From assembly GCF_015291665.1 (NCBI RefSeq), contig NZ_CP030048.1, positions 2,108,001 to 2,172,000 on the forward strand: 64,000 nucleotides of DNA, written 5' to 3'. A program made the translations under genes and the position numbers. Under the pieces are notes generated by a model that was given only the letters and a program-made list of their open reading frames with translations, made no database searches and was not told the DNA's origin. The stretch is from Bradyrhizobium sp. CCBAU 53338. Lineage in GTDB: Bacteria; Pseudomonadota; Alphaproteobacteria; Rhizobiales; Xanthobacteraceae. The first letter of the stretch is position 1, and each line of letters begins with the position of its first letter. Below are positions 1 to 64,000 of the stretch, piece by piece.

Positions 1-31
1 GAATGTGAATGCCGTTCGAAGCGATTTTCAT
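1..31 (-). CDS. alpha/beta hydrolase, N-terminal codons only (cut by window edge)
   Basis: Only the first ten codons are visible. They read MKIASNGIHI, an opening typical of alpha/beta-fold hydrolases in this group of bacteria. An AAAGGAAA ribosome-binding site lies about 7 bases before the ATG. The gene runs off the left edge and lies downstream of the metallo-beta-lactamase gene on the same strand (46-bp gap), so the two probably share a transcript. The family call rests on ten residues and is tentative. Confidence 0.4.
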   Translation of the reverse strand, partial: MKIASNGIHI

Positions 32-77
32 CGTTCGATTTCCTTTCTGATGGCTAAGAGTGCAGACATCGCCGCGG

Positions 78-839
78 TCAGTGCGAGGCGTGATGGCAGC
101 AGCCGATGGCGCAGGCGTTCGGTTTGATGGCGGCAAGCTTGTGCGCATGCCGCGCGACTTCGGCGGCTTCCAAGGGACCGCCGTGGCCCATGTAGAAGCG
201 CTTGGCGCCGCCATCGAGCATGCGGGTCAGCTGGCGGGCAACTGCTTGCGGATCATCCTCGAAGGGCGGCCTGATGGCACGCCCGGTTAAGGCGATGCCG
301 CCGATCAGGATGCCGGAGGCGACGAGGTCGCCAACCAGCATGTCCTGCGACGCCAACTCGATCGCAATCGAGCCTGGCGTGTGACCGGCGGTGTGACGAA
401 CGATGCCGTCGACGCCGAACTCCCCAAGCTTTAGCTCATCGGCGTTTTTCATCATGATGTCCGCTTCAAACCCTTCATACGGCTCATGTGGAACCGGTGT
501 CTTGAAGAATAGCTTGCCGACCCATCCAGTCGGGCAGTATGTCATCGGCAGCCGCCGGCTGTAGAAGTCCGCATCATCCTGATGCGCTAGGATCGGGGCG
601 CCTGACAGTTGCCGCAGGCGCGCGGCGCTTCCGGCATGATCCGTGTGGGCGTGGGTCACAATGATCAGCTTGATGTCCTTGAACGAAAGCCCGCACTTAT
701 TCAGCGCTCTTTCGATCTTGCGCTCGGAGCCGGGGATGCCGGCGTCGATCAGCACGCAGCCGCTTTCGCTTTGGATCAGATGCGCGTTGACCATGCCGAG
801 CGGCAGGATCGGAATGTGAATGATCTGGGTGAACGACAT
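78..839 (-). CDS. MBL-fold metallo-hydrolase
   Basis: Protein of 253 aa with the metallo-beta-lactamase fold. The metal-binding HxHxDH motif is present as HAHTDH near residue 75, followed by a GHTPGS segment and a late HGGP motif that supply further metal ligands. No signal peptide is visible, so it is probably a cytoplasmic hydrolase of unknown substrate (glyoxalase II-like or lactonase-like). I chose the ATG at 839 because an AGGAGAG site lies just upstream; a longer frame to 881 lacks one. It sits between two alpha/beta hydrolase genes on the same strand, suggesting a small hydrolase operon opposite the GlxA-type regulator. Confidence 0.8.
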   Translation of the reverse strand: MSFTQIIHIPILPLGMVNAHLIQSESGCVLIDAGIPGSERKIERALNKCGLSFKDIKLIIVTHAHTDHAGSAARLRQLSGAPILAHQDDADFYSRRLPMTYCPTGWVGKLFFKTPVPHEPYEGFEADIMMKNADELKLGEFGVDGIVRHTAGHTPGSIAIELASQDMLVGDLVASGILIGGIALTGRAIRPPFEDDPQAVARQLTRMLDGGAKRFYMGHGGPLEAAEVARHAHKLAAIKPNACAIGCCHHASH

Positions 840-891
840 GATGGTCTCTCCTGTGGGGGTATGCGGCTGGCCGCCGTTCATCGATCGCCAG

Positions 892-1572
892 TCAGACGGC
901 GGCCTTCAGGATGAAGTTCGCGACAGCTTCTGGCTTGGACAGCATCGAGACATGGCTGGCGTCGACATGCTCGATGGTGGCGTCCATTCGGGTGGCCATC
1001 TTTTCTTGCTCGGCGCGCGGGATGGCGTGGTCCTGGTCGCCAATTAGATAAAAAGTTGGCCGGGCGTGCCATGCGGCCTTGGTGAGCACGCCGCCTAAAG
1101 CCGCGCCGTTGATCGGCCCTTGCGTGGCATAGACAACCGCCTTTTCCGCCTCGTCGAGATCCTGGGCGAACAGCTCGAAGACGCCCTTATGCGAGAGCGA
1201 CAGGAACCCTTCGGCGTCAGGACGCAGCTCGGCGCCGAGTGGCGCGGGCTGGAATTGGGCAAACAGCGACCCGGCCGACTCGCCGGCGTCGGGCGCGAAG
1301 GCGTCGACATAGACCAGCCGTTTCACTTTGTCGTCGTTGCCCGCTTCGCCAATCACCGCACCGGCATAGCTATGCCCGACCAACACCACATCGCCCAGGG
1401 CCAGCGCGATGGCGCGGCGAACGGCAGCCACGTCGGCCTCGAAGCCGGTGAGCGGCAATTGCACGGCGGTGACTGTCATATTCTTGGTCGCCAGCAGCGG
1501 AATAATCTTGTTCCAGGACGATCCGTCGGCCCAGGCCCCATGCACCAAGATCACATTGAAAATCGCGTTCAT
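892..1572 (-). CDS. alpha/beta fold hydrolase (EstC-like esterase)
   Basis: Protein of 226 aa. It opens with MNAIFNVILVHGAW, the beta-strand and oxyanion-hole HG segment usual in plant-SABP2/EstC-like esterases. The nucleophile elbow GHSYAG (Ser near residue 76) and a C-terminal His in DASHVSM complete a recognisable triad. The length is normal. A GGAGAACGAAG ribosome-binding site precedes the ATG at 1572; the extra upstream frame to 1959 overlaps the divergent regulator and is not believed. Probably the first gene of a hydrolase operon ending beyond position 1, and probably controlled by the divergent GlxA-type regulator. The substrate is unknown. Confidence 0.8.
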   Translation of the reverse strand: MNAIFNVILVHGAWADGSSWNKIIPLLATKNMTVTAVQLPLTGFEADVAAVRRAIALALGDVVLVGHSYAGAVIGEAGNDDKVKRLVYVDAFAPDAGESAGSLFAQFQPAPLGAELRPDAEGFLSLSHKGVFELFAQDLDEAEKAVVYATQGPINGAALGGVLTKAAWHARPTFYLIGDQDHAIPRAEQEKMATRMDATIEHVDASHVSMLSKPEAVANFILKAAV

Positions 1573-1867
1573 CTTCGTTCTCCGTGGTTTTTTGCTCGAT
1601 CGCAGGCGCACGCCGGCAGCCCCCGAATCCGGGTGCCCAACGCGGCTTGCGACCGCAGGATGAGTTGATGCCGGCTGGGGTTCGGCGGGCTGCTCTTGAT
1701 GAGCGTTGAACCTCGCGCCCGGCCCGTCATCGATCGCAGCGAAACCATCTCCGAGCAACAATCGGCACCCTCGAAAAACTGCCAACGATGTGGGATAAAC
1801 CGCCGGCGGCCGGTCTCTGGGATCGCGGACGTCAGGCAGACCGCGAACAGGCAGAGGTCGATCCATA

Positions 1868-2863
1868 ATGGCTAAACGGGATATCGCCCTCATCATCCAT
1901 GATGGCGTGCAGGCGCTTGACGTGGCCGGACCGCTCGACGTGTTCTCCACGGCGAACATGTTCGTCGCCGAGGGCGATGGTTACAACTGTCTGCTGATCG
2001 GCGAGGGCAAGTCGCCCGTTCGTACATCGAACGGGATGCTGCTCATGGCGCACCTGAGTTTTGAAGAAGCCTGCCGCCCATTTCACACGGTGCTGGTGGC
2101 CGGCGGCCCGGCGCTGCCCGACGCCGCCGCGGACGCCTCCACCTCGCAATGGCTGCGCCGGTGGGGCAATCGGGCTGAGCGATATGGCTCGATCTGCACC
2201 GGCGCTTTTGCCCTTGGTCATGCGGGGTTGCTCGACGGCCGCAACGCCGCGACGCATTGGCAAAGCGCCGGCAAGCTCGCCGCCATGTTTCCGACCGCCC
2301 GCGTCGAGCACGACCGCATCTACGTCCGCGACGACCGACTGGTGACATCAGCAGGTGTAACGGCGGGGATCGACCTCGCACTCGCTCTGGTCGGCGAGGA
2401 TCATGGCGCAGCGGTGTCCTTGGCGTGCGCAAAGGGCCTGCTGGTGGTAGCGCAGCGCCAAGGTGGACAGTCGCAGTTCAGTCCGCTGCTGGTGCCCATG
2501 AGCGATCCGGTCACGCCGCTCGGCAAAGTACAGGCCTATGTGCTGGAGCACCCCAACGAGCCGTTTTCCGTCGAACGTCTGGCGGTCATCGCCGGCACCA
2601 GTGAACGTAGCATCGCGCGCCTGTTCGTCAGCGAACTGGGCGTGACACCACACGATTTCATCGAAGGGGTCCGGCTTGATCAGGCCCGCAACCTGCTAGA
2701 ATCCACCGACCTTTCCCTAAAATCCGTGGCCTTCGATTGCGGCTTTGCGACGCCCGAGCGCATGCGTGGGGCGTTCCAGCGACGCCTGGGCGTTAGCCCG
2801 CTGCAGTATCGCGAGAGTTTTCGAGCGACGTTCAGGGAGACCAGTCAGGATATCACAACCTAG
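1868..2863 (+). CDS. GlxA family AraC-type transcriptional regulator
   Basis: Protein of 331 aa with two parts: an N-terminal DJ-1/PfpI (class I amidotransferase-like) domain, residues about 5-190, and a C-terminal AraC-type double helix-turn-helix, about 225-320. The amidotransferase-like nucleophile-elbow Cys is kept in GSICTGAFALG. The AraC signature is clear in the segment containing DCGFATPERMRGAF. Members are cytosolic transcription factors. It is divergent from the hydrolase genes at 892 and 78, so control of that group is likely but inferred. The ATG at 1868 gives a full-length family member. Confidence 0.85.
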   Translation: MAKRDIALIIHDGVQALDVAGPLDVFSTANMFVAEGDGYNCLLIGEGKSPVRTSNGMLLMAHLSFEEACRPFHTVLVAGGPALPDAAADASTSQWLRRWGNRAERYGSICTGAFALGHAGLLDGRNAATHWQSAGKLAAMFPTARVEHDRIYVRDDRLVTSAGVTAGIDLALALVGEDHGAAVSLACAKGLLVVAQRQGGQSQFSPLLVPMSDPVTPLGKVQAYVLEHPNEPFSVERLAVIAGTSERSIARLFVSELGVTPHDFIEGVRLDQARNLLESTDLSLKSVAFDCGFATPERMRGAFQRRLGVSPLQYRESFRATFRETSQDITT

Positions 2864-3072
2864 TATAATCAGAAGCCTGGAAAGGACTCGGCTTAACACT
2901 GGTGCGCTAAGCGGACATTGCTCGGTTACCCAAGTCTGCAACGGGCCATAGGACTAAACTGCTCGCGCCGTAGGGCACGACGGCCGGCAGCACGGCTGAG
3001 AGGATAGCGCAACGAGGCGTCCTGTCTTGAGATGAGGGGTTCGCAACCTTCACCCAAGACAGGAGCATCCCC

Positions 3073-3421
3073 ATGACCGACGAGGCCACGAGCCCGTTGC
3101 GGCGGCGCATGATCGAAGACATGACGATCCGCAAGTTTGCGCCGAAGACCCAACATGACTACGTGCAGAGGGTCAAGAACTTCGCGGTGTTCCTCGGGCG
3201 ATCGCCGGATACGACGAGCTTGGAGGACGTGCGGCGCTATCAACTTCATCTGGCATCGAGCGGCGCCGGTGTAGCGACCATCAACCAGACCGTCTCGACG
3301 CTGCGGTTCTTCTTCAAGGTCACGCTCAAGCGCCACGAGATCGTCGAGCACACCCACGTCATTCACGAGCCGCGCAAGCTGCCGGTGGTGCTGAGCCCAG
3401 AGGAAGTGGCGCGCCTGCTCG
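3073..3421 (+). pseudogene. tyrosine recombinase/integrase, truncated N-terminal fragment
   Basis: The first about 116 codons encode the SAM-like core-binding domain of a tyrosine integrase of the type found with IS91-like elements: SPLRRRMIEDM, then KTQHDYVQRVKNFA, then HEPRKLPVVLSPEEVARLL. The reading frame stays open to 3822, but homology stops at about 3421, where an insertion-sequence end begins on the other strand. The catalytic domain with its Arg, His and Tyr residues is missing, so no recombinase activity is expected. A GGAGCATCCCC site precedes the ATG. Confidence 0.75.
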
Positions 3422-3484
3422 TCTTGCTTGTCATGGCTTCATCCTCTCAGGAGTTGGAGCCTCCGGCAAACCCGGGGCGGTTCA
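3421..3484 (-). mobile_element. terminal fragment of an IS3-type insertion sequence
   Basis: Read on the minus strand, about 64 bases resemble the left end of rhizobial IS3-family elements: a terminal stretch starting TGAACCGCCCCGGGTTTGCC, an AGAGGATG-type ribosome-binding region, and the first codons (M-T-S-K-T) of an orfA transposase. The frame is cut at 3421, where the integrase fragment is joined. Recognition is from memory of such ends. No matching second end was found in the window, so this is a remnant. Confidence 0.5.
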
Positions 3485-3516
3485 AGCATGGCGAGAGATC
3501 TCGAGTCGGATGGACT

Positions 3517-3600
3517 TGCGGCGATCAGGTTGTAGGTCAGCAGGTATTCTCCGCTCGCGAATCGATCGAGCATCGTGTGGCTCAGGGTGTAAAGTCGCAC
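3517..3600 (-). pseudogene. possible remnant of an iron-type ABC substrate-binding protein
   Basis: About 28 codons in one minus-strand frame ([14 protein letters not shown] followed by [12 protein letters not shown]) resemble a segment of periplasmic iron-type solute-binding proteins. There is no start, and the flanks do not continue the family. It lies between the IS end and the lipA remnant, so it is probably debris of the same rearrangement. The match is short and could be chance. Confidence 0.25.
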
Positions 3601-3630
3601 GTCGGCCTGGCCTCGGTTCGGTCGACGTAC

Positions 3631-3850
3631 GTCCCTGTCGGCGCGCTCGCAGCCTCTGAAAATCTTCGCCGGCATGATGCGACGAACGCGTCAACGGCGT
3701 CGTTGAAACCAGCAGGAATCCCTTGGCGTAGGCGACCCTTTCGTACGCCCCGAATTCTTCAGGGGATACAAATTTCATCACGGCGTGATGTTTGCGCGTT
3801 GGCTGCGGATATTGGCCGATAGTCAGGAAGTCGACCTCGGCGCTGCGCAA
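3631..3850 (-). pseudogene. lipA: lipoyl synthase (LipA) C-terminal remnant
   Basis: About 73 codons match the C-terminus of lipoyl synthase: [22 protein letters not shown], then a segment ending [13 protein letters not shown]. Lipoyl synthase is a radical-SAM enzyme that inserts sulfur into octanoyl groups. The N-terminal three quarters, with both iron-sulfur cluster Cys motifs, are absent, and no plausible start lies upstream. It is therefore a dead 3' fragment, probably of a duplicated or transferred copy; a working lipA should exist elsewhere in the genome. Confidence 0.75.
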
Positions 3851-4040
3851 TGTGATTTGCGGCAGCTGCGAAGATTGGGGCAGGTATGAGCCTGGGCGAT
3901 GCCGTGCCGAACTGCGCCAGACAGGCCGCTTCTCAATGCGCGATCTGGGTCAGAGCCGCCCGCATAGTTGGCATTTTCCCCACTTAGTCGAGCTCCGGCG
4001 CGCATAGACGCCCCGCCGCTCTCGGGCGCCGGATTAAAGA

Positions 4041-4063
4041 CCGGCCAGTGTAGTGATGGCCGG
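4041..4063. repeat. hairpin-forming inverted repeat
   Basis: CCGGCCA and TGGCCGG flank a 9-base loop between the lipA remnant and the small minus-strand gene that ends at 4117. It could act as a weak terminator for that gene, but there is no T-run. Its function is unproven. Confidence 0.35.
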
Positions 4064-4116
4064 CCGGGAACGCTCGCCCCCCTCAAACCGCAATGTTGCC
4101 CAACGCGCGGATCCCG

Positions 4117-4317
4117 CTACCTTAGCTTGAGATCGCGCAAAGCGGTTATAATAGAGCGATATTCATCAATGGCTGACTTTGCGAGCGCATGGAGCTCGTT
4201 GTGAACTAGGCTACTCACTGCCTGCTCTATCGTTTGAAGATCGACCTCTAATCTTTGCAGTGCAGCCGTCAGTTCGCTAAACGAAGGCTGATGGCTGGCT
4301 CCCATCTCGTCGGCCAT
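4117..4317 (-). CDS. small coiled-coil hypothetical protein, likely ECF-sigma target
   Basis: Protein of 66 aa, predicted all-helical with heptad-like spacing (LTAALQRLEVDLQTIEQAV) and no membrane segment or Cys. I do not recognise a family. Reality is supported by a GAGGAG ribosome-binding site 7 bases before the ATG and by a TGATCC-N16-CGTT promoter-like sequence whose -10 end lies 22 bases before the start. It is divergent from the DUF427 gene, which carries the same signature in the other direction. This points to shared control by the ECF sigma factor encoded at 29.2 kb. Confidence 0.6.
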   Translation of the reverse strand: MADEMGASHQPSFSELTAALQRLEVDLQTIEQAVSSLVHNELHALAKSAIDEYRSIITALRDLKLR

Positions 4318-4339
4318 GACCTAACTCCTCAGGAGTGTT

Positions 4340-4367
4340 TAAACGCCCGAAAGAGCCCCTCGGATCA
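4340..4367 (-). promoter_or_regulatory. ECF11-type promoter signature before the 66-aa gene
   Basis: On the minus strand, TGATCC (4367-4362), 16 bases, then CGTTTA (4345-4340). The spacing and both boxes match those before the ECF sigma gene at 29.9 kb. It points toward the ATG at 4317, with a short leader holding a good ribosome-binding site. Confidence 0.65.
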
Positions 4368-4395
4368 CTCCCGACAGCCGCGAATGACAAAATAC

Positions 4396-4423
4396 TGATC
4401 CAAAATCATAGCGGCATCGTTGT
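4396..4423 (+). promoter_or_regulatory. ECF11-type promoter signature before the DUF427 gene
   Basis: TGATCC (4396-4401), 16 bases, then CGTTGT (4418-4423), 33 bases before the DUF427 start. With the oppositely directed copy at 4340-4367 it forms a divergent promoter pair, laid out as at 30436-30504. Confidence 0.65.
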
Positions 4424-4456
4424 CTTGAGAGTGCGAGTCTCGATGGAGCTAACGCC

Positions 4457-4918
4457 ATGGAATCCGTATGGGATTATCCCCGTCCTCCTCGACTAGAGCC
4501 GGTCTCGCAACAGCTCGAAGTCATCTTCAATGGGAAGACTATCGCAATCACCACGCGCGGTTATCGAGTTTTGGAGACGAGCCACCCTCCGGTGTATTAT
4601 TTCCCGCTCGCCGATGTCGAGGTGATAACTCTGGCGAGCGCGGAAGGACGGTCCTGGTGTGAGTTCAAGGGTCTTGCCTTGTACTGGACCGTCGAAGTCG
4701 ATGGCAAAATTGCCGATAAGGCGGCCTGGTGCTATCCCAACCCGACGGAGCCGTACTCAGCCATCTCCGGCTTCTATGCGTTTTACGCATCGAAGATGGA
4801 CCAGTGCAAAGTCGGCGGCGAGCTAGTAAGGGCGCAGCCTGGTGATTTCTACGGCGGTTGGATTACGTCTGACATCGTCGGTCCCTTCAAGGGTATACCC
4901 GGTAGTAGACACTGGTGA
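4457..4918 (+). CDS. DUF427 domain-containing protein
   Basis: Protein of 153 aa spanning a DUF427 domain, a small cytosolic beta-rich fold of unknown biochemical role. Family features visible are the RVLETSHPPVYYFPLADV segment, WCEFKGLALYW, and the end motif AWCYPNPTEPYSAISGFYAF. The length fits a single-domain member. The ATG at 4457 is preceded by a GGAG. It is transcribed away from the 66-aa gene and has its own TGATCC-N16-CGTT promoter-like sequence, so induction in photooxidative or singlet-oxygen stress is inferred. Confidence 0.85.
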   Translation: MESVWDYPRPPRLEPVSQQLEVIFNGKTIAITTRGYRVLETSHPPVYYFPLADVEVITLASAEGRSWCEFKGLALYWTVEVDGKIADKAAWCYPNPTEPYSAISGFYAFYASKMDQCKVGGELVRAQPGDFYGGWITSDIVGPFKGIPGSRHW

Positions 4919-5047
4919 AAACAACCCATGGCAATGTCCCGCGACTTTCGCTCGCAATCTGATCAGACCTAACATTGCAAGGAATTTCGAGTATCTTTCA
5001 AGTGAACCATCGTGACGGTGCAGACAGGACTCACCTGGAGAACATCG

Positions 5048-5492
5048 ATGAGCACGGTAAAAAACGCCTTGGCTCAGAAGAGTGGCGCCCTAATCCATGT
5101 TCGTTCGGGCGATATGGTCGTCGAAGCCTTACGGCAGATGCGCGACAACCGGGGTCCGATCGGTGCTCGTCATCGACAACGACCTGCTGGTTGGAATCGT
5201 GACTCAGGGTGACTGCGCCATCAAAGTGCTGCTACCCGGGCTCGACGCAAAGCAAACGCCGGTACGCCAAGTGATGACGGTCAAGCCCGTGACGGTCAAA
5301 CCGGACGACCAACTGGCGGACTGTATGGCAATGATGGCTCAGCGTAGTTTCCGTCATCTGCCAGTGCTGGATGCAGGCAATGTCGTCGGGGTGATCTCGA
5401 TCGGAGATGTCGTCAAGAACATCATCCGGGATTTAGAGCATAACGTGGACGACCTGATGGGTTATATCTTGAAGGATAGCCCCGGGGACTAA
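5048..5492 (+). pseudogene. CBS-domain protein, frameshifted at a GGGG run
   Basis: Two CBS repeats (a signal-sensing module that binds adenosyl ligands) are encoded in two frames. The first frame reads MSTVKNALAQKSGALIHVRS through ALRQMRDNR. The second continues as VRSVLVIDNDLLVGIVTQGD, then PVRQVMT, and ends LMGYILKDSPGD. The frames join cleanly if one base is removed from the G-run at 5151-5154, giving a 147-aa protein of normal size for stand-alone CBS-pair proteins. Either a real one-base insertion or a sequencing error explains this. Confidence 0.8.
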
Positions 5493-5633
5493 GACGAAGC
5501 TCGCTATGCCCGAACGCTGTCGAGGTCCGGGTGCCCGCCTATCCGAACCCACTCTCTCCGCCACAGCCCCCTTTAAACACAAATCTCAGTGTTTGCGGAG
5601 GCGAACCTTGGATGGCGGATGATATGGGTTGCA

Positions 5634-6005
5634 TCACGTAGGATGCAGAGCGAGGCGAATGCAACTGATTAGATTTTCTCGGCTGACCGGCTTGGCAAGC
5701 ACGCAAATGGCGCCCGCATTGAAAGCTCGCGTCCGCGTCTGATCATCCGCGAACGCCGAAATGACGATAGTTGGAATGTTGTGGCTCGCAGCGGCCAGGC
5801 GGTGCTGTAACTCAAGGCCGGACATGCCACCCAACCGAACGTCTGTAATCAAACAGGTCGTCGCTTCTAGCCGGCCGCGAGAGAGGAACTCTTCTGCTGA
5901 TGGATAGCCGTCGACCTCGAAACCCAAAGCGTCGAGGAGATCCTCCAATGCTTCCAGAACCGTTGGGTCGTCATCCACACACGAAATCAAAGCTGACTCG
6001 GTCAC
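5634..6005 (-). CDS. single-domain response regulator (FixJ-type receiver)
   Basis: Receiver domain only, about 123 aa from the GTG at 6005, which has an AAGGAAAG site just upstream; an ATG at 6047 would add 14 residues. The acidic pocket CVDDDP, the phospho-acceptor Asp in CLITDVRLGG and the conserved Lys in LAKPVS are all present. There is no output domain, so it probably relays phosphate or acts by protein contact. It lies 66 bases downstream of the giant histidine-kinase gene on the same strand and is almost surely its co-transcribed partner. Confidence 0.85.
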   Translation of the reverse strand: MTESALISCVDDDPTVLEALEDLLDALGFEVDGYPSAEEFLSRGRLEATTCLITDVRLGGMSGLELQHRLAAASHNIPTIVISAFADDQTRTRAFNAGAICVLAKPVSRENLISCIRLALHPT

Positions 6006-6071
6006 GAGGCTTTCCTTCAAACTCCGGCATGCCGTCGGGCGCGCCATCTTCTACTTCCATACGCGACGCGG

Positions 6072-9000
6072 TTAGACCGCAGAAGGATCGACAGACGCGA
6101 GACTTGCCGCCACCGGGATTTCAAAAGTAAACTTCGTGCCGCTGGGTTGCCTCGGCTCGGCCCACAGACGTCCTCCATGTTTCTCGACAATCGACCGACT
6201 GATTGCCAGGCCCATCCCCATACCTTCAGGCTTGGTAGTGAAGAAAGCGTCGTAGATTTTGCTCGAGCTACCTGGATCAATGCCTCGACCCGAATCCTCA
6301 ACACCGATCGCCAAGCATCCTGCGATTTCTCGCGTTTCGATTCGCAACAGTCTTTTTTGATCAATGACATCAGCCATGGCGTCAATCGCATTGGCGACGA
6401 GATTGAGCACGACTTGCTGGAACTGGCCGCGGTCGCCCAACACGCTGACCATCCCTTGAAGATCGACATCCAAAAGTATGCCTTCTTTGCGGATTCTGGC
6501 TTGCGTTAAGTCAATGACCTCGCGAATAGCTACGTTCGGCTCGAACTCCAGGCTTTCCGAAGGAGCTTTCTTGAGCAACGCACGAATGCTCTTGATCACC
6601 TCGCTTGCACGATGGCCATCTCTTATTACTCGCTGTGCGGCTGCTCGCGCCTTTTCGACCTCCGGAGGGCTCTTCTCGAGACGAAGCATGCAGGTTTCTC
6701 CGCTCGCGACGATCGCCATCAAGGGTTGATTAAGCTCGTGCGCGACGGAAGCTGCGAACTCGCCCATAGTCATGCGCCGTGCGATGTTCTCCAGATCGGC
6801 TTGGGCCTTGCGCAAGGCTTCATCCGTCCGTCGTTGCTCCGTCAGATCCTTGCAAATCGATGCTGTGCCTCTTCTTTCTCCGGTTGTACTGTCGATGATA
6901 TAGAAGAGATTTTGCAATACGGGGATCGGCTCATTCGTCTTGAAATGTCTCAGATTTCGCTCTCCGGTCCACCGGCCGTCTCGCTCCAGGGCGGGGAGAA
7001 TCTCCCTCAAATATCTGTCGTCTTCTTCCGCCGGCCTCAGGTCGCTGATCTGAACTCGGGAGACATCCGCGTCCAGCTCGATACCCACCATGCGCCTTCC
7101 ACCTGCGTTGATGTAGCCGTCACGCCCCTTTGTCGGCAGATAGCCTATGAAGTCGCTGCTGTTCTCGACCACCGAGACCAGCATCTGCATCTCATCGTGA
7201 GATGCCTGGAGACGGTCTTGGGTCGTCTTGAGATCGGCATACAAGCGGGCGTTCTCGAGTGCGTTGGCTGCCTGCGAGGCCAATGCGCGAAGTACCGCGG
7301 TGCGCTCCGGCGTGAACGCGTGCGTTGTCAGGCGGTTTTCCAGATAGAGCGCCCCGATCAGGCTCGATTGTTTCGTCAGGGGTAGGCACATCAACGAGCG
7401 GATGCGCTGGCTGCGGATGTAGGCATCGGTGGCGAATTGACCCTCCATGGCATCGTCCAATAGAACAGTTTGTTGGGTCCTCAGGACATATCGCAGGATC
7501 GACTGGCAAAGTTCGTTCGGAGAGGAAGTCTCGTGCTGAAGCTCTACCCTTACGACCCCGCCCATAACTCGCGCCTCGGCCTCGATGCGGGCATCCTGGC
7601 TGCCCGACAGTATCAGCAGCCCGCGGTCGGCTCCGGCATGTTCAAGAGCAATTGCCATAATCCGCTCGATCAGGCGATCGAGGACGATCTCGCCGGATAC
7701 CGCGAGCGACGTCTTCATGATCGCCGTGAAATCCAGATGCTCCGGCGTGTGCTCGGCTCGCGCCTCCTCAGCACATCCTCGCTTTGTCGCGTCCGGATCG
7801 AGCTCTTCGAGCTGCCTGACCTTCGGCATTGCGCCCCACTGTTTGTAGCCGGCGAGGGCCCTCCTCAAATATCCCAGCGCCGCGGTGTCGGCTCCCAAGG
7901 CCCGATAGAATTTACCGGCTAGTTCGGCGGCGATCGCCTCGTGCTGAACGAAGCCGTTCTCATGAGCCGACTGGATGGCGACCTCGTACAACTTTATCGC
8001 TTCACTCGCTTTTCCACGAAGGCGCGCAATTTCGGCCGCCAACAACGCCTCGCGGTGTGCTTGGTTTTCCTGGCACCCTTTCGACCACCTTGCGATCCGC
8101 GTCCGATGAGTCTCGATCGCCTCGATGTAATCTTGGCGCTCTGACAGCGGAATTCCCTCGTAGGCTGCAGTCAGGGTCAGGGCGCTGTAGAAATGGTACT
8201 CGCCGATCTCCAGAAAGTGCTCGGTCGACCAGACAAGGCCTTGAGCGTTCCGCGCCGCTGCAAGAGCTTCCGACATTTCTCCCGCCATGAAGTGCTGCTG
8301 CAGCTTGCAGATGTGATATCTGGCCGCTCCTACGGCGGAATGGGCGCCGGCCTGCATGAGGCGCCGCTCGAACGCGAGTTCGCTGCCGTCGGCCTCCGGA
8401 AACAGACCAACGTCTGTACGTTCACCTCGAAGCGAACGAACGAGGAGCAACTGGGCGACCAGAGAGTCGATCGCAAGTCCGAACTTTGCACCCCGCATCG
8501 ACGACAGAGCCGTTTCGAGCTCCCATTCGACCTCCGCAAGGGGGACACCTGAAACCAACAGATTGGCCACTAGGCTTCTGACGCTGTAGGCAGCGTACGT
8601 CAGGTCGCCCGATGCCGAAGCCTCTTCGATGGCGCGCCTGAGCACCTCTCGGCTCGACGAATAAGGCCGTGCCCAAGGAAGCACGAGAGCTCCGAAGAAG
8701 GTGTGCACTTTGGCCTTGAAGCGGTCCAAACCGCGCTTATCCACGAGATCGCAGCCGAGCTGGCCGAATCTGAATGCCGCTTCATAGTCGTCCTGACGCA
8801 ATCCCAGCACGATGCTGAGAAGAGCATAGGCGCAAGCCGAAGCGCCGCAATTGCCGTGCGCCAGACTGAGATTGGTCATGCGAATGACCGACAGATAGAA
8901 AAGGTTGTTGTCCGTGAAAGAGGCTGGCGCGAGAAAGTCCGCGAGCACGTCGATGGTCGCAAGCAGTTCGGCGTCCTGCAGCAATGGGAGATCAATCATC

Positions 9001-11678
9001 TCCTCGATCCTCCGCTCGCCGAGCAGACGCCACATGCTCGAAAGGTCCCGGTCCACTTCCTCGTCTGAGGGATGCGGAGACCATCCTATCCCGGCGTGTC
9101 GCAGGTATTCGAGACCGACGGCTATGGCGCGGTCGATCCTGTCGATTGTGGTATACAAGATCATGCGCAACCGAGCGACCGCCGATCGATCGGTCGCGGA
9201 TCGCGCCACGCCCGCTAGGCGGTCCAGTCGCGTCGCCGCCGCCTCGTGATCGCCGGTCAGGATTTCGCATTCCGCGCGGTTCAATTCGAGCTCGAAGTTC
9301 AAGCTGTGATTTGCCGGCCCTATTTCGACAGACTGAAGCGCCATGGCGCCCGCAGTGAAATATTGCAAGGCCGCCGCATACGCCGTGGATGCCTTGGCAC
9401 GAATGCCGGCGGTCAGATTGAAGCGGGCGACCTGCTCGCGCTCCGAGGACGATTCGATGAGATGTGCGGAACGATTGTACTGCTCCACGAGATCGAAGAT
9501 CTTCTCGTCCACCTCTTGCTGGGAAAGCGCTCGAGCGAGCACTCTCGCCGTCCGGAGATGCTGATGGGCGCGCTCCGCTTCCGGAATTGACGAATAGGCC
9601 GCTTCTTGAATCCGATCGTGGACGAAAGAATATTTTTCGGCCACCACCGACACGAACTCGAGTCGCACTGCTTCCCAAAGCGCTGCCTCCAGCACTCCAC
9701 GCGTATCTTGGTACAACGCAGAAAGGGTATCTGCACGCGCACCGTTGCCGATGCAGGCCAAATGCCTCAAGGCTTTCTGCACGTGACCGGGCAACCTGTT
9801 TAATCTTCCGACCATGAGGTCGACGGCGTTGTCGGTAAACCTTTTGCGTGCGATTTGCCCTATGTCCCATGTCCACCCCGCTTTTTCGGCCGAGAATTCA
9901 AGGAATCCATCGTGCTCCAGCGAGGTGAGGAACTGGATCACAAAGAAGGGATTGCCGCCGGTCTTCGCGTGCACCAGCTGAGCCAACGGCCGTGCGCGCT
10001 GCGGACCACACCGCAGTGCGCCGGCAATCAACGCAGTGAGGTCTCCGAGCGCGAGATTTGCCAACCAGAGACGGCGAATCGGGACCTTCGATTCCTCGAT
10101 ATCTGCGAGAGTTGCCGTCAGGTGATGGTCGGAGCCTACTTCATTGTCCCGATAGGCTCCCACGAGAAGCAGGTGCCCCAATTCGTTTCGCGAGCAGAGA
10201 ATCCTGAGCAGGTCGAGGGTGTCCGGATCGCTCCAATGGAGGTCATCGAAAAAGATGACGAGAGGATGATCGGACCGCGCGAAAGCGCCGATGAACCGGC
10301 CGACCAATGTCTGAAACCGGAGCCGTGCATCGTCGGGCGACAAATCCGAGGCCTGCGGCTGTTTACCGATGATCAGCTCGAGCTGTGGAACCAGACGGAT
10401 GATGGATTGAGCATTTTGGCCGAGAGCCTCCATGAGGCGGCTCCGCCAGCGCGCTAATTCGTCGTCGTTCTCACCCAGCACGGCTTGGACCAAATCCCGC
10501 AGCGCTTGCGTCAGAGCGCCGTATGGAATATCGCGCTTGTACTGGTCAAACTTGACCCGCGCGAACAATCCTCGGCGGGTAGCGATGGCTCTGTGAAGCT
10601 CGTTCACGGCCGACGACTTGCCGACGCCTGGGCCGCCTGACACCAGGACCATTTCGGTCGAGCCGCCCTCGGCGACTCTTTCGAAGGCATTGATTAGTGC
10701 ATCTACATCGGATTGTCGGCCGTAAAGCCGTTCAGGAATGAACAGACGATCCAAACCGTCGTTCTCGCCCGGAGAAAAGGCGTCGACCCTCTGGTGGGAC
10801 TGCCAATCCGCTTGGCAACGTCGAAGGTCGGCCAGAACACCGGAAGCGGTCTGGTAGCGGTCCTCGGCATTCTTGGCGAGTAGCTTCATGATGAGGTCGC
10901 CGACGGGGGCGGGTACGCCATCGATTTGCACCTCAGGTCGGAGCGGCTGTCGGGCGATGTGACAGTGGATCCATTCAACGGCATCAGCTGCCTCGAACGG
11001 TAGGCGTCCGGTGAGCATCTCGTAGAGGGTGACGCCCATAGAGTAGAGGTCGCTGCGGATATCTACCGACCGGTTCATTCGACCGGTCTGTTCAGGCGCT
11101 ATGTAAGCCAACGTGCCCGCAATGCTATCGACCGAAGAGGCTACACGTCGCTCCCGCGTCAAGCGCGATGCGATGCCAAAACCCATGACGCGAACGATAT
11201 CTTTTTCGTCCACCAACAAGTTGGTAGGATTGATGTCTTTATGGATAATGCCAGCCAGGTGTATCTGCCGAAGCGCTTCCGCCAAGTTCACAGAAAGCCG
11301 GAGAAAAGCAGAGAGTTCGAGAGCTTCGCCAAGACGTTCGTCGAGCGGCATGCCACCGGGGTCGTCGAGTATGAGCGCCGGACCTTTTTCGCCCCGAACC
11401 AACTCGATCGGACACACCGCCCAAGCCGAATCGAGGTCACTAGCAATCGCAAATTGGTTTTCGAGCCGCTTTAATATTTCGGTGCTCGGCGTCGCGCTAC
11501 GCGGCCTCAGAACGAGGACTGGGCGCTCATCCGAAGACCGTCGTCCCCTCAGCAGCGTGAAATCGTCGTCTTTGTCAATGATATGAAGTACATAGCCGGG
11601 AAGATCACTCAGTAGCGCCCCCTCTAATTCCGCGTGGTTGACCGTCTCGGCACAACCCTTCTGGCAGCGGAACTGCAT
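6072..11678 (-). CDS. trifunctional Ser/Thr kinase-like / ATPase / GAF-PAS sensor histidine kinase
   Basis: Very large cytosolic signalling protein, 1868 aa from the ATG at 11678 (AGGAAGG upstream). Domains in order: kinase-like domain (about 30-280), AAA-type ATPase with Walker A GGPGVGKS (near 350), a helical TPR-like stretch (about 690-1240), GAF (about 1310-1460), PAS (about 1490-1600), HisKA with His in VAHELNQP (near 1645) and HATPase with DSGRGID and GMGMGLA (about 1740-1860). In the kinase-like part the catalytic loop is HKDINPTN, but the metal-binding DFG is GFG and no VAIK-type Lys is evident, so it may be a pseudokinase. It forms a system with the receiver at 5634 and probably the divergent FixJ-type regulator at 11953. 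Confidence 0.9.
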   Translation of the reverse strand: MQFRCQKGCAETVNHAELEGALLSDLPGYVLHIIDKDDDFTLLRGRRSSDERPVLVLRPRSATPSTEILKRLENQFAIASDLDSAWAVCPIELVRGEKGPALILDDPGGMPLDERLGEALELSAFLRLSVNLAEALRQIHLAGIIHKDINPTNLLVDEKDIVRVMGFGIASRLTRERRVASSVDSIAGTLAYIAPEQTGRMNRSVDIRSDLYSMGVTLYEMLTGRLPFEAADAVEWIHCHIARQPLRPEVQIDGVPAPVGDLIMKLLAKNAEDRYQTASGVLADLRRCQADWQSHQRVDAFSPGENDGLDRLFIPERLYGRQSDVDALINAFERVAEGGSTEMVLVSGGPGVGKSSAVNELHRAIATRRGLFARVKFDQYKRDIPYGALTQALRDLVQAVLGENDDELARWRSRLMEALGQNAQSIIRLVPQLELIIGKQPQASDLSPDDARLRFQTLVGRFIGAFARSDHPLVIFFDDLHWSDPDTLDLLRILCSRNELGHLLLVGAYRDNEVGSDHHLTATLADIEESKVPIRRLWLANLALGDLTALIAGALRCGPQRARPLAQLVHAKTGGNPFFVIQFLTSLEHDGFLEFSAEKAGWTWDIGQIARKRFTDNAVDLMVGRLNRLPGHVQKALRHLACIGNGARADTLSALYQDTRGVLEAALWEAVRLEFVSVVAEKYSFVHDRIQEAAYSSIPEAERAHQHLRTARVLARALSQQEVDEKIFDLVEQYNRSAHLIESSSEREQVARFNLTAGIRAKASTAYAAALQYFTAGAMALQSVEIGPANHSLNFELELNRAECEILTGDHEAAATRLDRLAGVARSATDRSAVARLRMILYTTIDRIDRAIAVGLEYLRHAGIGWSPHPSDEEVDRDLSSMWRLLGERRIEEMIDLPLLQDAELLATIDVLADFLAPASFTDNNLFYLSVIRMTNLSLAHGNCGASACAYALLSIVLGLRQDDYEAAFRFGQLGCDLVDKRGLDRFKAKVHTFFGALVLPWARPYSSSREVLRRAIEEASASGDLTYAAYSVRSLVANLLVSGVPLAEVEWELETALSSMRGAKFGLAIDSLVAQLLLVRSLRGERTDVGLFPEADGSELAFERRLMQAGAHSAVGAARYHICKLQQHFMAGEMSEALAAARNAQGLVWSTEHFLEIGEYHFYSALTLTAAYEGIPLSERQDYIEAIETHRTRIARWSKGCQENQAHREALLAAEIARLRGKASEAIKLYEVAIQSAHENGFVQHEAIAAELAGKFYRALGADTAALGYLRRALAGYKQWGAMPKVRQLEELDPDATKRGCAEEARAEHTPEHLDFTAIMKTSLAVSGEIVLDRLIERIMAIALEHAGADRGLLILSGSQDARIEAEARVMGGVVRVELQHETSSPNELCQSILRYVLRTQQTVLLDDAMEGQFATDAYIRSQRIRSLMCLPLTKQSSLIGALYLENRLTTHAFTPERTAVLRALASQAANALENARLYADLKTTQDRLQASHDEMQMLVSVVENSSDFIGYLPTKGRDGYINAGGRRMVGIELDADVSRVQISDLRPAEEDDRYLREILPALERDGRWTGERNLRHFKTNEPIPVLQNLFYIIDSTTGERRGTASICKDLTEQRRTDEALRKAQADLENIARRMTMGEFAASVAHELNQPLMAIVASGETCMLRLEKSPPEVEKARAAAQRVIRDGHRASEVIKSIRALLKKAPSESLEFEPNVAIREVIDLTQARIRKEGILLDVDLQGMVSVLGDRGQFQQVVLNLVANAIDAMADVIDQKRLLRIETREIAGCLAIGVEDSGRGIDPGSSSKIYDAFFTTKPEGMGMGLAISRSIVEKHGGRLWAEPRQPSGTKFTFEIPVAASLASVDPSAV

Positions 11679-11952
11679 GGCGAGCCTTCCTGCGACGGCC
11701 AATGACAACCTCGCGGAAGGAGTATCAAGAGACGGAAGCCGGCTCTATGGCACCATGGTATCGGTGGCAAAGCCGGCATTGATGTTTGTTGCTCCGGCGC
11801 CTTCGACGGCACATAATACCACGATCCAGATCGTTGCCCCACAAGCCCGTTGAACATCGTGTCTTTTGAAAAGCCAAGGCACGCGATCTGTGGCCTGATG
11901 AGCTAGGGACCACTTACTTGGTCAGCGGAATCAACGTTGATAGGGAAGAGAC

Positions 11953-12615
11953 ATGGCGATATCGAGCGCGGTCGATGCGGGCTCCTTATTTCCCCCCTTA
12001 AACCCGAAGGTGTTCGTCGTCGACGATGATCCGTCGGTTCGAGATTCTCTCGAAGGGCTGATCAGCGCGAGAGGCTGGGAAACGGAGACATTTGCCACTG
12101 CACAAGCGTTTCTCTCTCGCCCGCAGACCTTCGTTCCGAGCTGCTTGGTGCTGGATGTAAGCCTTCCGGGGCTCAGTGGACTGGAGCTCCAGAACCACTT
12201 GGTAAGCCAGGGGATCGGCATCCCTATCATCTTTATCACGGGCCACGGCGACGTGCCCATGACCGTTAAGGCGATGAAGGCCGGCGCGATGGAGTTTCTG
12301 ACCAAGCCTTTCTGCCATGGCGAACTGTTCGGGGCGATCGAACTGGCGCTCGCGCGCAGCCATTCCGCGATGGGTGGCGACGCGGAGTTACGCGAATTGC
12401 ATGAGCGCCATCGCTCGCTCAGCCGCCGCGAGCAGGAAGTTATGGCGCTGGTGGTAAAGGGCTCAATGAACAAGCAAGTGGGCTATGAACTCGGCATCAG
12501 TGAGATCACCGTTAAGGCTCATCGAGGCAAGATGATGCGGAAAATGAAAGCTCGATCCTTGGCCGAGTTGGTGATCATGGGCTCCAAGCTGCAGCAGAGA
12601 AGTCCGCTGAATTAG
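11953..12615 (+). CDS. FixJ/NodW-family response regulator
   Basis: Protein of 220 aa with an N-terminal receiver (about 18-130) and a C-terminal LuxR-type helix-turn-helix (about 150-212). The acidic VVDDDP, phospho-acceptor Asp in CLVLDVSLPG and Lys in FLTKPF are intact; the DNA-binding part shows LSRREQEVMALVVKG and SEITVKAHRGKMMRKM. It is divergent from the giant sensor kinase, with about 270 bp between them, and is its likely transcriptional output. The ATG at 11953 follows a GGGAAGAG site. Confidence 0.9.
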   Translation: MAISSAVDAGSLFPPLNPKVFVVDDDPSVRDSLEGLISARGWETETFATAQAFLSRPQTFVPSCLVLDVSLPGLSGLELQNHLVSQGIGIPIIFITGHGDVPMTVKAMKAGAMEFLTKPFCHGELFGAIELALARSHSAMGGDAELRELHERHRSLSRREQEVMALVVKGSMNKQVGYELGISEITVKAHRGKMMRKMKARSLAELVIMGSKLQQRSPLN

Positions 12616-12843
12616 TCAATTGTCGAGAGAAACGCTCGTCCTTTCCGGCGGACGAGAACACGAGCTACGTAGCATCGGTCCGGCTGCCTGGATCATTTGG
12701 GCGGCCCCCGGTTATCAGCCTGAGCTCAGGTCTTGGTGGCAGCCGATGGTCATTCCGATGGGGACCGGGTCTGCCAATAACAAGGGACCGGACGACCATC
12801 AGAATCGACGGTCGTCACTCCCGGCGACCCTGCGGGCGATGCA

Positions 12844-13644
12844 TCAGATCTGCGCAAAGCCTCCGTCCACAAAGAGCTCTACGCCATTGACGTAGCTGCT
12901 TTCCGACGAAGCTAGGAAGAGCACGGCGTTCGCAATCTCCTCCGGCGTTCCGACTCGGCCGAGAGGTGTCGCATCGGCTGCCGCCTTGATGAAGTTTGGC
13001 ATCTCTTGCGGCGTCAGTCCGAGACCGTCATAGCCGGGCGTCGGCACCGTGCCCGGACTAACGACATTCACGCGGATTCGTCTTTTCTTGAGGTCCACGA
13101 TCCAGCCTCGCGCCAACGCACGCAGTGCCGCCTTGCTCGCCGCATACACGCTGAACGCCGGCAGCCCCTTAACGCCGGTGATAGACGCGTTAAGGACGAT
13201 CGACGAGCCATCCGGCATCAACGTGAGTGACTTCTGGACGGTGAAGAGAGTCCCCTTGACGTTGACGCCGAACGTCTTGTCGAAATGGCTCTCGCTGATG
13301 GAGCCGATCGGTGCGAACTCGCCGATGCCGGCGTTAGCAAAAAGGATGTCGAGCCTTCCCTTTTGGGAGCGTATCATCTCGATGGTGCGGTCTATATCTG
13401 GGATCTTCGAGATGTCCCCCTGGATCGCCATCGCATTGGGGCCGAGAGCGGCCGACGCGACGTCGAGCTCCTCCTGGCGCCGTCCTGTGATGAACACGAA
13501 TGCTCCTTCGGCGACGAACAACTTCGCCGTCGCTAGGCCGATACCGCTGCTGCCGCCCGTCACCAGGGCGATTTTCCCGGCAAGCCTATTAGAGCCGGTC
13601 CGATCGTCTGCAGATGTCGGTGAGGTCGTCTTTTGGTGGTCCAT
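12844..13644 (-). CDS. SDR family NAD(P)-dependent oxidoreductase
   Basis: Classical short-chain dehydrogenase of 266 aa. It shows the cofactor motif [11 protein letters not shown] in LFANAGIGE, the catalytic Ser in NASITG, and YAASK with Tyr and Lys. The C-terminal [16 protein letters not shown] is typical of the cytosolic classical group. The ATG at 13644 has GGAGG five bases upstream; the longer frame to 13713 lacks a site. The substrate is unknown. It lies downstream of the small histidine kinase gene on the same strand with a 76-bp gap. Confidence 0.88.
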
Positions 13645-13720
13645 GTTGCCTCCGCTGCGTCTGAGAGTTGAGAGGAAGAGACCCGAGACGGTCTCGCCAA
13701 GCCGTATGTTCAAACTGCCA

Positions 13721-14362
13721 TTAATTGCACGTCACGACGACCGATGTTCCCTTTAATCCGGACCTGACAACCATTTCGCCGCCTAGCGCGTGCACCAGTT
13801 GTTTCAGAATCCTCGAGCCTGTGCCTCCCGCGGCGATGTGCATTCCCTGTCCGTCATCGGAAACGATGCACACCAGGGAGGTGCCCTCTTCGAAAATATT
13901 CACGCGAACCATGCCGCTGTCTCGCCAGCCGAACGCGTGGCGGGCGGCATTCGTCACGAGTTCGGCGACAACGAGCCCTAGTCTCTCGCAACGCCCGGCC
14001 GGCATCTCGCCTACTGCCGAGATGAGCTCGCACCTAACGCCCATCGGCCTCAGCAGCGCCTCGGACAAGGCCCTGCACAATTGCTCCATGTAGTCTGAAA
14101 GCGAGATCTTCCCTTGCATGCCACCGACGACGAGGGATCTGTGCAGCATTCCGAACGCCGCGATCCTTGCTTCGCATCGCTCGAACGAGCGCCGCGTCTC
14201 GGCCGAGATTGAACTCGCGAACTCGCGCCGAAGTGCAAAGGCGAGGACTGTCAGAGTGTTGGCAAATCGATGATTGGTCTCCCGTAGGAGCATCAGTTCG
14301 TCGTGGTTCGGCGGCAAAGCAAGATTTTGCTTGGCGGTGCTAATTTCCAAATCCCTGAACAT
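13721..14362 (-). CDS. small sensor histidine kinase (HisKA_2/HWE-like)
   Basis: Protein of 213 aa with only the dimerisation/phospho-acceptor and ATPase parts. The acceptor His lies in [12 protein letters not shown] and the ATPase N-box in [11 protein letters not shown], with DDGQGM as the G1 box. No membrane or sensory domain is present, so it is a soluble kinase needing an external input, like those paired with PhyR or blue-light systems. The ATG at 14362 follows a GGAG; a TTG at 14392 is possible but weaker. No receiver gene is adjacent, so the partner is unknown. Confidence 0.8.
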
Positions 14363-14659
14363 CGCATTCTCCGACAAGGCTGCCTCCTTCAAAAGGCTTC
14401 CAGTTGATCGGTTGAGGAAATACCACGCCGATCGACCCGCTCTGTCACAACTGCCGCACGAATGATCTCAAATCTATAGCACGATGGTATCGGCGAAGCG
14501 TTTTCGTCGCCGCTCTCGTTTTTCGCAATCGAACGACATCCACCAATCCGAAGGTATCACCGACACCTTCGTGTAATGGATCGTCGACGGACGTCGGACC
14601 ATCTTCGCATCGTTGGTCACGCAATCGCAGCAACCGAGAATGCGAGTTGGAGATCGTCG

Positions 14660-15595
14660 ATGAGCCTTTCCGTGCAAAACCTCGATCGCTCTAAGGGAGC
14701 AGAATCTTTGCGAGGATCGAAGGCGCCTTGCGAAGTTATCCCAGAGACGTCGTCGGCGCCGTACTTTGCGTTCGAGCACCGTGGCTTCGAGATCAGCATC
14801 ATCAGCGACGGATATCTTGAGATCCCAGAAGAGATTTTTACTCCCGAGGTCGCGCCGAGGCAGCGAAGCGAGGTCCTCGCACGCATGGAAACTGTGGGAC
14901 GCACTGTTCACGCGCCGGCAAATATACCCGTGCTGCGCTATCGGGATGAGCTGATCCTGTTCGATGTCGGTGGTGGCGACAAATATCAAGCGACCGACGG
15001 AAGGTTCTTTCAAAATTTGCAGGCAGCCGGCTTCGATCCAGCCGCCGTGACGAAAGTTGTTGTGACCCATGCGCATCCGGACCACACGGGCGCCACTCTC
15101 GCCTGCGACGGCTCGCTGACGTTTCCGAACGCGACCTACTTCGTTGGCGCTGCGGAATGGGACTACTGGATGGATCCGGAGTTTTTTAGCAAAGCTCCGG
15201 AGGCGATCCACGACTTCGGCAGGGGCGCGCAACGCGATCTGGGCGCGGTGCGGAACCGGACGGTAATGATCAAGCCAGGTGACGATGTGATCGCCGGCAT
15301 CAGGGCAATCGACACCGCCGGCCACACGCCGGGCCACCTCTCGTTCGAAATCGCCGGGGACGGCGGCCTCATCATCGCAGTCGACGCAGCGACCAGCGAG
15401 ATCGTCGCCGTCGAGCATCCCGATTGGCACTTCGGTTACGACAGCTTTCCGGAATTAGCCGTCAGGAGCCGACGACGGCTGCTCGATAGGGCTTCCACCG
15501 ACAAGACCAAACTCTTGGGATTTCACTGGACCTATCCGGGAGTGGGATTCGTCGAACCCCGTGGCAACGCTTACCGCTTTGTCCCAGTCGCGTGA
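14660..15595 (+). CDS. MBL-fold metallo-hydrolase
   Basis: Protein of 311 aa in the metallo-beta-lactamase superfamily, with the HxHxDH motif as THAHPDHTG near residue 138 and the later GHTPGH and VDAATS segments that complete the metal site. The N-terminal segment [15 protein letters not shown] resembles lactonase/AttM-like relatives, but the substrate cannot be told. No signal peptide is seen. The ATG at 14660 has a GGAG eight bases before it; an upstream in-frame ATG at 14576 has none. It is the first of a plus-strand series of hydrolase genes that continues to 19648. Confidence 0.85.
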
Positions 15596-15621
15596 AGCTG
15601 CGCCAAACAGGAGTATCTGAA

Positions 15622-16608
15622 ATGACACATCCAAAGAGCAGAGTGATCGGGTCGAGACTTGCATCCCGTCGCAGCGTCCTGATCGGAGGAATTGCAGGCG
15701 CGTCGGCGTTGGCGTTGCTTGGACCTGCGCCGCTCACAGCTCGGTCGCGAGAGAGTAGCGCGCTGGACCGTCATGCGGGCCGCACCATCAAGACGAGAGA
15801 CGGCACCGAGATCTTCTATAAGGATTGGGGCAAGGGTCCTACCATCGTTTTCAGCCATGGCTGGCCGCTTAATGCGGACGCATGGGACGACCAGATGTTC
15901 TTCATGGCCTCGCATGGTTTTCGTTGTATCGCGTACGACCGCCGCGGACATGGCCGATCGGGTCAACCGTGGGACGGAAACGACTACGACACTTTCGCCA
16001 GCGACCTGGCCGATCTCATCGAGACGCTGCGCCTCGAGCAAGTCACTCTGGTCGGCCACTCGGCAGGCGGGGGCGACATCGCACGCTACGTCGGCCGCTT
16101 CGGAACCAATCGTATAGCGAACGTGGTGCTGGTATCTGCCATCCCGCCCCTGATGTTGAAAACAGCCGCCAATCCAGGTGGCGTTCCGATCGAGGTGTTT
16201 GACAACATCCGAAAGGCGGTGGCCACCGACCGCGCACAATTCTACCGGGATCTCGGCGACGGGCCCTTCTATGGAGCCAACAGATCCGGATCAAAGGTCT
16301 CGCAAGGGATCAGGGATGCGTTCTGGCTGAGCTGTATGCAGGTCGGATTGCGCGCGTCGTACGAGGGAATCAAGGCTTTCTCGGAGACCGACTTCACGAC
16401 CGACTTGCAGCGGTTCGACGTTCCGACGCTCATTGTTCATGGCGAAGACGATCAGAACGTTCCGATCGCCAATTCAGCTCTGCTCTCATCGAAGATGATC
16501 CGAAAGGCGAGCCTGAAGATCTATCCGGGCGCGCCGCACGGGCTGACGCTCACACATAAGGATCAGTTCAACAGCGATCTCCTCGGTTTCATGAAGGACG
16601 TGAGCTGA
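15622..16608 (+). CDS. Tat-exported alpha/beta hydrolase (non-heme chloroperoxidase-like)
   Basis: Protein of 328 aa. The first about 45 residues form a twin-arginine signal (SRRSVLIGG plus a hydrophobic run), so export in folded form is expected. The mature part is a non-heme haloperoxidase/esterase-type alpha/beta hydrolase: [15 protein letters not shown] oxyanion region, nucleophile elbow GHSAGGGD, acid in HGEDDQNVP and His in GAPHGLTL. An AGGAG lies 8 bases before the ATG. It is closely similar along its length to the next gene, which lacks the signal, so the two are a tandem duplication with different location. Confidence 0.88.
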
Positions 16609-16656
16609 CCGAGCGCCGACCACCCCCGCAACGCTACTCAAATGAGGACCAAGACA

Positions 16657-17478
16657 ATGAGCACGATTACGACCAAAGACGGCACGACGATCTACTACAA
16701 GGACTGGGGCAAGGGCCAACCGATCACCTTCTCGCACGGATGGCCGCTCAACGCGGATGCGTGGGACGATCAAAAGCTTTTCCTGGCTTCCCACGGATTT
16801 CGCTGCATCGCTCACGACCGCCGGGGGCATGGCCGCTCGGGACAATCGTGGGAGGGCAACAATCTCGACACCTACGCCGATGATCTGGCCGAACTCATGA
16901 AAGCGCTTGATCTCAAGCAGACCGTCATGGTCGGCCACTCGACCGGAGGCGGTGAAGTGACGCGATATATCGGTCGTCATGGGACCGAGCGCGTTGCCAA
17001 GGCCGTGCTGGTGTCCGCTATTCCGCCATTGATGCTCAAGACGCCGGCAAATCCTGGAGGACTTCCAATCGAGGTGTTCGACCAGATCCGCGCCGGAGTG
17101 AAGGGGGACCGATCGCAGTATTACCAGGACCTTAGCCTTCCGTTCTACGGTGCAAACCGCTCCGATTCGAAGGTGTCGCGAGGCATCAAAGACAGTTTCT
17201 GGCTGTGGTCGATGCAAGCCGGAGAAAAGGGCGCCTACGACTGCATCAAGGCCTTCTCGGAAACGGATCTCACGGCCGACCTCAAGAAGATCGATGTCCC
17301 GACCTTGGTGCTGCATGGCGATGACGATCAGATCGTTCCCATCGCGGACTCGGCGCTGTTGTCCTCGAAGCTCATCAAGGAGGCGACTCTGAAGGTCTAC
17401 CCAGGCGCGCCCCATGGGCTCTTCGCCACGCACAAGGATCAGCTCAACAGCGATCTCCTTGCCTTCATCCGCGGCTGA
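16657..17478 (+). CDS. alpha/beta hydrolase (non-heme chloroperoxidase-like), cytosolic paralog
   Basis: Protein of 273 aa with the same motifs as its upstream neighbour: [15 protein letters not shown], nucleophile elbow GHSTGGGE, acid in HGDDDQIVP and His in GAPHGLFAT. There is no signal peptide. I chose the ATG at 16657, which has GAGGACC upstream; one at 16642 is in frame without a site. Members often act as esterases or cofactor-free perhydrolases that oxidise halides in the presence of peroxide and acetate; the physiological role is uncertain. Confidence 0.88.
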
Positions 17479-17581
17479 ACCGCTCGATCAGGAAGCGGCG
17501 GGCGTAACCTTCCTGCCGCAAAAGATCGGGGCTTGAGGTCAATGCAAACTCGACACCGAGAATAGCGAAGTGAGGACGGCT

Positions 17582-18550
17582 ATGGAACAGCGAACTCAGA
17601 CGACGATGTCGCGCCGCGGGTTTTGCCTATGTTGCTTGGGCGGTGCCGCGATGGCAGCGGGCGGATGGTTGACGCCTCGGCAAGCGTTTGCCGAGGCCCG
17701 GGGGATCGTCAGCCTTATCAAGGACAGCGCGGCGACGTCGCCGATCTCGATCCACAAGGTGCGCGGCAATATCAGTGTGCTCGAGGGATCCGGCGGGAAC
17801 ATTGCCGTGCTCACCGGCCGGGATGGCAAATTGCTGATCGACGCCGGGATCGGCGTGTCACGACCGCAATTGACCAAGGCGCTCTCGGCCGTCGGCGACG
17901 AACCAATCACGCATTTGGTCAACTCGCATTGGCATTTCGACCACACTGATGGGAATGCCTGGTTGAACGAGAGCGGCGCCGTCATTCTTGCTCACGAAAA
18001 CACGCGCAAGCATCTCTCCGAGCTCCAGCGTGTCGAAGATTGGGACTACAACTTTCTTCCGCTGCCAGAGGGCGGGGTTCCAACGGAAGTCTTCGCGACC
18101 GAGAAGACCCTGAAGCTCAACGGCGCCTCCATCTTATTGAAATATTACGGCGCGGCGCACACCGACAGCGACATCTCCATCACGTTCGGTGAAGCGAATG
18201 TTATGCATGTTGCCGATACCTTCTGGAGCGGCATCTATCCATTCATCGATTATTCGACCGGCGGCAGCATCGACGGGATGATCGCCGCATCGGATGCCAA
18301 TCTTGCGGCGGCGGCCAAGGACACGATCATCATCACGGGCCACGGCAGACCCATCAGCAATCGTGCCGAGCTGCAGGAATGGCGCGACATGCTTGTCGCG
18401 ATCCGCGACGCGGTCGCTAGGCTCAAGAAGAAGGGAATGTCCCGCGACGAAGTTGTCGAGGCGAAGCCAACGGCCGCTTACGACGAGCGTTACGGCCAGT
18501 TTCTTATCGATCCAGGGTTCTTCACGCGGCTCGTCTACCACGGAGTCTAG
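17582..18550 (+). CDS. exported MBL-fold metallo-hydrolase (Tat signal)
   Basis: Protein of 322 aa. The N-terminus has a twin-arginine type signal (MSRRGF followed by a Cys- and Ala-rich hydrophobic stretch) ending near AFAEA. The metal site is seen in NSHWHFDHTDGN, and further ligands lie in GAAHTDSD and ITGHGRP. It resembles periplasmic lactamase-like hydrolases. The ATG at 17582 follows GTGAGGACGGCT; a GTG at 17570 is an alternative. It lies in the same run as the two haloperoxidase-like genes. Confidence 0.85.
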   Translation: MEQRTQTTMSRRGFCLCCLGGAAMAAGGWLTPRQAFAEARGIVSLIKDSAATSPISIHKVRGNISVLEGSGGNIAVLTGRDGKLLIDAGIGVSRPQLTKALSAVGDEPITHLVNSHWHFDHTDGNAWLNESGAVILAHENTRKHLSELQRVEDWDYNFLPLPEGGVPTEVFATEKTLKLNGASILLKYYGAAHTDSDISITFGEANVMHVADTFWSGIYPFIDYSTGGSIDGMIAASDANLAAAAKDTIIITGHGRPISNRAELQEWRDMLVAIRDAVARLKKKGMSRDEVVEAKPTAAYDERYGQFLIDPGFFTRLVYHGV

Positions 18551-18610
18551 TCCGTCGGTTGGCGAAATCTATCGACGCTCTTCCACAACGCTAACAACAT
18601 GGAGGTTAAA

Positions 18611-19648
18611 ATGCAGAGCTTTAAGGCCAGCTACAAGTTCTCCCCACTCAAGGCGGGGTGCCTATTTTTGGGAGCGGCACTCGCGCTCGGTGCGATGTCT
18701 CGCGAGGCGAAATCGGCGGAGTCCGCTCGCGGGGCGCCTGCGATCGCGTCCGCAAGCAGCGTCACGCACTATCGGACCAAAGAGGTCGACGGCGTGAAGA
18801 TCTTCTACCGCGAAACCGGTCCAAAGGACGCTCCGGTGCTCCTCCTGCTGCACGGCTTTCCGACGTCCTCCCACATGTTTCGCAACCTGATGCCGGCGCT
18901 TGCCGATCGCTACCATGTCATCGCGCCTGACTACCCCGGCTACGGACAGAGCGAGTCGCCGGACCGCGCTAAGTTCAACTATACGTTCGACCGCTACGGT
19001 GAGCTCGTCGACGGGCTGCTCGATCAACTCGGCGTCGCCAAGTACGCAATGTACGTCATGGACTACGGCGCGCCCGTCGGCTGGCGGCTGGCGCTCAAGC
19101 ATCCCGAGCGGATCAGTGGCCTGATCGTACAGAACGGCAACGCATACAACGAAGGCCTCAAGGAGTTCTGGGATCCAATCAAGGCCTACTGGTCCGATCA
19201 TTCGGACGCCCATCGGAAGGCATTGTACTCCCTCGTCTCGCCGGAGACGACGATCTTCCAGTACACCGACGGCGTGTCGGATACCAGCCGCGTCTCTCCG
19301 GACAACTGGATTCACGACCAGGCCTTGCTGGACCGTCCCGGCAATGCGGAGATCCAGATGGACCTCTTCTACGACTACCGCACCAATGTCCCGCTCTATC
19401 CCGCGGTGCAGGCTTACTTTCGCAAGTACCAACCGCCAACGCTCATTGTCTGGGGCAAGAACGACAAGATCTTTCCTGCCGACGGCGCGTATCCTTACAA
19501 GCGCGACCTTCCCGAGGTCGAGTTTCATCTAATCGACACCGGTCATTTCGTGCTCGAAGACAAGGCTGACGAGGTGGTGCCGCTGATCCGCGACTTCCTC
19601 AAGCGCAAGGTCGGTACCGAAACGAAGCGGAAAGTTGCCGTGCAGTGA
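18611..19648 (+). CDS. secreted alpha/beta hydrolase, haloalkane dehalogenase/epoxide hydrolase-like
   Basis: Protein of 345 aa with a Sec-type signal peptide in the first about 40 residues (hydrophobic core [14 protein letters not shown]). The mature part has [16 protein letters not shown] and the catalytic Asp in VMDYGAPVG, where serine hydrolases carry Ser. An Asp nucleophile is a feature of haloalkane dehalogenases and epoxide hydrolases. The C-terminal HFVLEDK supplies the His. GGAGG lies just before the ATG at 18611. It ends the hydrolase run; a strong GC hairpin follows. Confidence 0.85.
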
Positions 19649-19655
19649 CAAGCCT

Positions 19656-19680
19656 CGGCCCGGGCTTCTCGCCCGGGCCG
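19656..19680 (+). terminator. GC-rich hairpin, terminator-like
   Basis: A perfect 10-bp inverted repeat (CGGCCCGGGC and GCCCGGGCCG) with a 5-base loop begins 7 bases after the hydrolase stop codon. No T-run follows, so it may be an intrinsic terminator of the GC-rich type or a transcript 3'-end stabiliser. Confidence 0.6.
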
Positions 19681-19728
19681 TCCGGCGTTTCGCGAAAATT
19701 GACCTCACGTTTTGAAGGGCCGAAGTCG

Positions 19729-20220
19729 ATGAAAAGGAGTCTCTGCTTTCTCCTGCTGGCAGCATCCGTGGCGATGCCGTCCACGGCGGGTCACGCGGAC
19801 GGAGAGGGCTCTCCGATCTTCGGCGTCACGATCCCTGAAAATTATCGCCAATGGGAGATGATCGCGCCTTCGCAAGAAGACGGCAGCTTCAACGAACTCC
19901 GCGCGATCCTCGGAAATGCAATCTCCGTCAAGGCATATCGAGAGGGGACGCTTCCATTTCCGGACGGGGCGATATTGGTCAAGCTCGCTTGGAAGCGAGT
20001 GCCCTCCCCGGAGTTTGGTGGAGCGTTCGTGCCGGGCCATGCGACGACGGTCCAGATCATGGTCAAAGATTCGAAAAGATACGCCTTCACGGGAGGATGG
20101 GGCTTTGGCCGGTTCGTGGACGGCCAGCCGGTGGACAGAGCTCAGCATGAGACCTGCTTCGGCTGCCACCAAGCTAACGTCAAAGAGCACGACTTCGTCT
20201 TCACGAGGTTAGCGCCATGA
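19729..20220 (+). CDS. cytochrome P460 family protein
   Basis: Periplasmic heme protein of 163 aa with an N-terminal signal peptide (SLCFLLLAASVAMPSTAGHA). The covalent heme-binding CxxCH is present as CFGCH near residue 146, in the place expected for this family. The central region VTIPENYRQWEMI and TFTGGWGFG-like segment match the cytochrome P460 fold. Characterised relatives oxidise hydroxylamine, but many family members of this type have no proven activity. The next gene overlaps its stop codon (ATGA), so it starts an operon with the two small membrane-protein genes. Confidence 0.8.
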   Translation: MKRSLCFLLLAASVAMPSTAGHADGEGSPIFGVTIPENYRQWEMIAPSQEDGSFNELRAILGNAISVKAYREGTLPFPDGAILVKLAWKRVPSPEFGGAFVPGHATTVQIMVKDSKRYAFTGGWGFGRFVDGQPVDRAQHETCFGCHQANVKEHDFVFTRLAP

Positions 20221-20648
20221 CACCCGCGAACTCCGAAGAAAAAATAATGACCCCGGAAAACCAGACCAACTCGCACGACGGATCCAGCCCGGGAGCGATG
20301 ACAGCCGGCAGCTGGACGATATTGATTGTGCTCCTGCTGCTGCTTGCAGCCACGCTGTGGATCGCAGTCCTCGGGTGGTCGTCAGGAAGCGGAGCCGACG
20401 TTCCTGCTTCCGGGTATGATGCGCTCGCGCTCGGGGTCCTGTTCTCCTTAGCTGTCGGTCTCGGCCTCATGGGACTTGTCTTCTACAGCAGCCGCGGAGG
20501 GTACGACGAACCGCCCTCACTGCTGCCGGCCGAAAAGCCAGACGAGAACGAGAGCGTCGGACCAGAAATGGGCGCCATGACCGCAGTACTCAGCGTCACC
20601 ACGGCAAGCGCCATGAGAAAGCAGTCGGCAGCCAAGGAGAGGGAATGA
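20217..20648 (+). CDS. small membrane protein, two transmembrane segments
   Basis: Protein of 143 aa with two hydrophobic helices, about 32-52 ([20 protein letters not shown]) and about 68-90, and a polar, acidic C-terminal half. No family is recognised. It overlaps the P460 gene upstream by 4 bases and the DUF202 gene downstream by 4 bases (ATGA at both ends), so all three are translationally coupled, and it is probably an inner-membrane accessory to them. An alternative start lies at the ATG ten codons in. Confidence 0.7.
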
Positions 20649-21038
20649 TCATGGTCCCGGCGTACAGCGATCATTCGGCCAACGAGCGAACCTTCCTCGC
20701 GTGGGTTCGCACCGGAATCGCCATCATGTCATTCGGCATCGTGCCGGAAAAATTCAATCTGTTCATTCGGACGCTGGCGATTTCCGAAACCACCGACGCC
20801 CTGCGCAAAGCGCAACTGGAGCGAATATCCAGTCATCTGGGTCCCGACGAGAGCATCGCCCTCATCGCCGGGGGGGGGGGCGCTGATAGCGATACAGACG
20901 CTGCGCTTCGCACTTAACAGCCGTCTCCTGGACGACACAGAAGCGCATGTCTTGAGCGGTGTTCGCGCGGGTTCCGTCGTTTCGTCGCTGCTCATTCTGC
21001 TCGTCGTGGCCATCGCTACCTACCAGGTCTTCAACTGA
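20645..21038 (+). pseudogene. DUF202 (YidH-like) membrane protein, out of frame at an 11-G tract
   Basis: The first frame reads the DUF202 hallmark [18 protein letters not shown] and runs to the G tract at 20870-20880. After the tract, the rest of the family ([17 protein letters not shown], a VRAG turn, and the last membrane helix ending TYQVFN) is in another frame. With 10 or 13 Gs the two parts join into a 130-aa, three-helix inner-membrane protein of normal size. As written (11 Gs) the product would stop at 90 aa without the second half. A slippage-prone, phase-variable gene or a sequencing miscount are both possible. Confidence 0.8.
20870..20880 (+). repeat. homopolymeric G tract (11 nt) inside the DUF202 gene
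   Basis: Eleven consecutive Gs lie at about codon 76 of the DUF202 reading frame. A tract of this length in a coding region is rare outside phase-variable loci. The change of one G decides whether the gene is in frame. Confidence 0.9.
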
Positions 21039-21100
21039 TCCGCTGACGAAAAAAATTTATCGACCTTGATGGAGAGGCAGCCGAAGATTTAAGAGACGAG

Positions 21101-22327
21101 GTGCTTTCGCGCCGATGGTTCTTGACGGCTACAGCGGGGGCTGCCGGGGCAGCAATCGCTAGTACCGCCTCGGCTGAAACTTTGGCCGACGTGCCCGATC
21201 GCGGGCCCGGCGCGGATCTGAGCGCGCATAGCGAACGCTCCCGTTTCGCCAAGCTCGACCGTATTCCGGAGTCCACGCCAGGTAAGCGGAACATCGATCC
21301 CAGCGATGCCATCAACTCCAAAACGCCCCACCAGAAACTAGTCGGCAACATCACGCCGACTGATCTGCATTATGAGCGCAGTCATTCCGGCGTGCCCGAC
21401 ATTGATCCCTCGCAGCACCGTTTGCTCATTCATGGCATGGTCGGCAAGCCTCTGATGTTCAGCGTCGACGATCTCAAGCGCATGCCCTCGGTCACGCGCA
21501 TCGTCTTCATCGAATGCACCGGCAATGGTTGGGAAAACTGGAAGAAGGCGGATCCTGACGTGACCGTGCAGAACACTCACGGTCTTGTCAGTACCAACGA
21601 ATGGACTGGCGTGCCGCTGAAATTCCTGGTCGATCTCGTCGCCAAGGACAAGGGAGCCAACTGGATGCTGGCGGAGGGCGGCGACGGCGCTGGAGTCGAC
21701 CGCAGCATTCCGCTGACCGACGAAATCATGGAGGAGGCGTTCGTCGCCTACGGGCAGAATGGCGAACCGCTGCGCCCTGCGCACGGATTTCCATTGCGTC
21801 TGCTGATGCCGGGCTTCGAGGGCAATCTCAACATCAAATGGCTGCGCCGCCTCAAGTTCGGCACCGCGCCGTGGATGACGCGCTGGGAGACCGCGCGCTA
21901 CACGCAATTGCTCGCGAGCGGCAAGGCACGGCAATTCCAGCTGCGGATGGACACCAACTCCGTCATCACCCAGCCTTCGGGGATGATGCAGATCCAGCCG
22001 GGCTACATCAACATCTCCGGTCTCGCCTGGAGCGGGCACGGCAAGATCGCCAAGGTCGAGATCTCGACCGACGGCACCAAGACCTGGAAGCAGGCGCAAC
22101 TGAGCCTGCCGGTATTGGCCAAGGCGCAGGTGCGATTCCAGATGGACTGGATGTGGGACGGCAAGCCGACCACGATCGTCAGCCGCTCGACCGACGAGCA
22201 AGGCAATGTTCAGCCGGACCGGAAATCCTTCATCGCCGCGATGGGGACCAACGCGCTGTTTCACTACAACGCCCAGCAGACCTGGAGCATCGACGGAGCC
22301 GGGAGGGTTCGCAATGTCCTCGCATAG
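21101..22327 (+). CDS. soxC: SoxC-like sulfite/sulfane dehydrogenase, molybdopterin subunit
   Basis: Protein of 408 aa with a Tat signal (SRRWFLTATAGAAG) and the sulfite-oxidase molybdopterin fold. The molybdenum-ligand Cys lies in FIECTGNGWENW. A C-terminal dimerisation domain follows (GYINISGLAWSGHGKI). In the Sox system SoxCD oxidises the sulfane sulfur bound to SoxY in the periplasm. A GTG start at 21101 is used because it begins the signal and no ATG is in frame nearby. The next gene, for its cytochrome partner, overlaps the 3' end. No soxXYZAB genes are in this window. Confidence 0.9.
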   Translation: MLSRRWFLTATAGAAGAAIASTASAETLADVPDRGPGADLSAHSERSRFAKLDRIPESTPGKRNIDPSDAINSKTPHQKLVGNITPTDLHYERSHSGVPDIDPSQHRLLIHGMVGKPLMFSVDDLKRMPSVTRIVFIECTGNGWENWKKADPDVTVQNTHGLVSTNEWTGVPLKFLVDLVAKDKGANWMLAEGGDGAGVDRSIPLTDEIMEEAFVAYGQNGEPLRPAHGFPLRLLMPGFEGNLNIKWLRRLKFGTAPWMTRWETARYTQLLASGKARQFQLRMDTNSVITQPSGMMQIQPGYINISGLAWSGHGKIAKVEISTDGTKTWKQAQLSLPVLAKAQVRFQMDWMWDGKPTTIVSRSTDEQGNVQPDRKSFIAAMGTNALFHYNAQQTWSIDGAGRVRNVLA

Positions 22328-22862
22328 CAAGCTGCTTCCCGCAGGCATCTTCATTGTGGGACTGCTCGCAGCCCCAGCCTTTGCCGTTGATTTCGGACGT
22401 CCGGCGACGCCTGATGAGATCAAGCTGTGGGACATCGATGTCGGTCCCGACGGCAAGGGCCTGCCCGATGGCAGCGGCACCGTCGCACAGGGCAAGCAGG
22501 TGTTTTCAGACTATTGCTCTGCCTGCCATGGCGAGAATGGCCAGGGCGGAATCAAGGATCGCCTTGCCGGCGGACAGGGCACGCTCGCCTCCAACATGCC
22601 GGTCAAAACCGTGGGCAGCTTCTGGCCCTATGCGACGACATTGTTCGACTACATCCATCGCGCGATGCCGTATCCGACGCCGGGCTCGCTCAGTACCGAT
22701 GAGACCTACGCCGTCACCGCCTACATCCTCAGCCTCAACGGCATCGTTCCGGCAGACGGCAAGGTCGACAAGGAGTCCTTGCCGAAAATCAGGATGCCCA
22801 ATCGCGACGGCTTTGTTCCGGATCCGGAATTCGATCCGGCGAAGCTGTTTCACAAGAAGTGA
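22314..22862 (+). CDS. soxD: SoxD-like c-type cytochrome, partner of SoxC
   Basis: Periplasmic protein of 182 aa with a signal peptide (FIVGLLAAPAFA) and a single class I heme site, CSACH, near residue 70. A likely axial Met lies in IHRAMPYPTP. The conserved end MPNRDGFVPDPEF is seen in many SoxD-like partners. This is a one-heme form, shorter than the classical two-heme SoxD. It overlaps soxC by 14 bases, with GGGAGGG as the ribosome-binding site, so equimolar expression is expected. Confidence 0.85.
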   Translation: MSSHSKLLPAGIFIVGLLAAPAFAVDFGRPATPDEIKLWDIDVGPDGKGLPDGSGTVAQGKQVFSDYCSACHGENGQGGIKDRLAGGQGTLASNMPVKTVGSFWPYATTLFDYIHRAMPYPTPGSLSTDETYAVTAYILSLNGIVPADGKVDKESLPKIRMPNRDGFVPDPEFDPAKLFHKK

Positions 22863-22872
22863 GCGCGTGCGC

Positions 22873-23346
22873 GTGAAGCTGTCGAGATTGATCGGGATGG
22901 TCGCGCTGATAGCCGCGACATGTTTATGGGAGACCCAAGTTATGGCCGCGGACGGACTCATCACCATCAAGAGCAAGTTTGGACCTGAAGACACGATGAA
23001 GCGGCTTGAGGCCGAGGTGAAGGCCAGGGGCCTCACCGTATTCGCTCACATTGATCACGCCGCGGGTGCGGCCGCTGTCGATCTGAAGCTGCGGCCAACG
23101 GATCTGCTCATCTTCGGAAATGCCAAGGGTGGTGCGCCGTTGATGCAACAGGCGCAGACGGCCGGCATCGACTTGCCATTGAAAGCGCTGGTCTGGCAGG
23201 ACGAGCAGGGCGCGACCTGGCTGTCCTACAACGATCCGGCCTTTCTCGCACAACGTCACGGCGCCGGTGAGCCGGCCAGGCCAGTCGTCGCGGCGCTGAC
23301 CGGCGCGTTGCATGCGATCGCGACCAAGGTGACCTCAAAGCCCTGA
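22873..23346 (+). CDS. exported DUF302 domain protein
   Basis: Protein of 157 aa with a signal peptide (SRLIGMVALIAATCLWETQV) and a DUF302 domain: LEAEVKARGLTVFAHIDHAAGA, DLLIFGNAKGGAPLM, and LVWQDEQGATWLSYNDP. DUF302 proteins bind small ligands or metals and commonly sit beside sulfur or redox genes. A GTG at 22873 was chosen because it starts directly at the signal; GTG 22867 is equally possible. It is 10 bases downstream of soxD and is surely co-transcribed. Confidence 0.82.
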   Translation: MKLSRLIGMVALIAATCLWETQVMAADGLITIKSKFGPEDTMKRLEAEVKARGLTVFAHIDHAAGAAAVDLKLRPTDLLIFGNAKGGAPLMQQAQTAGIDLPLKALVWQDEQGATWLSYNDPAFLAQRHGAGEPARPVVAALTGALHAIATKVTSKP

Positions 23347-23734
23347 TCAGGGACGTTCCGATGCCCGTGTCGTATTTAACACGCAGCCGTGACCGACACC
23401 GACTTCGCGCAATTCGCGATGGCTCCGTCTGAAGACACTCCGCGAGAAGGTTCCTGCCTGGCCATTTCGAACCCCCGGTCGCGGGCGCGCGTGTCGGCCC
23501 GGTCCTGCAGCCAACCGTGCTATTCGCATTCGCGGATGGCGCCGGCTTCACGCAGCACGGAAATAGCTCATCCACGAAGGGCCCTTATAGTGGGCCGTCG
23601 TTCTCTCTTCATCGGCATCGCGTTGGCTTCTGCCGGGCGAATCCGTTCGGTTCTGCGCGGTTAGCACGGAGCAGGGATTCGCAATCGGCAGGGCTACGCC
23701 TTGTCCACCTGATTCGCACTGTCTGTGCAAAACG
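23347..23734. other. non-coding stretch between DUF302 and the SRAP pseudogene
   Basis: No reading frame with a credible start, ribosome-binding site or recognisable family is seen on either strand. GGGCCC and GGGCC words at about 23580-23600 could form a weak hairpin. It may be the decayed flank of the pseudogene that follows. Confidence 0.5.
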
Positions 23735-24280
23735 CTACGCTTCTGGCGCGGGGTCTTCCTTCTCGCCGGTCGTAACGATCCTCAGGGTACCGTCCGGAAG
23801 CGGTCGCTGCAGCGCTTTGGCTCGATCCCACGTCGCTCGCATCCAGACATCGTGCGCCTCGGCCGTGGTCAGGATCGTCGGCATAGCCTTTGGGTGCACG
23901 CGCTTCACCTCGGGGTTGGGTTCGCAGGTCAGGAACCCGAAGACGTCGATGGTGACCTCGCCTTCCTTCACCTTGCGAGCGCTCGTCCAGTTCGTTCAGA
24001 TGCCGGCGAAGGCGACGAGGGGACGAGGTTCATCACGAGCGGATTACACCGGGGCCTTGCAGTTTTGGAAGCGATGTAAGGGCACGAGGCAGCGATTGCC
24101 AGGCCCTAGCCAGCGCTTCCAGTGGCTGCTGCTTGTGCTGCGGATATTCGTGGTGCCGCTATCCGGCTCTATCCGCAGAAACTCCTTGAAATCTAAGGTC
24201 TTGCCGTTGGCCTCGAGCTTTTGCGCGCGTCCTTTAGTCGCGTTTATCACGGCCTTCGACGACGAAGGCATTCCCCATTG
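23735..24280 (-). pseudogene. SOS response-associated peptidase (SRAP/YedK-like), degraded
   Basis: One minus-strand frame carries SRAP family segments in order: WGMPSSSK, TNIRSTSSSHWKRWLG, NRCLVPLHRF, then after a TAA (24046-24044) PLVAFAGI, a TGA where Trp is expected, [27 protein letters not shown], and [23 protein letters not shown] proteins crosslink to abasic sites in single-stranded DNA through Cys2. Here the N-terminus with Cys2 is missing, two in-frame stops are present and some 15-20 residues near the first stop seem deleted. It is a dead gene. Confidence 0.8.
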
Positions 24281-24307
24281 TGAATAAGCGCCGAAGTTGG
24301 ACCCCAT

Positions 24308-24719
24308 AGTTTACAATATGACCCCACGCTCGATATAATTTCGGTGATCGTCCAAAGGTTTCGCCATTGCTTGCCGGGCTCTAACCTTCGACGCCGGGCA
24401 AGGGGTCAATCAGCGCGTAGAATGACACTCCTGGGCCGCAAGACCCGAAAGCCTTTACCTTGAAAGTTGAAAGAGTAGAGGCGAACTCGGCGGTTAAGCC
24501 GCGGGGTCGCCTATCCCTGATGTTTAGCCCACAGCACCGCGAAGGTGCCCGCTTCCAGCAGGTGACCAGACCAGGTTCTTACTGGGCGACAGCAGCCGAA
24601 CTCGCCCTAAAGTCTTCTTAACATAGGTTAGGCCAGTTGCGTCCGGTCAGCGGAACGTCCTTAACGGCCGAGCAATCATTGCATTCTAGCTTTCGCGCAA
24701 AGTGAAAGAAAGTACGACT
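24308..24719. other. non-coding stretch upstream of the EAL gene
   Basis: No gene is supported here. Two copies of GACCCCA lie 18 bases apart at 24300-24330, close to the point where the SRAP homology breaks off, and may mark the edge of a lost mobile element. The last part must hold the promoter of the EAL gene; no copy of the ECF signature is found in it. Confidence 0.45.
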
Positions 24720-25496
24720 ATGAACACGTGCGCGGGTTGCCGTCTCAGCGAGAGCTTGCCTTTCAAATTCAAAATGGCTTTTCAACCGATCGTCGATCTT
24801 TCGGCGGTTGAGGTCTGGGGATACGAAGCGCTCGTTAGGGGCGAAAATGGGGAGTCAGCCCATACCGTCCTCGCACAGGTGAACGACGAGACCCGGTACA
24901 GCTTCGACCAAGCGGCCCGTGTCACGGCAATTGAAGCCGCAGGGCCACTCTTCGCGGGCAGGGACATGCGGCTGTCCATCAACTTCATGCCGAACGCAGT
25001 ATACGAGCCCAAAGCGTGCATCCAAAAGTCGCTTGCCGCCGCGAAGCGCGTGGAATTTCCACATCGTAATCTCATGTTCGAGTTCACCGAGAACGAGCGG
25101 ATGGTGGATCCGGCCCACGTTGCAAGGATCGTGGAAGCATATCGCAAGTTCGGCTTCTGGACGGCACTCGATGATTTCGGGGCAGGATACGCCGGGCTCG
25201 GTCTCTTGGCCCGATTGCAGCCCGATCTGATCAAGATCGACATGGAACTGATCCGCGACATACATGCCAGCCAAGCCAAGCAAACAGTTGTCGCTGGCAT
25301 CGTGAATATCGCGCGCGAGCTTGACGTCCGCGTTCTCGCCGAAGGCATCGAGAACGAAGCCGAACTCGGCGTGTTGAGAGCGGCTGGCATCAATCTGTTT
25401 CAGGGCTATTACTTCGCAAAGCCAGGATTCATGACGTTGCCGCAAGTTGCTTTCATTGCGGAGAAGCCGATTGAAGCAGCTTTGGCAGCACGATGA
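24720..25496 (+). CDS. EAL-domain cyclic-di-GMP phosphodiesterase
   Basis: Protein of 258 aa consisting of an EAL domain with a short N-terminal CxxC segment (CAGC). The signature residues are kept: EAL in WGYEALVRG, acidic FEFTENERMVD, DDFG in ALDDFGAGYAG, a Lys/Asp pair in LIKIDMELIR, EGIEN, and FQGYYFAKP. Hydrolysis of cyclic-di-GMP to pGpG is therefore plausible. It has no sensor of its own and lies 212 bp before a BLUF photoreceptor gene, so the two may form a split version of blue-light controlled phosphodiesterases such as BlrP1. The ATG at 24720 follows a GAAAG site. Confidence 0.88.
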   Translation: MNTCAGCRLSESLPFKFKMAFQPIVDLSAVEVWGYEALVRGENGESAHTVLAQVNDETRYSFDQAARVTAIEAAGPLFAGRDMRLSINFMPNAVYEPKACIQKSLAAAKRVEFPHRNLMFEFTENERMVDPAHVARIVEAYRKFGFWTALDDFGAGYAGLGLLARLQPDLIKIDMELIRDIHASQAKQTVVAGIVNIARELDVRVLAEGIENEAELGVLRAAGINLFQGYYFAKPGFMTLPQVAFIAEKPIEAALAAR

Positions 25497-25708
25497 CGAA
25501 TCAGCTCATTAGCTGCCCCGCCATTCAATCTCGTCGGCTGTTCGTTCGATATTGAACTAGGCTCATCCGTCCAAGGCGGGTGGCTCGGCTCGATACTCTC
25601 CCTTCAGAGCAGCGTATCGGCAGAGTGAATACGGCATTATCGACCAGCCCGTTGCTCTCGAGTGCGACTCGCAGTCAGCCAGACGTTCTAAGAGGTGAAC
25701 GAGGTACC

Positions 25709-26128
25709 ATGCTGTTTCGGTTGGTCTACCACAGTCGCAACTTGCTACGTCGGAAGGCCGTAGCCGCTGGCAGCGGGCTGATGAGCATTGCGAAGGCCGC
25801 AGAACAAAACAATCTTCAATTAGGGATATCCGGCGCCCTTCTATTCGACAAGGACACTTTTGCGCAAGTGCTCGAAGGAGACAGAACAAAGGTCACGCAA
25901 CTTTTCATCAGGATATGCAGCGATAGCCGACATACCGACATTAGTATCGTCGAGGCAAAGTCGGTCACCGACCGCAGGTTCGCCGATTGGGCTATGGCGC
26001 TTATTGCGAATCCTGCTGCGTCGCCTGTCGGACCGAACTACATTTCCGGCGATGCGGTGGTCGAGATGATGTTCGAGCAGATTCAGAATTCGGATGCTCC
26101 GCTGAGGGTTGCTGTTCCTGTCTGGTGA
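25709..26128 (+). CDS. BLUF-domain blue-light photoreceptor
   Basis: Protein of 139 aa, a single BLUF (FAD-binding) domain. The photocycle residues are visible: Tyr7 in RLVYHSR, Asn35 in QNNLQLGISG and Gln53 in FAQVLEG, with a Trp in FADWAM near the end. It has about four extra residues between Tyr and Asn compared with AppA. No output domain is present, so it must signal through a partner, most likely the neighbouring EAL protein. The ATG at 25709 has a GAGG nearby; an upstream extension to 25580 lacks support. Confidence 0.88.
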   Translation: MLFRLVYHSRNLLRRKAVAAGSGLMSIAKAAEQNNLQLGISGALLFDKDTFAQVLEGDRTKVTQLFIRICSDSRHTDISIVEAKSVTDRRFADWAMALIANPAASPVGPNYISGDAVVEMMFEQIQNSDAPLRVAVPVW

Positions 26129-26307
26129 GGACGCTGGGCAGCTGGCAACCTTACACGAAGAGTTCAAGTCGCTTTTGAGAATGCGGGTGTGGATGCGCGG
26201 TTGCCGCACTTTTTTACGGCCGGCTACTCGGATCGATCTGCTTTTATAGCTCGCCTCGACCGTTGACCGCTCGTGAGCATTACGTGAGTTTTCACAAGGC
26301 CCGTAGG

Positions 26308-26915
26308 CTAGGGCTTCAGATGGGCCGACACCATTGCCAGAAATTCTTGGCGCAGGATCGGATCATCCTTGAAGCAGCCGATCATTTTGCTATAGTCGAT
26401 AGATCCACGCCGTGCTTTTGTACGCCGCGTCCGCTGATGCAGTGATGCTCGGCTTTCACGAACACAGCCACGCCTTTCGGCTCGAGTTCGGATTAGATCG
26501 CATTCGCGATCTCGGTCGTAAACCTCTCTTGTATCTGCAGGCGCCTCGAATACCCGTCCACCACCCGCGCGAGTTTGGAAATGCCTACGACGCGCTGCGC
26601 CGGTACGTATCCTACCCATGCGCGCCCGACAATCGGTGCCATATGATGTTCGCAATGGCTACGGAAAGGAATGTTTCTGAGCAGAACCATATCGTCGTAA
26701 CCACCAGTCTCGGCGAATGTCGTTCGAAGATGCTCGGTCGGGTCTTCGAAATAGGTCCGATACGCTTCGACGACCCGCCGTGGCGTGTCTACGAGTCCTT
26801 CTCTTTCGGGATATTCCCCGATCCAGCGTAGAATCACCCTGAATGCCTCCTCGGCATCTTCCCTGGACATGACCTTTCCAGCCGTGGACGGCGAAACGTT
26901 TGAAAAATCTTGCAA
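26308..26915 (-). pseudogene. folE: GTP cyclohydrolase I, broken by a stop and a frameshift
   Basis: GTP cyclohydrolase I starts the folate/pterin pathway. The first 140 codons are intact: [26 protein letters not shown] with the zinc Cys and His residues, and [18 protein letters not shown] then replaces the expected Gln in NAI-Q-SELEPKG (26493-26495). The C-terminal part continues through HHCISGRGVQKHGVDLST, then changes frame to MIGCFKDDPILRQEFLAMV. Missing are the second zinc Cys region and the GTP-contacting end. A TTG start with AGAGG upstream is used. A TGATCC-N16-CGTT promoter signature precedes it. Confidence 0.85.
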
Positions 26916-26934
26916 CTTTTGACCTCTTATCTAA

Positions 26935-26963
26935 GGAAACGTCGCGTAAGTCGCTGTGGATCA
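26935..26963 (-). promoter_or_regulatory. ECF11-type promoter signature before folE
   Basis: On the minus strand, TGATCC (26963-26958), 16 bases, then CGTTTCC (26941-26935). It lies about 20 bases before the folE start at 26915. The two boxes and their spacing equal those before the ECF sigma gene. Confidence 0.7.
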
Positions 26964-26983
26964 CAGTCTGGAAAATGCGTGAA

Positions 26984-28516
26984 CTAAGGCGGTTCTAATG
27001 CCAGCGCGTCGGCGCGCCGTCTGATCGCCCGGATTTCATCCGGATCCTTCCTATCCAGGTTCGTATATTGATTTCGCATGCGGCCGTTTGAAGAAAACCG
27101 CTGGCGGTGCTTCGCAAGAAAACTCCAGTAGAGGGTGGTGAAGGGACAGGCGTCCTCTCCGATCGATTTCTTTGGATCGAAACGGCAACCTTTGCAGTGA
27201 TTGCTCATCCGATTGATGTAGGCGCCGGACGCCGCGTACGGCTTGGTTGCAATGACGCCGCCGTCACCATATTGGCTCATACCGAGCGTGTTCGGTAGCG
27301 ACACCCAGTCGATCGCGTCCCAGAACATCGACATGTGCCAACGGTGGACCTCGTAGGGAGCTACACCGATCAGCATTGCGAATAGCCCTAGTACCATAAG
27401 CCTCTCGATGTGGTGGGCGTATGCATGGTCGATGGTGTGCGTGATGGCATCGGCGAGGCACCGCATGTCGGTCTCAGCGGTCCAGTAAAAGCCTGGCATC
27501 CGAAGGTGCGCGTCCAGCGCGTTTTCTTCGGCATAATGCGGCATGCGCTGCCAGTAGATGCCCCGGACGTATTCTCTCCATCCGAGGATCTGACGAACGA
27601 AACCTTCCAAGGCATTCAGGGGGGCCTCTTCGCTCCTCAGTGCGGCTTTGATCACCTCAGTGGGCGAAAGGATATGGAGGTTGAGGGGACCCGACAGTCG
27701 GGAATGATAGAGGAAGGGTTCTCCGTTCTGCATGGCATCCTGGTAGGTGCCGAACAATGGCAACCGTCGGGATACGAAATCCTCCAGGTGTTCGAGCGCT
27801 TGGGCGCGAGACACGGGAAGATCGATATTTTCCAGCCTTCCCGGACTGCTGGCGAAACGTCGTGAAACAAGATCACGCACCTCCGCGCTGATCGGGTCCA
27901 TTTTCGAGGCGCGTTTCGGAGGAATAGTTGGCGCGTCTTTCCCCAGCGGCTTCCTGTTTTGATCGTCGTAGTTCCATGCCGAGCCGACGGGCTTTCCGGC
28001 TTTGTCCATGAGAAGCCCGGTTTTTTTCCTCATGAAGCGGTAGAACGTTTCCAGAATGTGTCGTGGGTGGTCGCGCGTGAACGCCGCGAACTCGTCTCGT
28101 GAGCAGAAGAAATGCCGATCGCTCCTGATCTCGGGCGGTTGCGGGAGGCGTCTCAATTTTTCGGCAACCCGCCAGTCTCCGGGCTCGATCGCAATTGTTC
28201 GTTCCGGCTTGAGCAGTCTTTGCGCTCGGCCGATTTCGGTCTCGAAGCTACCTGAATTTTCGGGATGGTCGATGGCCACGTAGTGCACGCGCCGGCCTCG
28301 CGCGGTCATATCCTGCCGAAAGTGGCGCATCGAAGCAAAGAAGTAGGCGATGCGAAGCTTGTGTTGAGTGATGTAAGCCGCTTCCTCCAGCACCTCCATT
28401 TGGAGGATGACGTCGACTTCAGGGTCGAAGCCGTCGAACGCAGCTGAGTTTCCGTCCAGTTGGTCACCCAAGACGATGACCAGATTTCTTGTCTTCAGCT
28501 GCGTGGGCTCCGGCAT
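26984..28516 (-). CDS. phrB: iron-sulfur bacterial cryptochrome/photolyase (FeS-BCP, PhrB-like)
   Basis: Protein of 510 aa of the FeS-BCP family, which repair (6-4) photoproducts or act as blue-light sensors using FAD and a [4Fe-4S] cluster. The N-terminal domain is seen in LVIVLGDQLDGNSAAFDGFD. The cluster Cys pattern C-x2-C-x12-C is present (HCKGC to EDACPF, near 437-453), with a fourth Cys in DMRCLADAI. FAD-domain motifs include GWREYVRGIYW and MSMFWDAIDWV. It lies 68 bp downstream of chrR on the same strand, so it is likely the third gene of the sigma-factor operon, which fits its repair role after photooxidative stress. Confidence 0.9.
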   Translation of the reverse strand: MPEPTQLKTRNLVIVLGDQLDGNSAAFDGFDPEVDVILQMEVLEEAAYITQHKLRIAYFFASMRHFRQDMTARGRRVHYVAIDHPENSGSFETEIGRAQRLLKPERTIAIEPGDWRVAEKLRRLPQPPEIRSDRHFFCSRDEFAAFTRDHPRHILETFYRFMRKKTGLLMDKAGKPVGSAWNYDDQNRKPLGKDAPTIPPKRASKMDPISAEVRDLVSRRFASSPGRLENIDLPVSRAQALEHLEDFVSRRLPLFGTYQDAMQNGEPFLYHSRLSGPLNLHILSPTEVIKAALRSEEAPLNALEGFVRQILGWREYVRGIYWQRMPHYAEENALDAHLRMPGFYWTAETDMRCLADAITHTIDHAYAHHIERLMVLGLFAMLIGVAPYEVHRWHMSMFWDAIDWVSLPNTLGMSQYGDGGVIATKPYAASGAYINRMSNHCKGCRFDPKKSIGEDACPFTTLYWSFLAKHRQRFSSNGRMRNQYTNLDRKDPDEIRAIRRRADALALEPP

Positions 28517-28584
28517 ACGGATATCCTGAACTTCGTTCCTTCACGACCTCCAGGGCGCTCCCTGAACGATGACGCTCGAGCTCG

Positions 28585-29229
28585 TCAGAGCCTGATGAAT
28601 GGAGAAACAAGGCGACCGATCCATCCGTTGCCCTTCAAGCTGCCGGACATCGCCACGAAGCATAGACAGGGCTCCTCGGTGCCCACGATAGGCTGATGGT
28701 TCACGTCATCATCGCCGTAATCGAAGTCGCCCGGGCCGTAATGGCCGCTCTCATGCGCGAAGCTGCCCTTCAGGACGCAGGTCAATTCTGTTCCCGAATG
28801 CGTGTGACCTAACATCTTGGCACCAGGAGCAGACCACAGCAGAAATGCCCGCGATTGGTCGGAACTAGGCAAAATGAGTGGTTGCATGCTCACTCCAGGC
28901 GCCACCCGACGCTTCTTGCCGAAGCGGCAGTTGCGGAGGACATCCGGAAGATCCGAGGCGGCTGGCGGCATCGATTCCGTCGTGCCAGACATTGAGATGG
29001 GCTTAGCGTCGACTTTATCAAGAACAACCGAAAGCGCGTCGGCTCGCAGGGAGACAGGAGCTGCTTGTTCGATGGCCGAGCCTCCGAGCCGCTCCAGGGC
29101 TCCAACCAATCGACGACAGCTTCGGCATTGCGCGACGTGAACCGCCAGGGCGAGCCGATCAGCCTCTTCAAGCGGGCCAGACACAAAGCCAGCCAGAAGA
29201 TGTTCCGGAGGATGATGTTTGATGGTCAT
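28585..29229 (-). CDS. chrR: ChrR-type zinc anti-sigma factor with cupin domain
   Basis: Protein of 214 aa. The N-terminal anti-sigma domain has zinc ligands His6, His31, Cys35 and Cys38 (HVAQCRSC), the same positions as in Rhodobacter ChrR. The C-terminal cupin has His142, His144, Glu148 and His178 (GHTHSGTE, VNHQP), again one residue off the Rhodobacter numbering. Known ChrR proteins hold their sigma factor inactive until singlet oxygen triggers release. Its ATG overlaps the sigma-factor stop (ATGA), so it is translationally coupled. Confidence 0.92.
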   Translation of the reverse strand: MTIKHHPPEHLLAGFVSGPLEEADRLALAVHVAQCRSCRRLVGALERLGGSAIEQAAPVSLRADALSVVLDKVDAKPISMSGTTESMPPAASDLPDVLRNCRFGKKRRVAPGVSMQPLILPSSDQSRAFLLWSAPGAKMLGHTHSGTELTCVLKGSFAHESGHYGPGDFDYGDDDVNHQPIVGTEEPCLCFVAMSGSLKGNGWIGRLVSPFIRL

Positions 29230-29771
29230 TTCTGTTCGTCCAGTAGCTCTCTCAATCTTTTCATGGCGAGGCGAATGCGCGATTTGACCGTTCCCAATGG
29301 GATGCCCAACGAAGAGGCGATTTCGCCGTGCGGTCTCTCCTCAATAAACGAGAGCCGGACCACCGTGGATTGCTCCTCCGACAGGCGGGCCAACGCTTTT
29401 GCGATGCGCGTAACATCTTCACTCTGGGCCCGTATCGCTTCCGGGGAGGCTACGGTCTCGACCTCGTAGGCTGTTTCCGGCGATTGCAACGCCCGATCAT
29501 GGCGTAGAGCCCGCCGGGCGATATCAATGCGCTGATTGCGCGCGATCGTGAAGATCCAAGCTGCTACACCGGCAGTGGTCGGATCGAACTCTCCCGCCTT
29601 GCGCCAGACAGCAACGAAGGTGGATTGCGCTATATCTTCAGCGGTCTCCGGGTCGCTTCCCGTCTTTATGAGAAAGCCCTTCACGCGCGGAGCGAAATGC
29701 TCGAATAGCCGTGCAAAAGCGTCACGATCTCCATGGCTTGCGACACGCGAAATCAAATCAATCCAGTCCAC
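29226..29771 (-). CDS. rpoE: ECF sigma factor, RpoE/ECF11 type (singlet-oxygen response)
   Basis: Protein of 181 aa with sigma region 2 (FEHFAPRVKGFLIKTGS, AEDIAQSTFVAVWRKA, WIFTIARNQRIDIARR) and region 4 (RLSFIEERPHGEIASSLG, GTVKSRIRLAMKRLREL). Pairing with a ChrR-type anti-sigma places it in the ECF11 group. I chose the GTG at 29771 (AAGG upstream), since residues encoded before it do not belong to the family; the frame stays open to 29939. It has the same TGATCC-N16-CGTT signature upstream as five other sites here, which suggests autoregulation. Confidence 0.9.
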   Translation of the reverse strand: MDWIDLISRVASHGDRDAFARLFEHFAPRVKGFLIKTGSDPETAEDIAQSTFVAVWRKAGEFDPTTAGVAAWIFTIARNQRIDIARRALRHDRALQSPETAYEVETVASPEAIRAQSEDVTRIAKALARLSEEQSTVVRLSFIEERPHGEIASSLGIPLGTVKSRIRLAMKRLRELLDEQK

Positions 29772-29906
29772 CGTTGCCTTCAGCCTTTCACCTTTGAGGC
29801 GATGCCTTATACCTGGGCTAGAGCATGCCCCGAAAGGTTCTTTTGGTTGAAGCCTTGCAGCCCGAGAGATCACGATGGATATGCTTCTTGGAGACGGGAC
29901 ACCAAA

Positions 29907-29935
29907 AGAAACGACCTGACCGTCAGTTTGGATCA
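29907..29935 (-). promoter_or_regulatory. ECF11-type promoter signature before rpoE-chrR (autoregulation)
   Basis: On the minus strand, TGATCC (29935-29930), 16 bases, then CGTTTCT (29913-29907). ECF sigma factors usually drive their own operon, so this copy gives the reference for the others. It lies about 135 bases before the GTG start, so the leader is long. Confidence 0.7.
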
Positions 29936-30006
29936 CCACGAACTAGCGGATTGGTTTGGAATGCGATCGTTAGTTCACCCAGCTGCCGCGATCGTCCTGG
30001 TTGAGC

Positions 30007-30408
30007 TCACACCAAAAACTGTCGAGCTGCGAGATACCCGCAATAAGCGCTACCTGCGCCCAACAACCCGCCCCACGCGATATCGACGATTGACAGAGTC
30101 GTCGTCCAGTTGCGAAGGACCGCCTGATTTGTGAGGTCATAGGTCGCATAGGTGAAAAAGCCAAAAAGCAAACCGAGCCACGCAGCCCTACCGCTGGAAG
30201 CAGCGGCGTGTGCTGGTAAAACGGCAAGCGCGATGAGCCCGAGCGGGTACAGAAGGTAGAAGACGAGAGCCGGCCAAAAGTTCGGCTCGCTCCGCGCTAT
30301 GTCGCCTATCGTCGCGAGATAGAAGCGTTGGCCCATGAGCTTGAGCCAGACCGCATCGACCGCAACGAATGGAATAGCTACGGCCAGATAGAGCGCAACG
30401 TAGGACAT
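30007..30408 (-). CDS. DUF2177 family membrane protein
   Basis: Protein of 133 aa with four predicted membrane helices (VALYLAVAIPFVAVDAVWL, ALVFYLLYPLGLIALAVL, LLFGFFTYATYDLTNQAVL and a C-terminal helix). DUF2177 is a conserved inner-membrane family of unknown function; the FTYATYDLTN segment is its most typical stretch. The ATG at 30408 was chosen; a GTG at 30420 is in frame. It is divergent from the fasciclin gene and each has its own TGATCC-N16-CGTT promoter signature. Confidence 0.85.
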   Translation of the reverse strand: MSYVALYLAVAIPFVAVDAVWLKLMGQRFYLATIGDIARSEPNFWPALVFYLLYPLGLIALAVLPAHAAASSGRAAWLGLLFGFFTYATYDLTNQAVLRNWTTTLSIVDIAWGGLLGAGSAYCGYLAARQFLV

Positions 30409-30435
30409 GCGAACCCGCACAGTTTGATCGGTGTA

Positions 30436-30463
30436 AGAACGTCGGAAGCTTTCGTCCGGATCA
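30436..30463 (-). promoter_or_regulatory. ECF11-type promoter signature before the DUF2177 gene
   Basis: On the minus strand, TGATCC (30463-30458), 16 bases, then CGTTCT (30441-30436), 28 bases before the ATG at 30408. It lies back-to-back with the plus-strand copy at 30477. Confidence 0.7.
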
Positions 30464-30476
30464 CTGGATCGCGCGG

Positions 30477-30504
30477 TGATCCAAAGCGACGTGCACGTCG
30501 TTCC
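30477..30504 (+). promoter_or_regulatory. ECF11-type promoter signature before the fasciclin gene
   Basis: TGATCC (30477-30482), 16 bases, then CGTTCC (30499-30504), 34 bases before the fasciclin ATG. The two -35 boxes of this divergent pair are 13 bases apart. Confidence 0.7.
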
Positions 30505-30537
30505 CTACCGGTAAATCAACTCACCCGGAGGACGACA

Positions 30538-31083
30538 ATGAACTTCAAGCGCATCGCGACTTCGCTCGCCGTGTCGGCCGTGATGGTCAACTTTATCCCG
30601 CTTGCCATCGCCAAGGAGAAGACCGTGATGGTCGGCGGCGCTGCCATGTATCCGACGAAGAACATCGTCGAGAACGCCGTCAAGTCAAAGGACCACACCA
30701 CCTTGGTCGCTGCCGTCAAGGCAGCCGGCCTGGTCGATACGCTGCAGGGACCTGGACCATATACCGTTTTCGCGCCGACCAATGCTGCGTTCGGCAAGCT
30801 TCCAAAGGGAGCCCTCGCGACCCTGGTCAAGCCGGAAAATAAGCAGACGCTGACCAAGATCCTGACGTACCACGTCGTGCCGGGACGCCTGACTGCTGAC
30901 CAATTGATGGACGGTCAAAAGTTGATCACCGTGGAAGGCGAGCCGCTGACAGTCAAAAAATCAGGCGGAAAGGTAATGATCGTAGACGCGAAAGGTGGTG
31001 CTGCGACCGTGACAATTGCCGATGTGCTACAGTCGAATGGCGTCATCCACGTCGTCAACCAGGTGCTGATGCCTTCGAGCTAA
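30538..31083 (+). CDS. exported fasciclin-domain protein
   Basis: Protein of 181 aa with a Sec signal peptide (about 1-25, ending LAIAKE) and one fasciclin (FAS1) domain, about 45-180. Hallmarks are the H1-like GPGPYTVFAPTNAAFGKLP and the YH-containing LTYHVVPGRLT, plus the closing NGVIHVVNQVLMP. FAS1 proteins are extracytoplasmic adhesion or ligand-binding modules. A CGGAGGACGAC site precedes the ATG. The ECF promoter signature before it suggests a cell-envelope role in the photooxidative response. Confidence 0.92.
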   Translation: MNFKRIATSLAVSAVMVNFIPLAIAKEKTVMVGGAAMYPTKNIVENAVKSKDHTTLVAAVKAAGLVDTLQGPGPYTVFAPTNAAFGKLPKGALATLVKPENKQTLTKILTYHVVPGRLTADQLMDGQKLITVEGEPLTVKKSGGKVMIVDAKGGAATVTIADVLQSNGVIHVVNQVLMPSS

Positions 31084-31186
31084 TGCGCTGTGCTATTGCC
31101 GCGAGCGCCTTTCTGGGGCGTTACGCGGCCGTAGCAAATAGCAAGCCGGGCGAGGGCGTTTTGCAGCAGTGCGATTGGGAGAAACC

Positions 31187-32065
31187 TTATTTCTTTCGAC
31201 TACCCGTCAATTCCGAGACGAGAGGATTAGGATAGCGGCGCTGCTGGCTGATGGCATAGAATTGCTCCGCTAGTTCGTTTAGCCGCGCCCGCTCGACGAG
31301 CAGGCCCGAACGAAGCTCGTCAATCACGACGATCGAGGGGACGAGAGCGAGATGGCCGCTTTCGCGGGCCATCAGGCGTAGCATAGCCATGTCGTCGACT
31401 TCCGCAGCGATTATCGGTCTGATGCCTCGGCGGCCGACCAGCGCATCGAAGGCCGAGCGAAGTGCGTTGCCCCGGCCCGGTAGGACTAGCGGAAAATGTG
31501 CGAGGTCCTGCGGAAACCTAAGCCGGGCGGGCTTCGGCGGCTTTCGGCCGACGATGCTGACTCGCTGCTCGTCAATGAGCGTATTCTCGAAGCTGCTGCG
31601 TGCATCGGGCGGTGCCGGGTGGTTGGCGAGAACGACATCGAGCTTGTGCGCATCGAGTGACTGGAGCAGATCGTCGAAAAGTCCGGTGTGGATGACGAGC
31701 TCGACATCAATGCGGCTTATCAGTGGCCGCAGAAATGCGATCTGGAAGTTGCGCGACAAAGTCGCTGCAGCCCCGACCCGCAGCAGCTGACGTCCGGGCC
31801 GCAGGCCCGACAACGTCTCGATCAATTCATGGCCTGACTTGAAGACGCTGCCGGCGTAGTCGAGCGCGATGCGACCCGCTTCGGTGAGTTGCAGAGAGCG
31901 TCCGACACGCTCGAATAGCTGTTGGCCCAGCTGCTCTTCGAGCGCCTTGAGCTGTACCGATAGCGACGACGGCGAAACATTGAGCCGCTGCGCCGCGCGG
32001 CTCATGCTTCCCTCGGTGGCGATTATCCAGAAATAGCGCAGATGGTGGTAGTTCAAGTGAGGCAT
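31187..32065 (-). CDS. LysR family transcriptional regulator, divergent from dabBA
   Basis: Protein of 292 aa with an N-terminal winged helix-turn-helix (LRYFWIIATEGSMSRAAQRL, then LSVQLKALEEQLG) and a C-terminal ligand-binding domain. The opening NYHHLRYFW is typical of the NhaR-like branch. It is divergent from the inorganic-carbon transporter genes with about 105 bp between, where an inverted repeat TTGAA-N12-TTCAA fits a LysR operator. Control of dabBA, and perhaps sensing of bicarbonate or ion status, is inferred. Confidence 0.88.
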   Translation of the reverse strand: MPHLNYHHLRYFWIIATEGSMSRAAQRLNVSPSSLSVQLKALEEQLGQQLFERVGRSLQLTEAGRIALDYAGSVFKSGHELIETLSGLRPGRQLLRVGAAATLSRNFQIAFLRPLISRIDVELVIHTGLFDDLLQSLDAHKLDVVLANHPAPPDARSSFENTLIDEQRVSIVGRKPPKPARLRFPQDLAHFPLVLPGRGNALRSAFDALVGRRGIRPIIAAEVDDMAMLRLMARESGHLALVPSIVVIDELRSGLLVERARLNELAEQFYAISQQRRYPNPLVSELTGSRKK

Positions 32066-32078
32066 GTAATCGTTCTAT

Positions 32079-32100
32079 TTGAAATAACGATTACGTTCAA
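32079..32100. promoter_or_regulatory. LysR-type operator candidate
   Basis: TTGAA, 12 bases, TTCAA between the divergent lysR and dabB starts. It has dyad symmetry and contains a T-N11-A arrangement usual for LysR sites. Confidence 0.5.
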
Positions 32101-32170
32101 TAATTGAATTTTTCTCAAATAAGCAGATGCGCTACGTACTCGGTCACTGGACCAAACCCGCCGAGGTGCC

Positions 32171-33757
32171 ATGATCAAGCTGCTTCCTTGCATTGCCGTG
32201 CTTGCTCCGATCACGCTGTGTGCAGCAAGCATTCTCCCATTCCGCGGCAACGCCCGTGATTTCGTCCGCGTCGCGATCTCGGCTGCCGCGGTTGCGCTCG
32301 TTTCCGCCATTGCCGCGGTCCTCGCGGTCGCAGTTTACGGGGCCGGCCGATCGCCGCTGCTCGGTGGTCACGGGCTCGGGCTTTCCGTCCATGTCGATGC
32401 GCTCGCCGCGATCCTCTGCGTGCTGGTCGGCTTCATCGGCTTCGTCGTCGTCAAGTACAGCCGCAACTATCTCGATGGCGATCCGGGCCAGCGCAGGTTC
32501 ACGCGGTATCTGCTGCTGACGCTCGCCTCGGTTCTGACGCTCTTGATATCAGGCAATCTGCTGTTCCTGCTTGCGGCCTGGATCGCGACCAGCCTCTCGC
32601 TCGGCAGGCTGCTGCTCTTCTACCACACGCGGCCGCCCGCGATCCGCGCCCACCGCAAGAAGCTTGTCGCCAGTCGCCTCGGCGACGGCTGCCTCGCGGG
32701 AGCCATCGCGCTGCTCTATTTTCAGTTCGGTACGCTCGAGATCCCAGATCTTGCCGCCCGGGCGCGCAGCAGCGTGGATGTCGTGTCACCCGCAATCACC
32801 GCGGCGGCGCTCCTCATCGTGGTGACCGCCATGCTCAAATCCGCTCAGCTGCCGCTGCATGGCTGGCTGATCGAAGTGATGGAGACCCCGACCCCGGTGT
32901 CGGCACTGCTGCATGCCGGTATCATCAACGCCGGTGGCTTCCTCGTCCTGCGGCTCGGCGATGTGCTGCTGCTGGCGACGCCGGCCCTCAACGTTCTGGC
33001 CGTCGTCGGCGGTGTCACGGCGCTGTTCGGCTCGCTGGTGATGCTGACGCAGACGTCGGTCAAGGTCCAGTTGGCCTACTCAACCGTGGCCCAGATGGGT
33101 TTCATGCTGCTGCAATGCGGGCTCGGCGCCTTCTCCGCCGCGCTCCTGCACATCGTCGCCCATTCCCTCTACAAGGCACACGCCTTCCTGTCATCGGGCA
33201 GCATCATCGACCTGGCACGCGCGTCGTGGACGCCCAGCCCCGGTGGCCAGCCGCACCCGGCGAGGCTGATCCTCGCGCTCGCGGGCGTGATCGGATTGAC
33301 GATGCTGATCGGCTGGGGGATCGGCATGACGTTACGCAGCAATCCGGCGCAGATCGCGCTGGGATCCGTGCTGCTGATGGGGCTCGTACACCTCATGGCC
33401 AATGCGATCGACGAGCGGCCCAACGCCTTCGTCGTTGCGCGCGGCATAGTCACGGCGGCGGGTGTCGCCGCGCTCTACTTTGTACTGCAAGCTGCGGCGG
33501 CGTGGCTGGCCGCCAGCAGCGTCCCGGTCGGACGTCCGGTCTGCGGCACTGCTCCGATGCTGATCGCCGCGCTGGTGGTGATCTCCTTTGCGGCGGTGAC
33601 GGTGTTTCAGAACCAGATGATGCGCCGCGCCGACGCACCTTTCTGGATCGCAGCTTACGTGCATCTGCGCAACGGCTTCTATCTGAACACGTTGGCGAAC
33701 CGGCTGGTGCTGACGTTGTGGCCGCGCACGTCGCACAAACTCACGTCCAACCCCTGA
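32171..33757 (+). CDS. dabB: DabB, proton-conducting (NuoL-like) subunit of a carbon-uptake pump
   Basis: Integral membrane protein of 528 aa with about 13-14 hydrophobic helices, homologous to NuoL/MrpA proton-translocating subunits. The core is visible in LKSAQLPLHGWLIEVMETPTPVSALLHAG (split here as LKSAQLPLHGWLIEV and PTPVSALLHAGIINAG), and in VQLAYSTVAQMGFMLLQCG. With the adjacent DabA protein it forms a DAB complex that hydrates CO2 to bicarbonate in an energy-coupled manner. Its stop is 13 bases before the dabA start, so the two are an operon. Confidence 0.88.
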   Translation: MIKLLPCIAVLAPITLCAASILPFRGNARDFVRVAISAAAVALVSAIAAVLAVAVYGAGRSPLLGGHGLGLSVHVDALAAILCVLVGFIGFVVVKYSRNYLDGDPGQRRFTRYLLLTLASVLTLLISGNLLFLLAAWIATSLSLGRLLLFYHTRPPAIRAHRKKLVASRLGDGCLAGAIALLYFQFGTLEIPDLAARARSSVDVVSPAITAAALLIVVTAMLKSAQLPLHGWLIEVMETPTPVSALLHAGIINAGGFLVLRLGDVLLLATPALNVLAVVGGVTALFGSLVMLTQTSVKVQLAYSTVAQMGFMLLQCGLGAFSAALLHIVAHSLYKAHAFLSSGSIIDLARASWTPSPGGQPHPARLILALAGVIGLTMLIGWGIGMTLRSNPAQIALGSVLLMGLVHLMANAIDERPNAFVVARGIVTAAGVAALYFVLQAAAAWLAASSVPVGRPVCGTAPMLIAALVVISFAAVTVFQNQMMRRADAPFWIAAYVHLRNGFYLNTLANRLVLTLWPRTSHKLTSNP

Positions 33758-33770
33758 CGCCGAGATCACC

Positions 33771-36302
33771 ATGAACCAGGCCGCCCTTGCCCTGAAAATC
33801 GCTCCGATTGAAGCCGACGCGGACGTTACGCTCGAGGCCCGCATCGCAACCGCCTGCGCACGCGTTGCCCCCCTCTGGCCGCTCAAGCATTTCGTTGCGG
33901 TCAACCCGTTCCTCGGCTTCACGGGTCAGAGTTTCGCAGCCACCGCCGCAACTTTCGAGCGCGTGGTGCGGGCGCGCATCCTGATGCCGCGGGCTTTCTA
34001 CCGGCAGGCGCTCGCGGAAGGCCGCATCGACGATGCGGCGATGGCGCAGGCGCTCGCGCTTCACCCCGACGCTGGCCTCGACATCGAGAGCCTCAAACAG
34101 GCGTTGCGCTCGGACGCGCCGGCCGGCGCGCCGCCGGCCGTCGTCGCCACTGTGGCCGAGGTGCTGGATCGCCTTGCAGAAGGCGATCGCTACGTCTCGT
34201 TGGTTGCCCTCATGATCGACGAGATCTCGGCCTTCTGCGCCAGCTATTTCGACGAGGGCCAGGCGAATTGGCCAAACCCGGCGCGCAGGCTCAAGCCCTA
34301 CGCGGCCTGGCGGACGCTTGCGATCTACGACCGCAATCCCGAAGTCATGGGCATTGGGGGTTTTCGAAGATCCGTTGCGGCGCTGCCCACCGATCCCGTC
34401 GAAGCCATCGGGGTAATCGTCGACCGCCTCGGCATTCCCGATCGCGCGATCGAGGATTATCTGGTGCGCGCACTGTTCGACCTCGGTTGGTCGGCCTATG
34501 CGCGCTACGTAGGATGGAACGCGGAGCTCGAGGGCCGCCGGGACGACACTCTGCTCGAACTGCTTGCGATCCGGCTGGCTTGGGGTTTGGCGCTGTTCGA
34601 GGCGCGGACCGATGACGCCTTCAGGACAGCCTGGGCGCGAGCGATGGAGGAGGCGGCGAAGCTGCCCGTCGATCACCGCCTCGACGAAACTCCCGAGCTC
34701 GCCGTCGACGTCGTCCTGCAGGACGCCTATGAGATCGTGTTCCGCCGCAACTTGATCGCGCGGCTCCTCGCCAACGACCGCAGCGCGGTAGCGTCTGGTC
34801 GGACGGACCGGCCTGCGGTCCAGGCGGCCTTCTGCATCGACGTGCGCTCGGAAATCTTCCGGCGCGCGCTGGAGACAGCTTGCCCGGAGGTGGAAACGAT
34901 CGGCTTCGCCGGCTTCTTCGGCTTCCCCATCGAATATGTTCCGATAGGCCACCTTCGGGGTGGCGCGCAATGTCCCGTGCTGCTCAAACCCGCCTTCATC
35001 GTCTGCGAGGAAGTCAAGGACGCCGAGCCGTTCGAGGAAGCCGAAGTACTGGGCCAGCGACTGCTCCGGCGGCGACTGGCGAAGGCCTGGAAATCGTTCA
35101 AGGTCTCGGCGGTGTCGTCCTTCTCCTTTGTCGAGACGGCGGGCCTCGGCTTCGCGGCGAAGATCGCGACCGACAGCGCGGGTTTAACCCGACCGGTGCC
35201 ATCGCCGGTCAGCGATGGTCTCGATTCCGACGTCGCTGCGCGGGTCGGCCCGCGGCTCGCGCCTGGCAAGCTCAAAGGACGTTCCACCGGCTTTACCGGC
35301 TCGCAGGCCATCGATATGGCCGAGGCGGTGCTGAAGGCGATGTCGCTGACCGGGCCGTTCGCGCGCCTCGTGCTGCTGACGGGGCACGGTAGCACCACGG
35401 TCAACAATCCACACGCCTCGGGCCTCGACTGCGGCGCCTGCGGGGGTCACACAGGCGAGGCCAATGCGCGTGTCGCCGCCGCGATCCTCAACGATTCGCA
35501 AGTCCGGGACGGCTTGCGGGAGCGCGGCATCGACATCCCCGCCGACTGCTGGTTCGTCGGTGCGCTTCACGACACCACCACGGACGACTTCAAGCTGTTC
35601 GATGAGGAGGACGTGCCGGCCGCGCTCGCAGGTGATCTGGCGCGGTTGAAATTGCGGCTGTCCGATGCTGCTCATCTGGCGAGGCTCGAGCGCCGCGCGT
35701 TGCTGGGCGTCGGAGATGCGGCGGATGCCGACGCCGCAATCAAGGCGCGTAGCAAGGACTGGTCCCAAGTTCGGCCAGAATGGGGCCTCGCGGGAAACGC
35801 CGCATTCATCGCTGCCCCGCGCAGAATCACGCGCGGTCTCGACCTGTCCGGCCGCGCCTTCCTGCACTCTTATATCCACGAGCAGGATCGAGATCATCAG
35901 GTGCTGGAGCTGATCATGACCGCCCCGATGGCGGTCGCAAGCTGGATTAATCTGCAGTACTACGGCTCGACCGTTAACAACGCGGCGTTCGGCAGCGGCA
36001 ACAAGGTGCTTCACAACATCGTCGGCCAGCTCGGCGTGCTCGAAGGCAACGCCGGGGACCTGCGATTCGGATTGCCATGGCAGTCGGTGCATGACGGCAC
36101 GCGCTTTGTCCATGAGCCGGTACGCTTGAACGTCTTCATCGCCGCTCCCGAAACTGCAATGGACGATGTCCTGCGTCGGCACACAGGCATCTGCGATCTC
36201 GTTAACAATGGCTGGATCATGCTGCACTCGCTCGGCGAGCATGGATCGCTCATCCGCCGCTGCGTGCGGCCGGGAATTTGGGTTGCTTCATCTTTTGAAT
36301 AG
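33771..36302 (+). CDS. dabA: DabA (DUF2309), zinc-binding inorganic-carbon transport subunit
   Basis: Protein of 843 aa of the DUF2309/DabA family, which resembles a beta-carbonic anhydrase site. Likely zinc-site residues are Cys and Asp in AAFCIDVRSE (near 355-357), His in LTGHGSTTVNNPHASG (near 539) and Cys in LDCGACGGH (near 553-556). Other conserved stretches are PLKHFVAVNPFLGF at the N-terminus and QYYGSTVNNAAFGSGNK near the C-terminus. It is peripheral on the cytoplasmic side of DabB. Such complexes support growth at ambient CO2 in autotrophs and heterotrophs. Confidence 0.9.
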   Translation: MNQAALALKIAPIEADADVTLEARIATACARVAPLWPLKHFVAVNPFLGFTGQSFAATAATFERVVRARILMPRAFYRQALAEGRIDDAAMAQALALHPDAGLDIESLKQALRSDAPAGAPPAVVATVAEVLDRLAEGDRYVSLVALMIDEISAFCASYFDEGQANWPNPARRLKPYAAWRTLAIYDRNPEVMGIGGFRRSVAALPTDPVEAIGVIVDRLGIPDRAIEDYLVRALFDLGWSAYARYVGWNAELEGRRDDTLLELLAIRLAWGLALFEARTDDAFRTAWARAMEEAAKLPVDHRLDETPELAVDVVLQDAYEIVFRRNLIARLLANDRSAVASGRTDRPAVQAAFCIDVRSEIFRRALETACPEVETIGFAGFFGFPIEYVPIGHLRGGAQCPVLLKPAFIVCEEVKDAEPFEEAEVLGQRLLRRRLAKAWKSFKVSAVSSFSFVETAGLGFAAKIATDSAGLTRPVPSPVSDGLDSDVAARVGPRLAPGKLKGRSTGFTGSQAIDMAEAVLKAMSLTGPFARLVLLTGHGSTTVNNPHASGLDCGACGGHTGEANARVAAAILNDSQVRDGLRERGIDIPADCWFVGALHDTTTDDFKLFDEEDVPAALAGDLARLKLRLSDAAHLARLERRALLGVGDAADADAAIKARSKDWSQVRPEWGLAGNAAFIAAPRRITRGLDLSGRAFLHSYIHEQDRDHQVLELIMTAPMAVASWINLQYYGSTVNNAAFGSGNKVLHNIVGQLGVLEGNAGDLRFGLPWQSVHDGTRFVHEPVRLNVFIAAPETAMDDVLRRHTGICDLVNNGWIMLHSLGEHGSLIRRCVRPGIWVASSFE

Positions 36303-36315
36303 GGATCGCGGCTGC

Positions 36316-36534
36316 ATGCCGCCAACCAATATCAATCGCTTTCCCAACCTTGAGGTCTTGAGCGTGAAGGATCGTAAGGAAGTCTGCACGACACAATCGC
36401 GTCCTAAGCAGGAGCCCCAGTGCGCCGGTTGCGGTACCAAGACTCGTTTCATCACATCTATTCTCGACGTCAGTAGAGATCGTTTCGTGATGATCTTCCG
36501 ATGCGATAACTGCCGCAAAGAGGTCTGGGAATGA
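36316..36534 (+). CDS. small zinc-ribbon protein, hypothetical
   Basis: Protein of 72 aa with two CxxC pairs, CAGC and CDNC, about 25 residues apart, as in zinc ribbons. No longer family is recognised. It begins 14 bases after dabA and could be co-transcribed. The start is uncertain: the ATG at 36316 has a weak upstream site, and the GTG at 36364 would remove 16 residues. A nucleic-acid or protein-binding role is only inferred from the Cys pattern. Confidence 0.6.
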   Translation: MPPTNINRFPNLEVLSVKDRKEVCTTQSRPKQEPQCAGCGTKTRFITSILDVSRDRFVMIFRCDNCRKEVWE

Positions 36535-36655
36535 ACCGTCGTTTTCGATGAGGAGGTTGGACCGTTACTATCTCTGAGCGCGGCATCGCGCTCGCCCACC
36601 GGTTGGTGCGTGCCTGATCGCTCGCGTGCCCCTCGACGTCGAGGTGGTCCGGCTC

Positions 36656-36850
36656 TCAGGTGGATTGATCTCCTGGCCGCATTGTCGCGGCATTTGATTT
36701 TTTGCGATCGGCAGCCGATTTAGCGCGGCGTTCGATGAAATCCTTTCGCAACTGCCGCAAACGCTTTCGGTCCTCCAATTCTGTGAGAGCTTTCTGTGCT
36801 AGTCTGACAACCGTTGCGGGGCCAAAATGGACCTCCGCAGCTGTCAGCAT
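36656..36850 (-). CDS. small helical basic protein, hypothetical
   Basis: An open frame gives 64 aa from the ATG at 36850 (LTAAEVHFGPATVVRLAQ, then KRLRQLRKDFIERRAKSAA), highly helical and basic. The ribosome-binding site is weak and the overlapping plus-strand frame is also open, so the strand is not certain. I prefer the minus strand because its amino-acid make-up is ordered and amphipathic. No function is assigned. Confidence 0.35.
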   Translation of the reverse strand: MLTAAEVHFGPATVVRLAQKALTELEDRKRLRQLRKDFIERRAKSAADRKKSNAATMRPGDQST

Positions 36851-36976
36851 AGACACTGGACCGCAGGGTTCAGAATTCGCGCGAGCGCGGAGCCTCGCGG
36901 AGGCCGGTGATCGCGAAAAAAGCGCGCGAAGAGCCAAGCAAGAGCGAAAAAGGGGACTTCGAAAAGCAATCACGAC

Positions 36977-37300
36977 TTGAAGCTGACGATTTCTGCGCCT
37001 TCACTCGCGACAATTGCGTCGAGCGACATGGGCATCTATCTCGCAGTCGGCGTCATGCAATTATCGAAACAGTTGGACGAGATCTTCCTGTTTTCAGGCG
37101 ACGGAGGGTACAGTTCGCTGGTCAGGGCCGTCCAACGGCGTGGCGTTCGCGTGACGGTTGTTTCGAGTCTTTCGAGTCCGCCAGCAATAATTGCAGATGA
37201 ACTGAGACGGCAGGCTGATGACTTTATTGATCTGGCCGGACTGCAATCAAGAATTGAACGTCATTCCGGGCGGATGGGCGATGCGGGTGAGCCGAATTGA
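36977..37300 (+). pseudogene. NYN-domain (LabA/DUF88) protein, C-terminal remnant
   Basis: The frame from 36977 encodes the second half of an NYN nuclease-like domain: YLAVGVMQLSKQLDEIFLFS, GDGGYSSLVRAVQRRGVRVT and IADELRRQADDFIDLAGL. The N-terminal third with the first catalytic Asp, usually in a LFIDGANLY-like motif, is absent and does not appear in other frames upstream. Only a TTG could start it. It is probably a truncated, dead copy. Confidence 0.65.
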
Positions 37301-37672
37301 ACGTATAGGCGCAGCTCGGTGCGGGGCGTCCTCGCTTCCAGAAAGGGGTGACACAGACGGGTTTTTCTAACTGCGACATAGGGCAGATCACTCGTGGCGA
37401 CAGGTCAGATGGTGCTTCGAGAGCCCGCGAGGACGCTTTGCGGGTAGGTGCGGAAGTGCCAGCGACCCGGTCGTCGGCAATTCTAAGGCGAGAAAGTGAA
37501 GGCCTTCCGAGCTATTGAACCGGTTAGCTCAGCCGTCGGACTCTTCCGGTCGCGGAGCGGCCCCCACGTGCCATTGGTTCAGGTGACATTCCCGCTGGCC
37601 GGTTTCGCATCTGGAACTTATGTGCCTTTTAGCACTTAGCAGTTGCCGCATTGGTGCGGCGGAGGTGGGATT
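37301..37672. other. non-coding stretch before the receiver gene
   Basis: No gene is supported on either strand. It ends with the leader of the receiver gene, which has a strong GGAGGTGGG ribosome-binding site at 37661-37669. A GGAAC word occurs at 37613, but the CGTT box expected for an EcfG promoter is not at the right distance. Confidence 0.45.
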
Positions 37673-38065
37673 ATGCACAGCGCGGTACTATTAATCCTAG
37701 TGGTAGAAAACGATTCTCTGATCCAAGACCTTGTCGACGCCGCGCTTGCCGAGGGCGGATTTGAAAATGAGATCGTTGCATCTGGTGAAAAGGCAGTAGC
37801 ACTGCTTCAAGGCGCGCCCACGAAGTATCGAGCGCTCTTGACCGACATTAACTTGAAGGGCCAGCTGACGGGCTGGGACGTTGCCAAACGGGCCAGGGAG
37901 CTCAATCCGGAGATGCCGGTAATTTACATGACCGGAGCTGCGGCGGATGAGTGGCCCTCGCATGGCGTGCCCAATAGCATTCTTCTTAGCAAGCCATTTG
38001 CGCCTGCCCAAGTCGTGACGGCTGTCTCTCAATTGATCAACCAGACGCCGCCGCCGAAAGACTAG
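37673..38065 (+). CDS. single-domain response regulator (receiver)
   Basis: Protein of 130 aa with only a receiver domain. The acidic pocket is modified to VVENDSLIQ, with Glu-Asn-Asp in place of the more usual Asp-Asp; the phospho-acceptor Asp in LLTDINLKG and the Lys in LLSKPFAP are kept. It resembles rhizobial receivers attached to hybrid kinases. GGAGGTG sits before the ATG at 37673; the frame is open to 37643 but without a start signal. No kinase is adjacent. Confidence 0.85.
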   Translation: MHSAVLLILVVENDSLIQDLVDAALAEGGFENEIVASGEKAVALLQGAPTKYRALLTDINLKGQLTGWDVAKRARELNPEMPVIYMTGAAADEWPSHGVPNSILLSKPFAPAQVVTAVSQLINQTPPPKD

Positions 38066-38214
38066 GCCGCCTCAGTTTATCGAACCTTTCATTCAACCAA
38101 CGCTAATTTCCCCTTCTGTCCCTTCGCATGATTTAGCTGCGCTGCAGAATTGCTCTATCGCTGCATAGCGAATGCTGGCGAGCCGCCCGCCCGGCGGGTT
38201 CATGCGTTCAAGGC

Positions 38215-39186
38215 TCAGATGTCGTTGAATTCAGCAGCTCGCCGATAGGGTCTATCTCGATTTTCTTGTGCCGATTGGACCGACACGGAATTCCTTGCGA
38301 CAGTTGTCGCGGTCTTCAAAGAATTGCCGGCCGGATGCATTGCCAGCCTTATCTTCTCAAATGCTCGCTGCTCTATTTGGCGGACCCGCTCGCGGGATAC
38401 TCCATATTCTGCCGCGAGTTCCTCCAGTGTTGGAGGCGTTTCAGTCAACTGGCGCGCAGTGAAGATGTGTCGCTCGCGCGGAGCAAGCGTCTGGATAGCG
38501 GCTCGCAACGCTTGTCGGCGTTGGACCAATTCGTGTTCATCAGCCAGCTTGTCGTCTTGTGCAGGCGAAGGGTCTACAAGACGTTCTATCGCTTCGTCGG
38601 CGTCCAGATCGTCGTGAGTGCGGGAATTCAGGGATACGTCGCCGCGCAGGCGCCGGTCCATGTCTACTACCTCTCTTTCCGGCACCTCGAGGCGCGCAGC
38701 AATTGCTTGAACCTGCTCAGGACGCAGATCTCCGTCCTCGACAGCCGAGATCGCACGCTTAGCTTGCCGTAGTTTGAAGAAGAGTTTCTTTTGTGCGTTG
38801 TTTGTTGAAACCTTCACCATCGACCAGGATCGAAGTACGTATTCCTGAATCGTCGCCCGGATCCACCACAATGCGAACGTTGAAAGACGAACCCCTCGCT
38901 CCGGATCGAAGCGTCGCACGGCCTGCATCAATCCGATATTGCCTTCGGAAACGATGTCGGCGATGGGCAATCCGTAACCGCGGTATCGCATCGCAACCTT
39001 TGCAACGAGGCGCAGGTGGCTTGTGACGAGGCGATAGGCCGCTTCGCGATCGCCCAGCTGGCGCCAGCGTCTCGCGAATTGGGTCTCCTCTTCCTGGGTC
39101 AGGATCGGAAATTTCTTGATCTGAGCGAGATAGTGAGTCAGTCCGATTGCAATTGAAGGCAGTGGCCGAGAATACGTGTTGTACAT
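38215..39186 (-). CDS. rpoH: RNA polymerase sigma-32-type heat-shock sigma factor
   Basis: Protein of 323 aa with sigma regions 2 (VTSHLRLVAKVAMRYRGYG, DIVSEGNIGLMQAVRRFDP, STFALWWIRATIQEYV) and 4 (TLEELAAEYGVSRERVRQIEQ). The RpoH box appears as NNAQKKLFFKLRQAKR. Bradyrhizobium has several rpoH paralogs; this one lies next to groESL and hsp20 genes, whose promoters carry CTTGAA -35 boxes. The C-terminal tail after the helix-turn-helix is longer than usual. GAGGGGCAC precedes the ATG. Confidence 0.92.
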   Translation of the reverse strand: MYNTYSRPLPSIAIGLTHYLAQIKKFPILTQEEETQFARRWRQLGDREAAYRLVTSHLRLVAKVAMRYRGYGLPIADIVSEGNIGLMQAVRRFDPERGVRLSTFALWWIRATIQEYVLRSWSMVKVSTNNAQKKLFFKLRQAKRAISAVEDGDLRPEQVQAIAARLEVPEREVVDMDRRLRGDVSLNSRTHDDLDADEAIERLVDPSPAQDDKLADEHELVQRRQALRAAIQTLAPRERHIFTARQLTETPPTLEELAAEYGVSRERVRQIEQRAFEKIRLAMHPAGNSLKTATTVARNSVSVQSAQENRDRPYRRAAEFNDI

Positions 39187-39235
39187 GTGCCCCTCGCAGT
39201 GGCTCTCGTAAGGTAAGGCCGGTATGGAGCGGCGA

Positions 39236-39340
39236 TCAGCGAAGTGTTGCTCTCGAAAGCACTCTTGCGATAATCGCCATGCTCAAAAGGCATCCGACTG
39301 ATCTGACCAGTGCGGCAACATCAGCGGGATCGATTAGCAT
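39236..39340 (-). CDS. possible 34-aa small protein before rpoH
   Basis: A short frame begins with an ATG that overlaps the end of the 39894 gene by 7 bases and has AGGAGG eight bases before it. The peptide is hydrophobic in the middle (ALVRSVGCLLSMAIIARVL) and could be a small membrane peptide. It lies just upstream of rpoH and could serve as a coupled leader. There is no homology support. Confidence 0.4.
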   Translation of the reverse strand: MLIDPADVAALVRSVGCLLSMAIIARVLSRATLR

Positions 39341-39894
39341 CGATTTGTCCTCCTGAGGTCGTCATGATGCCGACGCCCTGAAGGGAACTGGAGTCCTGTC
39401 CGCCGCTCCTTTCGATCCAGCTTGCATTCATGATCGATGTTCTCGGTCTCCGTTTGCGAGAAGAGATCACACAGCGCATCGACGATATCTTCGAGCCGGG
39501 CGCTTGTATCGTCGTGGCGCGGGTTCAGGTGGGAGCGATCTTCGCCGAGGCAGTGATCCGCGAGCCAGGAGGACAAGATGGCCCGCTTCTCGTACGCGGT
39601 GAGATCGGGATCATCGAGTACATCTAGGGGATGCTCAAAAGCACCGGCCGGATGCAGGAACTCCGTCAGCTCCAATGGCGTTGTGCGCCGATCTGCCCCG
39701 GGTTTCGTCGTCCGGAGTGACAGGCAATCCGGGTAAGCCTCTCGCAGCAGAGCTTTCACGGAAGCTCGTTCGTCAAGCAATCGTCGCTCGATATAGCCTC
39801 GTTCAAGATCTGTGAGAGACGTCTCGAGGAGCCTGCGATAACGGCGAATATTGTTTCGGTGCGCGCGAAGTCGTTCGATATGGTGGCCAGTCAT
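39334..39894 (-). CDS. hypothetical protein with EKR-ILSSW motif
   Basis: Protein of 186 aa. The N-terminal half is a helical pair (IERLRAHRNNIRRYRRLLE, then ERGYIERRLLDERASVKALL). The middle contains HPLDVLDDPDLTAYEKRAIL followed by SSWLADHCLGEDRS, a module also found in the 111-aa protein at 44949 (HYDSPRSVLNDNELSTPEKR). It seems to be a small conserved module in rhizobial heat-shock regions with no known activity. The location between rpoH and an Hsp20 gene suggests a stress role. Confidence 0.65.
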   Translation of the reverse strand: MTGHHIERLRAHRNNIRRYRRLLETSLTDLERGYIERRLLDERASVKALLREAYPDCLSLRTTKPGADRRTTPLELTEFLHPAGAFEHPLDVLDDPDLTAYEKRAILSSWLADHCLGEDRSHLNPRHDDTSARLEDIVDALCDLFSQTETENIDHECKLDRKERRTGLQFPSGRRHHDDLRRTNRC

Positions 39895-39912
39895 GACTGC
39901 TTCTCTCCCGCG

Positions 39913-40005
39913 TCATGTAGAGTTGCCGCGCTTGGTCCGACGAAAGTAACGTCGGCCGTCGCTTGTCGGGAGACGCGCATTATCGTCCGCGGTCGTCAGC
40001 CGCAT
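39913..40005 (-). CDS. possible 30-aa small basic protein
   Basis: A short frame has an excellent AGGAGG ribosome-binding site five bases before the ATG and ends 18 bases before the start of the next gene. The peptide is rich in Arg and Thr (GRRYFRRTKRGNST at the end). It lies between hsp20 and the 186-aa gene on the same strand. It is supported only by the site and spacing. Confidence 0.4.
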   Translation of the reverse strand: MRLTTADDNARLPTSDGRRYFRRTKRGNST

Positions 40006-40075
40006 TGGATCCTCCTGTTCGTTGACAAATAGAGGCGGCCGCGCGAACGCGCGCGGCGCCGATCAGATAGCTTGC

Positions 40076-40534
40076 TTACGCCGCTGCCTTGGTCTCTAGT
40101 TTCTGGACATTGTCCGCCGGCGCGCCGTTGATCGCGATCCGGCGCGGCTTCATGGCTTCCGGAATCTCCCGGACCAGGTCGACCTTGAGCAGCCCGTTCT
40201 CGAAGGATGCGCTCTTGACCTGGACGTAATCCGCCAGATTGAACTTTCGCTTGAAATTGCGGGTAGAGATGCCGCGATGGATGAAATTCCGCTCGGCATG
40301 ATCCGGCTTGTTGCCTTCAATGGTGACTACGTTCTGTTCGGCCGTGATTGCGATATCGCTTGACGCGAAGCCCGCAACCGCCAGCGAAATCTGATAGCGG
40401 TCTTCGGAAAGGCGTTCGATGTTGTACGGTGGGTAGTTGTCCTCGCCGGCGCGCTGCGCCGTCTCTGCGAGGTCAAAAAGGCGGTCGAAGCCGATGGTCG
40501 AACGCCAAAGGGGCGAAAAATCGTAAGTGCGCAT
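40076..40534 (-). CDS. small heat-shock protein, Hsp20 family (class A)
   Basis: Protein of 152 aa with an alpha-crystallin domain, about 35-125, preceded by MRTYDFSPLWRSTIGFDRLF and followed by a short C-terminal tail. The core includes YQISLAVAGFASSDIAI and the conserved GLLKVDLVRE end. It holds unfolding proteins in the cytosol as an ATP-independent oligomeric chaperone. The leader contains a ROSE-type element and, upstream of it, a sigma-32-like promoter. It is a close paralog of the gene at 43835 (same length, same start and end motifs). Confidence 0.93.
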   Translation of the reverse strand: MRTYDFSPLWRSTIGFDRLFDLAETAQRAGEDNYPPYNIERLSEDRYQISLAVAGFASSDIAITAEQNVVTIEGNKPDHAERNFIHRGISTRNFKRKFNLADYVQVKSASFENGLLKVDLVREIPEAMKPRRIAINGAPADNVQKLETKAAA

Positions 40535-40645
40535 AGCCAAATCCTCCAAAAGAGCAAGATGGTTACGAGCGGCACCGGACACGACCGGTGCCCGTCTCAT
40601 TGATCCGGACCCATGAGGCGTCCGAACCCCACATTTTCTGTGGCG
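40535..40645 (-). promoter_or_regulatory. ROSE-type RNA thermometer in the hsp20 leader
   Basis: The 5' leader of about 110 bases is GC-rich with several predicted stems and ends with the ROSE hallmark: TTGCTC (minus strand, 40557-40552) facing the GGAGGA Shine-Dalgarno (40547-40542). Such hairpins block translation at normal temperature and melt on heat shock. The same arrangement precedes the hsp20 at 43835. Confidence 0.75.
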
Positions 40646-40650
40646 TCGGA

Positions 40651-40679
40651 AAATTAGCAAAACCGTTTTCGGTTTCAAG
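40651..40679 (-). promoter_or_regulatory. sigma-32-like promoter before hsp20
   Basis: CTTGAA (minus strand, 40679-40674), 16 bases, CTAATTT (40657-40651). The -35 box is a perfect match to alphaproteobacterial RpoH sites; the -10 is partial. It places the transcript start so that the ROSE leader is about 110 bases. Confidence 0.5.
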
Positions 40680-40866
40680 AGGGGGCCGAAAAAAATTGTG
40701 GCGCCGGCGCACGAAATGCGGATTATCGAAACCAGCGGCACGGCAAGAAGTTAGCGCAACGCGTGCACAGTTTACCAATCGTTGACGGCAAGCCCTTGGT
40801 TCATCCCAGAAGCTTTGGTCCGAATGCAAGGGCGCCGTTACGGGCAAAAAAATTCACTCGAGCGGT

Positions 40867-40895
40867 CTTGAACCGGGCCGATTCGACTCCCAGTT
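40867..40895 (+). promoter_or_regulatory. sigma-32-like promoter before groESL
   Basis: CTTGAA (40867-40872), 16 bases, CCCAGTT (40889-40895), close to the RpoH consensus. No CIRCE element (TTAGCACTC-N9-GAGTGCTAA) is seen, so HrcA control of this copy is unlikely and RpoH control is favoured. Confidence 0.6.
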
Positions 40896-40966
40896 CGTTG
40901 TCCGCCCGGGGGCCGTTTCCGGACCCGGATTTTGAACATCGCTGAACCTGATTGAGGAGGATGTGC

Positions 40967-41281
40967 ATGCATTTCCGTCCATTGCACGATCGCGTGCTCG
41001 TGCGCCGCATTGATGCCGAAGAGAAAACGTCTGGCGGCATCATCATTCCCGACACTGCCAAGGAGAAGCCGCAGCAGGGCGAGATCATCGCCGTAGGCCC
41101 AGGAGGCCGCAACGAGCAGGGCCAACTCGTGCCGCTCGACGTCAGGGCCGGCGACCGCGTGCTGTTTGCGAAGTGGTCGGGCACCGAGGTCAAGATCGAC
41201 GGTAAGGAGCTGCTGATCATGAAGGAGAGCGACCTTCTGGGCGTGGTCGAAAAGGCCGAAGCGCTCAAGACGGCAGCGTGA
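40967..41281 (+). CDS. groS: co-chaperonin GroES
   Basis: Protein of 104 aa, the lid subunit of the chaperonin. Typical motifs are [38 protein letters not shown] and [19 protein letters not shown]. The ATG at 40967 follows GAGGAGG by 6 bases; a frame-extending ATG at 40961 is too close to that site. It forms an operon with groEL 35 bases downstream. Bradyrhizobium genomes carry several groESL copies, and this one seems to be under RpoH control. Confidence 0.97.
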
Positions 41282-41286
41282 GCTGA

Positions 41287-42936
<1,650 letters not shown>

Positions 42937-42944
42937 CGCGTATC

Positions 42945-42968
42945 GGGCCCGGCCGACCGGCTGGGCCC
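42945..42968 (+). terminator. terminator-like hairpin after groEL
   Basis: GGGCCCGGC and GCTGGGCCC form a 9-bp stem with one G-T pair and a 6-base loop, 9 bases after the groEL stop codon. No clear T-run follows. It could end the groESL transcript or protect its 3' end. Confidence 0.5.
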
Positions 42969-43023
42969 ACCTCTCACATACAGAAAGGACATCTGGATCT
43001 GTTTTCGACGATAGGAGCATGAG

Positions 43024-43362
43024 ATGATCAAGGATCAATTCACATTCTCCGCTCGGGCGGAGGGCACCCACAAAACCCTAATCAATCTCCTCGCAGTAAC
43101 ACTCGGTGGTGTCGTTGCGCTGGCGCCGTTTGCGGCGCGAGGGTCGGAAGCGACATCCCCGCTGCGGGCAGCAAAAATCGGCTTCGAACAAATTGCCTTG
43201 CCGCCGATTCCGTACGTGGACACGATGCCCTGGCTGACCTGGCCGCAGGCGCCTTCCACGATGAAGGTGGATACGCTGCTTTCGCCGGTCCTGGATGCGC
43301 CCCGGCTGAGGTTCGACCTGTTGCCGACCCAGCGCGACGGGACGCCACCTGCAACCAGCTAG
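43024..43362 (+). CDS. exported hypothetical protein
   Basis: Protein of 112 aa with an N-terminal signal-like hydrophobic region (about 20-42, LLAVTLGGVVALAPFAARGS) and a Pro-rich, otherwise featureless mature part (IPYVDTMPWLTWPQAPSTMK). AGGAGCATGAG precedes the ATG. I do not recognise a family. It lies between groEL and the second hsp20 and may be an envelope protein made under heat stress. An assigned function would be guesswork. Confidence 0.65.
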   Translation: MIKDQFTFSARAEGTHKTLINLLAVTLGGVVALAPFAARGSEATSPLRAAKIGFEQIALPPIPYVDTMPWLTWPQAPSTMKVDTLLSPVLDAPRLRFDLLPTQRDGTPPATS

Positions 43363-43428
43363 TCCGTGTGGAGCGGCCGGTCGATCCGGTCGCTCCAAAC
43401 TTCCGTCTGAGCTGTGTAAGGACTTTCC

Positions 43429-43617
43429 ATGCCGTATGAACCCGCTGTTGGCGGCGCGTTTGCCTTTCTGATCGAAAGCCAGAGACGCGTTATTTCGCAT
43501 TGCGAAAGGCTCTTGCCTGCGAGCGACCTAACTTCTGAGGATCGCGCTCGCCTCATGCGCCTGCACAATGATGCTGAAGCACAACTGGCCCGCCTGACTT
43601 ACGCCGAGGCCGCGTAA
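43429..43617 (+). CDS. small helical hypothetical protein
   Basis: Protein of 62 aa, mostly helical (GGAFAFLIESQRRVISHCER, then RARLMRLHNDAEAQLARL). The pattern of two helices with a short turn is like the N-terminal half of the 186-aa protein at 39334. AGGAC lies before the ATG. It belongs to the heat-shock gene group by position only. Confidence 0.55.
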   Translation: MPYEPAVGGAFAFLIESQRRVISHCERLLPASDLTSEDRARLMRLHNDAEAQLARLTYAEAA

Positions 43618-43711
43618 CCCGGATTGAAATTGCGGCATGATCGGAACTTGAAGATTTTTTTGAGCAACCCTCTTGAAATCATCTTCCATTTTTTTAAGTC
43701 ATTTTTCGCCG

Positions 43712-43834
43712 CGAGAGCGGTGCGCCGGACGCCGGTTTAGGGTCCGGTACGGGCGCCGGACCGGGCTTCGGACCGTTCCGTAAACACGGCCTGGCGTTCC
43801 TTCGTATCCATCTTGCTCTTTGGAGGACTTGGCT
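43712..43834 (+). promoter_or_regulatory. ROSE-type RNA thermometer before the second hsp20
   Basis: The GC-rich leader of this hsp20 ends with TTGCTC (43813-43818) facing the GGAGGA site (43822-43827), as in the leader at 40535-40645. Several GC-rich stem pairs lie upstream (for example GGTCCGG with CCGGACC). Two CTTGAA -35-like boxes occur at 43647 and 43672, without a clear matching -10. Confidence 0.7.
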
Positions 43835-44293
43835 ATGAGGACACTCGACTTCGCGCCGCTGTGGCGCTCCACGATTGGCTTCGATCACCTGGCAGACCTC
43901 GTCGATTCGACGCTGCGTCAGGCGACCGAAGACAACTATCCTCCCTACAACATTGAACGTTTCGGCGAAGACCACTACCGGGTCACGCTGGCAGTGGCCG
44001 GCTTCGGTGTTCAGGACATCGCCGTGACGGCGGAACAGAACGTGCTGACCGTTGAGGGCAAGAAGCCCGACGGTGGCGCGCGCGAATACCTTTACCAAGG
44101 TATCGCGGCCCGTCCGTTCCGGCGTGTGTTCAACCTCGCTGACTATGTCCAGGTCAAGCAGGCCTCGTTCCAGGACGGTCTGCTGATCGTTGATCTCGTG
44201 CGCGAGGTGCCGGAAGCGATGAAGCCGCGCCGTATCGAGATCGGAACGGCGGCTTCTTCCTCACCCCAGATCGCGCAGAAGAAGGCAGCTTAG
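43835..44293 (+). CDS. small heat-shock protein, Hsp20 family (class A paralog)
   Basis: Protein of 152 aa, close paralog of the gene at 40076: same opening (MRTLDFAPLWRSTIGFDHL), same alpha-crystallin domain with YRVTLAVAGFGVQDIAV, and the shared FNLADYVQVKQASFQDGLL region. It is a cytosolic holding chaperone. The ATG at 43835 follows the ROSE-embedded GGAGGA. It is on the plus strand and probably shares a transcript with the third hsp20 80 bases later. Confidence 0.93.
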   Translation: MRTLDFAPLWRSTIGFDHLADLVDSTLRQATEDNYPPYNIERFGEDHYRVTLAVAGFGVQDIAVTAEQNVLTVEGKKPDGGAREYLYQGIAARPFRRVFNLADYVQVKQASFQDGLLIVDLVREVPEAMKPRRIEIGTAASSSPQIAQKKAA

Positions 44294-44375
44294 GCGCGAT
44301 TGCAGCATCGAGACGGGGCGTGCGGCGCGTGAAGCGTCCGCACACCCTGTCCCCACGAACAAGCGAGGTAGAACA

Positions 44376-44867
44376 ATGGCTATTCGTGATCTCATTCCGT
44401 GGTCGAAACCGCAGGAGCTTGCGCCCGCCCGCGACAGCTTCGATCCCTTCCTGACACTGCACCGTGAAATGAACCGTCTGTTCGACGATGTGTTCCGCGG
44501 CTTTGGCAGCCCGGGCCTGTCGTCGTCGATGGAAGGTCGCTTTGGCTGGCCGAAGGTCGAGCTCAGCGAAACGGACAAGGCACTGACCGTGTCGGCCGAA
44601 CTGCCGGGGATGACCGAAAAGGACGTTCAGGTGGAAATCACCAATGGCGTCCTGACGATCCGCGGCGAGAAGAAGGCCGAGCACCATGGAGAAGGCCGAT
44701 ACTTCAGCGAGCGGTATTACGGCGCCTTCGAGCGCCAGATTCCGCTCGACGATGTGCAGGAAGACAAGGTTGAGGCGACGTTCAAGAACGGTGTCCTGAC
44801 TGTCTCGTTGCCCAAATCGGACAAGCCGCGCGAGGGCGTGAAGCGCATCGCGATCAATGCGGCATAA
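44376..44867 (+). CDS. small heat-shock protein, Hsp20 family (class B-like)
   Basis: Protein of 163 aa, of a different Hsp20 class from the two others: an extended N-terminus (MAIRDLIPWSKPQELAPARD, then PFLTLHREMNRLFDDVFRGF) and an alpha-crystallin domain with VELSETDKALTVSAELPGM and the conserved GVLTVSLPKS. This is the IbpA/HspC-like type. An AAGCGAGGTAG site precedes the ATG. No ROSE-like leader is visible, so its heat regulation differs from the neighbours. Confidence 0.93.
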   Translation: MAIRDLIPWSKPQELAPARDSFDPFLTLHREMNRLFDDVFRGFGSPGLSSSMEGRFGWPKVELSETDKALTVSAELPGMTEKDVQVEITNGVLTIRGEKKAEHHGEGRYFSERYYGAFERQIPLDDVQEDKVEATFKNGVLTVSLPKSDKPREGVKRIAINAA

Positions 44868-44948
44868 TCAAAACCAGGAAGCGACGGCTCCGCCGCCGTT
44901 TCTTCCCACAGCAATCCCTCGGAAAGGAGAGATAAGGGAGACGCGACG

Positions 44949-45284
44949 ATGACGAACGCAAACACAAATGCTCACAATCTTCATCCGATCTTTCACCCCG
45001 CCGCTCACTACGATTCTCCAAGGAGCGTCCTGAACGACAATGAGCTCTCCACGCCGGAGAAGCGCATCATCCTGTCGTCCTGGGCCTCCGACATGTATGC
45101 GGTGGAATCCTGTCCGTGGTTGCGCAAGATTCCCGGCATGAGCCATACGGTCCGGCTCGCGGATATTCTCGCAGCCTTGCGCAAGCTCGACGGCGACAAT
45201 GACAATGATGACCCGCCGCGTGGTGGCGGCGTGCCGATGCGGCTGCGGCGGCCTTGGGCCGCCGCAGAACGGAGGGCCGCATGA
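44949..45284 (+). CDS. hypothetical protein with EKR-ILSSW motif
   Basis: Protein of 111 aa. The central segment HYDSPRSVLNDNELSTPEKR followed by IILSSWASDMYAVES matches the module in the 39334 protein. It then has VRLADILAALRKLDGDND, an acidic stretch and a basic tail. Proteins with this arrangement recur in rhizobia, often beside heat-shock or stress genes, but no activity is known. GGGAGACGCG precedes the ATG. Confidence 0.7.
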   Translation: MTNANTNAHNLHPIFHPAAHYDSPRSVLNDNELSTPEKRIILSSWASDMYAVESCPWLRKIPGMSHTVRLADILAALRKLDGDNDNDDPPRGGGVPMRLRRPWAAAERRAA

Positions 45285-45413
45285 TGGTCACGCACGCTGT
45301 CCTCGGCCTTGTCTTGTTCGGTCATATGGCTGCGGCCTGTGTCGTTCCCTGCGTCGCTCTGCAACGTGCGATGTGGCTGCCGGCAAGCGCTTGAGCCGGC
45401 TCCCGCGAATATC

Positions 45414-46628
45414 ATGGTGCACAAGATGAAAAATGGTCGCGTAATCCAATTGGCGCTGTTGGTGTTGACGCTGACGTTTGGGGCACCGTCTCTCGTGACG
45501 GCGCAAGTTCCCGATCTCAAGACCGGAGCGCCGATCCCGACATTGGCGCCGCTCGTTCGCCAAGTCACGCCTGCGGTCGTTAACATTTCGGTGCACGGTC
45601 GCGTGCGTGAAGACAATCCCCTCTACCGTGACCCGGTGTTCCGCGAATTCTTCGATGTTCCGAAGCAAATCGAGAAAGAGGTCAACGCAACCGGATCCGG
45701 AGTGATCGTCGATGCTCTGCGCGGCTTTGTACTCACCAATAATCACGTCGTCGAGGGCACTTCCACCGTGCAAGTCACCACGAAGGAGGGCCGACAGTTT
45801 TCGGCCAAGGTGATTGGTCGCGATCCGCCGACCGATGTGGCCGTGTTACAGATCCAGAGCCCCGTGGGGCTCAAGGCGCTTGCTTTTGGCGACAGTGACA
45901 TCCTGGAGGTTGGTGATTTTGTGCTCGCGATCGGCAATCCCTTTGGTCTGGGCCAAACCGTAACCTCGGGTCTGGTCAGCGCACTCGGCCGCACCGGCCT
46001 TGGCAAGCAGGGCTTTGAGGATTTCATTCAGACTGACGCGGCGATTAATCCCGGCAATTCCGGCGGTGCGCTGGTCAGCCTCCGCGGCGAGCTAGTCGGA
46101 ATCAATTCAGCGATCATCTCGCCAGCGGGCGGAAACGTCGGAATTGGCTTTGCGATCCCGTCCAATATGGCGCGGAGAGTGATGGAGCAAATCGTTGCTA
46201 CCGGCCATGTCGAACGTGGCCGCATCGGCGTTTCTTTGCAGGACCCGCGGCTGTCCGGTGCTCGGGCCGAAGGCGCTTTGATAGCTGAGGTTCTGCCAAA
46301 CTCGCCGGCGGAAATGGCCGGTCTGCGCAAAGGGGACATTGTGACAATGGCCGACGACCGTCCCATTCGGTCGGCTGCGCAATTGCGCAACAAGGTAGGC
46401 CTGGCGCGAGTTGGACAGGAGTTGAAATTGACGCTTCATCGAAGGGAGGGCACAAGCATCGTCGTTGTCAAAGTGGCGCCCCGCATGGAACGGGGCGCGG
46501 CAGTTACCCCAGGCGACTTCGGATTGACGAGCCGGCGACTGTCGGCCGGCCTTACGGCGCCTAATTTCAGTGCTGCTCCGGCTTACGCAACCGATGGCCA
46601 TCTCCTGGGCTTGAGCCGTGCTGCATAA
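45414..46628 (+). CDS. DegP/HtrA-type periplasmic serine protease
   Basis: Protein of 404 aa with a signal peptide (about 8-28, VIQLALLVLTLTFGAPSLVT), a trypsin-like protease domain and one PDZ domain (about 270-360). The triad is complete: His in TNNHVVEG, Asp in PTDVAVLQI and Ser in NPGNSGGAL. This DegQ/DegS-like size with a single PDZ suggests periplasmic quality control. The start could be 45414 or 45426; both give the signal. It ends the heat-shock group. Confidence 0.9.
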   Translation: MVHKMKNGRVIQLALLVLTLTFGAPSLVTAQVPDLKTGAPIPTLAPLVRQVTPAVVNISVHGRVREDNPLYRDPVFREFFDVPKQIEKEVNATGSGVIVDALRGFVLTNNHVVEGTSTVQVTTKEGRQFSAKVIGRDPPTDVAVLQIQSPVGLKALAFGDSDILEVGDFVLAIGNPFGLGQTVTSGLVSALGRTGLGKQGFEDFIQTDAAINPGNSGGALVSLRGELVGINSAIISPAGGNVGIGFAIPSNMARRVMEQIVATGHVERGRIGVSLQDPRLSGARAEGALIAEVLPNSPAEMAGLRKGDIVTMADDRPIRSAAQLRNKVGLARVGQELKLTLHRREGTSIVVVKVAPRMERGAAVTPGDFGLTSRRLSAGLTAPNFSAAPAYATDGHLLGLSRAA

Positions 46629-46631
46629 CCC

Positions 46632-46829
46632 GTGTCGCATCAATTTCCTACTTTCGAGATCATCCTGCAGCCGAAGGGCCGGCGATGGCGTTGGCGTGTA
46701 TGTTCAACGAGTGGGACAATCGTCATGCAGGGTTCGCGAAGCACACGTGCTGCTGCGAGATATGATGCGCATAGTGCTTTATTTCTTCTGCTGCTCTCGA
46801 CAACCAGCGCGGGCTGGCCCCGGGGGTAG
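46632..46829 (+). CDS. small conserved hypothetical protein
   Basis: Protein of 65 aa starting at a GTG three bases after the protease stop. The segment FEIILQPKGRRWRWRVC, with an Ala-rich end before the LFLLLLS stretch, resembles a short family seen in rhizobial genomes. It may be co-transcribed with the protease. The start is not certain and the function is unknown. Confidence 0.45.
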   Translation: MSHQFPTFEIILQPKGRRWRWRVCSTSGTIVMQGSRSTRAAARYDAHSALFLLLLSTTSAGWPRG

Positions 46830-46885
46830 AGCCGATCGGCAAACTTATGATCGCTTCGCTATTTCCACGAAACCTTCGTGAGCGA

Positions 46886-47890
46886 TCATGAGAGCTTTTT
46901 CAGTCCCCTTTTCTGGCGTCCAGGTAGTCGCGGTCCGTCCTTTGTGAGGTCCGCAGCCGTGCCTCGGGACCGCGACCGGGTCTGACCGGGTGCCCGAGGC
47001 GGCGAACGCCATGCATCGAGGAGCATCTTGAGAAATTGGCTGGCATGAGGGGATAGCGTCGACCCATGCCTGCGCACGATGCCTATCGTCCGCGACACCT
47101 CCGGATCGGTTACCCTCACGGTGTGAATGATCGGATGGCCGGCGGCCGGGGTCGCCAGCCTCGGTAGAATGGCGATGCCCAGCCCCGCTTCGACCAAGCC
47201 AAGCGAACCGGAAAGGTGAGCAACTTCGTAGGACCAGTTGAGCTGCAGGCCGTGTCGCGCCAGCGCATTGTCGATCAACGCGCGATTACCACTATTGCGA
47301 CCGACGGTAATAACACGGTGCGAAACGATCTCCGACCAGCTTACCTGTTTACGCGATGCCAACGGATGGTCGTGGCGGCAGGCCAGGACAAAAGGATCCT
47401 CGACCAGTTTCTCGAATTCGATTTCGGCATGCGACGCACCGATGAAATTGATCCCGAAGTCGACTTCTCCGCGCGCGACCGCCTCTAATCCCTCATTGGC
47501 ACCGATGTCCAGAATCCGGATGCGAATGCGCGGATACGCGTCGGCGAACCGGCCGATCGCACGCGGCAAGAAATAAAACACCGCCGTCGGCACCGCAGCC
47601 ACCGAAACCAAGCCTGAACTTCGCGCGCCGATGTCACGGATGGCGAGCACCGAGGTCTCGAAATCGTCGATGAGACGACGCACCTTCGGCAAGAAGTCGC
47701 GGCCGGTCATGGTGAGATTGACGTGACGCGTCGAGCGTTCGAGCAGCGGCGCACCGAGGCTTTCTTCTAGCTTCTGAATGCGTCGGCTGAGCGCCGGCTG
47801 CGACAGGTTCAGCGCCTTGGCGGTGCGGACAAAGCTTCCAGTCTCCGCGACGGTAATGAACGCCTTCAGGTCGAGCAATTCTGCGTTCAT
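46886..47890 (-). CDS. LysR family transcriptional regulator
   Basis: Protein of 334 aa. The N-terminal helix-turn-helix (LKAFITVAETGSFVRTAKAL, LSQPALSRRIQKLEESLG) and a full ligand-binding domain (about 92-300) are present. It has a long basic C-terminal tail. It is divergent from the PrpF-type gene at 48009 with about 118 bp between, so it probably regulates that gene and the transporter behind it. The ATG at 47890 is used; a TTG at 47902 is in frame. Confidence 0.88.
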   Translation of the reverse strand: MNAELLDLKAFITVAETGSFVRTAKALNLSQPALSRRIQKLEESLGAPLLERSTRHVNLTMTGRDFLPKVRRLIDDFETSVLAIRDIGARSSGLVSVAAVPTAVFYFLPRAIGRFADAYPRIRIRILDIGANEGLEAVARGEVDFGINFIGASHAEIEFEKLVEDPFVLACRHDHPLASRKQVSWSEIVSHRVITVGRNSGNRALIDNALARHGLQLNWSYEVAHLSGSLGLVEAGLGIAILPRLATPAAGHPIIHTVRVTDPEVSRTIGIVRRHGSTLSPHASQFLKMLLDAWRSPPRAPGQTRSRSRGTAADLTKDGPRLPGRQKRGLKKLS

Positions 47891-48008
47891 GGCTGGCCCC
47901 AATTATACCGAATGACGCATTAATACTTCAGATATTTGCATTTTACAGAAGAGTTTCAAGGGCCCATGCTCTGTTCGCACGAAGATGTCGCCGAATGGAA
48001 CAGCTCCA

Positions 48009-49082
48009 ATGAACGATCAGATTGCCATTCCCTGCGTGGTCATGCGCGGCGGAACCTCGCGCGGGCCGTTTTTCCTGGCCAGCGATCTTCCGGCCGATCC
48101 CAGGGCGCGCGATGCGGTCCTGCTGTCGGTGATGGGGGGCGGGCACGATCTGGGCATCGATGGAATCGGCGGCGGCAATGCCGTCATCAACAAGGTCGCG
48201 ATCATCGGACCGGCATCGGTGCCCGGCGCCGATGTCGATTATTTGTTTGCCCAGGTGCGGGTCCGCGAGGGGATCGTCGATACCTCACCCAATTGCGGAA
48301 ACATGCTAGCAGCGGTAGGGCCCTTCGCTATCGAAACCGGCCTGGTCGCCGCTGTCGCAGATCGCACCCAGGTACGCATCCATAATGTCAACACCGGCAA
48401 GCTGATCGATGCGACGGTTTCCACCCCTGGCGGGAGGGTGACCTATGAAGGCGACGCGCGGATCGACGGTGTGCCGGGAACGGCCGCGCCCATCGAACTG
48501 TCGTTCCCCAACGCGGCCGGCGCACGCACCGGTCGCCTCCTGCCGACAGGACAGCCGGTCGACCGCATCGAAGGGATCGATGTGACCTGCATCGACGCAG
48601 CCATGCCCGTCATGCTGGTTCGCGCGGCGGACCTGGGATGGACCGGCCGCGAGGCACCTTCGGAGTTCGCCGACAGCGGCTTCCGCGCCCGGCTCGAAAA
48701 CCTGCGCATCGAAGCTGGGCGCCGGATGGGCTTTCCAAACTCAGCGTCCATGGTGATTCCGAAACCGGTCCTGATTGCACCCGCGACGGACGCGACGTTG
48801 CACACGCGGTACTTCATGCCGCACGACTGCCATAGCGCGCTGGCGGTGACGGGCGCGGTCGCTATCGCGACGGCCTGTGTGACGTCAGGAACGATCGCGG
48901 CAGAGATTGTCGGACCGCTGGCGCCGCCGGTGCCGATCACGCTCGCCCATCCCTCCGGCCAGCTCGTGGTTCGGCTGGAGCCCGGCCCGGTTGCCCGGGT
49001 GCAGCGGACGGCCCGCCGGATTTTCCAAGGTCACGTCTTCGCCCGGCGAGCGCACGTGCCTCATTCAATCCTGGCGGCCTGA
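48009..49082 (+). CDS. PrpF family isomerase (4-oxalomesaconate tautomerase-like)
   Basis: Protein of 357 aa of the PrpF/GalD family, with the diaminopimelate-epimerase-like fold. Motifs are PCVVMRGGTSRGPFF at the N-terminus, GIGGGNAVINKVAI, and the catalytic-site Cys in DTSPNCGNMLAAVGPFA. Members move double bonds in unsaturated tricarboxylic acids (methylaconitate or 4-oxalomesaconate). With the dicarboxylate transporter next to it, an organic acid degradation role is likely. The ATG at 48009 is preferred; an ATG at 47985 adds 8 residues. Confidence 0.82.
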   Translation: MNDQIAIPCVVMRGGTSRGPFFLASDLPADPRARDAVLLSVMGGGHDLGIDGIGGGNAVINKVAIIGPASVPGADVDYLFAQVRVREGIVDTSPNCGNMLAAVGPFAIETGLVAAVADRTQVRIHNVNTGKLIDATVSTPGGRVTYEGDARIDGVPGTAAPIELSFPNAAGARTGRLLPTGQPVDRIEGIDVTCIDAAMPVMLVRAADLGWTGREAPSEFADSGFRARLENLRIEAGRRMGFPNSASMVIPKPVLIAPATDATLHTRYFMPHDCHSALAVTGAVAIATACVTSGTIAAEIVGPLAPPVPITLAHPSGQLVVRLEPGPVARVQRTARRIFQGHVFARRAHVPHSILAA

Positions 49083-49135
49083 ACTCGGTCCGCCTTAAGC
49101 CATCAAGAAAAATCAGAGCCATGGGAGAGATGAGA

Positions 49136-50521
49136 ATGCACAAAGAAGCGCTAGTCGGCCACGCGAGCACCGAGGCTGGAAAACCCTTCTACCGGATTCT
49201 CTATGTTCAAGTGCTGATCGGCCTCGCGCTGGGTGTCCTCACGGGCCATTTCTGGCCCGAATTCGGAGCCGCGCTGAAGCCGTTTGGCGACGGCTTCGTC
49301 AAGCTCGTCAAGATGATGATCGCGCCGATCGTGTTCTGCACCATCGTGAGCGGCATCAACAGCATCAGCGATTCCCGCGAGGTCGGCCGTTCGCTGGTGA
49401 AATCCATGGCGCTGTTCTACCTGCTGACCGCGCTCGCGCTGTTGGCGGGACTGGTTGCTGTATTGCTGATCCAGCCGGGCGTCGGCATGCATGTATCCGT
49501 CAATACGCTGGATCCGTCGGTGGCTGCGAAATTCACCAAGCAGGCAGCTGCGACCGGATTTGCTGACTTCGTGCTGCATATCATCCCGCATTCGTTCTTT
49601 GGCGCGTTCGCCGATGGCGAAGTGCTGCCGGTCCTGCTGGTCTCCATCCTGATCGCCTTTGGGCTGAGCCGCGCCGGCGATGGCGGTGCCGTAGTGACGA
49701 AGGCGGTTGAATCGTTCTCGCAGGTTCTGTTTATTTCCTTCGGCTTCATCATGAAGCTCGCTCCACTCGGCGCCTTTGGCGCCATGGCGTTCACGGTCGG
49801 CCGCTATGGCATCCGTTCGATTGGCTCGCTCGGACTGCTGATCCTGACATTCTATATCGCGTGCTCCGTCTTCGTATTCGTCGTGCTCGGGACGCTTGCG
49901 CGACTGAACGGCTTCAGCCTGTGGAAGACGATCCGCTACTTCAAGGAAGAGCTGCTGATCGTGCTCGGCACGTCATCGTCGGAGCCGGCGCTTCCTGGCG
50001 CGCTGCGCAAGCTGGAGCAACTTGGATGCCGGAAAGGCGTGTCAGGACTCGTGCTTCCGATGGGTTACTCCTTCAATCTGGACGGCAGCGCTATTTATCT
50101 CACCCTGGCGTCCATCTTCATCGCCCAGGCCTGCGACATTCACCTATCTTGGGGGCAGATTGCGGCGATGCTCGGACTGATGCTGCTGACGTCCAAGGGA
50201 GCGGCCGGCGTCACCGGCAGCGGCTTCGTCGCGCTAGTTGCAACTCTCACCGTCATGCCGGACTTGCCCGTGACCGGTGTGGCTCTACTGGTCGGTATCG
50301 ACCGTTTCATGTCGGAAGCGAGGGCACTGACCAGCATGATCAGCAACTGTGTCGCTGCCATCACCGTTTCGCTGTGGGAGAACGCCTGTGACCGCGAGGT
50401 GTTGGCCCGTGAACTGGGACAGATTAGCGCTCCCGAACCCGCAGCGGGATCGAAGATAGCCGCAGCAGCAGTGGTGCAGGAGGGCAAGGGTTGGATGCCG
50501 ACAACGCAATCGGTTGCTTGA
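49136..50521 (+). CDS. dctA: dicarboxylate/amino acid:cation symporter, DctA-type
   Basis: Membrane protein of 461 aa of the DAACS family with eight helices plus two re-entrant loops. Signatures are MMIAPIVFCTIVSGI, the serine-rich loop GTSSSEPALPGALRKLE, MGYSFNLDGSAIYLTLASIF, and SKGAAGVTGSGF. It imports C4-dicarboxylates or related acids with cations. The ATG at 49136 follows GGGAGAG; an ATG at 49121 is in frame. It lies 53 bases behind the PrpF-type gene and is probably co-transcribed with it. Confidence 0.9.
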   Translation: MHKEALVGHASTEAGKPFYRILYVQVLIGLALGVLTGHFWPEFGAALKPFGDGFVKLVKMMIAPIVFCTIVSGINSISDSREVGRSLVKSMALFYLLTALALLAGLVAVLLIQPGVGMHVSVNTLDPSVAAKFTKQAAATGFADFVLHIIPHSFFGAFADGEVLPVLLVSILIAFGLSRAGDGGAVVTKAVESFSQVLFISFGFIMKLAPLGAFGAMAFTVGRYGIRSIGSLGLLILTFYIACSVFVFVVLGTLARLNGFSLWKTIRYFKEELLIVLGTSSSEPALPGALRKLEQLGCRKGVSGLVLPMGYSFNLDGSAIYLTLASIFIAQACDIHLSWGQIAAMLGLMLLTSKGAAGVTGSGFVALVATLTVMPDLPVTGVALLVGIDRFMSEARALTSMISNCVAAITVSLWENACDREVLARELGQISAPEPAAGSKIAAAAVVQEGKGWMPTTQSVA

Positions 50522-50653
50522 AGGTGTCCGTTTCGGCCAGTAGCGCCCACCCCTCCGAGATTTGGGACTCCCGCCGACGCTGGATTCGCAACGGCAGCGC
50601 GGGAGGCGACACGACCTCGCCGTTCGATCCAAGGCTCGCTAATAGCCGCTCCA

Positions 50654-51634
50654 CTACGGCCGCAAATTGCGTGGCCTTCGTTGCTTCGGCTGACCGGAAT
50701 GATGTAGACCCCGCACTTGCTGCTGTTGAAAAAGCTCCCCGCATACGTCACGCAGCCACTGGCTTGCCGGGTCGTGATGGAAGCGGGCATGCCAATATTG
50801 CTTCACCGTGAAGCCGGCGACCGCCAACGGGCAATCGAGCACGCGCAGTCCGTAATAGTGAGCCAACGTTTCGCCGATGTGCCTTGGCAGGGTGGCGATC
50901 AGGTCGGTCGTCCCGACGATTGCGGGTAGCCCCAAAAAGCCCGGCAGTTCGAGCGCAACGTCGAGGACCATCTGCTGCTCCTTCAGCGCGTCCGCGAGCA
51001 ATTGATGTCCGGTGCCGGAGCGAATGTGAACGTGCGCCTCACGCCGGAAATCCTTTGCGGTGATGCAGTCGCGGATCCGGGCATGTTTTGCGTTTGCCAG
51101 GCAGACCCAATCCTGCGGAAACAGCGCCTGCTGGAAGTGTCCGGCGTCGAGATCCGAGATGTAGCCGAGCGCCAGATCGGCCTCGCCGGACTGCAACATT
51201 CGTGGGGTGTCGGCGCCGATCTGTGCCGCCTCGATGCGGATGCCCGGCGCAACATGACGAACATGGGCGAGAATGGCCGGAAGCAGCGTGATGTGGCTCG
51301 CGTCCGTCATGCAGATGACGAAGCGGCGTCTTGCAGTCGCCGGATCGAACTCCGGGCGAAGCTCCGCCAGACGTCGCAGCATCTCCAACGCCTGCCGGGC
51401 CGTGCCGATCAGAGCCTCGGCGCGCGGGGTCGGCAGCATTCCCTCCGCCGATCGGATGAATAGCGGATCGTCCAACTCCTTTCGCAGGCGGGCCAGCCAG
51501 ATGGAAATGGTCGGCTGGCTTTGACCGAGCTTCTCGGCGGCCTTGGTGACGCTGCCCGTGGAGAACAACGCGTCAAACAGCCGGAGCAGGCGCGGCTCCA
51601 AAAGATTCGTCTCGGACGGGTTTCGTTGCTTCAT
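50654..51634 (-). CDS. LysR family transcriptional regulator (NodD/NahR-like)
   Basis: Protein of 326 aa with LysR helix-turn-helix (LLRLFDALFSTGSVTKAAEK, then LGQSQPTISIWLARLRKELD) and a C-terminal effector domain. The opening, LEPRLLRLFDALF, is of the aromatic-compound-responsive branch such as NahR. It is divergent from the long operon that begins at 51737 and is its likely regulator. A 15-base palindrome covers its start codon, and an ATGAT-N7-ATCAT box lies between the two starts. Confidence 0.88.
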   Translation of the reverse strand: MKQRNPSETNLLEPRLLRLFDALFSTGSVTKAAEKLGQSQPTISIWLARLRKELDDPLFIRSAEGMLPTPRAEALIGTARQALEMLRRLAELRPEFDPATARRRFVICMTDASHITLLPAILAHVRHVAPGIRIEAAQIGADTPRMLQSGEADLALGYISDLDAGHFQQALFPQDWVCLANAKHARIRDCITAKDFRREAHVHIRSGTGHQLLADALKEQQMVLDVALELPGFLGLPAIVGTTDLIATLPRHIGETLAHYYGLRVLDCPLAVAGFTVKQYWHARFHHDPASQWLRDVCGELFQQQQVRGLHHSGQPKQRRPRNLRP

Positions 51635-51665
51635 TGCGAATCGCAATAATGATTATAAGTATCAT
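51633..51665. promoter_or_regulatory. operator candidate between divergent lysR and catabolic operon
   Basis: ATTGCGAATCGCAAT (51633-51647) is a perfect palindrome covering the lysR start codon, and ATGAT-N7-ATCAT (51649-51665) has the usual LysR spacing. Together they could give autorepression and activation of the operon. Confidence 0.5.
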
Positions 51666-51736
51666 AGCATATTCAAATACTACTCAGCCTGCTAGCACGC
51701 TTCCAACGCCAAAATAGGCGAGGGAGACGCGTTCGG

Positions 51737-52681
51737 ATGAGGATCTGCTTTGCCGGAGCGGGAGCCTTGGGCTCGACCATCGGCGGCACGCTGGCGCGCG
51801 GTGGGGCCGAGGTTTGGTTGATCGATCCGTTTCAGGCTCATGTCGACGCAATCAATGCCAGTGGTCTGCGGATGCTCGAAGGTGGCGCCGAGACCGTCGT
51901 GAAGGTCTCGGCCTGCACCTCCGCGGGCCAGGTCGGCAATGTGGCGGACCTGGTCATCATCCTCGTCAAATCCTACCACACGCGGGATGCGATCCGGGCG
52001 GTTGCGCCGATCATCGGGCCGCAGACGGTCGTGATGTCGCTGCAAAACGGCCTTGGCCACGAAGACATCCTTTCGGAGGAAGTCGGTCGTGACAGGGTCA
52101 TGGCAGGCAAGACCTATGTTGGCGGCGTGCTGCTCGGACCCGGTCATGTTCGCTCCGGCGTCGTCGGCAAGGAAACCATCATCGGCGAGCTCGATGGACG
52201 CTTGACCGAGCGCGCGCAACGGATTTCAGAGACGTTCAATCGTGCCGGCGTTCTCACGCTGCTCAGCGACAACATCCTGGGCACGATGTGGGACAAGCTC
52301 TTCATCAACGTCGCCGGCGGCGGAATCACCGCAATTACCGGGCTGACCTATGGCGGTCTGTATTCTCTGCCTGTCCTGGAAGAGTGTGCACTTGCCGCAA
52401 TCTCGGAGGGCATCGCTGTCGCGCAAGCGGCTGGCGTGAAGATCTCGATTGCCGATCCGCGCGTTGCCTGGACGATGGCATCTGCCGGACTGCCGCCCGA
52501 GTTCAAGACGTCGATGTTGCAGAGCTTGCAGTCAGGCAATCTGACCGAGGTCGACTACATCCACGGCTCGGTCGTGCGTTGGGGCGCCAAGGTCAACGTG
52601 CCGACCCCCGTCAACGCGACCCTCGTCGCGCTGGTCAAGGGGCTTGAGTACGCGCGCAGCGATTATCCGGGAAGGGCCTGA
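51737..52681 (+). CDS. 2-dehydropantoate 2-reductase family (ketopantoate reductase-like)
   Basis: Protein of 314 aa with an N-terminal Rossmann domain (MRICFAGAGALGSTIGGTLA) and a C-terminal helical domain. The conserved NGLGHEDIL and the Lys/Asn region in MWDKLFINVAGGG are present. True ketopantoate reductase supplies pantothenate; here, at the head of a catabolic operon, reduction of another 2-oxo acid is as likely. It is followed closely by the VOC, MaoC and CoA-transferase genes. Confidence 0.85.
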   Translation: MRICFAGAGALGSTIGGTLARGGAEVWLIDPFQAHVDAINASGLRMLEGGAETVVKVSACTSAGQVGNVADLVIILVKSYHTRDAIRAVAPIIGPQTVVMSLQNGLGHEDILSEEVGRDRVMAGKTYVGGVLLGPGHVRSGVVGKETIIGELDGRLTERAQRISETFNRAGVLTLLSDNILGTMWDKLFINVAGGGITAITGLTYGGLYSLPVLEECALAAISEGIAVAQAAGVKISIADPRVAWTMASAGLPPEFKTSMLQSLQSGNLTEVDYIHGSVVRWGAKVNVPTPVNATLVALVKGLEYARSDYPGRA

Positions 52682-52685
52682 GACG

Positions 52686-53072
52686 ATGTCGTTGCCCCGC
52701 GCTTATGTCGAACACGTCGCGATCCGCGTGCCGGATGTCGATCGTCACGTCGGCTTCTTTCGAGAGGTGCTTGGTCTTGCCATTCGCGACGAGCAGCCCG
52801 CCGAAGGCGCGCGTCCGCGGCAGGTCTGGGTGCTCGGAAGCGTGCAACTCATCGAGGATCCGAACTTCGTCGGACCGGAGGGGCGCCTCGCCCATCTTGG
52901 CATCATGGTCGACGACTATGAAGGTGTGCTCGCCCGTGCTGCTGCGTGGGGCGCTAAAGCACTGCCCGCGGGGCCCAACTGGCTCGAGCTGCCGGGCGGG
53001 CTGAACGTCGAAATCTTGCAAGCCAGTGCGGGTGCCGTGGAAGCGGCGCTGGCGATTAATCCACGGGCCTAG
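52686..53072 (+). CDS. VOC-family (glyoxalase/dioxygenase fold) protein
   Basis: Protein of 128 aa with two beta-alpha-beta-beta-beta modules of the vicinal oxygen chelate fold: YVEHVAIRVPDVDRHVGFF and RLAHLGIMVDDYEGVLARA. Metal ligands are plausible in the opening His and in LPGGLNVEIL. Glyoxalase-like or epimerase-like action on a CoA ester is possible. The start is 4 bases after the previous gene's stop. The substrate is not known. Confidence 0.8.
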   Translation: MSLPRAYVEHVAIRVPDVDRHVGFFREVLGLAIRDEQPAEGARPRQVWVLGSVQLIEDPNFVGPEGRLAHLGIMVDDYEGVLARAAAWGAKALPAGPNWLELPGGLNVEILQASAGAVEAALAINPRA

Positions 53073-53084
53073 GGAACACGCGAC

Positions 53085-53555
53085 ATGACCGATGAGCGCT
53101 ACTGGGACGATGCCAAGGTTGGCGACGAATGCGTCACTCCCTCAGTGACAGTTACCGAAACCATGGTGAATGCCTACGCCGAGCTGACGGGCGATTTCAC
53201 GCCCGTTCATGTCGACGAGGAATACGCCAAGACCACACCCTTCGGTACACGCGTCGCGCACGGGCTGTTCGGCCTGTCGCTGGCCGATGGCTTGAAGACC
53301 CGTGCCGACTACCGCTTCCTTCCGGGAATGTCGCTGGGCTGGACGTGGGATTTCAAGCTGCCGATCAAGCTCGGCGACACCGTGCATGTGAAGTTCCGCG
53401 TCGGCTCGATGCGCACCACCAAGCGCGATGGATGGGGCATCGTGGTGCTGCCCTCGGAGCTGATCAACCAGCGCGGTGAAGTGGTGCAGCTAGGTGAGCA
53501 TCGGCTGATGATCCCGATGCGCCCGAAGACCAGCGTAGCAGGAGAGCAGGCATGA
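53085..53555 (+). CDS. MaoC-like hydratase
   Basis: Protein of 156 aa with a hot-dog fold. The R-specific hydratase motif is seen in AELTGDFTPVHVDEEYAKTT (Asp and His), then FGTRVAHGLFGLSLADGL. Typical reaction is hydration of an enoyl- or mesaconyl-CoA type substrate. It overlaps the CoA-transferase gene by 4 bases (ATGA), so the hydratase and transferase are likely made together and work on the same acid. Confidence 0.88.
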   Translation: MTDERYWDDAKVGDECVTPSVTVTETMVNAYAELTGDFTPVHVDEEYAKTTPFGTRVAHGLFGLSLADGLKTRADYRFLPGMSLGWTWDFKLPIKLGDTVHVKFRVGSMRTTKRDGWGIVVLPSELINQRGEVVQLGEHRLMIPMRPKTSVAGEQA

Positions 53556-54793
53556 CCGTGCAAGATTTGTCGTTCAAAGATCTGCCGCTCAAAGGCATCC
53601 GCGTTATCGACTACAGCCATTTCCTCGCAGGCCCGTTCATGGGCCGCTGCCTCGCCGCGATGGGCGCTGAGGTCATCAAGGTGGAGCGTCCGAGGCAAGG
53701 CGATGCGGGCCGCGCCCACGGCTATTTCAAGGACGGTCAGTCCGGCTACTTCCTGCAGCAGAACATGGGCAAGCAGGGATTGTGCATCGATCTGCGCGAT
53801 ACGCGTGGTCTCGACATGATGATGAAGCTGGTCGACACGGCCGATGTCTTCATCGAGAACTACCGCCCCGGCGCACTCGAGCGTCTCGGGCTTGGCTACA
53901 AGGCGCTGTCCGCGCGCAATCCCAAACTGATCTACTGTTCGGTCTCCGCCTATGGCCACACCGGTCCCTATGCCGACCGTCCGGGCTTCGGCCTGATCGC
54001 AGAGGCGATGTCGGGTGCTCTGGCGCAACTGGGGTCCCCCGGCGAAGCGCCGCCGCTGCTGCGGATGCCGCTCGCGGACATGTACACCGGCATTCACGGC
54101 GTGGCTGCCATCAATGCCGCGCTGCTCGGCCGCGCGTCGTCCGGGCGCGGTCAACACATCGATCTGGCGCTGTACGATTGCATGGTCTCGATGCACGACT
54201 ATGCCGTTCAGCGCTACTTCTTATCCGGCGGGACCGACCTGCCGCGGCAGACCGGCAGCGGGCAGCCGGATTCGACCGTCTACGGCGTCTTTCCCGCAAA
54301 GGACGGCAATCTCGTCATCGCTGCGCAAGTCGATGATGCGTGGAAAAGATTGGCAATGCTGATCGGTGGCCCCGCGTTGTCGTCCGATGAACGCTTCGCC
54401 ACGCCTGCCGCGCGCAACGCTCACTATGCCGAAGCGATGGAGATCGTGCGCAACTGGACGCTGTCGCAACCCTCTCGTGACGCTTGTCTTACGGCGCTTG
54501 AGGCAGCAGGCGTGCCGTCCGCTCCCGTGCAGACCATCGAAGAGGTCGTGAAGGATCCGCAGATCAAGGCGCGCGGCATGCTGGTCGAGCAGGAGCATCC
54601 TGTGCTCGGCAAGGTGACGTTGCCGAACCTTCCGTTCCGGTTCTCCGATTGCGACACCACGGTGCGCACGCCGGCGCCGCTGCTCGGCCAGGATAATCGC
54701 CGTATTGCGGCTTCGCTGGGGCTGTCGGCCGAGCTCGTAGAAACGATGGTGCGCGACGGCGTCCTCTACAACGAAGCCGCAGCGCGGGAGTGA
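53552..54793 (+). CDS. CaiB/BaiF family (class III) CoA-transferase
   Basis: Protein of 413 aa. The fold is recognised from GIRVIDYSHFLAGPFMGRCL, MGAEVIKVERP, the catalytic Asp region (CIDLRDTRGLDMMMKLVDTA) and ISCSVSAYGH-type segment (IYCSVSAYGHTGPYADRPGF). It moves CoA between carboxylic acids in the cytosol. In context with the MaoC-like hydratase it probably activates the substrate acid, as in mesaconate or citramalate pathways. It is in the main operon. Confidence 0.92.
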   Translation: MTVQDLSFKDLPLKGIRVIDYSHFLAGPFMGRCLAAMGAEVIKVERPRQGDAGRAHGYFKDGQSGYFLQQNMGKQGLCIDLRDTRGLDMMMKLVDTADVFIENYRPGALERLGLGYKALSARNPKLIYCSVSAYGHTGPYADRPGFGLIAEAMSGALAQLGSPGEAPPLLRMPLADMYTGIHGVAAINAALLGRASSGRGQHIDLALYDCMVSMHDYAVQRYFLSGGTDLPRQTGSGQPDSTVYGVFPAKDGNLVIAAQVDDAWKRLAMLIGGPALSSDERFATPAARNAHYAEAMEIVRNWTLSQPSRDACLTALEAAGVPSAPVQTIEEVVKDPQIKARGMLVEQEHPVLGKVTLPNLPFRFSDCDTTVRTPAPLLGQDNRRIAASLGLSAELVETMVRDGVLYNEAAARE

Positions 54794-54796
54794 GCC

Positions 54797-55624
54797 ATGA
54801 GCGACCGTTACGCGGTGATCGGCAATCCGATCGGCTTCAGCAAATCACCTCTCATCCATGGCACGTTCGCCAAGATGGCGGGGCAGGACCTCGTCTATGA
54901 GGCAATCGAGGCACCACTCGGTGGCTTCAACGCACGGGTTGATCAATTCCGGACCGAGGGCGCCAAGGGGCTGAACATCACGGCCCCGTTCAAGCTCGAT
55001 GCCTTCGCTTACGCAAACGAGATTTCAGAGAGCGCCGACCGCGCTGGCGCCGCAAACTGCCTGAAGTTCGAGGGCGATCGGATCATTGCCGAGAATTTCG
55101 ACGGGATAGGGCTCGTGCGGGACATCACGGTCAATCTCGGCGTCAAGATGGCCGGCCGGCGCGTCCTGATGCTCGGCGTTGGAGGCGCGGCGCGCGGCGC
55201 GCTGCTGCCGTTCCTGCGTCAGGAGCCATCCGAGTTGGTCCTCGTCAATCGCACCTTATCGAAGGCCGTGGCATTGGCCGAAGAGTTTGCCGGTTGTGGT
55301 CCCCTGATCGTCAGCGGTTATGCCGAACTGGCCGATCTTGCCGAGGGCTATGACGTCGTGGTCAACGCGACATCGGCCAGCCTGCGAGGTGAGATGCCGC
55401 CGCTTCCGGGCAACGTCTTCCGCGGTTCGGAGCTGGCGTACGAACTTGCCTATGGCAAGGGACTCACTCCCTTTCTGCAAGCCGCCCGCGCCGAAGGCGT
55501 AGCCAAGCTGGCGGACGGCGTCGGCATGCTGGTCGAGCAGGCGGCGGAAGCTTTTGCGTGGTGGCGCGGCGTTCGACCTGGCACGGCTCGGGTCATCGCC
55601 GAGCTGACTGTCCCTTTGAGCTGA
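54797..55624 (+). CDS. shikimate dehydrogenase family protein (AroE-like, first copy)
   Basis: Protein of 275 aa. The shikimate-binding Ser residues (NPIGFSKSPLIHGTF), catalytic Lys (NITAPFK) and Asp (ENFDGIGLVRDI) are present, as is the cofactor motif GVGGAARGALL. The usual NTDG motif reads NFDG here. NADP is the normal cofactor in AroE. A second AroE-like gene starts 7 bases after it, so one is likely used for dissimilation of quinate or shikimate. Confidence 0.88.
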   Translation: MSDRYAVIGNPIGFSKSPLIHGTFAKMAGQDLVYEAIEAPLGGFNARVDQFRTEGAKGLNITAPFKLDAFAYANEISESADRAGAANCLKFEGDRIIAENFDGIGLVRDITVNLGVKMAGRRVLMLGVGGAARGALLPFLRQEPSELVLVNRTLSKAVALAEEFAGCGPLIVSGYAELADLAEGYDVVVNATSASLRGEMPPLPGNVFRGSELAYELAYGKGLTPFLQAARAEGVAKLADGVGMLVEQAAEAFAWWRGVRPGTARVIAELTVPLS

Positions 55625-55630
55625 CGGGCG

Positions 55631-56494
55631 ATGCCGGGCATGCATCCGAAGTCCAGCTTTCTCGTCGGTCTGATCGGTAGCGGCATCGCTGCGTCCCGCA
55701 CGCCGCCCATGCACGAGGCGGCGGCCGACGCCGCGGGCATCCGCTATCTCTACAAGAAGATCGACCTGACAGAGTTGAAACTTGGTGCCGAAGCACTGCC
55801 GGAGTTGCTGACGGCGGCAAGGCGGATGGGCTTCGACGGGTTGAACGTGACCCATCCCTGCAAGCAGGCGATCCTTCCGCTCCTGGACGAGCTTTCGCCT
55901 GACGCGGAGGCGCTTGGCGCCGTGAACACCGTGGTCATCAGGAACGGTCGAATGACCGGCCACAACACCGACTGGTTCGGCTTCGCCGAGAACTTTCTCC
56001 GCAACATGCAGGGTGCACCACTCGGTTGCGTCGTCCAATTTGGCGCGGGCGGCGCAGGCGCGGCGGTTGCTTTCGCGCTCATGAAGCTTGGTGTGCGGGA
56101 ACTGACCATTATCGACGTCGACGTAGCCAAAGCGCAGAGCGTCGTCGACGGCTTGTCCCCCCGATTTGCAGAAGTGCGCTTGAAGGTCGGCCGGGATGTC
56201 GCGGCGGCCGTCGCTGCCGCTGACGGAATCGTCAACGCAACGCCGATCGGCATGGACAAATATCCGGGCACGCCGCTGCCGACGGCCTTGCTGCGTCCCG
56301 ATCTGTGGGTCGCCGAGATCGTCTATTTCCCGCTCGAAACCGCGCTGCTGCGTGCGGCGCGCGGCCTCGGCTGCCGCACCGTCGATGGCGGTGGTATGGC
56401 GATTTTCCAGGGCACCGAAGCATTTCGCCTGTTCACGGGCATTTCACCTGATCCAGACGTCTTCTTCGCCACTTTTGCATCCCTGGGAGGGTGA
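55631..56494 (+). CDS. quinate/shikimate dehydrogenase-like protein (AroE-like, second copy)
   Basis: Protein of 287 aa with low similarity to its neighbour. It opens LIGSGIAASRTPPMHEAAAD and has GFDGLNVTHPCKQAI and NTDWFGF, resembling Corynebacterium quinate/shikimate dehydrogenase (QsuD) more than AroE of biosynthesis. The Rossmann motif is FGAGGAGAAVAFALM. NAD-dependent oxidation of quinate or shikimate in a catabolic sense is inferred. It may start at 55631 or at the ATG at 55640. Confidence 0.88.
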   Translation: MPGMHPKSSFLVGLIGSGIAASRTPPMHEAAADAAGIRYLYKKIDLTELKLGAEALPELLTAARRMGFDGLNVTHPCKQAILPLLDELSPDAEALGAVNTVVIRNGRMTGHNTDWFGFAENFLRNMQGAPLGCVVQFGAGGAGAAVAFALMKLGVRELTIIDVDVAKAQSVVDGLSPRFAEVRLKVGRDVAAAVAAADGIVNATPIGMDKYPGTPLPTALLRPDLWVAEIVYFPLETALLRAARGLGCRTVDGGGMAIFQGTEAFRLFTGISPDPDVFFATFASLGG

Positions 56495-56545
56495 CCTCAG
56501 GCCGATGGGCGAGCGGCACGCACAACGCCCGAGAGGAAACGCAAG

Positions 56546-57214
56546 ATGGGCTACACGCTCGATTTCTCGGTGGTTTGGCAGGCGATGCCCGCGCTGCTGT
56601 GGGGGTGCGTGGGTACGTTGGGTCTGGCGCTTGCCGGCATGACGCTCGCGATGGTGATCGGTGTCGCCGGCGTCGCGGCACGCGATGCGAAGGCGGCATG
56701 GTTACGTGCTCTCGTGATCGGCTTCGTCGAGATCGTGCGCAATACGCCTTTCCTGGTGCAGATCTTCTTTCTGTTCTTTGCCCTGCCGCTGATCGGGTTG
56801 AAGCTCAATCCGACGGCCACCGCCATTATCGCGCTCGGTGTCAATGGCGGCGCATATGCCATCGAGATCATCCGAGGCGGGGTGCAGTCCATCCATAAAG
56901 GACAGGTGGAAGCGGGCTACGCGCTCGGACTGCACAAAGGGCAGGTGTTCCGGTTCATCGTGCTGAAGCCTGCACTTCGAGCGATCTACCCCTCGCTCAC
57001 GGGTCAGTTCATCATGCTGACGCTGACCTCCTCGATCTGCTCGGCGGTGTCGGCCTACGAATTGACGTCGGTTGCCCAGCGCATCGAAAGCGACACGTTC
57101 CGCAGTTTCGAGGTCTATTTCTCCGTCACCTTCCTCTATCTCGCGATCTCCTGGCTGCTGATGCTGGGCTTTGCGGTGATCTCTCACCGCTTCTTCTCTT
57201 ATCCGACGCGCTGA
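56546..57214 (+). CDS. polar amino-acid-type ABC transporter permease (first)
   Basis: Membrane protein of 222 aa with five helices of the His/Glu/Gln/Arg permease group. The typical motif FVEIVRNTPFLVQIFFLFFA and the cytoplasmic EAA-loop in HKGQVEAGYALGLHKGQVFR are clear. A GGAAACGCAAG lies before the ATG. It is the first of four adjacent transporter genes (two permeases, binding protein, ATPase), in the catabolic operon, so it probably imports that pathway's substrate. Confidence 0.9.
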   Translation: MGYTLDFSVVWQAMPALLWGCVGTLGLALAGMTLAMVIGVAGVAARDAKAAWLRALVIGFVEIVRNTPFLVQIFFLFFALPLIGLKLNPTATAIIALGVNGGAYAIEIIRGGVQSIHKGQVEAGYALGLHKGQVFRFIVLKPALRAIYPSLTGQFIMLTLTSSICSAVSAYELTSVAQRIESDTFRSFEVYFSVTFLYLAISWLLMLGFAVISHRFFSYPTR

Positions 57215-57225
57215 GGGAGGCGATC

Positions 57226-57882
57226 ATGACACCGCATTTTGGTCTTCTTGAGTTCGGATTCCTGCTGCGCGGGTTGCAATGGACCGCGCTGCTGACGCTG
57301 GTCGCGTTTGTCGGTGGCTGCACGGCTGGGGTGGCGGTTGCATTGCTGCGCACCTGTGGTCACAGGAGCGTGGAATGGATTACCCGCATCTACATCGGGA
57401 TATTCCAAGGCACGCCGCTGCTGCTGCAGCTTTTCGTCGTGTATTACGGACTGGCGCTCACCGGATTGAAGCTCGACGCCTTCGCCGCAGTGGCGATCGG
57501 TTTCACCGTCAATGCCTCCGCCTTCCTTGGTGAGATCTGGCGCGGAGCGATACAGGCGGTGCCGCGCGGCCAGACCGAGGCGGCGATGGCGCTCGGACTG
57601 CACTATTCGTCCCGCATGCGCGACATCGTGCTGCCGCAGGCTATTCGCATCTCGCTGCCGGCGACCATCGGTTATCTCGTGCAGCTCATCAAGGGCACGT
57701 CGCTCGCCGCCATCGTCGGTTTCATCGAACTCGCCCGCGCCGGTCAAATCGTATCGAACCAGACCTTCCAGCCGTTGCTCGTCTTCGGCGTGGTCGGCGC
57801 GATGTATTTCATCCTCTGCTGGCCATTGTCGTGGTGGGGCAGCCGGATGGAGGCCAGGCTCGCCCTGGCCAGTCAAAGGTAG
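57226..57882 (+). CDS. polar amino-acid-type ABC transporter permease (second)
   Basis: Protein of 218 aa, second HisM/HisQ-type permease: YIGIFQGTPLLLQLFVVYYG and the EAA-loop PRGQTEAAMALGLHYSSRM. Five membrane helices are predicted. It is 11 bases behind the first and would pair with it as a heterodimer. AGGGAGGCG precedes the ATG. Confidence 0.9.
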   Translation: MTPHFGLLEFGFLLRGLQWTALLTLVAFVGGCTAGVAVALLRTCGHRSVEWITRIYIGIFQGTPLLLQLFVVYYGLALTGLKLDAFAAVAIGFTVNASAFLGEIWRGAIQAVPRGQTEAAMALGLHYSSRMRDIVLPQAIRISLPATIGYLVQLIKGTSLAAIVGFIELARAGQIVSNQTFQPLLVFGVVGAMYFILCWPLSWWGSRMEARLALASQR

Positions 57883-57933
57883 GAACGGCGCACCTATCCA
57901 ATCACAAACAGCCATCACCAGGAGGAGATACTC

Positions 57934-58761
57934 ATGTTGTTTTCACCCAACCGTCGCCAGCTCGGGGCCGCATTGCTGGCATTGGCGGCTATCGCCGTCG
58001 CAGGCAAATCGCAGGCCGGCACGTTGGAAGACGTGAAGAAGAAGGGCGTCGTCGTCATCGGTATCCAAGGCGACAATCCCCCGTGGGGCTATGTCGACAG
58101 CTCGGGAAAGCAGGATGGCATCGATGCCGATATGGGGCGCGCCTTCGCTGACTATCTCGGCGTGAAGGCCGAGTTCGTTCCGCTGGCGGTGGCCAATCGT
58201 ATTCCGGCGCTGACCACAGGCCGCGTCGACATTCTGTTCGCGACCATGGCCATGCTGCCCGAGCGTGCAAAGGCGGTGCAGTATTCCAAGCCGTATGTCG
58301 CCAACGAGATCACGCTTGTCGCGGCCCTGGCGACGGCGATCAACAGCAATGCCGATATGGGCAAGTACGTCATCGGCGTTCCGAGGTCCTCCACACAGGA
58401 TACCCAGGTCACAAATAGTGCTCCGGCGGGCACCGAGATCCGCAGGTTTGACGATGATGCGGCCACGATCCAGGCGCTGCTCTCCGGGCAGGTGCAGGCC
58501 GTCGGCGCCAACAGCTTCTATCCGCAGCGCCTGAACGCCGCAAAGCCGGAACTTGGGTTCGAGCCCAAGCTTCACTTCACCGCTCTGTACAACGGGGCCT
58601 GTACGCGTCTCGGAGACAAGGAGTGGAACGAGACGGCCAACAAATTCATCGATCAGATCAAATCCGACGGCAAGTTGGCCAGCTTCTACGCCAAATGGAT
58701 GAAGGCGCCCGTGCCGATCTTCCCGGGCTCGGTCCCCGGCGTTCCCTTCACAGTTCAATAG
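57934..58761 (+). CDS. ABC transporter substrate-binding protein (family 3)
   Basis: Periplasmic protein of 275 aa with a signal peptide ([20 protein letters not shown]). The family-3 signature is seen in [20 protein letters not shown] and [15 protein letters not shown], and [18 protein letters not shown]. Such proteins bind amino acids or small organic acids. A CAGGAGGAGA site precedes the ATG. Its position beside AroE/AroQ suggests an acidic cyclic or dicarboxylic ligand, not a standard amino acid. Confidence 0.9.
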
Positions 58762-58822
58762 CCATTGCAGGCGGCCGGCGCCCGATCCGCGCTGGCCGCC
58801 GGCCGATAGCGGAGCGGAATCC

Positions 58823-59569
58823 ATGCAGGACAATATCCTGATCGAAATGAACGGCGTGCAGAAGTGGTACGGCGGATACCAGGCTCTCCGCGACGTCGAT
58901 CTCATCGTGCGCAAAGGCGAGAAGATCGTGCTCTGCGGTCCGTCCGGGTCGGGCAAATCGACGCTGATCCGCTGTATCAACCGCCTCGAGGCGATCCAGC
59001 AGGGCAGCATCGTGGTAAACGGTCATCGGCTTGACGACAGCATCAAGGCTATCGATGTCGTACGTCAGGACGTCGGCATGGTCTTTCAGAGCTTCAATCT
59101 CTTTCCGCATATGACGGTCTTGCAGAACTGCATGCTCGCGCCCATTCGCGCACGCCGCATCAACAAGACCGAGGCGGAGGCGACCGCGCGAAAATACCTC
59201 GAACGGGTGCGTATCGGGGATCAGGCCGAGAAGTATCCGGCGCAACTTTCCGGCGGTCAGCAACAGCGTGTCGCGATTGCGCGTGCGCTCTGCATGCAGC
59301 CCAAGGTGATGCTGTTTGACGAGCCGACCTCGGCACTTGACCCTGAGATGGTCAAGGAGGTGCTCGATACGATGATCGGACTCGCCAACGACGGCATGAC
59401 CATGATTTGCGTCACCCACGAGATGGGCTTCGCCCGCCAGGTGGCCGATCGCGTCATCTTCATGGCTGAAGGCCAGATCATCGAAGAAGGCGCTCCCGAC
59501 GCCTTCTTCCGCAATCCGCAGCACGCCCGCACCAGGCAGTTCCTCGGCGAGATTCTTGCCCATCACTGA
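58823..59569 (+). CDS. polar amino-acid-type ABC transporter ATP-binding protein
   Basis: Protein of 248 aa, GlnQ/HisP-like ATPase. Walker [15 protein letters not shown]-loop [14 protein letters not shown], signature [15 protein letters not shown], Walker [17 protein letters not shown] and the H-loop in [12 protein letters not shown] are all present. It powers the two adjacent permeases from the cytoplasmic side. It ends the transporter block; aroQ begins 14 bases after its stop. Confidence 0.95.
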
Positions 59570-59582
59570 ACGGAGTACTTTC

Positions 59583-60032
59583 GTGAATCGTCTTGTCTAC
59601 GTCCTCAACGGTCCAAATCTCAATTTGCTCGGCAAGCGCCAGCCCCACATCTACGGTCACGAGACGCTTGCGGACGTGGAGCGGGATTGCCGGGCGCTGG
59701 CCGGGGAGCTGGCATTGGAGCTACGATTTCACCAGTCGAACAGGGAATACGAGCTGATTGACTGGATCCACGAGGCGCGCGAGACGGCTGCCGGGATCGT
59801 GATGAATCCGGCGGCCTTCACCCACACGTCGGTCGCCATCCTGGACGCTTTGAACACGTTCGAGGGGACGGTGATCGAGGTGCATATTTCCAACGTGCAC
59901 AAGCGCGAGGAATTCCGCCACCATTCGTTTGTGTCCAAACGAGCTGATGGGGTCATCGCTGGCTTCGGCACCCAGGGTTATTTGCTCGGCTTGCATCGTG
60001 TCGCCAAGCTGCTTGACGAGAAGAAAGGATAG
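59583..60032 (+). CDS. aroQ: type II 3-dehydroquinate dehydratase
   Basis: Protein of 149 aa. The active-site Tyr segment [20 protein letters not shown], the [17 protein letters not shown] stretch, [16 protein letters not shown] and [18 protein letters not shown] are family markers; the catalytic His and Arg are in the last two. It interconverts 3-dehydroquinate and 3-dehydroshikimate as a dodecamer. The GTG at 59583 is used (GGAG upstream). Its place after the transporter and AroE copies suggests a dissimilatory quinate role. Confidence 0.92.
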
Positions 60033-60038
60033 CATCGT

Positions 60039-61040
60039 ATGAGTGCACCCGTCAGCCTGTCGGTGATGGGAGCGGGTCTCATCGGAAAGCGACACATCGA
60101 ACAGATTCTCGCGCGGCCGGAGGCGGTACTATCGTCGATCGTCGATCCGATGCCGGCGGCCCGAGAGTTGGCGGTTTCGCTGAACGTGGATTGGTTTCCG
60201 TCCTGCAGGACTTGCTCTCCGGAGGTCGGCCGGACGGCGTGGTCGTCGCCACCCCCAATCGCGGCGGGCATCCCGGCGCTCATTGAGAAGCCGCTGGCGG
60301 ATGACGTCGACGCTGCGCAGGCCCTGGTCGAGGCCTCCGAGCGAGCGGGCGTGCCGCTGCTCACCGGTCATCATCGCCGCCACAACCCGATGATCCAGCG
60401 CGCCAAGGCGGAGATCGACAGCGGCCGGCTCGGTCAGATCGTGTCGGTGCATGGCATGTTCTGGCTGATCAAGCCTGATGATTATTTCGATGTGGCCTGG
60501 CGCCGCGAGAAAGGGGCGGGGCCTGTCTTCCTGAATCTCATCCACGATGTCGACCTGCTGCGGTACCTGTGTGGGGAAATCGTCGCGGTGCAAGCTGCCC
60601 AATCCAATCGGCTGCGTGGACATGCGGTCGAAGAGACCGCGGTGATCATCCTGCACTTCGCCTCCGGCGCGCTGGGAACGGTCAACGTCTCCGACACCAT
60701 CCAGTCGCCCTAGAGCTGGGAATTCACTTCCGGTGAGAACCCGGCCTACAGTCATACGGAGGAGGCGTGTTACCAGATCGGCGGCACGAAGGCATCGCTG
60801 GCTATTCCGCAACTCGATCTATGGCATCACCCGAGCAAGGCCAGCTGGTGGGCGCCGATCGAGCGCGAGCGGCTGAGCTGCGAGAAGGAAGACCCGCTCG
60901 GCCTGCAGATCGCCAATTTCTGCGGGGTCATCTGCGGTACGGACAAGCCTGTGGTGAGCGGGCGCGAAGGGCTGAAAAGCGTTCGAGTGATCGACGCGAT
61001 CAAGCGCGCGGCGGAAACCGCAGATCTCGTGTCGATTTGA
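60039..61040 (+). pseudogene. Gfo/Idh/MocA family oxidoreductase, disrupted
   Basis: The first part is intact (SVMGAGLIGKRHIEQI, IVDPMPAARELA). After about residue 52, a frameshift exposes SPEVGRTAW where RPDGVVVATPN is expected in another frame, and then about 10 residues appear deleted before AAGIPALIEKPLADD. The family continues (GHHRRHNPMIQRAK, GPVFLNLIHDVDLLRYL), then a TAG at 60711-60713 replaces the Trp in SP-W-SWEFTSGENP. The rest stays in frame to 61040. At least three lesions make it a pseudogene, in an operon that is otherwise complete. Confidence 0.9.
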
Positions 61041-61661
61041 CCCTGGAAGGCATGGCGACCACGCCGAGGTATCGGCGTCTGGAAATGTCGGCCAATTCGC
61101 AAGCTCGCTTTTCATTTGGAAGCAACCGCCAAGCCGATGTTTCTGCGGCAGAATTCTGTGCTCCTTTCCAAACGCGGATTGAAATCCGTGAGCAATCAAA
61201 CGGAGGTTGATTCCTCCACGCTGAGGTCTGATCCGTTGCGGCCGAAACGAGAATAGGGCGCGGGATTGGTTGTGCACCAAAGTCGAGCAGGTGCAAATTC
61301 CGGCGCACGTTTGGAAAACGTGCAACATGCCGTCTCCGCGGGTCGAATTAATGGCATCGTCCTGGACTTACATCATTGCATCGAGACCATCTCGGGCGGC
61401 GATGGATCGCACACAAACGGCGCTTATCCAGACACCACCTCCCGAGTCAGGCTGCCCGTCGATAAGAAAACAGGACTTCCGAACTAGTGGGTCTCGCGAT
61501 GTAGCGGACCAGGTACTCGATCCCCCGACGCTTCTGATCGCCGGTCCCGCCGACCATGGCGCGCGCGCAATTGGAGGTTTCGATGTAAGCCATTGATCTT
61601 TGATGATGCGATTTCGGTCCAGTTGGAAAAATTCTTCAGAGAAATCAACGCTCGCGGCATG
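61041..61661. other. non-coding stretch between operon end and tRNA remnant
   Basis: About 620 bases with no supported gene. A 48-codon minus-strand frame at 61447-61593 has no ribosome-binding site. The composition is lower in GC than the genes on its left, in keeping with an island border. Confidence 0.5.
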
Positions 61662-61707
61662 TCTCTTAATCAGCGGGCCCCAGGTTCGAGCCCTGGTGCG
61701 CCCACCA
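61662..61707 (+). tRNA. 3' half of a tRNA-Lys(CTT) gene, partial (integration scar)
   Basis: About 46 bases match a tRNA from the anticodon loop onwards: CTCTTAATCAG (anticodon CTT), a T-arm CCAGGTTCGAGCCCTGG, and an acceptor 3' strand ending GCGCCCACCA. The 5' half, D-arm and 5' acceptor strand are absent upstream, so it is not a functional tRNA. Such 3' ends are copied as attachment sites (attR or attL) when elements integrate into tRNA genes. Confidence 0.75.
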
Positions 61708-61728
61708 TATAAATATCCTGGCCAGCAA

Positions 61729-61760
61729 GACCGTTTGAGCGTCTCATTTTTCAAACGGTC
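61729..61760. repeat. 10-bp perfect inverted repeat
   Basis: GACCGTTTGA and TCAAACGGTC are separated by 12 bases (with a T-run in the loop). It begins 22 bases after the tRNA fragment and could be a transcription terminator or part of the integrase attachment region. Confidence 0.5.
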
Positions 61761-62089
61761 ATTTTCGACGCACGGCCGGTAGCGGTTGATAGCAGTTGCA
61801 TCGCGCGTCACCTCAGCACTTCGTTGTGTCATTAAGGGCTGACTGACCATCAGCGGATGGCGATCGACGAGTGGCGCTGCGGCTTGTCCAATGATGGATT
61901 GGAACGAGAGTTAAAGCGTTTCAATTGCTTAGAGGGTGGCGCGTGCACGCTGTGTGCACTAGAAGATCTAGAAAAATCTCACCATGGCCAATGTGGGCAG
62001 GCTTATGGCGCATGCGCATGATTTGAAATGCTGGGGCCGGAAGGGCGGCAAAAGCGATGGTCACCGACGAACTTCGCGGGCGGCCGCCG

Positions 62090-62821
62090 TCAATGCACCG
62101 CCATTGCTATGGCTGCCAGTGCGGCGGGAAGTGACCAGGCCCAATCTGCCATCAGCGAGACTGCTCCTGCAGCAAAGACGCATCCCAGGATAAAGCTGAG
62201 CAGGCGATGCAGTGAGTGATTGAGCGGCGTGGAATCGCGCGGCCGCAGACGGTTGCGTGGGGCGAGGAGGTCCATCGTGGACAAGACTGCATTGGTTAAA
62301 TTGCCAGTCATCACCGCGGTCGATATCGCGCCTGGCCACGCCAGGCGAAGGAGTGCGTATTGGCAGGCCATGGCCGACATGGCCATCGTCGCGGCAGCGT
62401 TGGCGTTCAGTCCGGAGGGACCGGCTGACGGCTTGGTGATGACGATGAAGATCAACAGTGCGAGAAGCACCAGGAACTGAACCTGAAGCAACGGCCTGGC
62501 CAGACTCGAGCCGTGTCGACCGGAAGCTTGGGCGATTAGCCAGACAGTCGCCAAAGCAATCATAAAGACGGGGATTGCCGACAACTGTGCCCAGCGAAAG
62601 GCGCCGCCATCAACGGCAACGACGGTGGCCAGCACGATGTTGCCGGTCACGTGGGCCGTGAAGATGTGACCCAAGGTGAAGAAGCCGGTGAAATCGGCCA
62701 TTCCGGCAATGAGACTGAGCAGCGGTGGTAGCCGCGCCTCCAGGCGCGACAGTTCCGCTGCTTCGTCTGCCGAATCCAGACCCCTCTGAGGCAGAGGACT
62801 GTCTTGAGTAAGGAGAGACAT
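62090..62821 (-). CDS. YoaK/DUF1275 family membrane protein
   Basis: Membrane protein of 243 aa with six helices. The family start is visible in LLSLIAGMADFTGFFTLGHIF and TAHVTGNIVLATVV, and the repeat AISTAVMTGNLTNAVLSTMD. DUF1275 proteins are probable inner-membrane transporters with no known substrate. The ATG at 62821 is preferred; a TTG at 62842 extends it by 7 residues. It is 35 bases downstream of the SDR gene's stop codon and could be co-transcribed. Confidence 0.85.
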   Translation of the reverse strand: MSLLTQDSPLPQRGLDSADEAAELSRLEARLPPLLSLIAGMADFTGFFTLGHIFTAHVTGNIVLATVVAVDGGAFRWAQLSAIPVFMIALATVWLIAQASGRHGSSLARPLLQVQFLVLLALLIFIVITKPSAGPSGLNANAAATMAMSAMACQYALLRLAWPGAISTAVMTGNLTNAVLSTMDLLAPRNRLRPRDSTPLNHSLHRLLSFILGCVFAAGAVSLMADWAWSLPAALAAIAMAVH

Positions 62822-62856
62822 CTCAAGCGGCTCCGGTTGCAAGCTTTGACAGATCT

Positions 62857-63567
62857 TCAGGAGCCCGCGCTTTGTCCGCCATCGACATGCAGGATTTCGC
62901 CGGTGACGAATCCGGCACCTTCAAGGAAGAGCACGGCCTCGACGATCTCGTGGACCTCGCCCATACGCCCGATCGGGTGCTGCTTCGCGAGATGGTCATA
63001 CATTTCAGGCCTGTGCATCGACGTCTTGGTCGCCCCTGGTGCGACCGCGTTGACGCGGATTCCCCTGCTGGCGAATTCGACGGCAAGCGACTTTGTCGCC
63101 GCATTCAAACCGCCCTTGGTCAAAGCCGCTAACGCTGATGGCGCCGCGCTGCTGACGTTCTCGTCGAGGCTGCTCGTGATCTGCACGATGTGCCCGGACT
63201 CGCGCCTCAGCATTTCCGCCGCTGTGCGTCGCGTAATATGGAAAAAGCCATTCAGGTTGATCGCCAGCATTTTCGCATAGTCGTCGTTGGTGTACTCGAT
63301 GAACGGCTTTCCGATGAAGATGCCAGCATTGTTGACGAGCGTGTCGACGCGACCAAAGCGATCGATCGCTTGCGAAATGATTTGTTCGGCCGTTCGCGCG
63401 TCGCCGATGTCGCCGGCGACGGCGAGAATGTCCGGATCGGATGACGGTTCGATCGAACGGGCGTTCGCGATCACGCGGTAGTTTCTGCCGCGATACGCTT
63501 TGACCAAGGCTTCGCCGATGCCTCGTGACGCGCCGGTGATGATTGCAACTTTGCGTTCTTCGTCCAT
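62857..63567 (-). CDS. SDR family oxidoreductase
   Basis: Protein of 236 aa, a classical short-chain dehydrogenase. Cofactor motif TGASRGIGEALV, NNAGIFIG and the C-terminal GEILHVDGGQSAGS are clear. The usual Tyr-x-x-x-Lys site appears altered: the segment after the catalytic Ser reads SSLDENVSSAAPSALAALTK, where the Tyr position holds Ser or Ala and the Lys is kept. The catalytic Tyr is therefore not evident. GGAGG precedes the ATG at 63567. Confidence 0.8.
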   Translation of the reverse strand: MDEERKVAIITGASRGIGEALVKAYRGRNYRVIANARSIEPSSDPDILAVAGDIGDARTAEQIISQAIDRFGRVDTLVNNAGIFIGKPFIEYTNDDYAKMLAINLNGFFHITRRTAAEMLRRESGHIVQITSSLDENVSSAAPSALAALTKGGLNAATKSLAVEFASRGIRVNAVAPGATKTSMHRPEMYDHLAKQHPIGRMGEVHEIVEAVLFLEGAGFVTGEILHVDGGQSAGS

Positions 63568-63615
63568 GCGGACCTCCATTCTTTCGCTCGTCGAGCGATT
63601 TCGCAGGTTGTTTTG

Positions 63616-64000
63616 CTATTGCGCGGTCCATCCGCCATCGACTGCGAGGGCGGTGCCCGTGATCTGGTCCGCCGCAGGCGAACACAGGAAGGCCACGGTG
63701 CCTCCAAGCTGCTCCGGAGAGACGAATTCGGAGGACGGTTGCTTTTCACCCAGCAGTGCCTTGGCGGCGTCTTGATGGCTGATCCTCTTTTGCGTCGCCA
63801 TGTCGCCGATTTGCTTTTCGACCAGAAGTGTCCGCACCCAGCCGGGACAGACCGCGTTGCAGGTCACGCCGCTGCCGGCGGTCTCTAGGCCGACCACCTT
63901 GGTCAAGCCAATCAAGCCGTGCTTTGCCGCGACGTAGGCCGCCTTGTGTGTCGAGGCAACGAGGCCGTGGGTCGAGGCGATGTTGATGATCCGGCCCCAG
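63616..64000 (-). CDS. 3-hydroxybutyrate dehydrogenase, C-terminal part (cut by window edge)
   Basis: The C-terminal 127 codons of an SDR enzyme very similar to D-beta-hydroxybutyrate dehydrogenase: WGRIINIASTHGLVAS, then YVAAKHGLIGLTKVVG (catalytic Tyr and Lys), CPGWVRTLLVEKQI and TGTALAVDGGWTAQ. It oxidises 3-hydroxybutyrate to acetoacetate with NAD, part of polyhydroxybutyrate turnover. The 5' part lies beyond the right edge. It lies 48 bases upstream of the SDR gene on the same strand. Confidence 0.85.
   Translation of the reverse strand, partial: WGRIINIASTHGLVASTHKAAYVAAKHGLIGLTKVVGLETAGSGVTCNAVCPGWVRTLLVEKQIGDMATQKRISHQDAAKALLGEKQPSSEFVSPEQLGGTVAFLCSPAADQITGTALAVDGGWTAQ

Follow-up and report, generated by a model that had tools for sequence, protein, structure and literature searches.

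A TGATCC-N16-CGTT signal and a putative ECF11/ChrR regulon with DUF2177 and fasciclin genes in Bradyrhizobium sp. CCBAU 53338

The 64-kb stretch of DNA analyzed here (the window) carries a sigma/anti-sigma gene pair and several genes preceded by the same bipartite signal, raising the question of whether these sites are promoters of one stress-responsive sigma factor and which genes they serve. The sites are very probably promoters of an ECF11 sigma factor restrained by a ChrR-type zinc anti-sigma factor, with a singlet-oxygen regulon that would include the DUF2177 and fasciclin genes. The relatives counted below are not independent draws.

Promoter-like sites and the sigma/ChrR operon

Six TGATCC-N16-CGTT sites were found in the window against 0.12 expected, and 100 shuffles all gave fewer (Table 1). 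When spacers of 10–22 bases were scanned, spacer 16 gave the six CGTT matches, spacers 10, 11, 12, 19 and 20 gave one match each (CGTT or CGTA) and the remaining spacers none. The sites are thereby confirmed as real. The first-pass annotation had named four copies with 16-base spacing, and all four were recovered with the exact spacing and claimed orientation, together with two further copies at 4342 and 4396, which are divergent and near start codons. Its description of the –10 element as CGTT plus two pyrimidines fits the four named sites (TC, TC, CT, CC) but fails at 4342 (CGTTTA) and 4396 (CGTTGT), CGTT itself being present at all six; as a general rule the extension was discarded, being also broken at two of three sites of a second sigma/ChrR locus (CGTTAT, CGTTGA).

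Table 1. Promoter-like sites and genes in the window (positions within the 64-kb stretch).
Feature	Position	Strand	Basis or remark
66-codon ORF behind the 4342 site	4117..4317	-	open frame
Promoter-like site 5' of 66-codon ORF	4342..4367	-	TGATCC-N16-CGTT(TA)
Promoter-like site 5' of DUF427 gene	4396..4421	+	TGATCC-N16-CGTT(GT)
DUF427 (NTP_transf_9) protein	4457..4918	+	Pfam
folE (GTP cyclohydrolase I) remnant	26388..26915	-	in-frame TAA, then frame change
Promoter-like site 5' of broken folE copy	26938..26963	-	TGATCC-N16-CGTT(TC)
DPRP, photolyase-related protein	26984..28516	-	PF04244 E=5.6e-64
ChrR-family zinc anti-sigma factor	28585..29229	-	TIGR02451 166.6 bits, cut-off 124.5; zinc ligands aligned
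ECF11-type sigma factor (conserved part)	29226..29798	-	Pfam PF04542, PF08281; PDB 2q1z RpoE
Promoter of rpoE(-chrR-DPRP)	29910..29935	-	TGATCC-N16-CGTT(TC)
DUF2177 membrane protein, predicted four-helix bundle	30007..30408	-	PF09945 E=1.1e-39; model pLDDT 93.5
Promoter of DUF2177 gene	30438..30463	-	TGATCC-N16-CGTT(CT)
Promoter of fasciclin gene	30477..30502	+	TGATCC-N16-CGTT(CC); back to back with DUF2177 promoter
Fasciclin-domain protein	30538..31083	+	PF02469 E=3.6e-38; ATG placed from sequence

The window sigma factor has Sigma70 regions 2 and 4, and its best PDB match was Rhodobacter sphaeroides RpoE (2q1z_A, E=2e-43; next match 3.7e-19). Its mechanical ORF reaches 29939, across the promoter, and the gene must therefore start further inside; chrR follows directly with a 4-base overlap, and DPRP, separated from chrR by 68 bases, probably belongs to the same operon. 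Positions equivalent to the ChrR zinc ligands H6, H31, C35, C38, H141, H143, E147 and H177 (listed in PMC6852236) are retained in both ChrR copies of the genome in an alignment to 2z2s_B, covering the anti-sigma and the cupin-like domains. The window ChrR scored 173.1 bits against NF051881, the NCBI equivalog for cadmium/peroxide/UV-responsive ChrR, whose cut-off of 300 it did not reach. The –35 TGATCC and 16-base spacer of ECF11 promoters precede the sigma gene itself, and the window signal equals the published TGATCC-N16-CGTA (PMC5507510; TGATCC/CGTATT in PMC4336711) save one base, the –10 starting with CGTT instead of CGTA. More widely, TGATCC-N16-CGTT/CGTA was located 5' of 66 of the 77 distinct ECF11 sigma genes collected (72/83 with duplicates, after eight chrR loci without a found sigma gene had been dropped). 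The proposal of an autoregulated sigma/anti-sigma operon was thus upheld, as an ECF11/ChrR pair behind a promoter of the published ECF11 type.

By analogy with homologues, ChrR would be inactivated by singlet oxygen or lipid peroxides, releasing the sigma factor. Transcription would then start at TGATCC-N16-CGTT before the sigma factor's own rpoE-chrR-DPRP operon, the DUF2177 gene and the fasciclin gene; other sites in the genome would serve TspO, a further ECF sigma gene, the second rpoE-chrR pair and a folE copy that is intact. What the sequences themselves establish are the sites with their spacing, the identities of the genes, the zinc-ligand positions of ChrR and a DUF2177 promoter conserved from genome to genome; the putative tie to photooxidative stress is carried over from homologues.

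Conservation of the signal before candidate target genes

The proposed inclusion of DUF2177 in the regulon draws strong support from comparative genomics. In 149 family genomes, 28 of the 37 DUF2177 genes scored near chrR have the motif in front, as against 1 of 32 elsewhere (1/14 in chrR-bearing genomes and 0/18 in genomes without chrR above the cut-off), with 6 of 75 places left out as fragments or weak matches (Fisher p=1.8e-10, a type of value that overstates independence as the genomes are related). In the chrR-linked set all 28 matches fell at spacer 16 and none at spacers 8–15 or 17–24, and the other 32 genes gave 0–2 matches at any spacer. Nine of the 37 chrR-linked genes had no exact motif, two of them showing it with one mismatch. 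Similar values were obtained in named genomes, with the motif before 26/32 DUF2177 genes at chrR loci vs 2/48 others, or 24/27 vs 2/48 once five loci in common with the 149-genome set were removed. The other DUF2177 gene of the own genome (C1:3411372) has no site. DUF2177 clusters with furan-fatty-acid gene families, the neighbors in the 32 named chrR loci being amine oxidase (30), DUF1365 (30), CFA (27) and DUF1295 (32). The uncharacterized DUF2177 protein seems to be a conserved member of the ECF11/ChrR singlet-oxygen response that has had no name until now, and, as the neighborhoods suggest, it may be an inner-membrane partner of the furan/cyclopropane fatty-acid module that many relatives carry next to it.

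Dufour 2008 reportedly gives the principal ECF11 regulon prediction, and DUF2177 may be listed there or in the Caulobacter SigE paper; the excerpts of the literature consulted held no link between DUF2177 and a bacterial sigma factor. DUF2177 as a target is what is new here, most of the remaining regulon being known from other bacteria: earlier work on this ECF11 sigma family has recorded fasciclin, folE-type and photolyase-related genes as targets. For fasciclin the earlier proposal was borne out on a small set, the motif preceding 3 of 4 chrR-linked genes (window included) vs 0 of 67 scored outside that set (0/22 and 0/45; 3 of 74 places left out); the own genome's other fasciclin gene (C1:342169) has no site.

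folE had been proposed as a target, and the site adjoining it is present, but the window copy is broken; an intact folE with its own site lies elsewhere in the genome. DUF427 was rejected as a conserved target, since none of 30 relatives scored carried the site; these were the 30 best-scoring loci which, with the window, make up 31 of 111 places, and the window DUF427 scores low in its family, so that the 30 may miss its nearest relatives. The case for TspO as a conserved target is weak, the site preceding 2/6 genes near chrR (own genome and one relative, G064) and 1/14 and 1/16 elsewhere, in 36 of 99 places (the 30 best-scoring and the six near chrR). In the window's genome the amine-oxidase/DUF1365/CFA operon lacks a site even when one –35 mismatch is allowed, which leaves the furan/cyclopropane fatty-acid section of the published core outside the signal in this genome; the corresponding operon of a genome of the same genus (G086) has a site. 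Among photolyase-type genes, for which the published core has phrA/phrB, the analysis covered the photolyase-related DPRP gene of the window.

The last –10 base and related ECF11 systems

CGTT rather than CGTA was found in most Bradyrhizobium loci examined and in 32 of the 66 distinct collected sigma systems with a site. As the last –10 base varies among ChrR-linked sigma factors, CGTT is taken as a variant and not as exclusion from ECF11; as a rigid consensus it was rejected, since many relatives use CGTA and in six of 36 CGTT systems (five distinct) the divergent side reads CGTA. Sigma residue 75 tracks CGTT/CGTA in 62 of 66 distinct systems (68/72 with duplicates), the highest of 190 columns scored with a letter grouping fitted per column, followed by column 102 (61/66) and columns 12, 105 and 106 (60/66 each); of 83 sigma rows, 17 were left out (6 duplicates, 11 without detected motif). 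The loop carrying this residue presumably reads the –10 element. A tree built without the loop gave five promoter-state changes; its well-supported branches yielded one independent pair, which does not suffice for a test. Residue 75 as the cause of the –10 change, confounded by kinship, is a lead only. The CGTA/CGTT split offers a natural series for asking how ECF sigma factors and their promoters shift specificity together.

The locus shares its sigma and zinc anti-sigma architecture with the R. sphaeroides sigma-E/ChrR system (ECF11), whose regulon table holds fasciclin (RSP_1409) and folE2 (PMC7074977, PMC6852236), and differs from it in the CGTT element, in residue 75 (T here, R in R. sphaeroides), in having two paralogous pairs and in a furan-fatty-acid-type operon without a site. 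The Pseudomonas syringae PSPTO_1043/1042 consensus from ChIP-seq is TGATCC-N16-CGTA, with A for T as last –10 base, and a number of the genes it controls occur in P. syringae alone (PMC5507510). Shewanella oneidensis RpoE2/ChrR likewise uses TGATCC/CGTATT promoters, two with mapped starts, with CGTA in place of CGTT, and the photolyase-related SO_4169, comparable to DPRP, is a predicted target; fasciclin is absent from the main text of that paper, and DUF2177 was not seen in the parts consulted (PMC4336711). In Azospirillum brasilense, fasciclin is under RpoE-ChrR in photooxidative stress and flocculation, as cited in PMC10949492, where the citing passages make no mention of DUF2177. A review of ECF11 singlet-oxygen responses speaks of numerous direct targets without known function (PMC6852236). 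The SAK1-dependent singlet-oxygen genes of Chlamydomonas (Table 5 of PMC4067076) include DUF2177, fasciclin-like FAS2, DUF1365, DUF1295, CFA1 and CFA2, although the regulator there is eukaryotic and no sigma factor, and the gene likeness rests on the paper's annotation.

We tentatively suggest, as an idea with somewhat less than an even chance of being right in full, that DUF2177 belongs, as an unrecognized membrane component, to an old module protecting membranes against photooxidation (UfaM/UfaD/UfaO-type fatty-acid enzymes, DUF1295, DUF2177 and, in some cases, fasciclin), switched on by ECF11/ChrR in alphaproteobacteria and by an altogether different regulator, SAK1, in a green alga, and that the sigma factor of Bradyrhizobium and of some relatives moved from reading CGTA to CGTT through Lys/Arg to Ser/Thr in the –10-reading loop, the promoter set changing along. 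With its conservation, confident predicted fold, recurrent neighborhood and singlet-oxygen-induced algal namesake, DUF2177 is a readily testable target.

Genome-wide matches and alternative readings

The whole genome holds 30 exact TGATCC-N16-CGTT matches (backward control, 5) with about 15 expected by chance, scaled from the window's 0.12, and the sites are therefore strong only in context. That individual sites (those at 4342, 4396 and 26938, and several of the genome matches) arose by chance or are functionless relics is a minority reading, favored by this chance expectation, by the broken folE copy and by the lack of a site at the 30 other scored DUF427 genes; six sites in 64 kb are, however, far over chance, and the sites at 4342 and 4396 diverge from each other, each a short way from a start codon. 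A second ECF11 pair lies 3.1 Mb away (sigma at L039:4848-5498, about C1:5224347; sigma 66% and ChrR 58% identical to the window pair) with TGATCC-N16-CGTT before its own operon. The first-pass annotation's assignment of all sites to the window sigma factor therefore stands as far as the ECF11-type signal goes but not for that sigma alone, and overlap of the two target sets is likely, the signals being identical. It is a serious though not favored possibility, a little stronger than that of relics, that the sites mainly serve the paralogue or that both sigmas form one overlapping network, the window sigma being perhaps narrower; against it, the DUF2177 and fasciclin sites are 0.5 kb away from the promoter of the window sigma gene, and the site-bearing DUF2177 genes are the chrR-linked ones. 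Operators, too, are often built of two fixed boxes, yet a non-sigma regulator recognizing a bipartite TGATCC/CGTT operator is very improbable, as boxes, spacing and orientation match the ECF11 promoter derived by ChIP-seq and start-site mapping and the box pair accompanies chrR through genomes.

Of the 30 genome matches we judge 11 to stand where a promoter would, 17 to be chance and 2 to be ambiguous; the split was made from open frames without annotation, and several of the 11 overlap mechanical ORFs on one strand or the other. TGATCC-N16-CGTA made up 13 of the 67 rows in the genome match listing, three being identical copies and none lying in either ECF11 locus. Among ORFs named by eye, one match was seen 5' of a histidine-kinase-like ORF (C1:3431093) and another, overlapping open frames, 5' of a ferrochelatase-like ORF (C1:6540467).

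The probable ECF11/ChrR signal in the window and its genome

The motif TGATCC-N16-CGTT occurred six times in the window against 0.12 expected, a count reached in 0/100 shuffles. The 16-base spacer is special among those in the window, with six occurrences at x = 16 and ≤1 for each other x in a scan of TGATCC-Nx-CGTT (x = 10–22). This confirmed both the place and the orientation of the four sites of the first-pass annotation (before the rpoE-type sigma, folE, DUF2177 and fasciclin genes) and added two, arranged as a divergent pair. The −35 boxes before the divergent DUF2177 and fasciclin genes are 13 bases apart. A phage-type integrase N-terminal domain is encoded ~0.3 kb from the 66-codon ORF.

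Coordinates of features in the window and of motif matches on contig C1 of its genome
Feature	Position	Strand	Remark
Integrase-domain ORF	3073–3822		
66-codon ORF	4117–4317		immediately behind the 4342 site; divergent from DUF427 gene
Additional site	4342–4367	−	
Additional site	4396–4421	+	
EAL-domain gene	24702–25496		
BLUF gene	25580–26128		
folE copy	26388–26915		broken; behind the 26938 site
Sigma ORF	29226–29939	−	overlaps own promoter, so true start is further in
DUF2177 gene	30007–30408	−	divergent partner of fasciclin gene
Fasciclin gene	30538–31083	+	divergent partner of DUF2177 gene
11 promoter-placed matches (open frames)	C1:2100456, 2112342, 2112396, 2134938, 2137910, 2138438, 2138477, 3102796, 5224293, 5225664, 5226995		
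Ambiguous matches (open frames)	C1:3431093, 6540467		

In the PDB, the conserved part of the window sigma best matched RpoE of R. sphaeroides (2q1z, E = 2e-43; runner-up 3.7e-19). The following gene encodes ChrR (TIGR02451, 166.6 bits, cut-off 124.5), keeps the zinc-ligand positions given in PMC6852236, and is itself followed by a gene for the photolyase-related protein DPRP (PF04244). The ChIP-seq consensus of PSPTO_1043, an RpoE/ChrR-type sigma of Pseudomonas syringae, is TGATCC-N16-CGTA (PMC5507510), and the signal of Shewanella RpoE2, with mapped starts, is TGATCC/CGTATT (PMC4336711); all fixed positions equal those of the window signal save the last. The sigma/ChrR identity and this match bear out the ECF11/ChrR reading of the predicted promoters, which is strongly supported and mostly known already. 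The R. sphaeroides RpoE regulon table includes fasciclin (RSP_1409) and folE2 (PMC7074977), fasciclin is cited as being under RpoE-ChrR in Azospirillum (PMC10949492) and a photolyase-related gene is a predicted target in Shewanella (PMC4336711), so that the proposed regulon is mostly of a known kind. Three elements were not found in the literature searched, which leaves out Dufour 2008: the conserved place of DUF2177 among the targets, its link with a furan-fatty-acid module, and the CGTT variant.

The folE assignment stood in part: the site is intact, but the folE copy behind it carries an in-frame TAA and then a C-terminal stretch in a different frame (one internal TAA was reported in the genome search). 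The genome also holds an intact folE (C1:3103073), and here too a TGATCC-N16-CGTT stands before the likely ATG, with a divergent ORF on its other side; the longest mechanical folE ORF spans this site. A BLUF blue-light sensor domain gene, preceded by an EAL-domain gene, adjoins the broken folE, and the window scan found no exact motif before either.

Across the genome (8.28 Mb, 2 contigs) there were 30 exact matches against 5 in a backward control and ~15 expected by chance (scaled from the window figure); TGATCC-N16-CGTA occurred 13 times among the matches listed. Judged from open frames, 11 of the 30 precede a codirectional gene, two are ambiguous and 17 look like chance. Three of the 11 (C1:5224293–5227020, locus L039) lie at a second ECF11 pair (sigma 66% and ChrR 58% identical to the window copies), one each before the sigma of this pair, a different ECF sigma gene and a gene for TspO (Pfam). 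The signal is thus common to both pairs, and a cascade from sigma to a further ECF sigma is possible at the second. The site at C1:2100456 (L244:4457–4482), ~7.5 kb left of the window, has CGTT and the ATG of a short gene 18 bases on.

DUF2177 and fasciclin genes as probable targets

Among 149 same-family genomes, 53 had ChrR over the cut-off and 69 had DUF2177, at 75 places, 69 of which were scored for a codirectional TGATCN-N16-CGT[AT] in the 400 bases before the gene. The site preceded 28/37 DUF2177 genes with chrR ≤8 kb away, 1/14 away from chrR in chrR-bearing genomes and 0/18 where the genome had no chrR above the cut-off (Fisher p = 1.8e-10, 3.6e-10 minus the window row, both overstated through relatedness). 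Other spacers of 8–24 gave 0 in the chrR-linked set and 0 to 2 in the other 32 genes, and two of the nine chrR-linked misses show the site with one mismatch. In a named set (best 80 of 558 loci from a DUF2177 profile search), the site was found in 26/32 loci with a chrR hit vs 2/48 without; minus five chrR loci also in the family set, the former was 24/27. Both sets strongly support DUF2177 as a target, the site tracking chrR-linked genes. The second DUF2177 of the window's genome (C1:3411372) has no site.

For fasciclin (71/74 places scored, 600 bases upstream), the site was present in 3/4 genes near chrR (window included), 0/22 far from it and 0/45 without chrR, the 0/67 off chrR doubling as a motif control. 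The second fasciclin gene of the window's genome has no site.

CGTT and CGTA variants of the −10

The 83 ECF11 sigma rows gathered comprised 77 distinct ones, and 66 of these had an upstream site, 34 with CGTA and 32 with CGTT (72, 36 and 36 with duplicates). Sigma residue 75 (F-D-P-x-75) was K/R in 31/34 CGTA systems and S/T in 29/32 CGTT systems; R. sphaeroides sigma has R. With A grouped with S/T, this residue tracks the −10 in 62/66 distinct systems, the top of 190 columns (next, 61), a link confounded by phylogeny; the sigma tree holds too few independent −10 changes to test it. In 22 Bradyrhizobium-named loci with chrR (from the best 80 of 558), the DUF2177 site was CGTT in 20, CGTA in one (L337) and absent in one (L323). 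CGTA occurred on the divergent side in 6/36 CGTT systems (five distinct), suggesting that CGTA may still be read by these.

Neighbourhood and possible role of DUF2177

Beside DUF2177 in the 32 named chrR loci (of the best 80 of 558), tblastn found FAD amine oxidase in 30, DUF1365 in 30, CFA-type methyltransferase in 27 and DUF1295 in 32, vs 7, 10, 15 and 21, respectively, in the 48 without chrR, which span Planctomycetes, Deltaproteobacteria, Bacilli and others. The furan-forming enzyme UfaO, with partners UfaD and UfaM, has a DUF1365 domain (PMC7380195), and DUF2177 function may be tied to this furan-fatty-acid module. In G086, a genome of the same genus, the site precedes each of four units: an operon of amine oxidase, DUF1365 and CFA genes, the DUF2177 gene, the sigma gene and one more sigma-like ORF (Pfam identified the first four genes, those for the enzymes and DUFs). 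The window's genome, by contrast, has a DUF1365 gene and ORFs resembling this operon 2 Mb off (C1:4134000–4146500, L243), with no ECF11-type site.

In Chlamydomonas, a table of genes whose singlet-oxygen induction needs SAK1 (Table 5, PMC4067076) includes DUF2177 (log2 3.25 in wild type vs 0.08 in sak1), fasciclin-like FAS2 (4.01 vs 0.07), DUF1365, DUF1295, CFA1 and CFA2. The names DUF2177, fasciclin-like, DUF1365, DUF1295 and CFA are common to the algal and bacterial sets, the algal genes being named by that paper's annotation; in its available text the authors tie CFA alone to R. sphaeroides. This cross-kingdom parallel between SAK1 genes and ECF11 loci is offered as a lead.

DUF2177 was modelled as a confident four-helix bundle (pLDDT 93.5) with invariant polar residues within the TYATYDLTN...LRNW stretch, and comparison with the PDB gave no clear match. 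DUF2177 is also contained in heliorhodopsin operons (PMC11109279) and a chlorovirus (PMC6163359), and five phage records, four of Listeria and one of Enterococcus phages, encode DUF2177-like proteins (31–37% identity).
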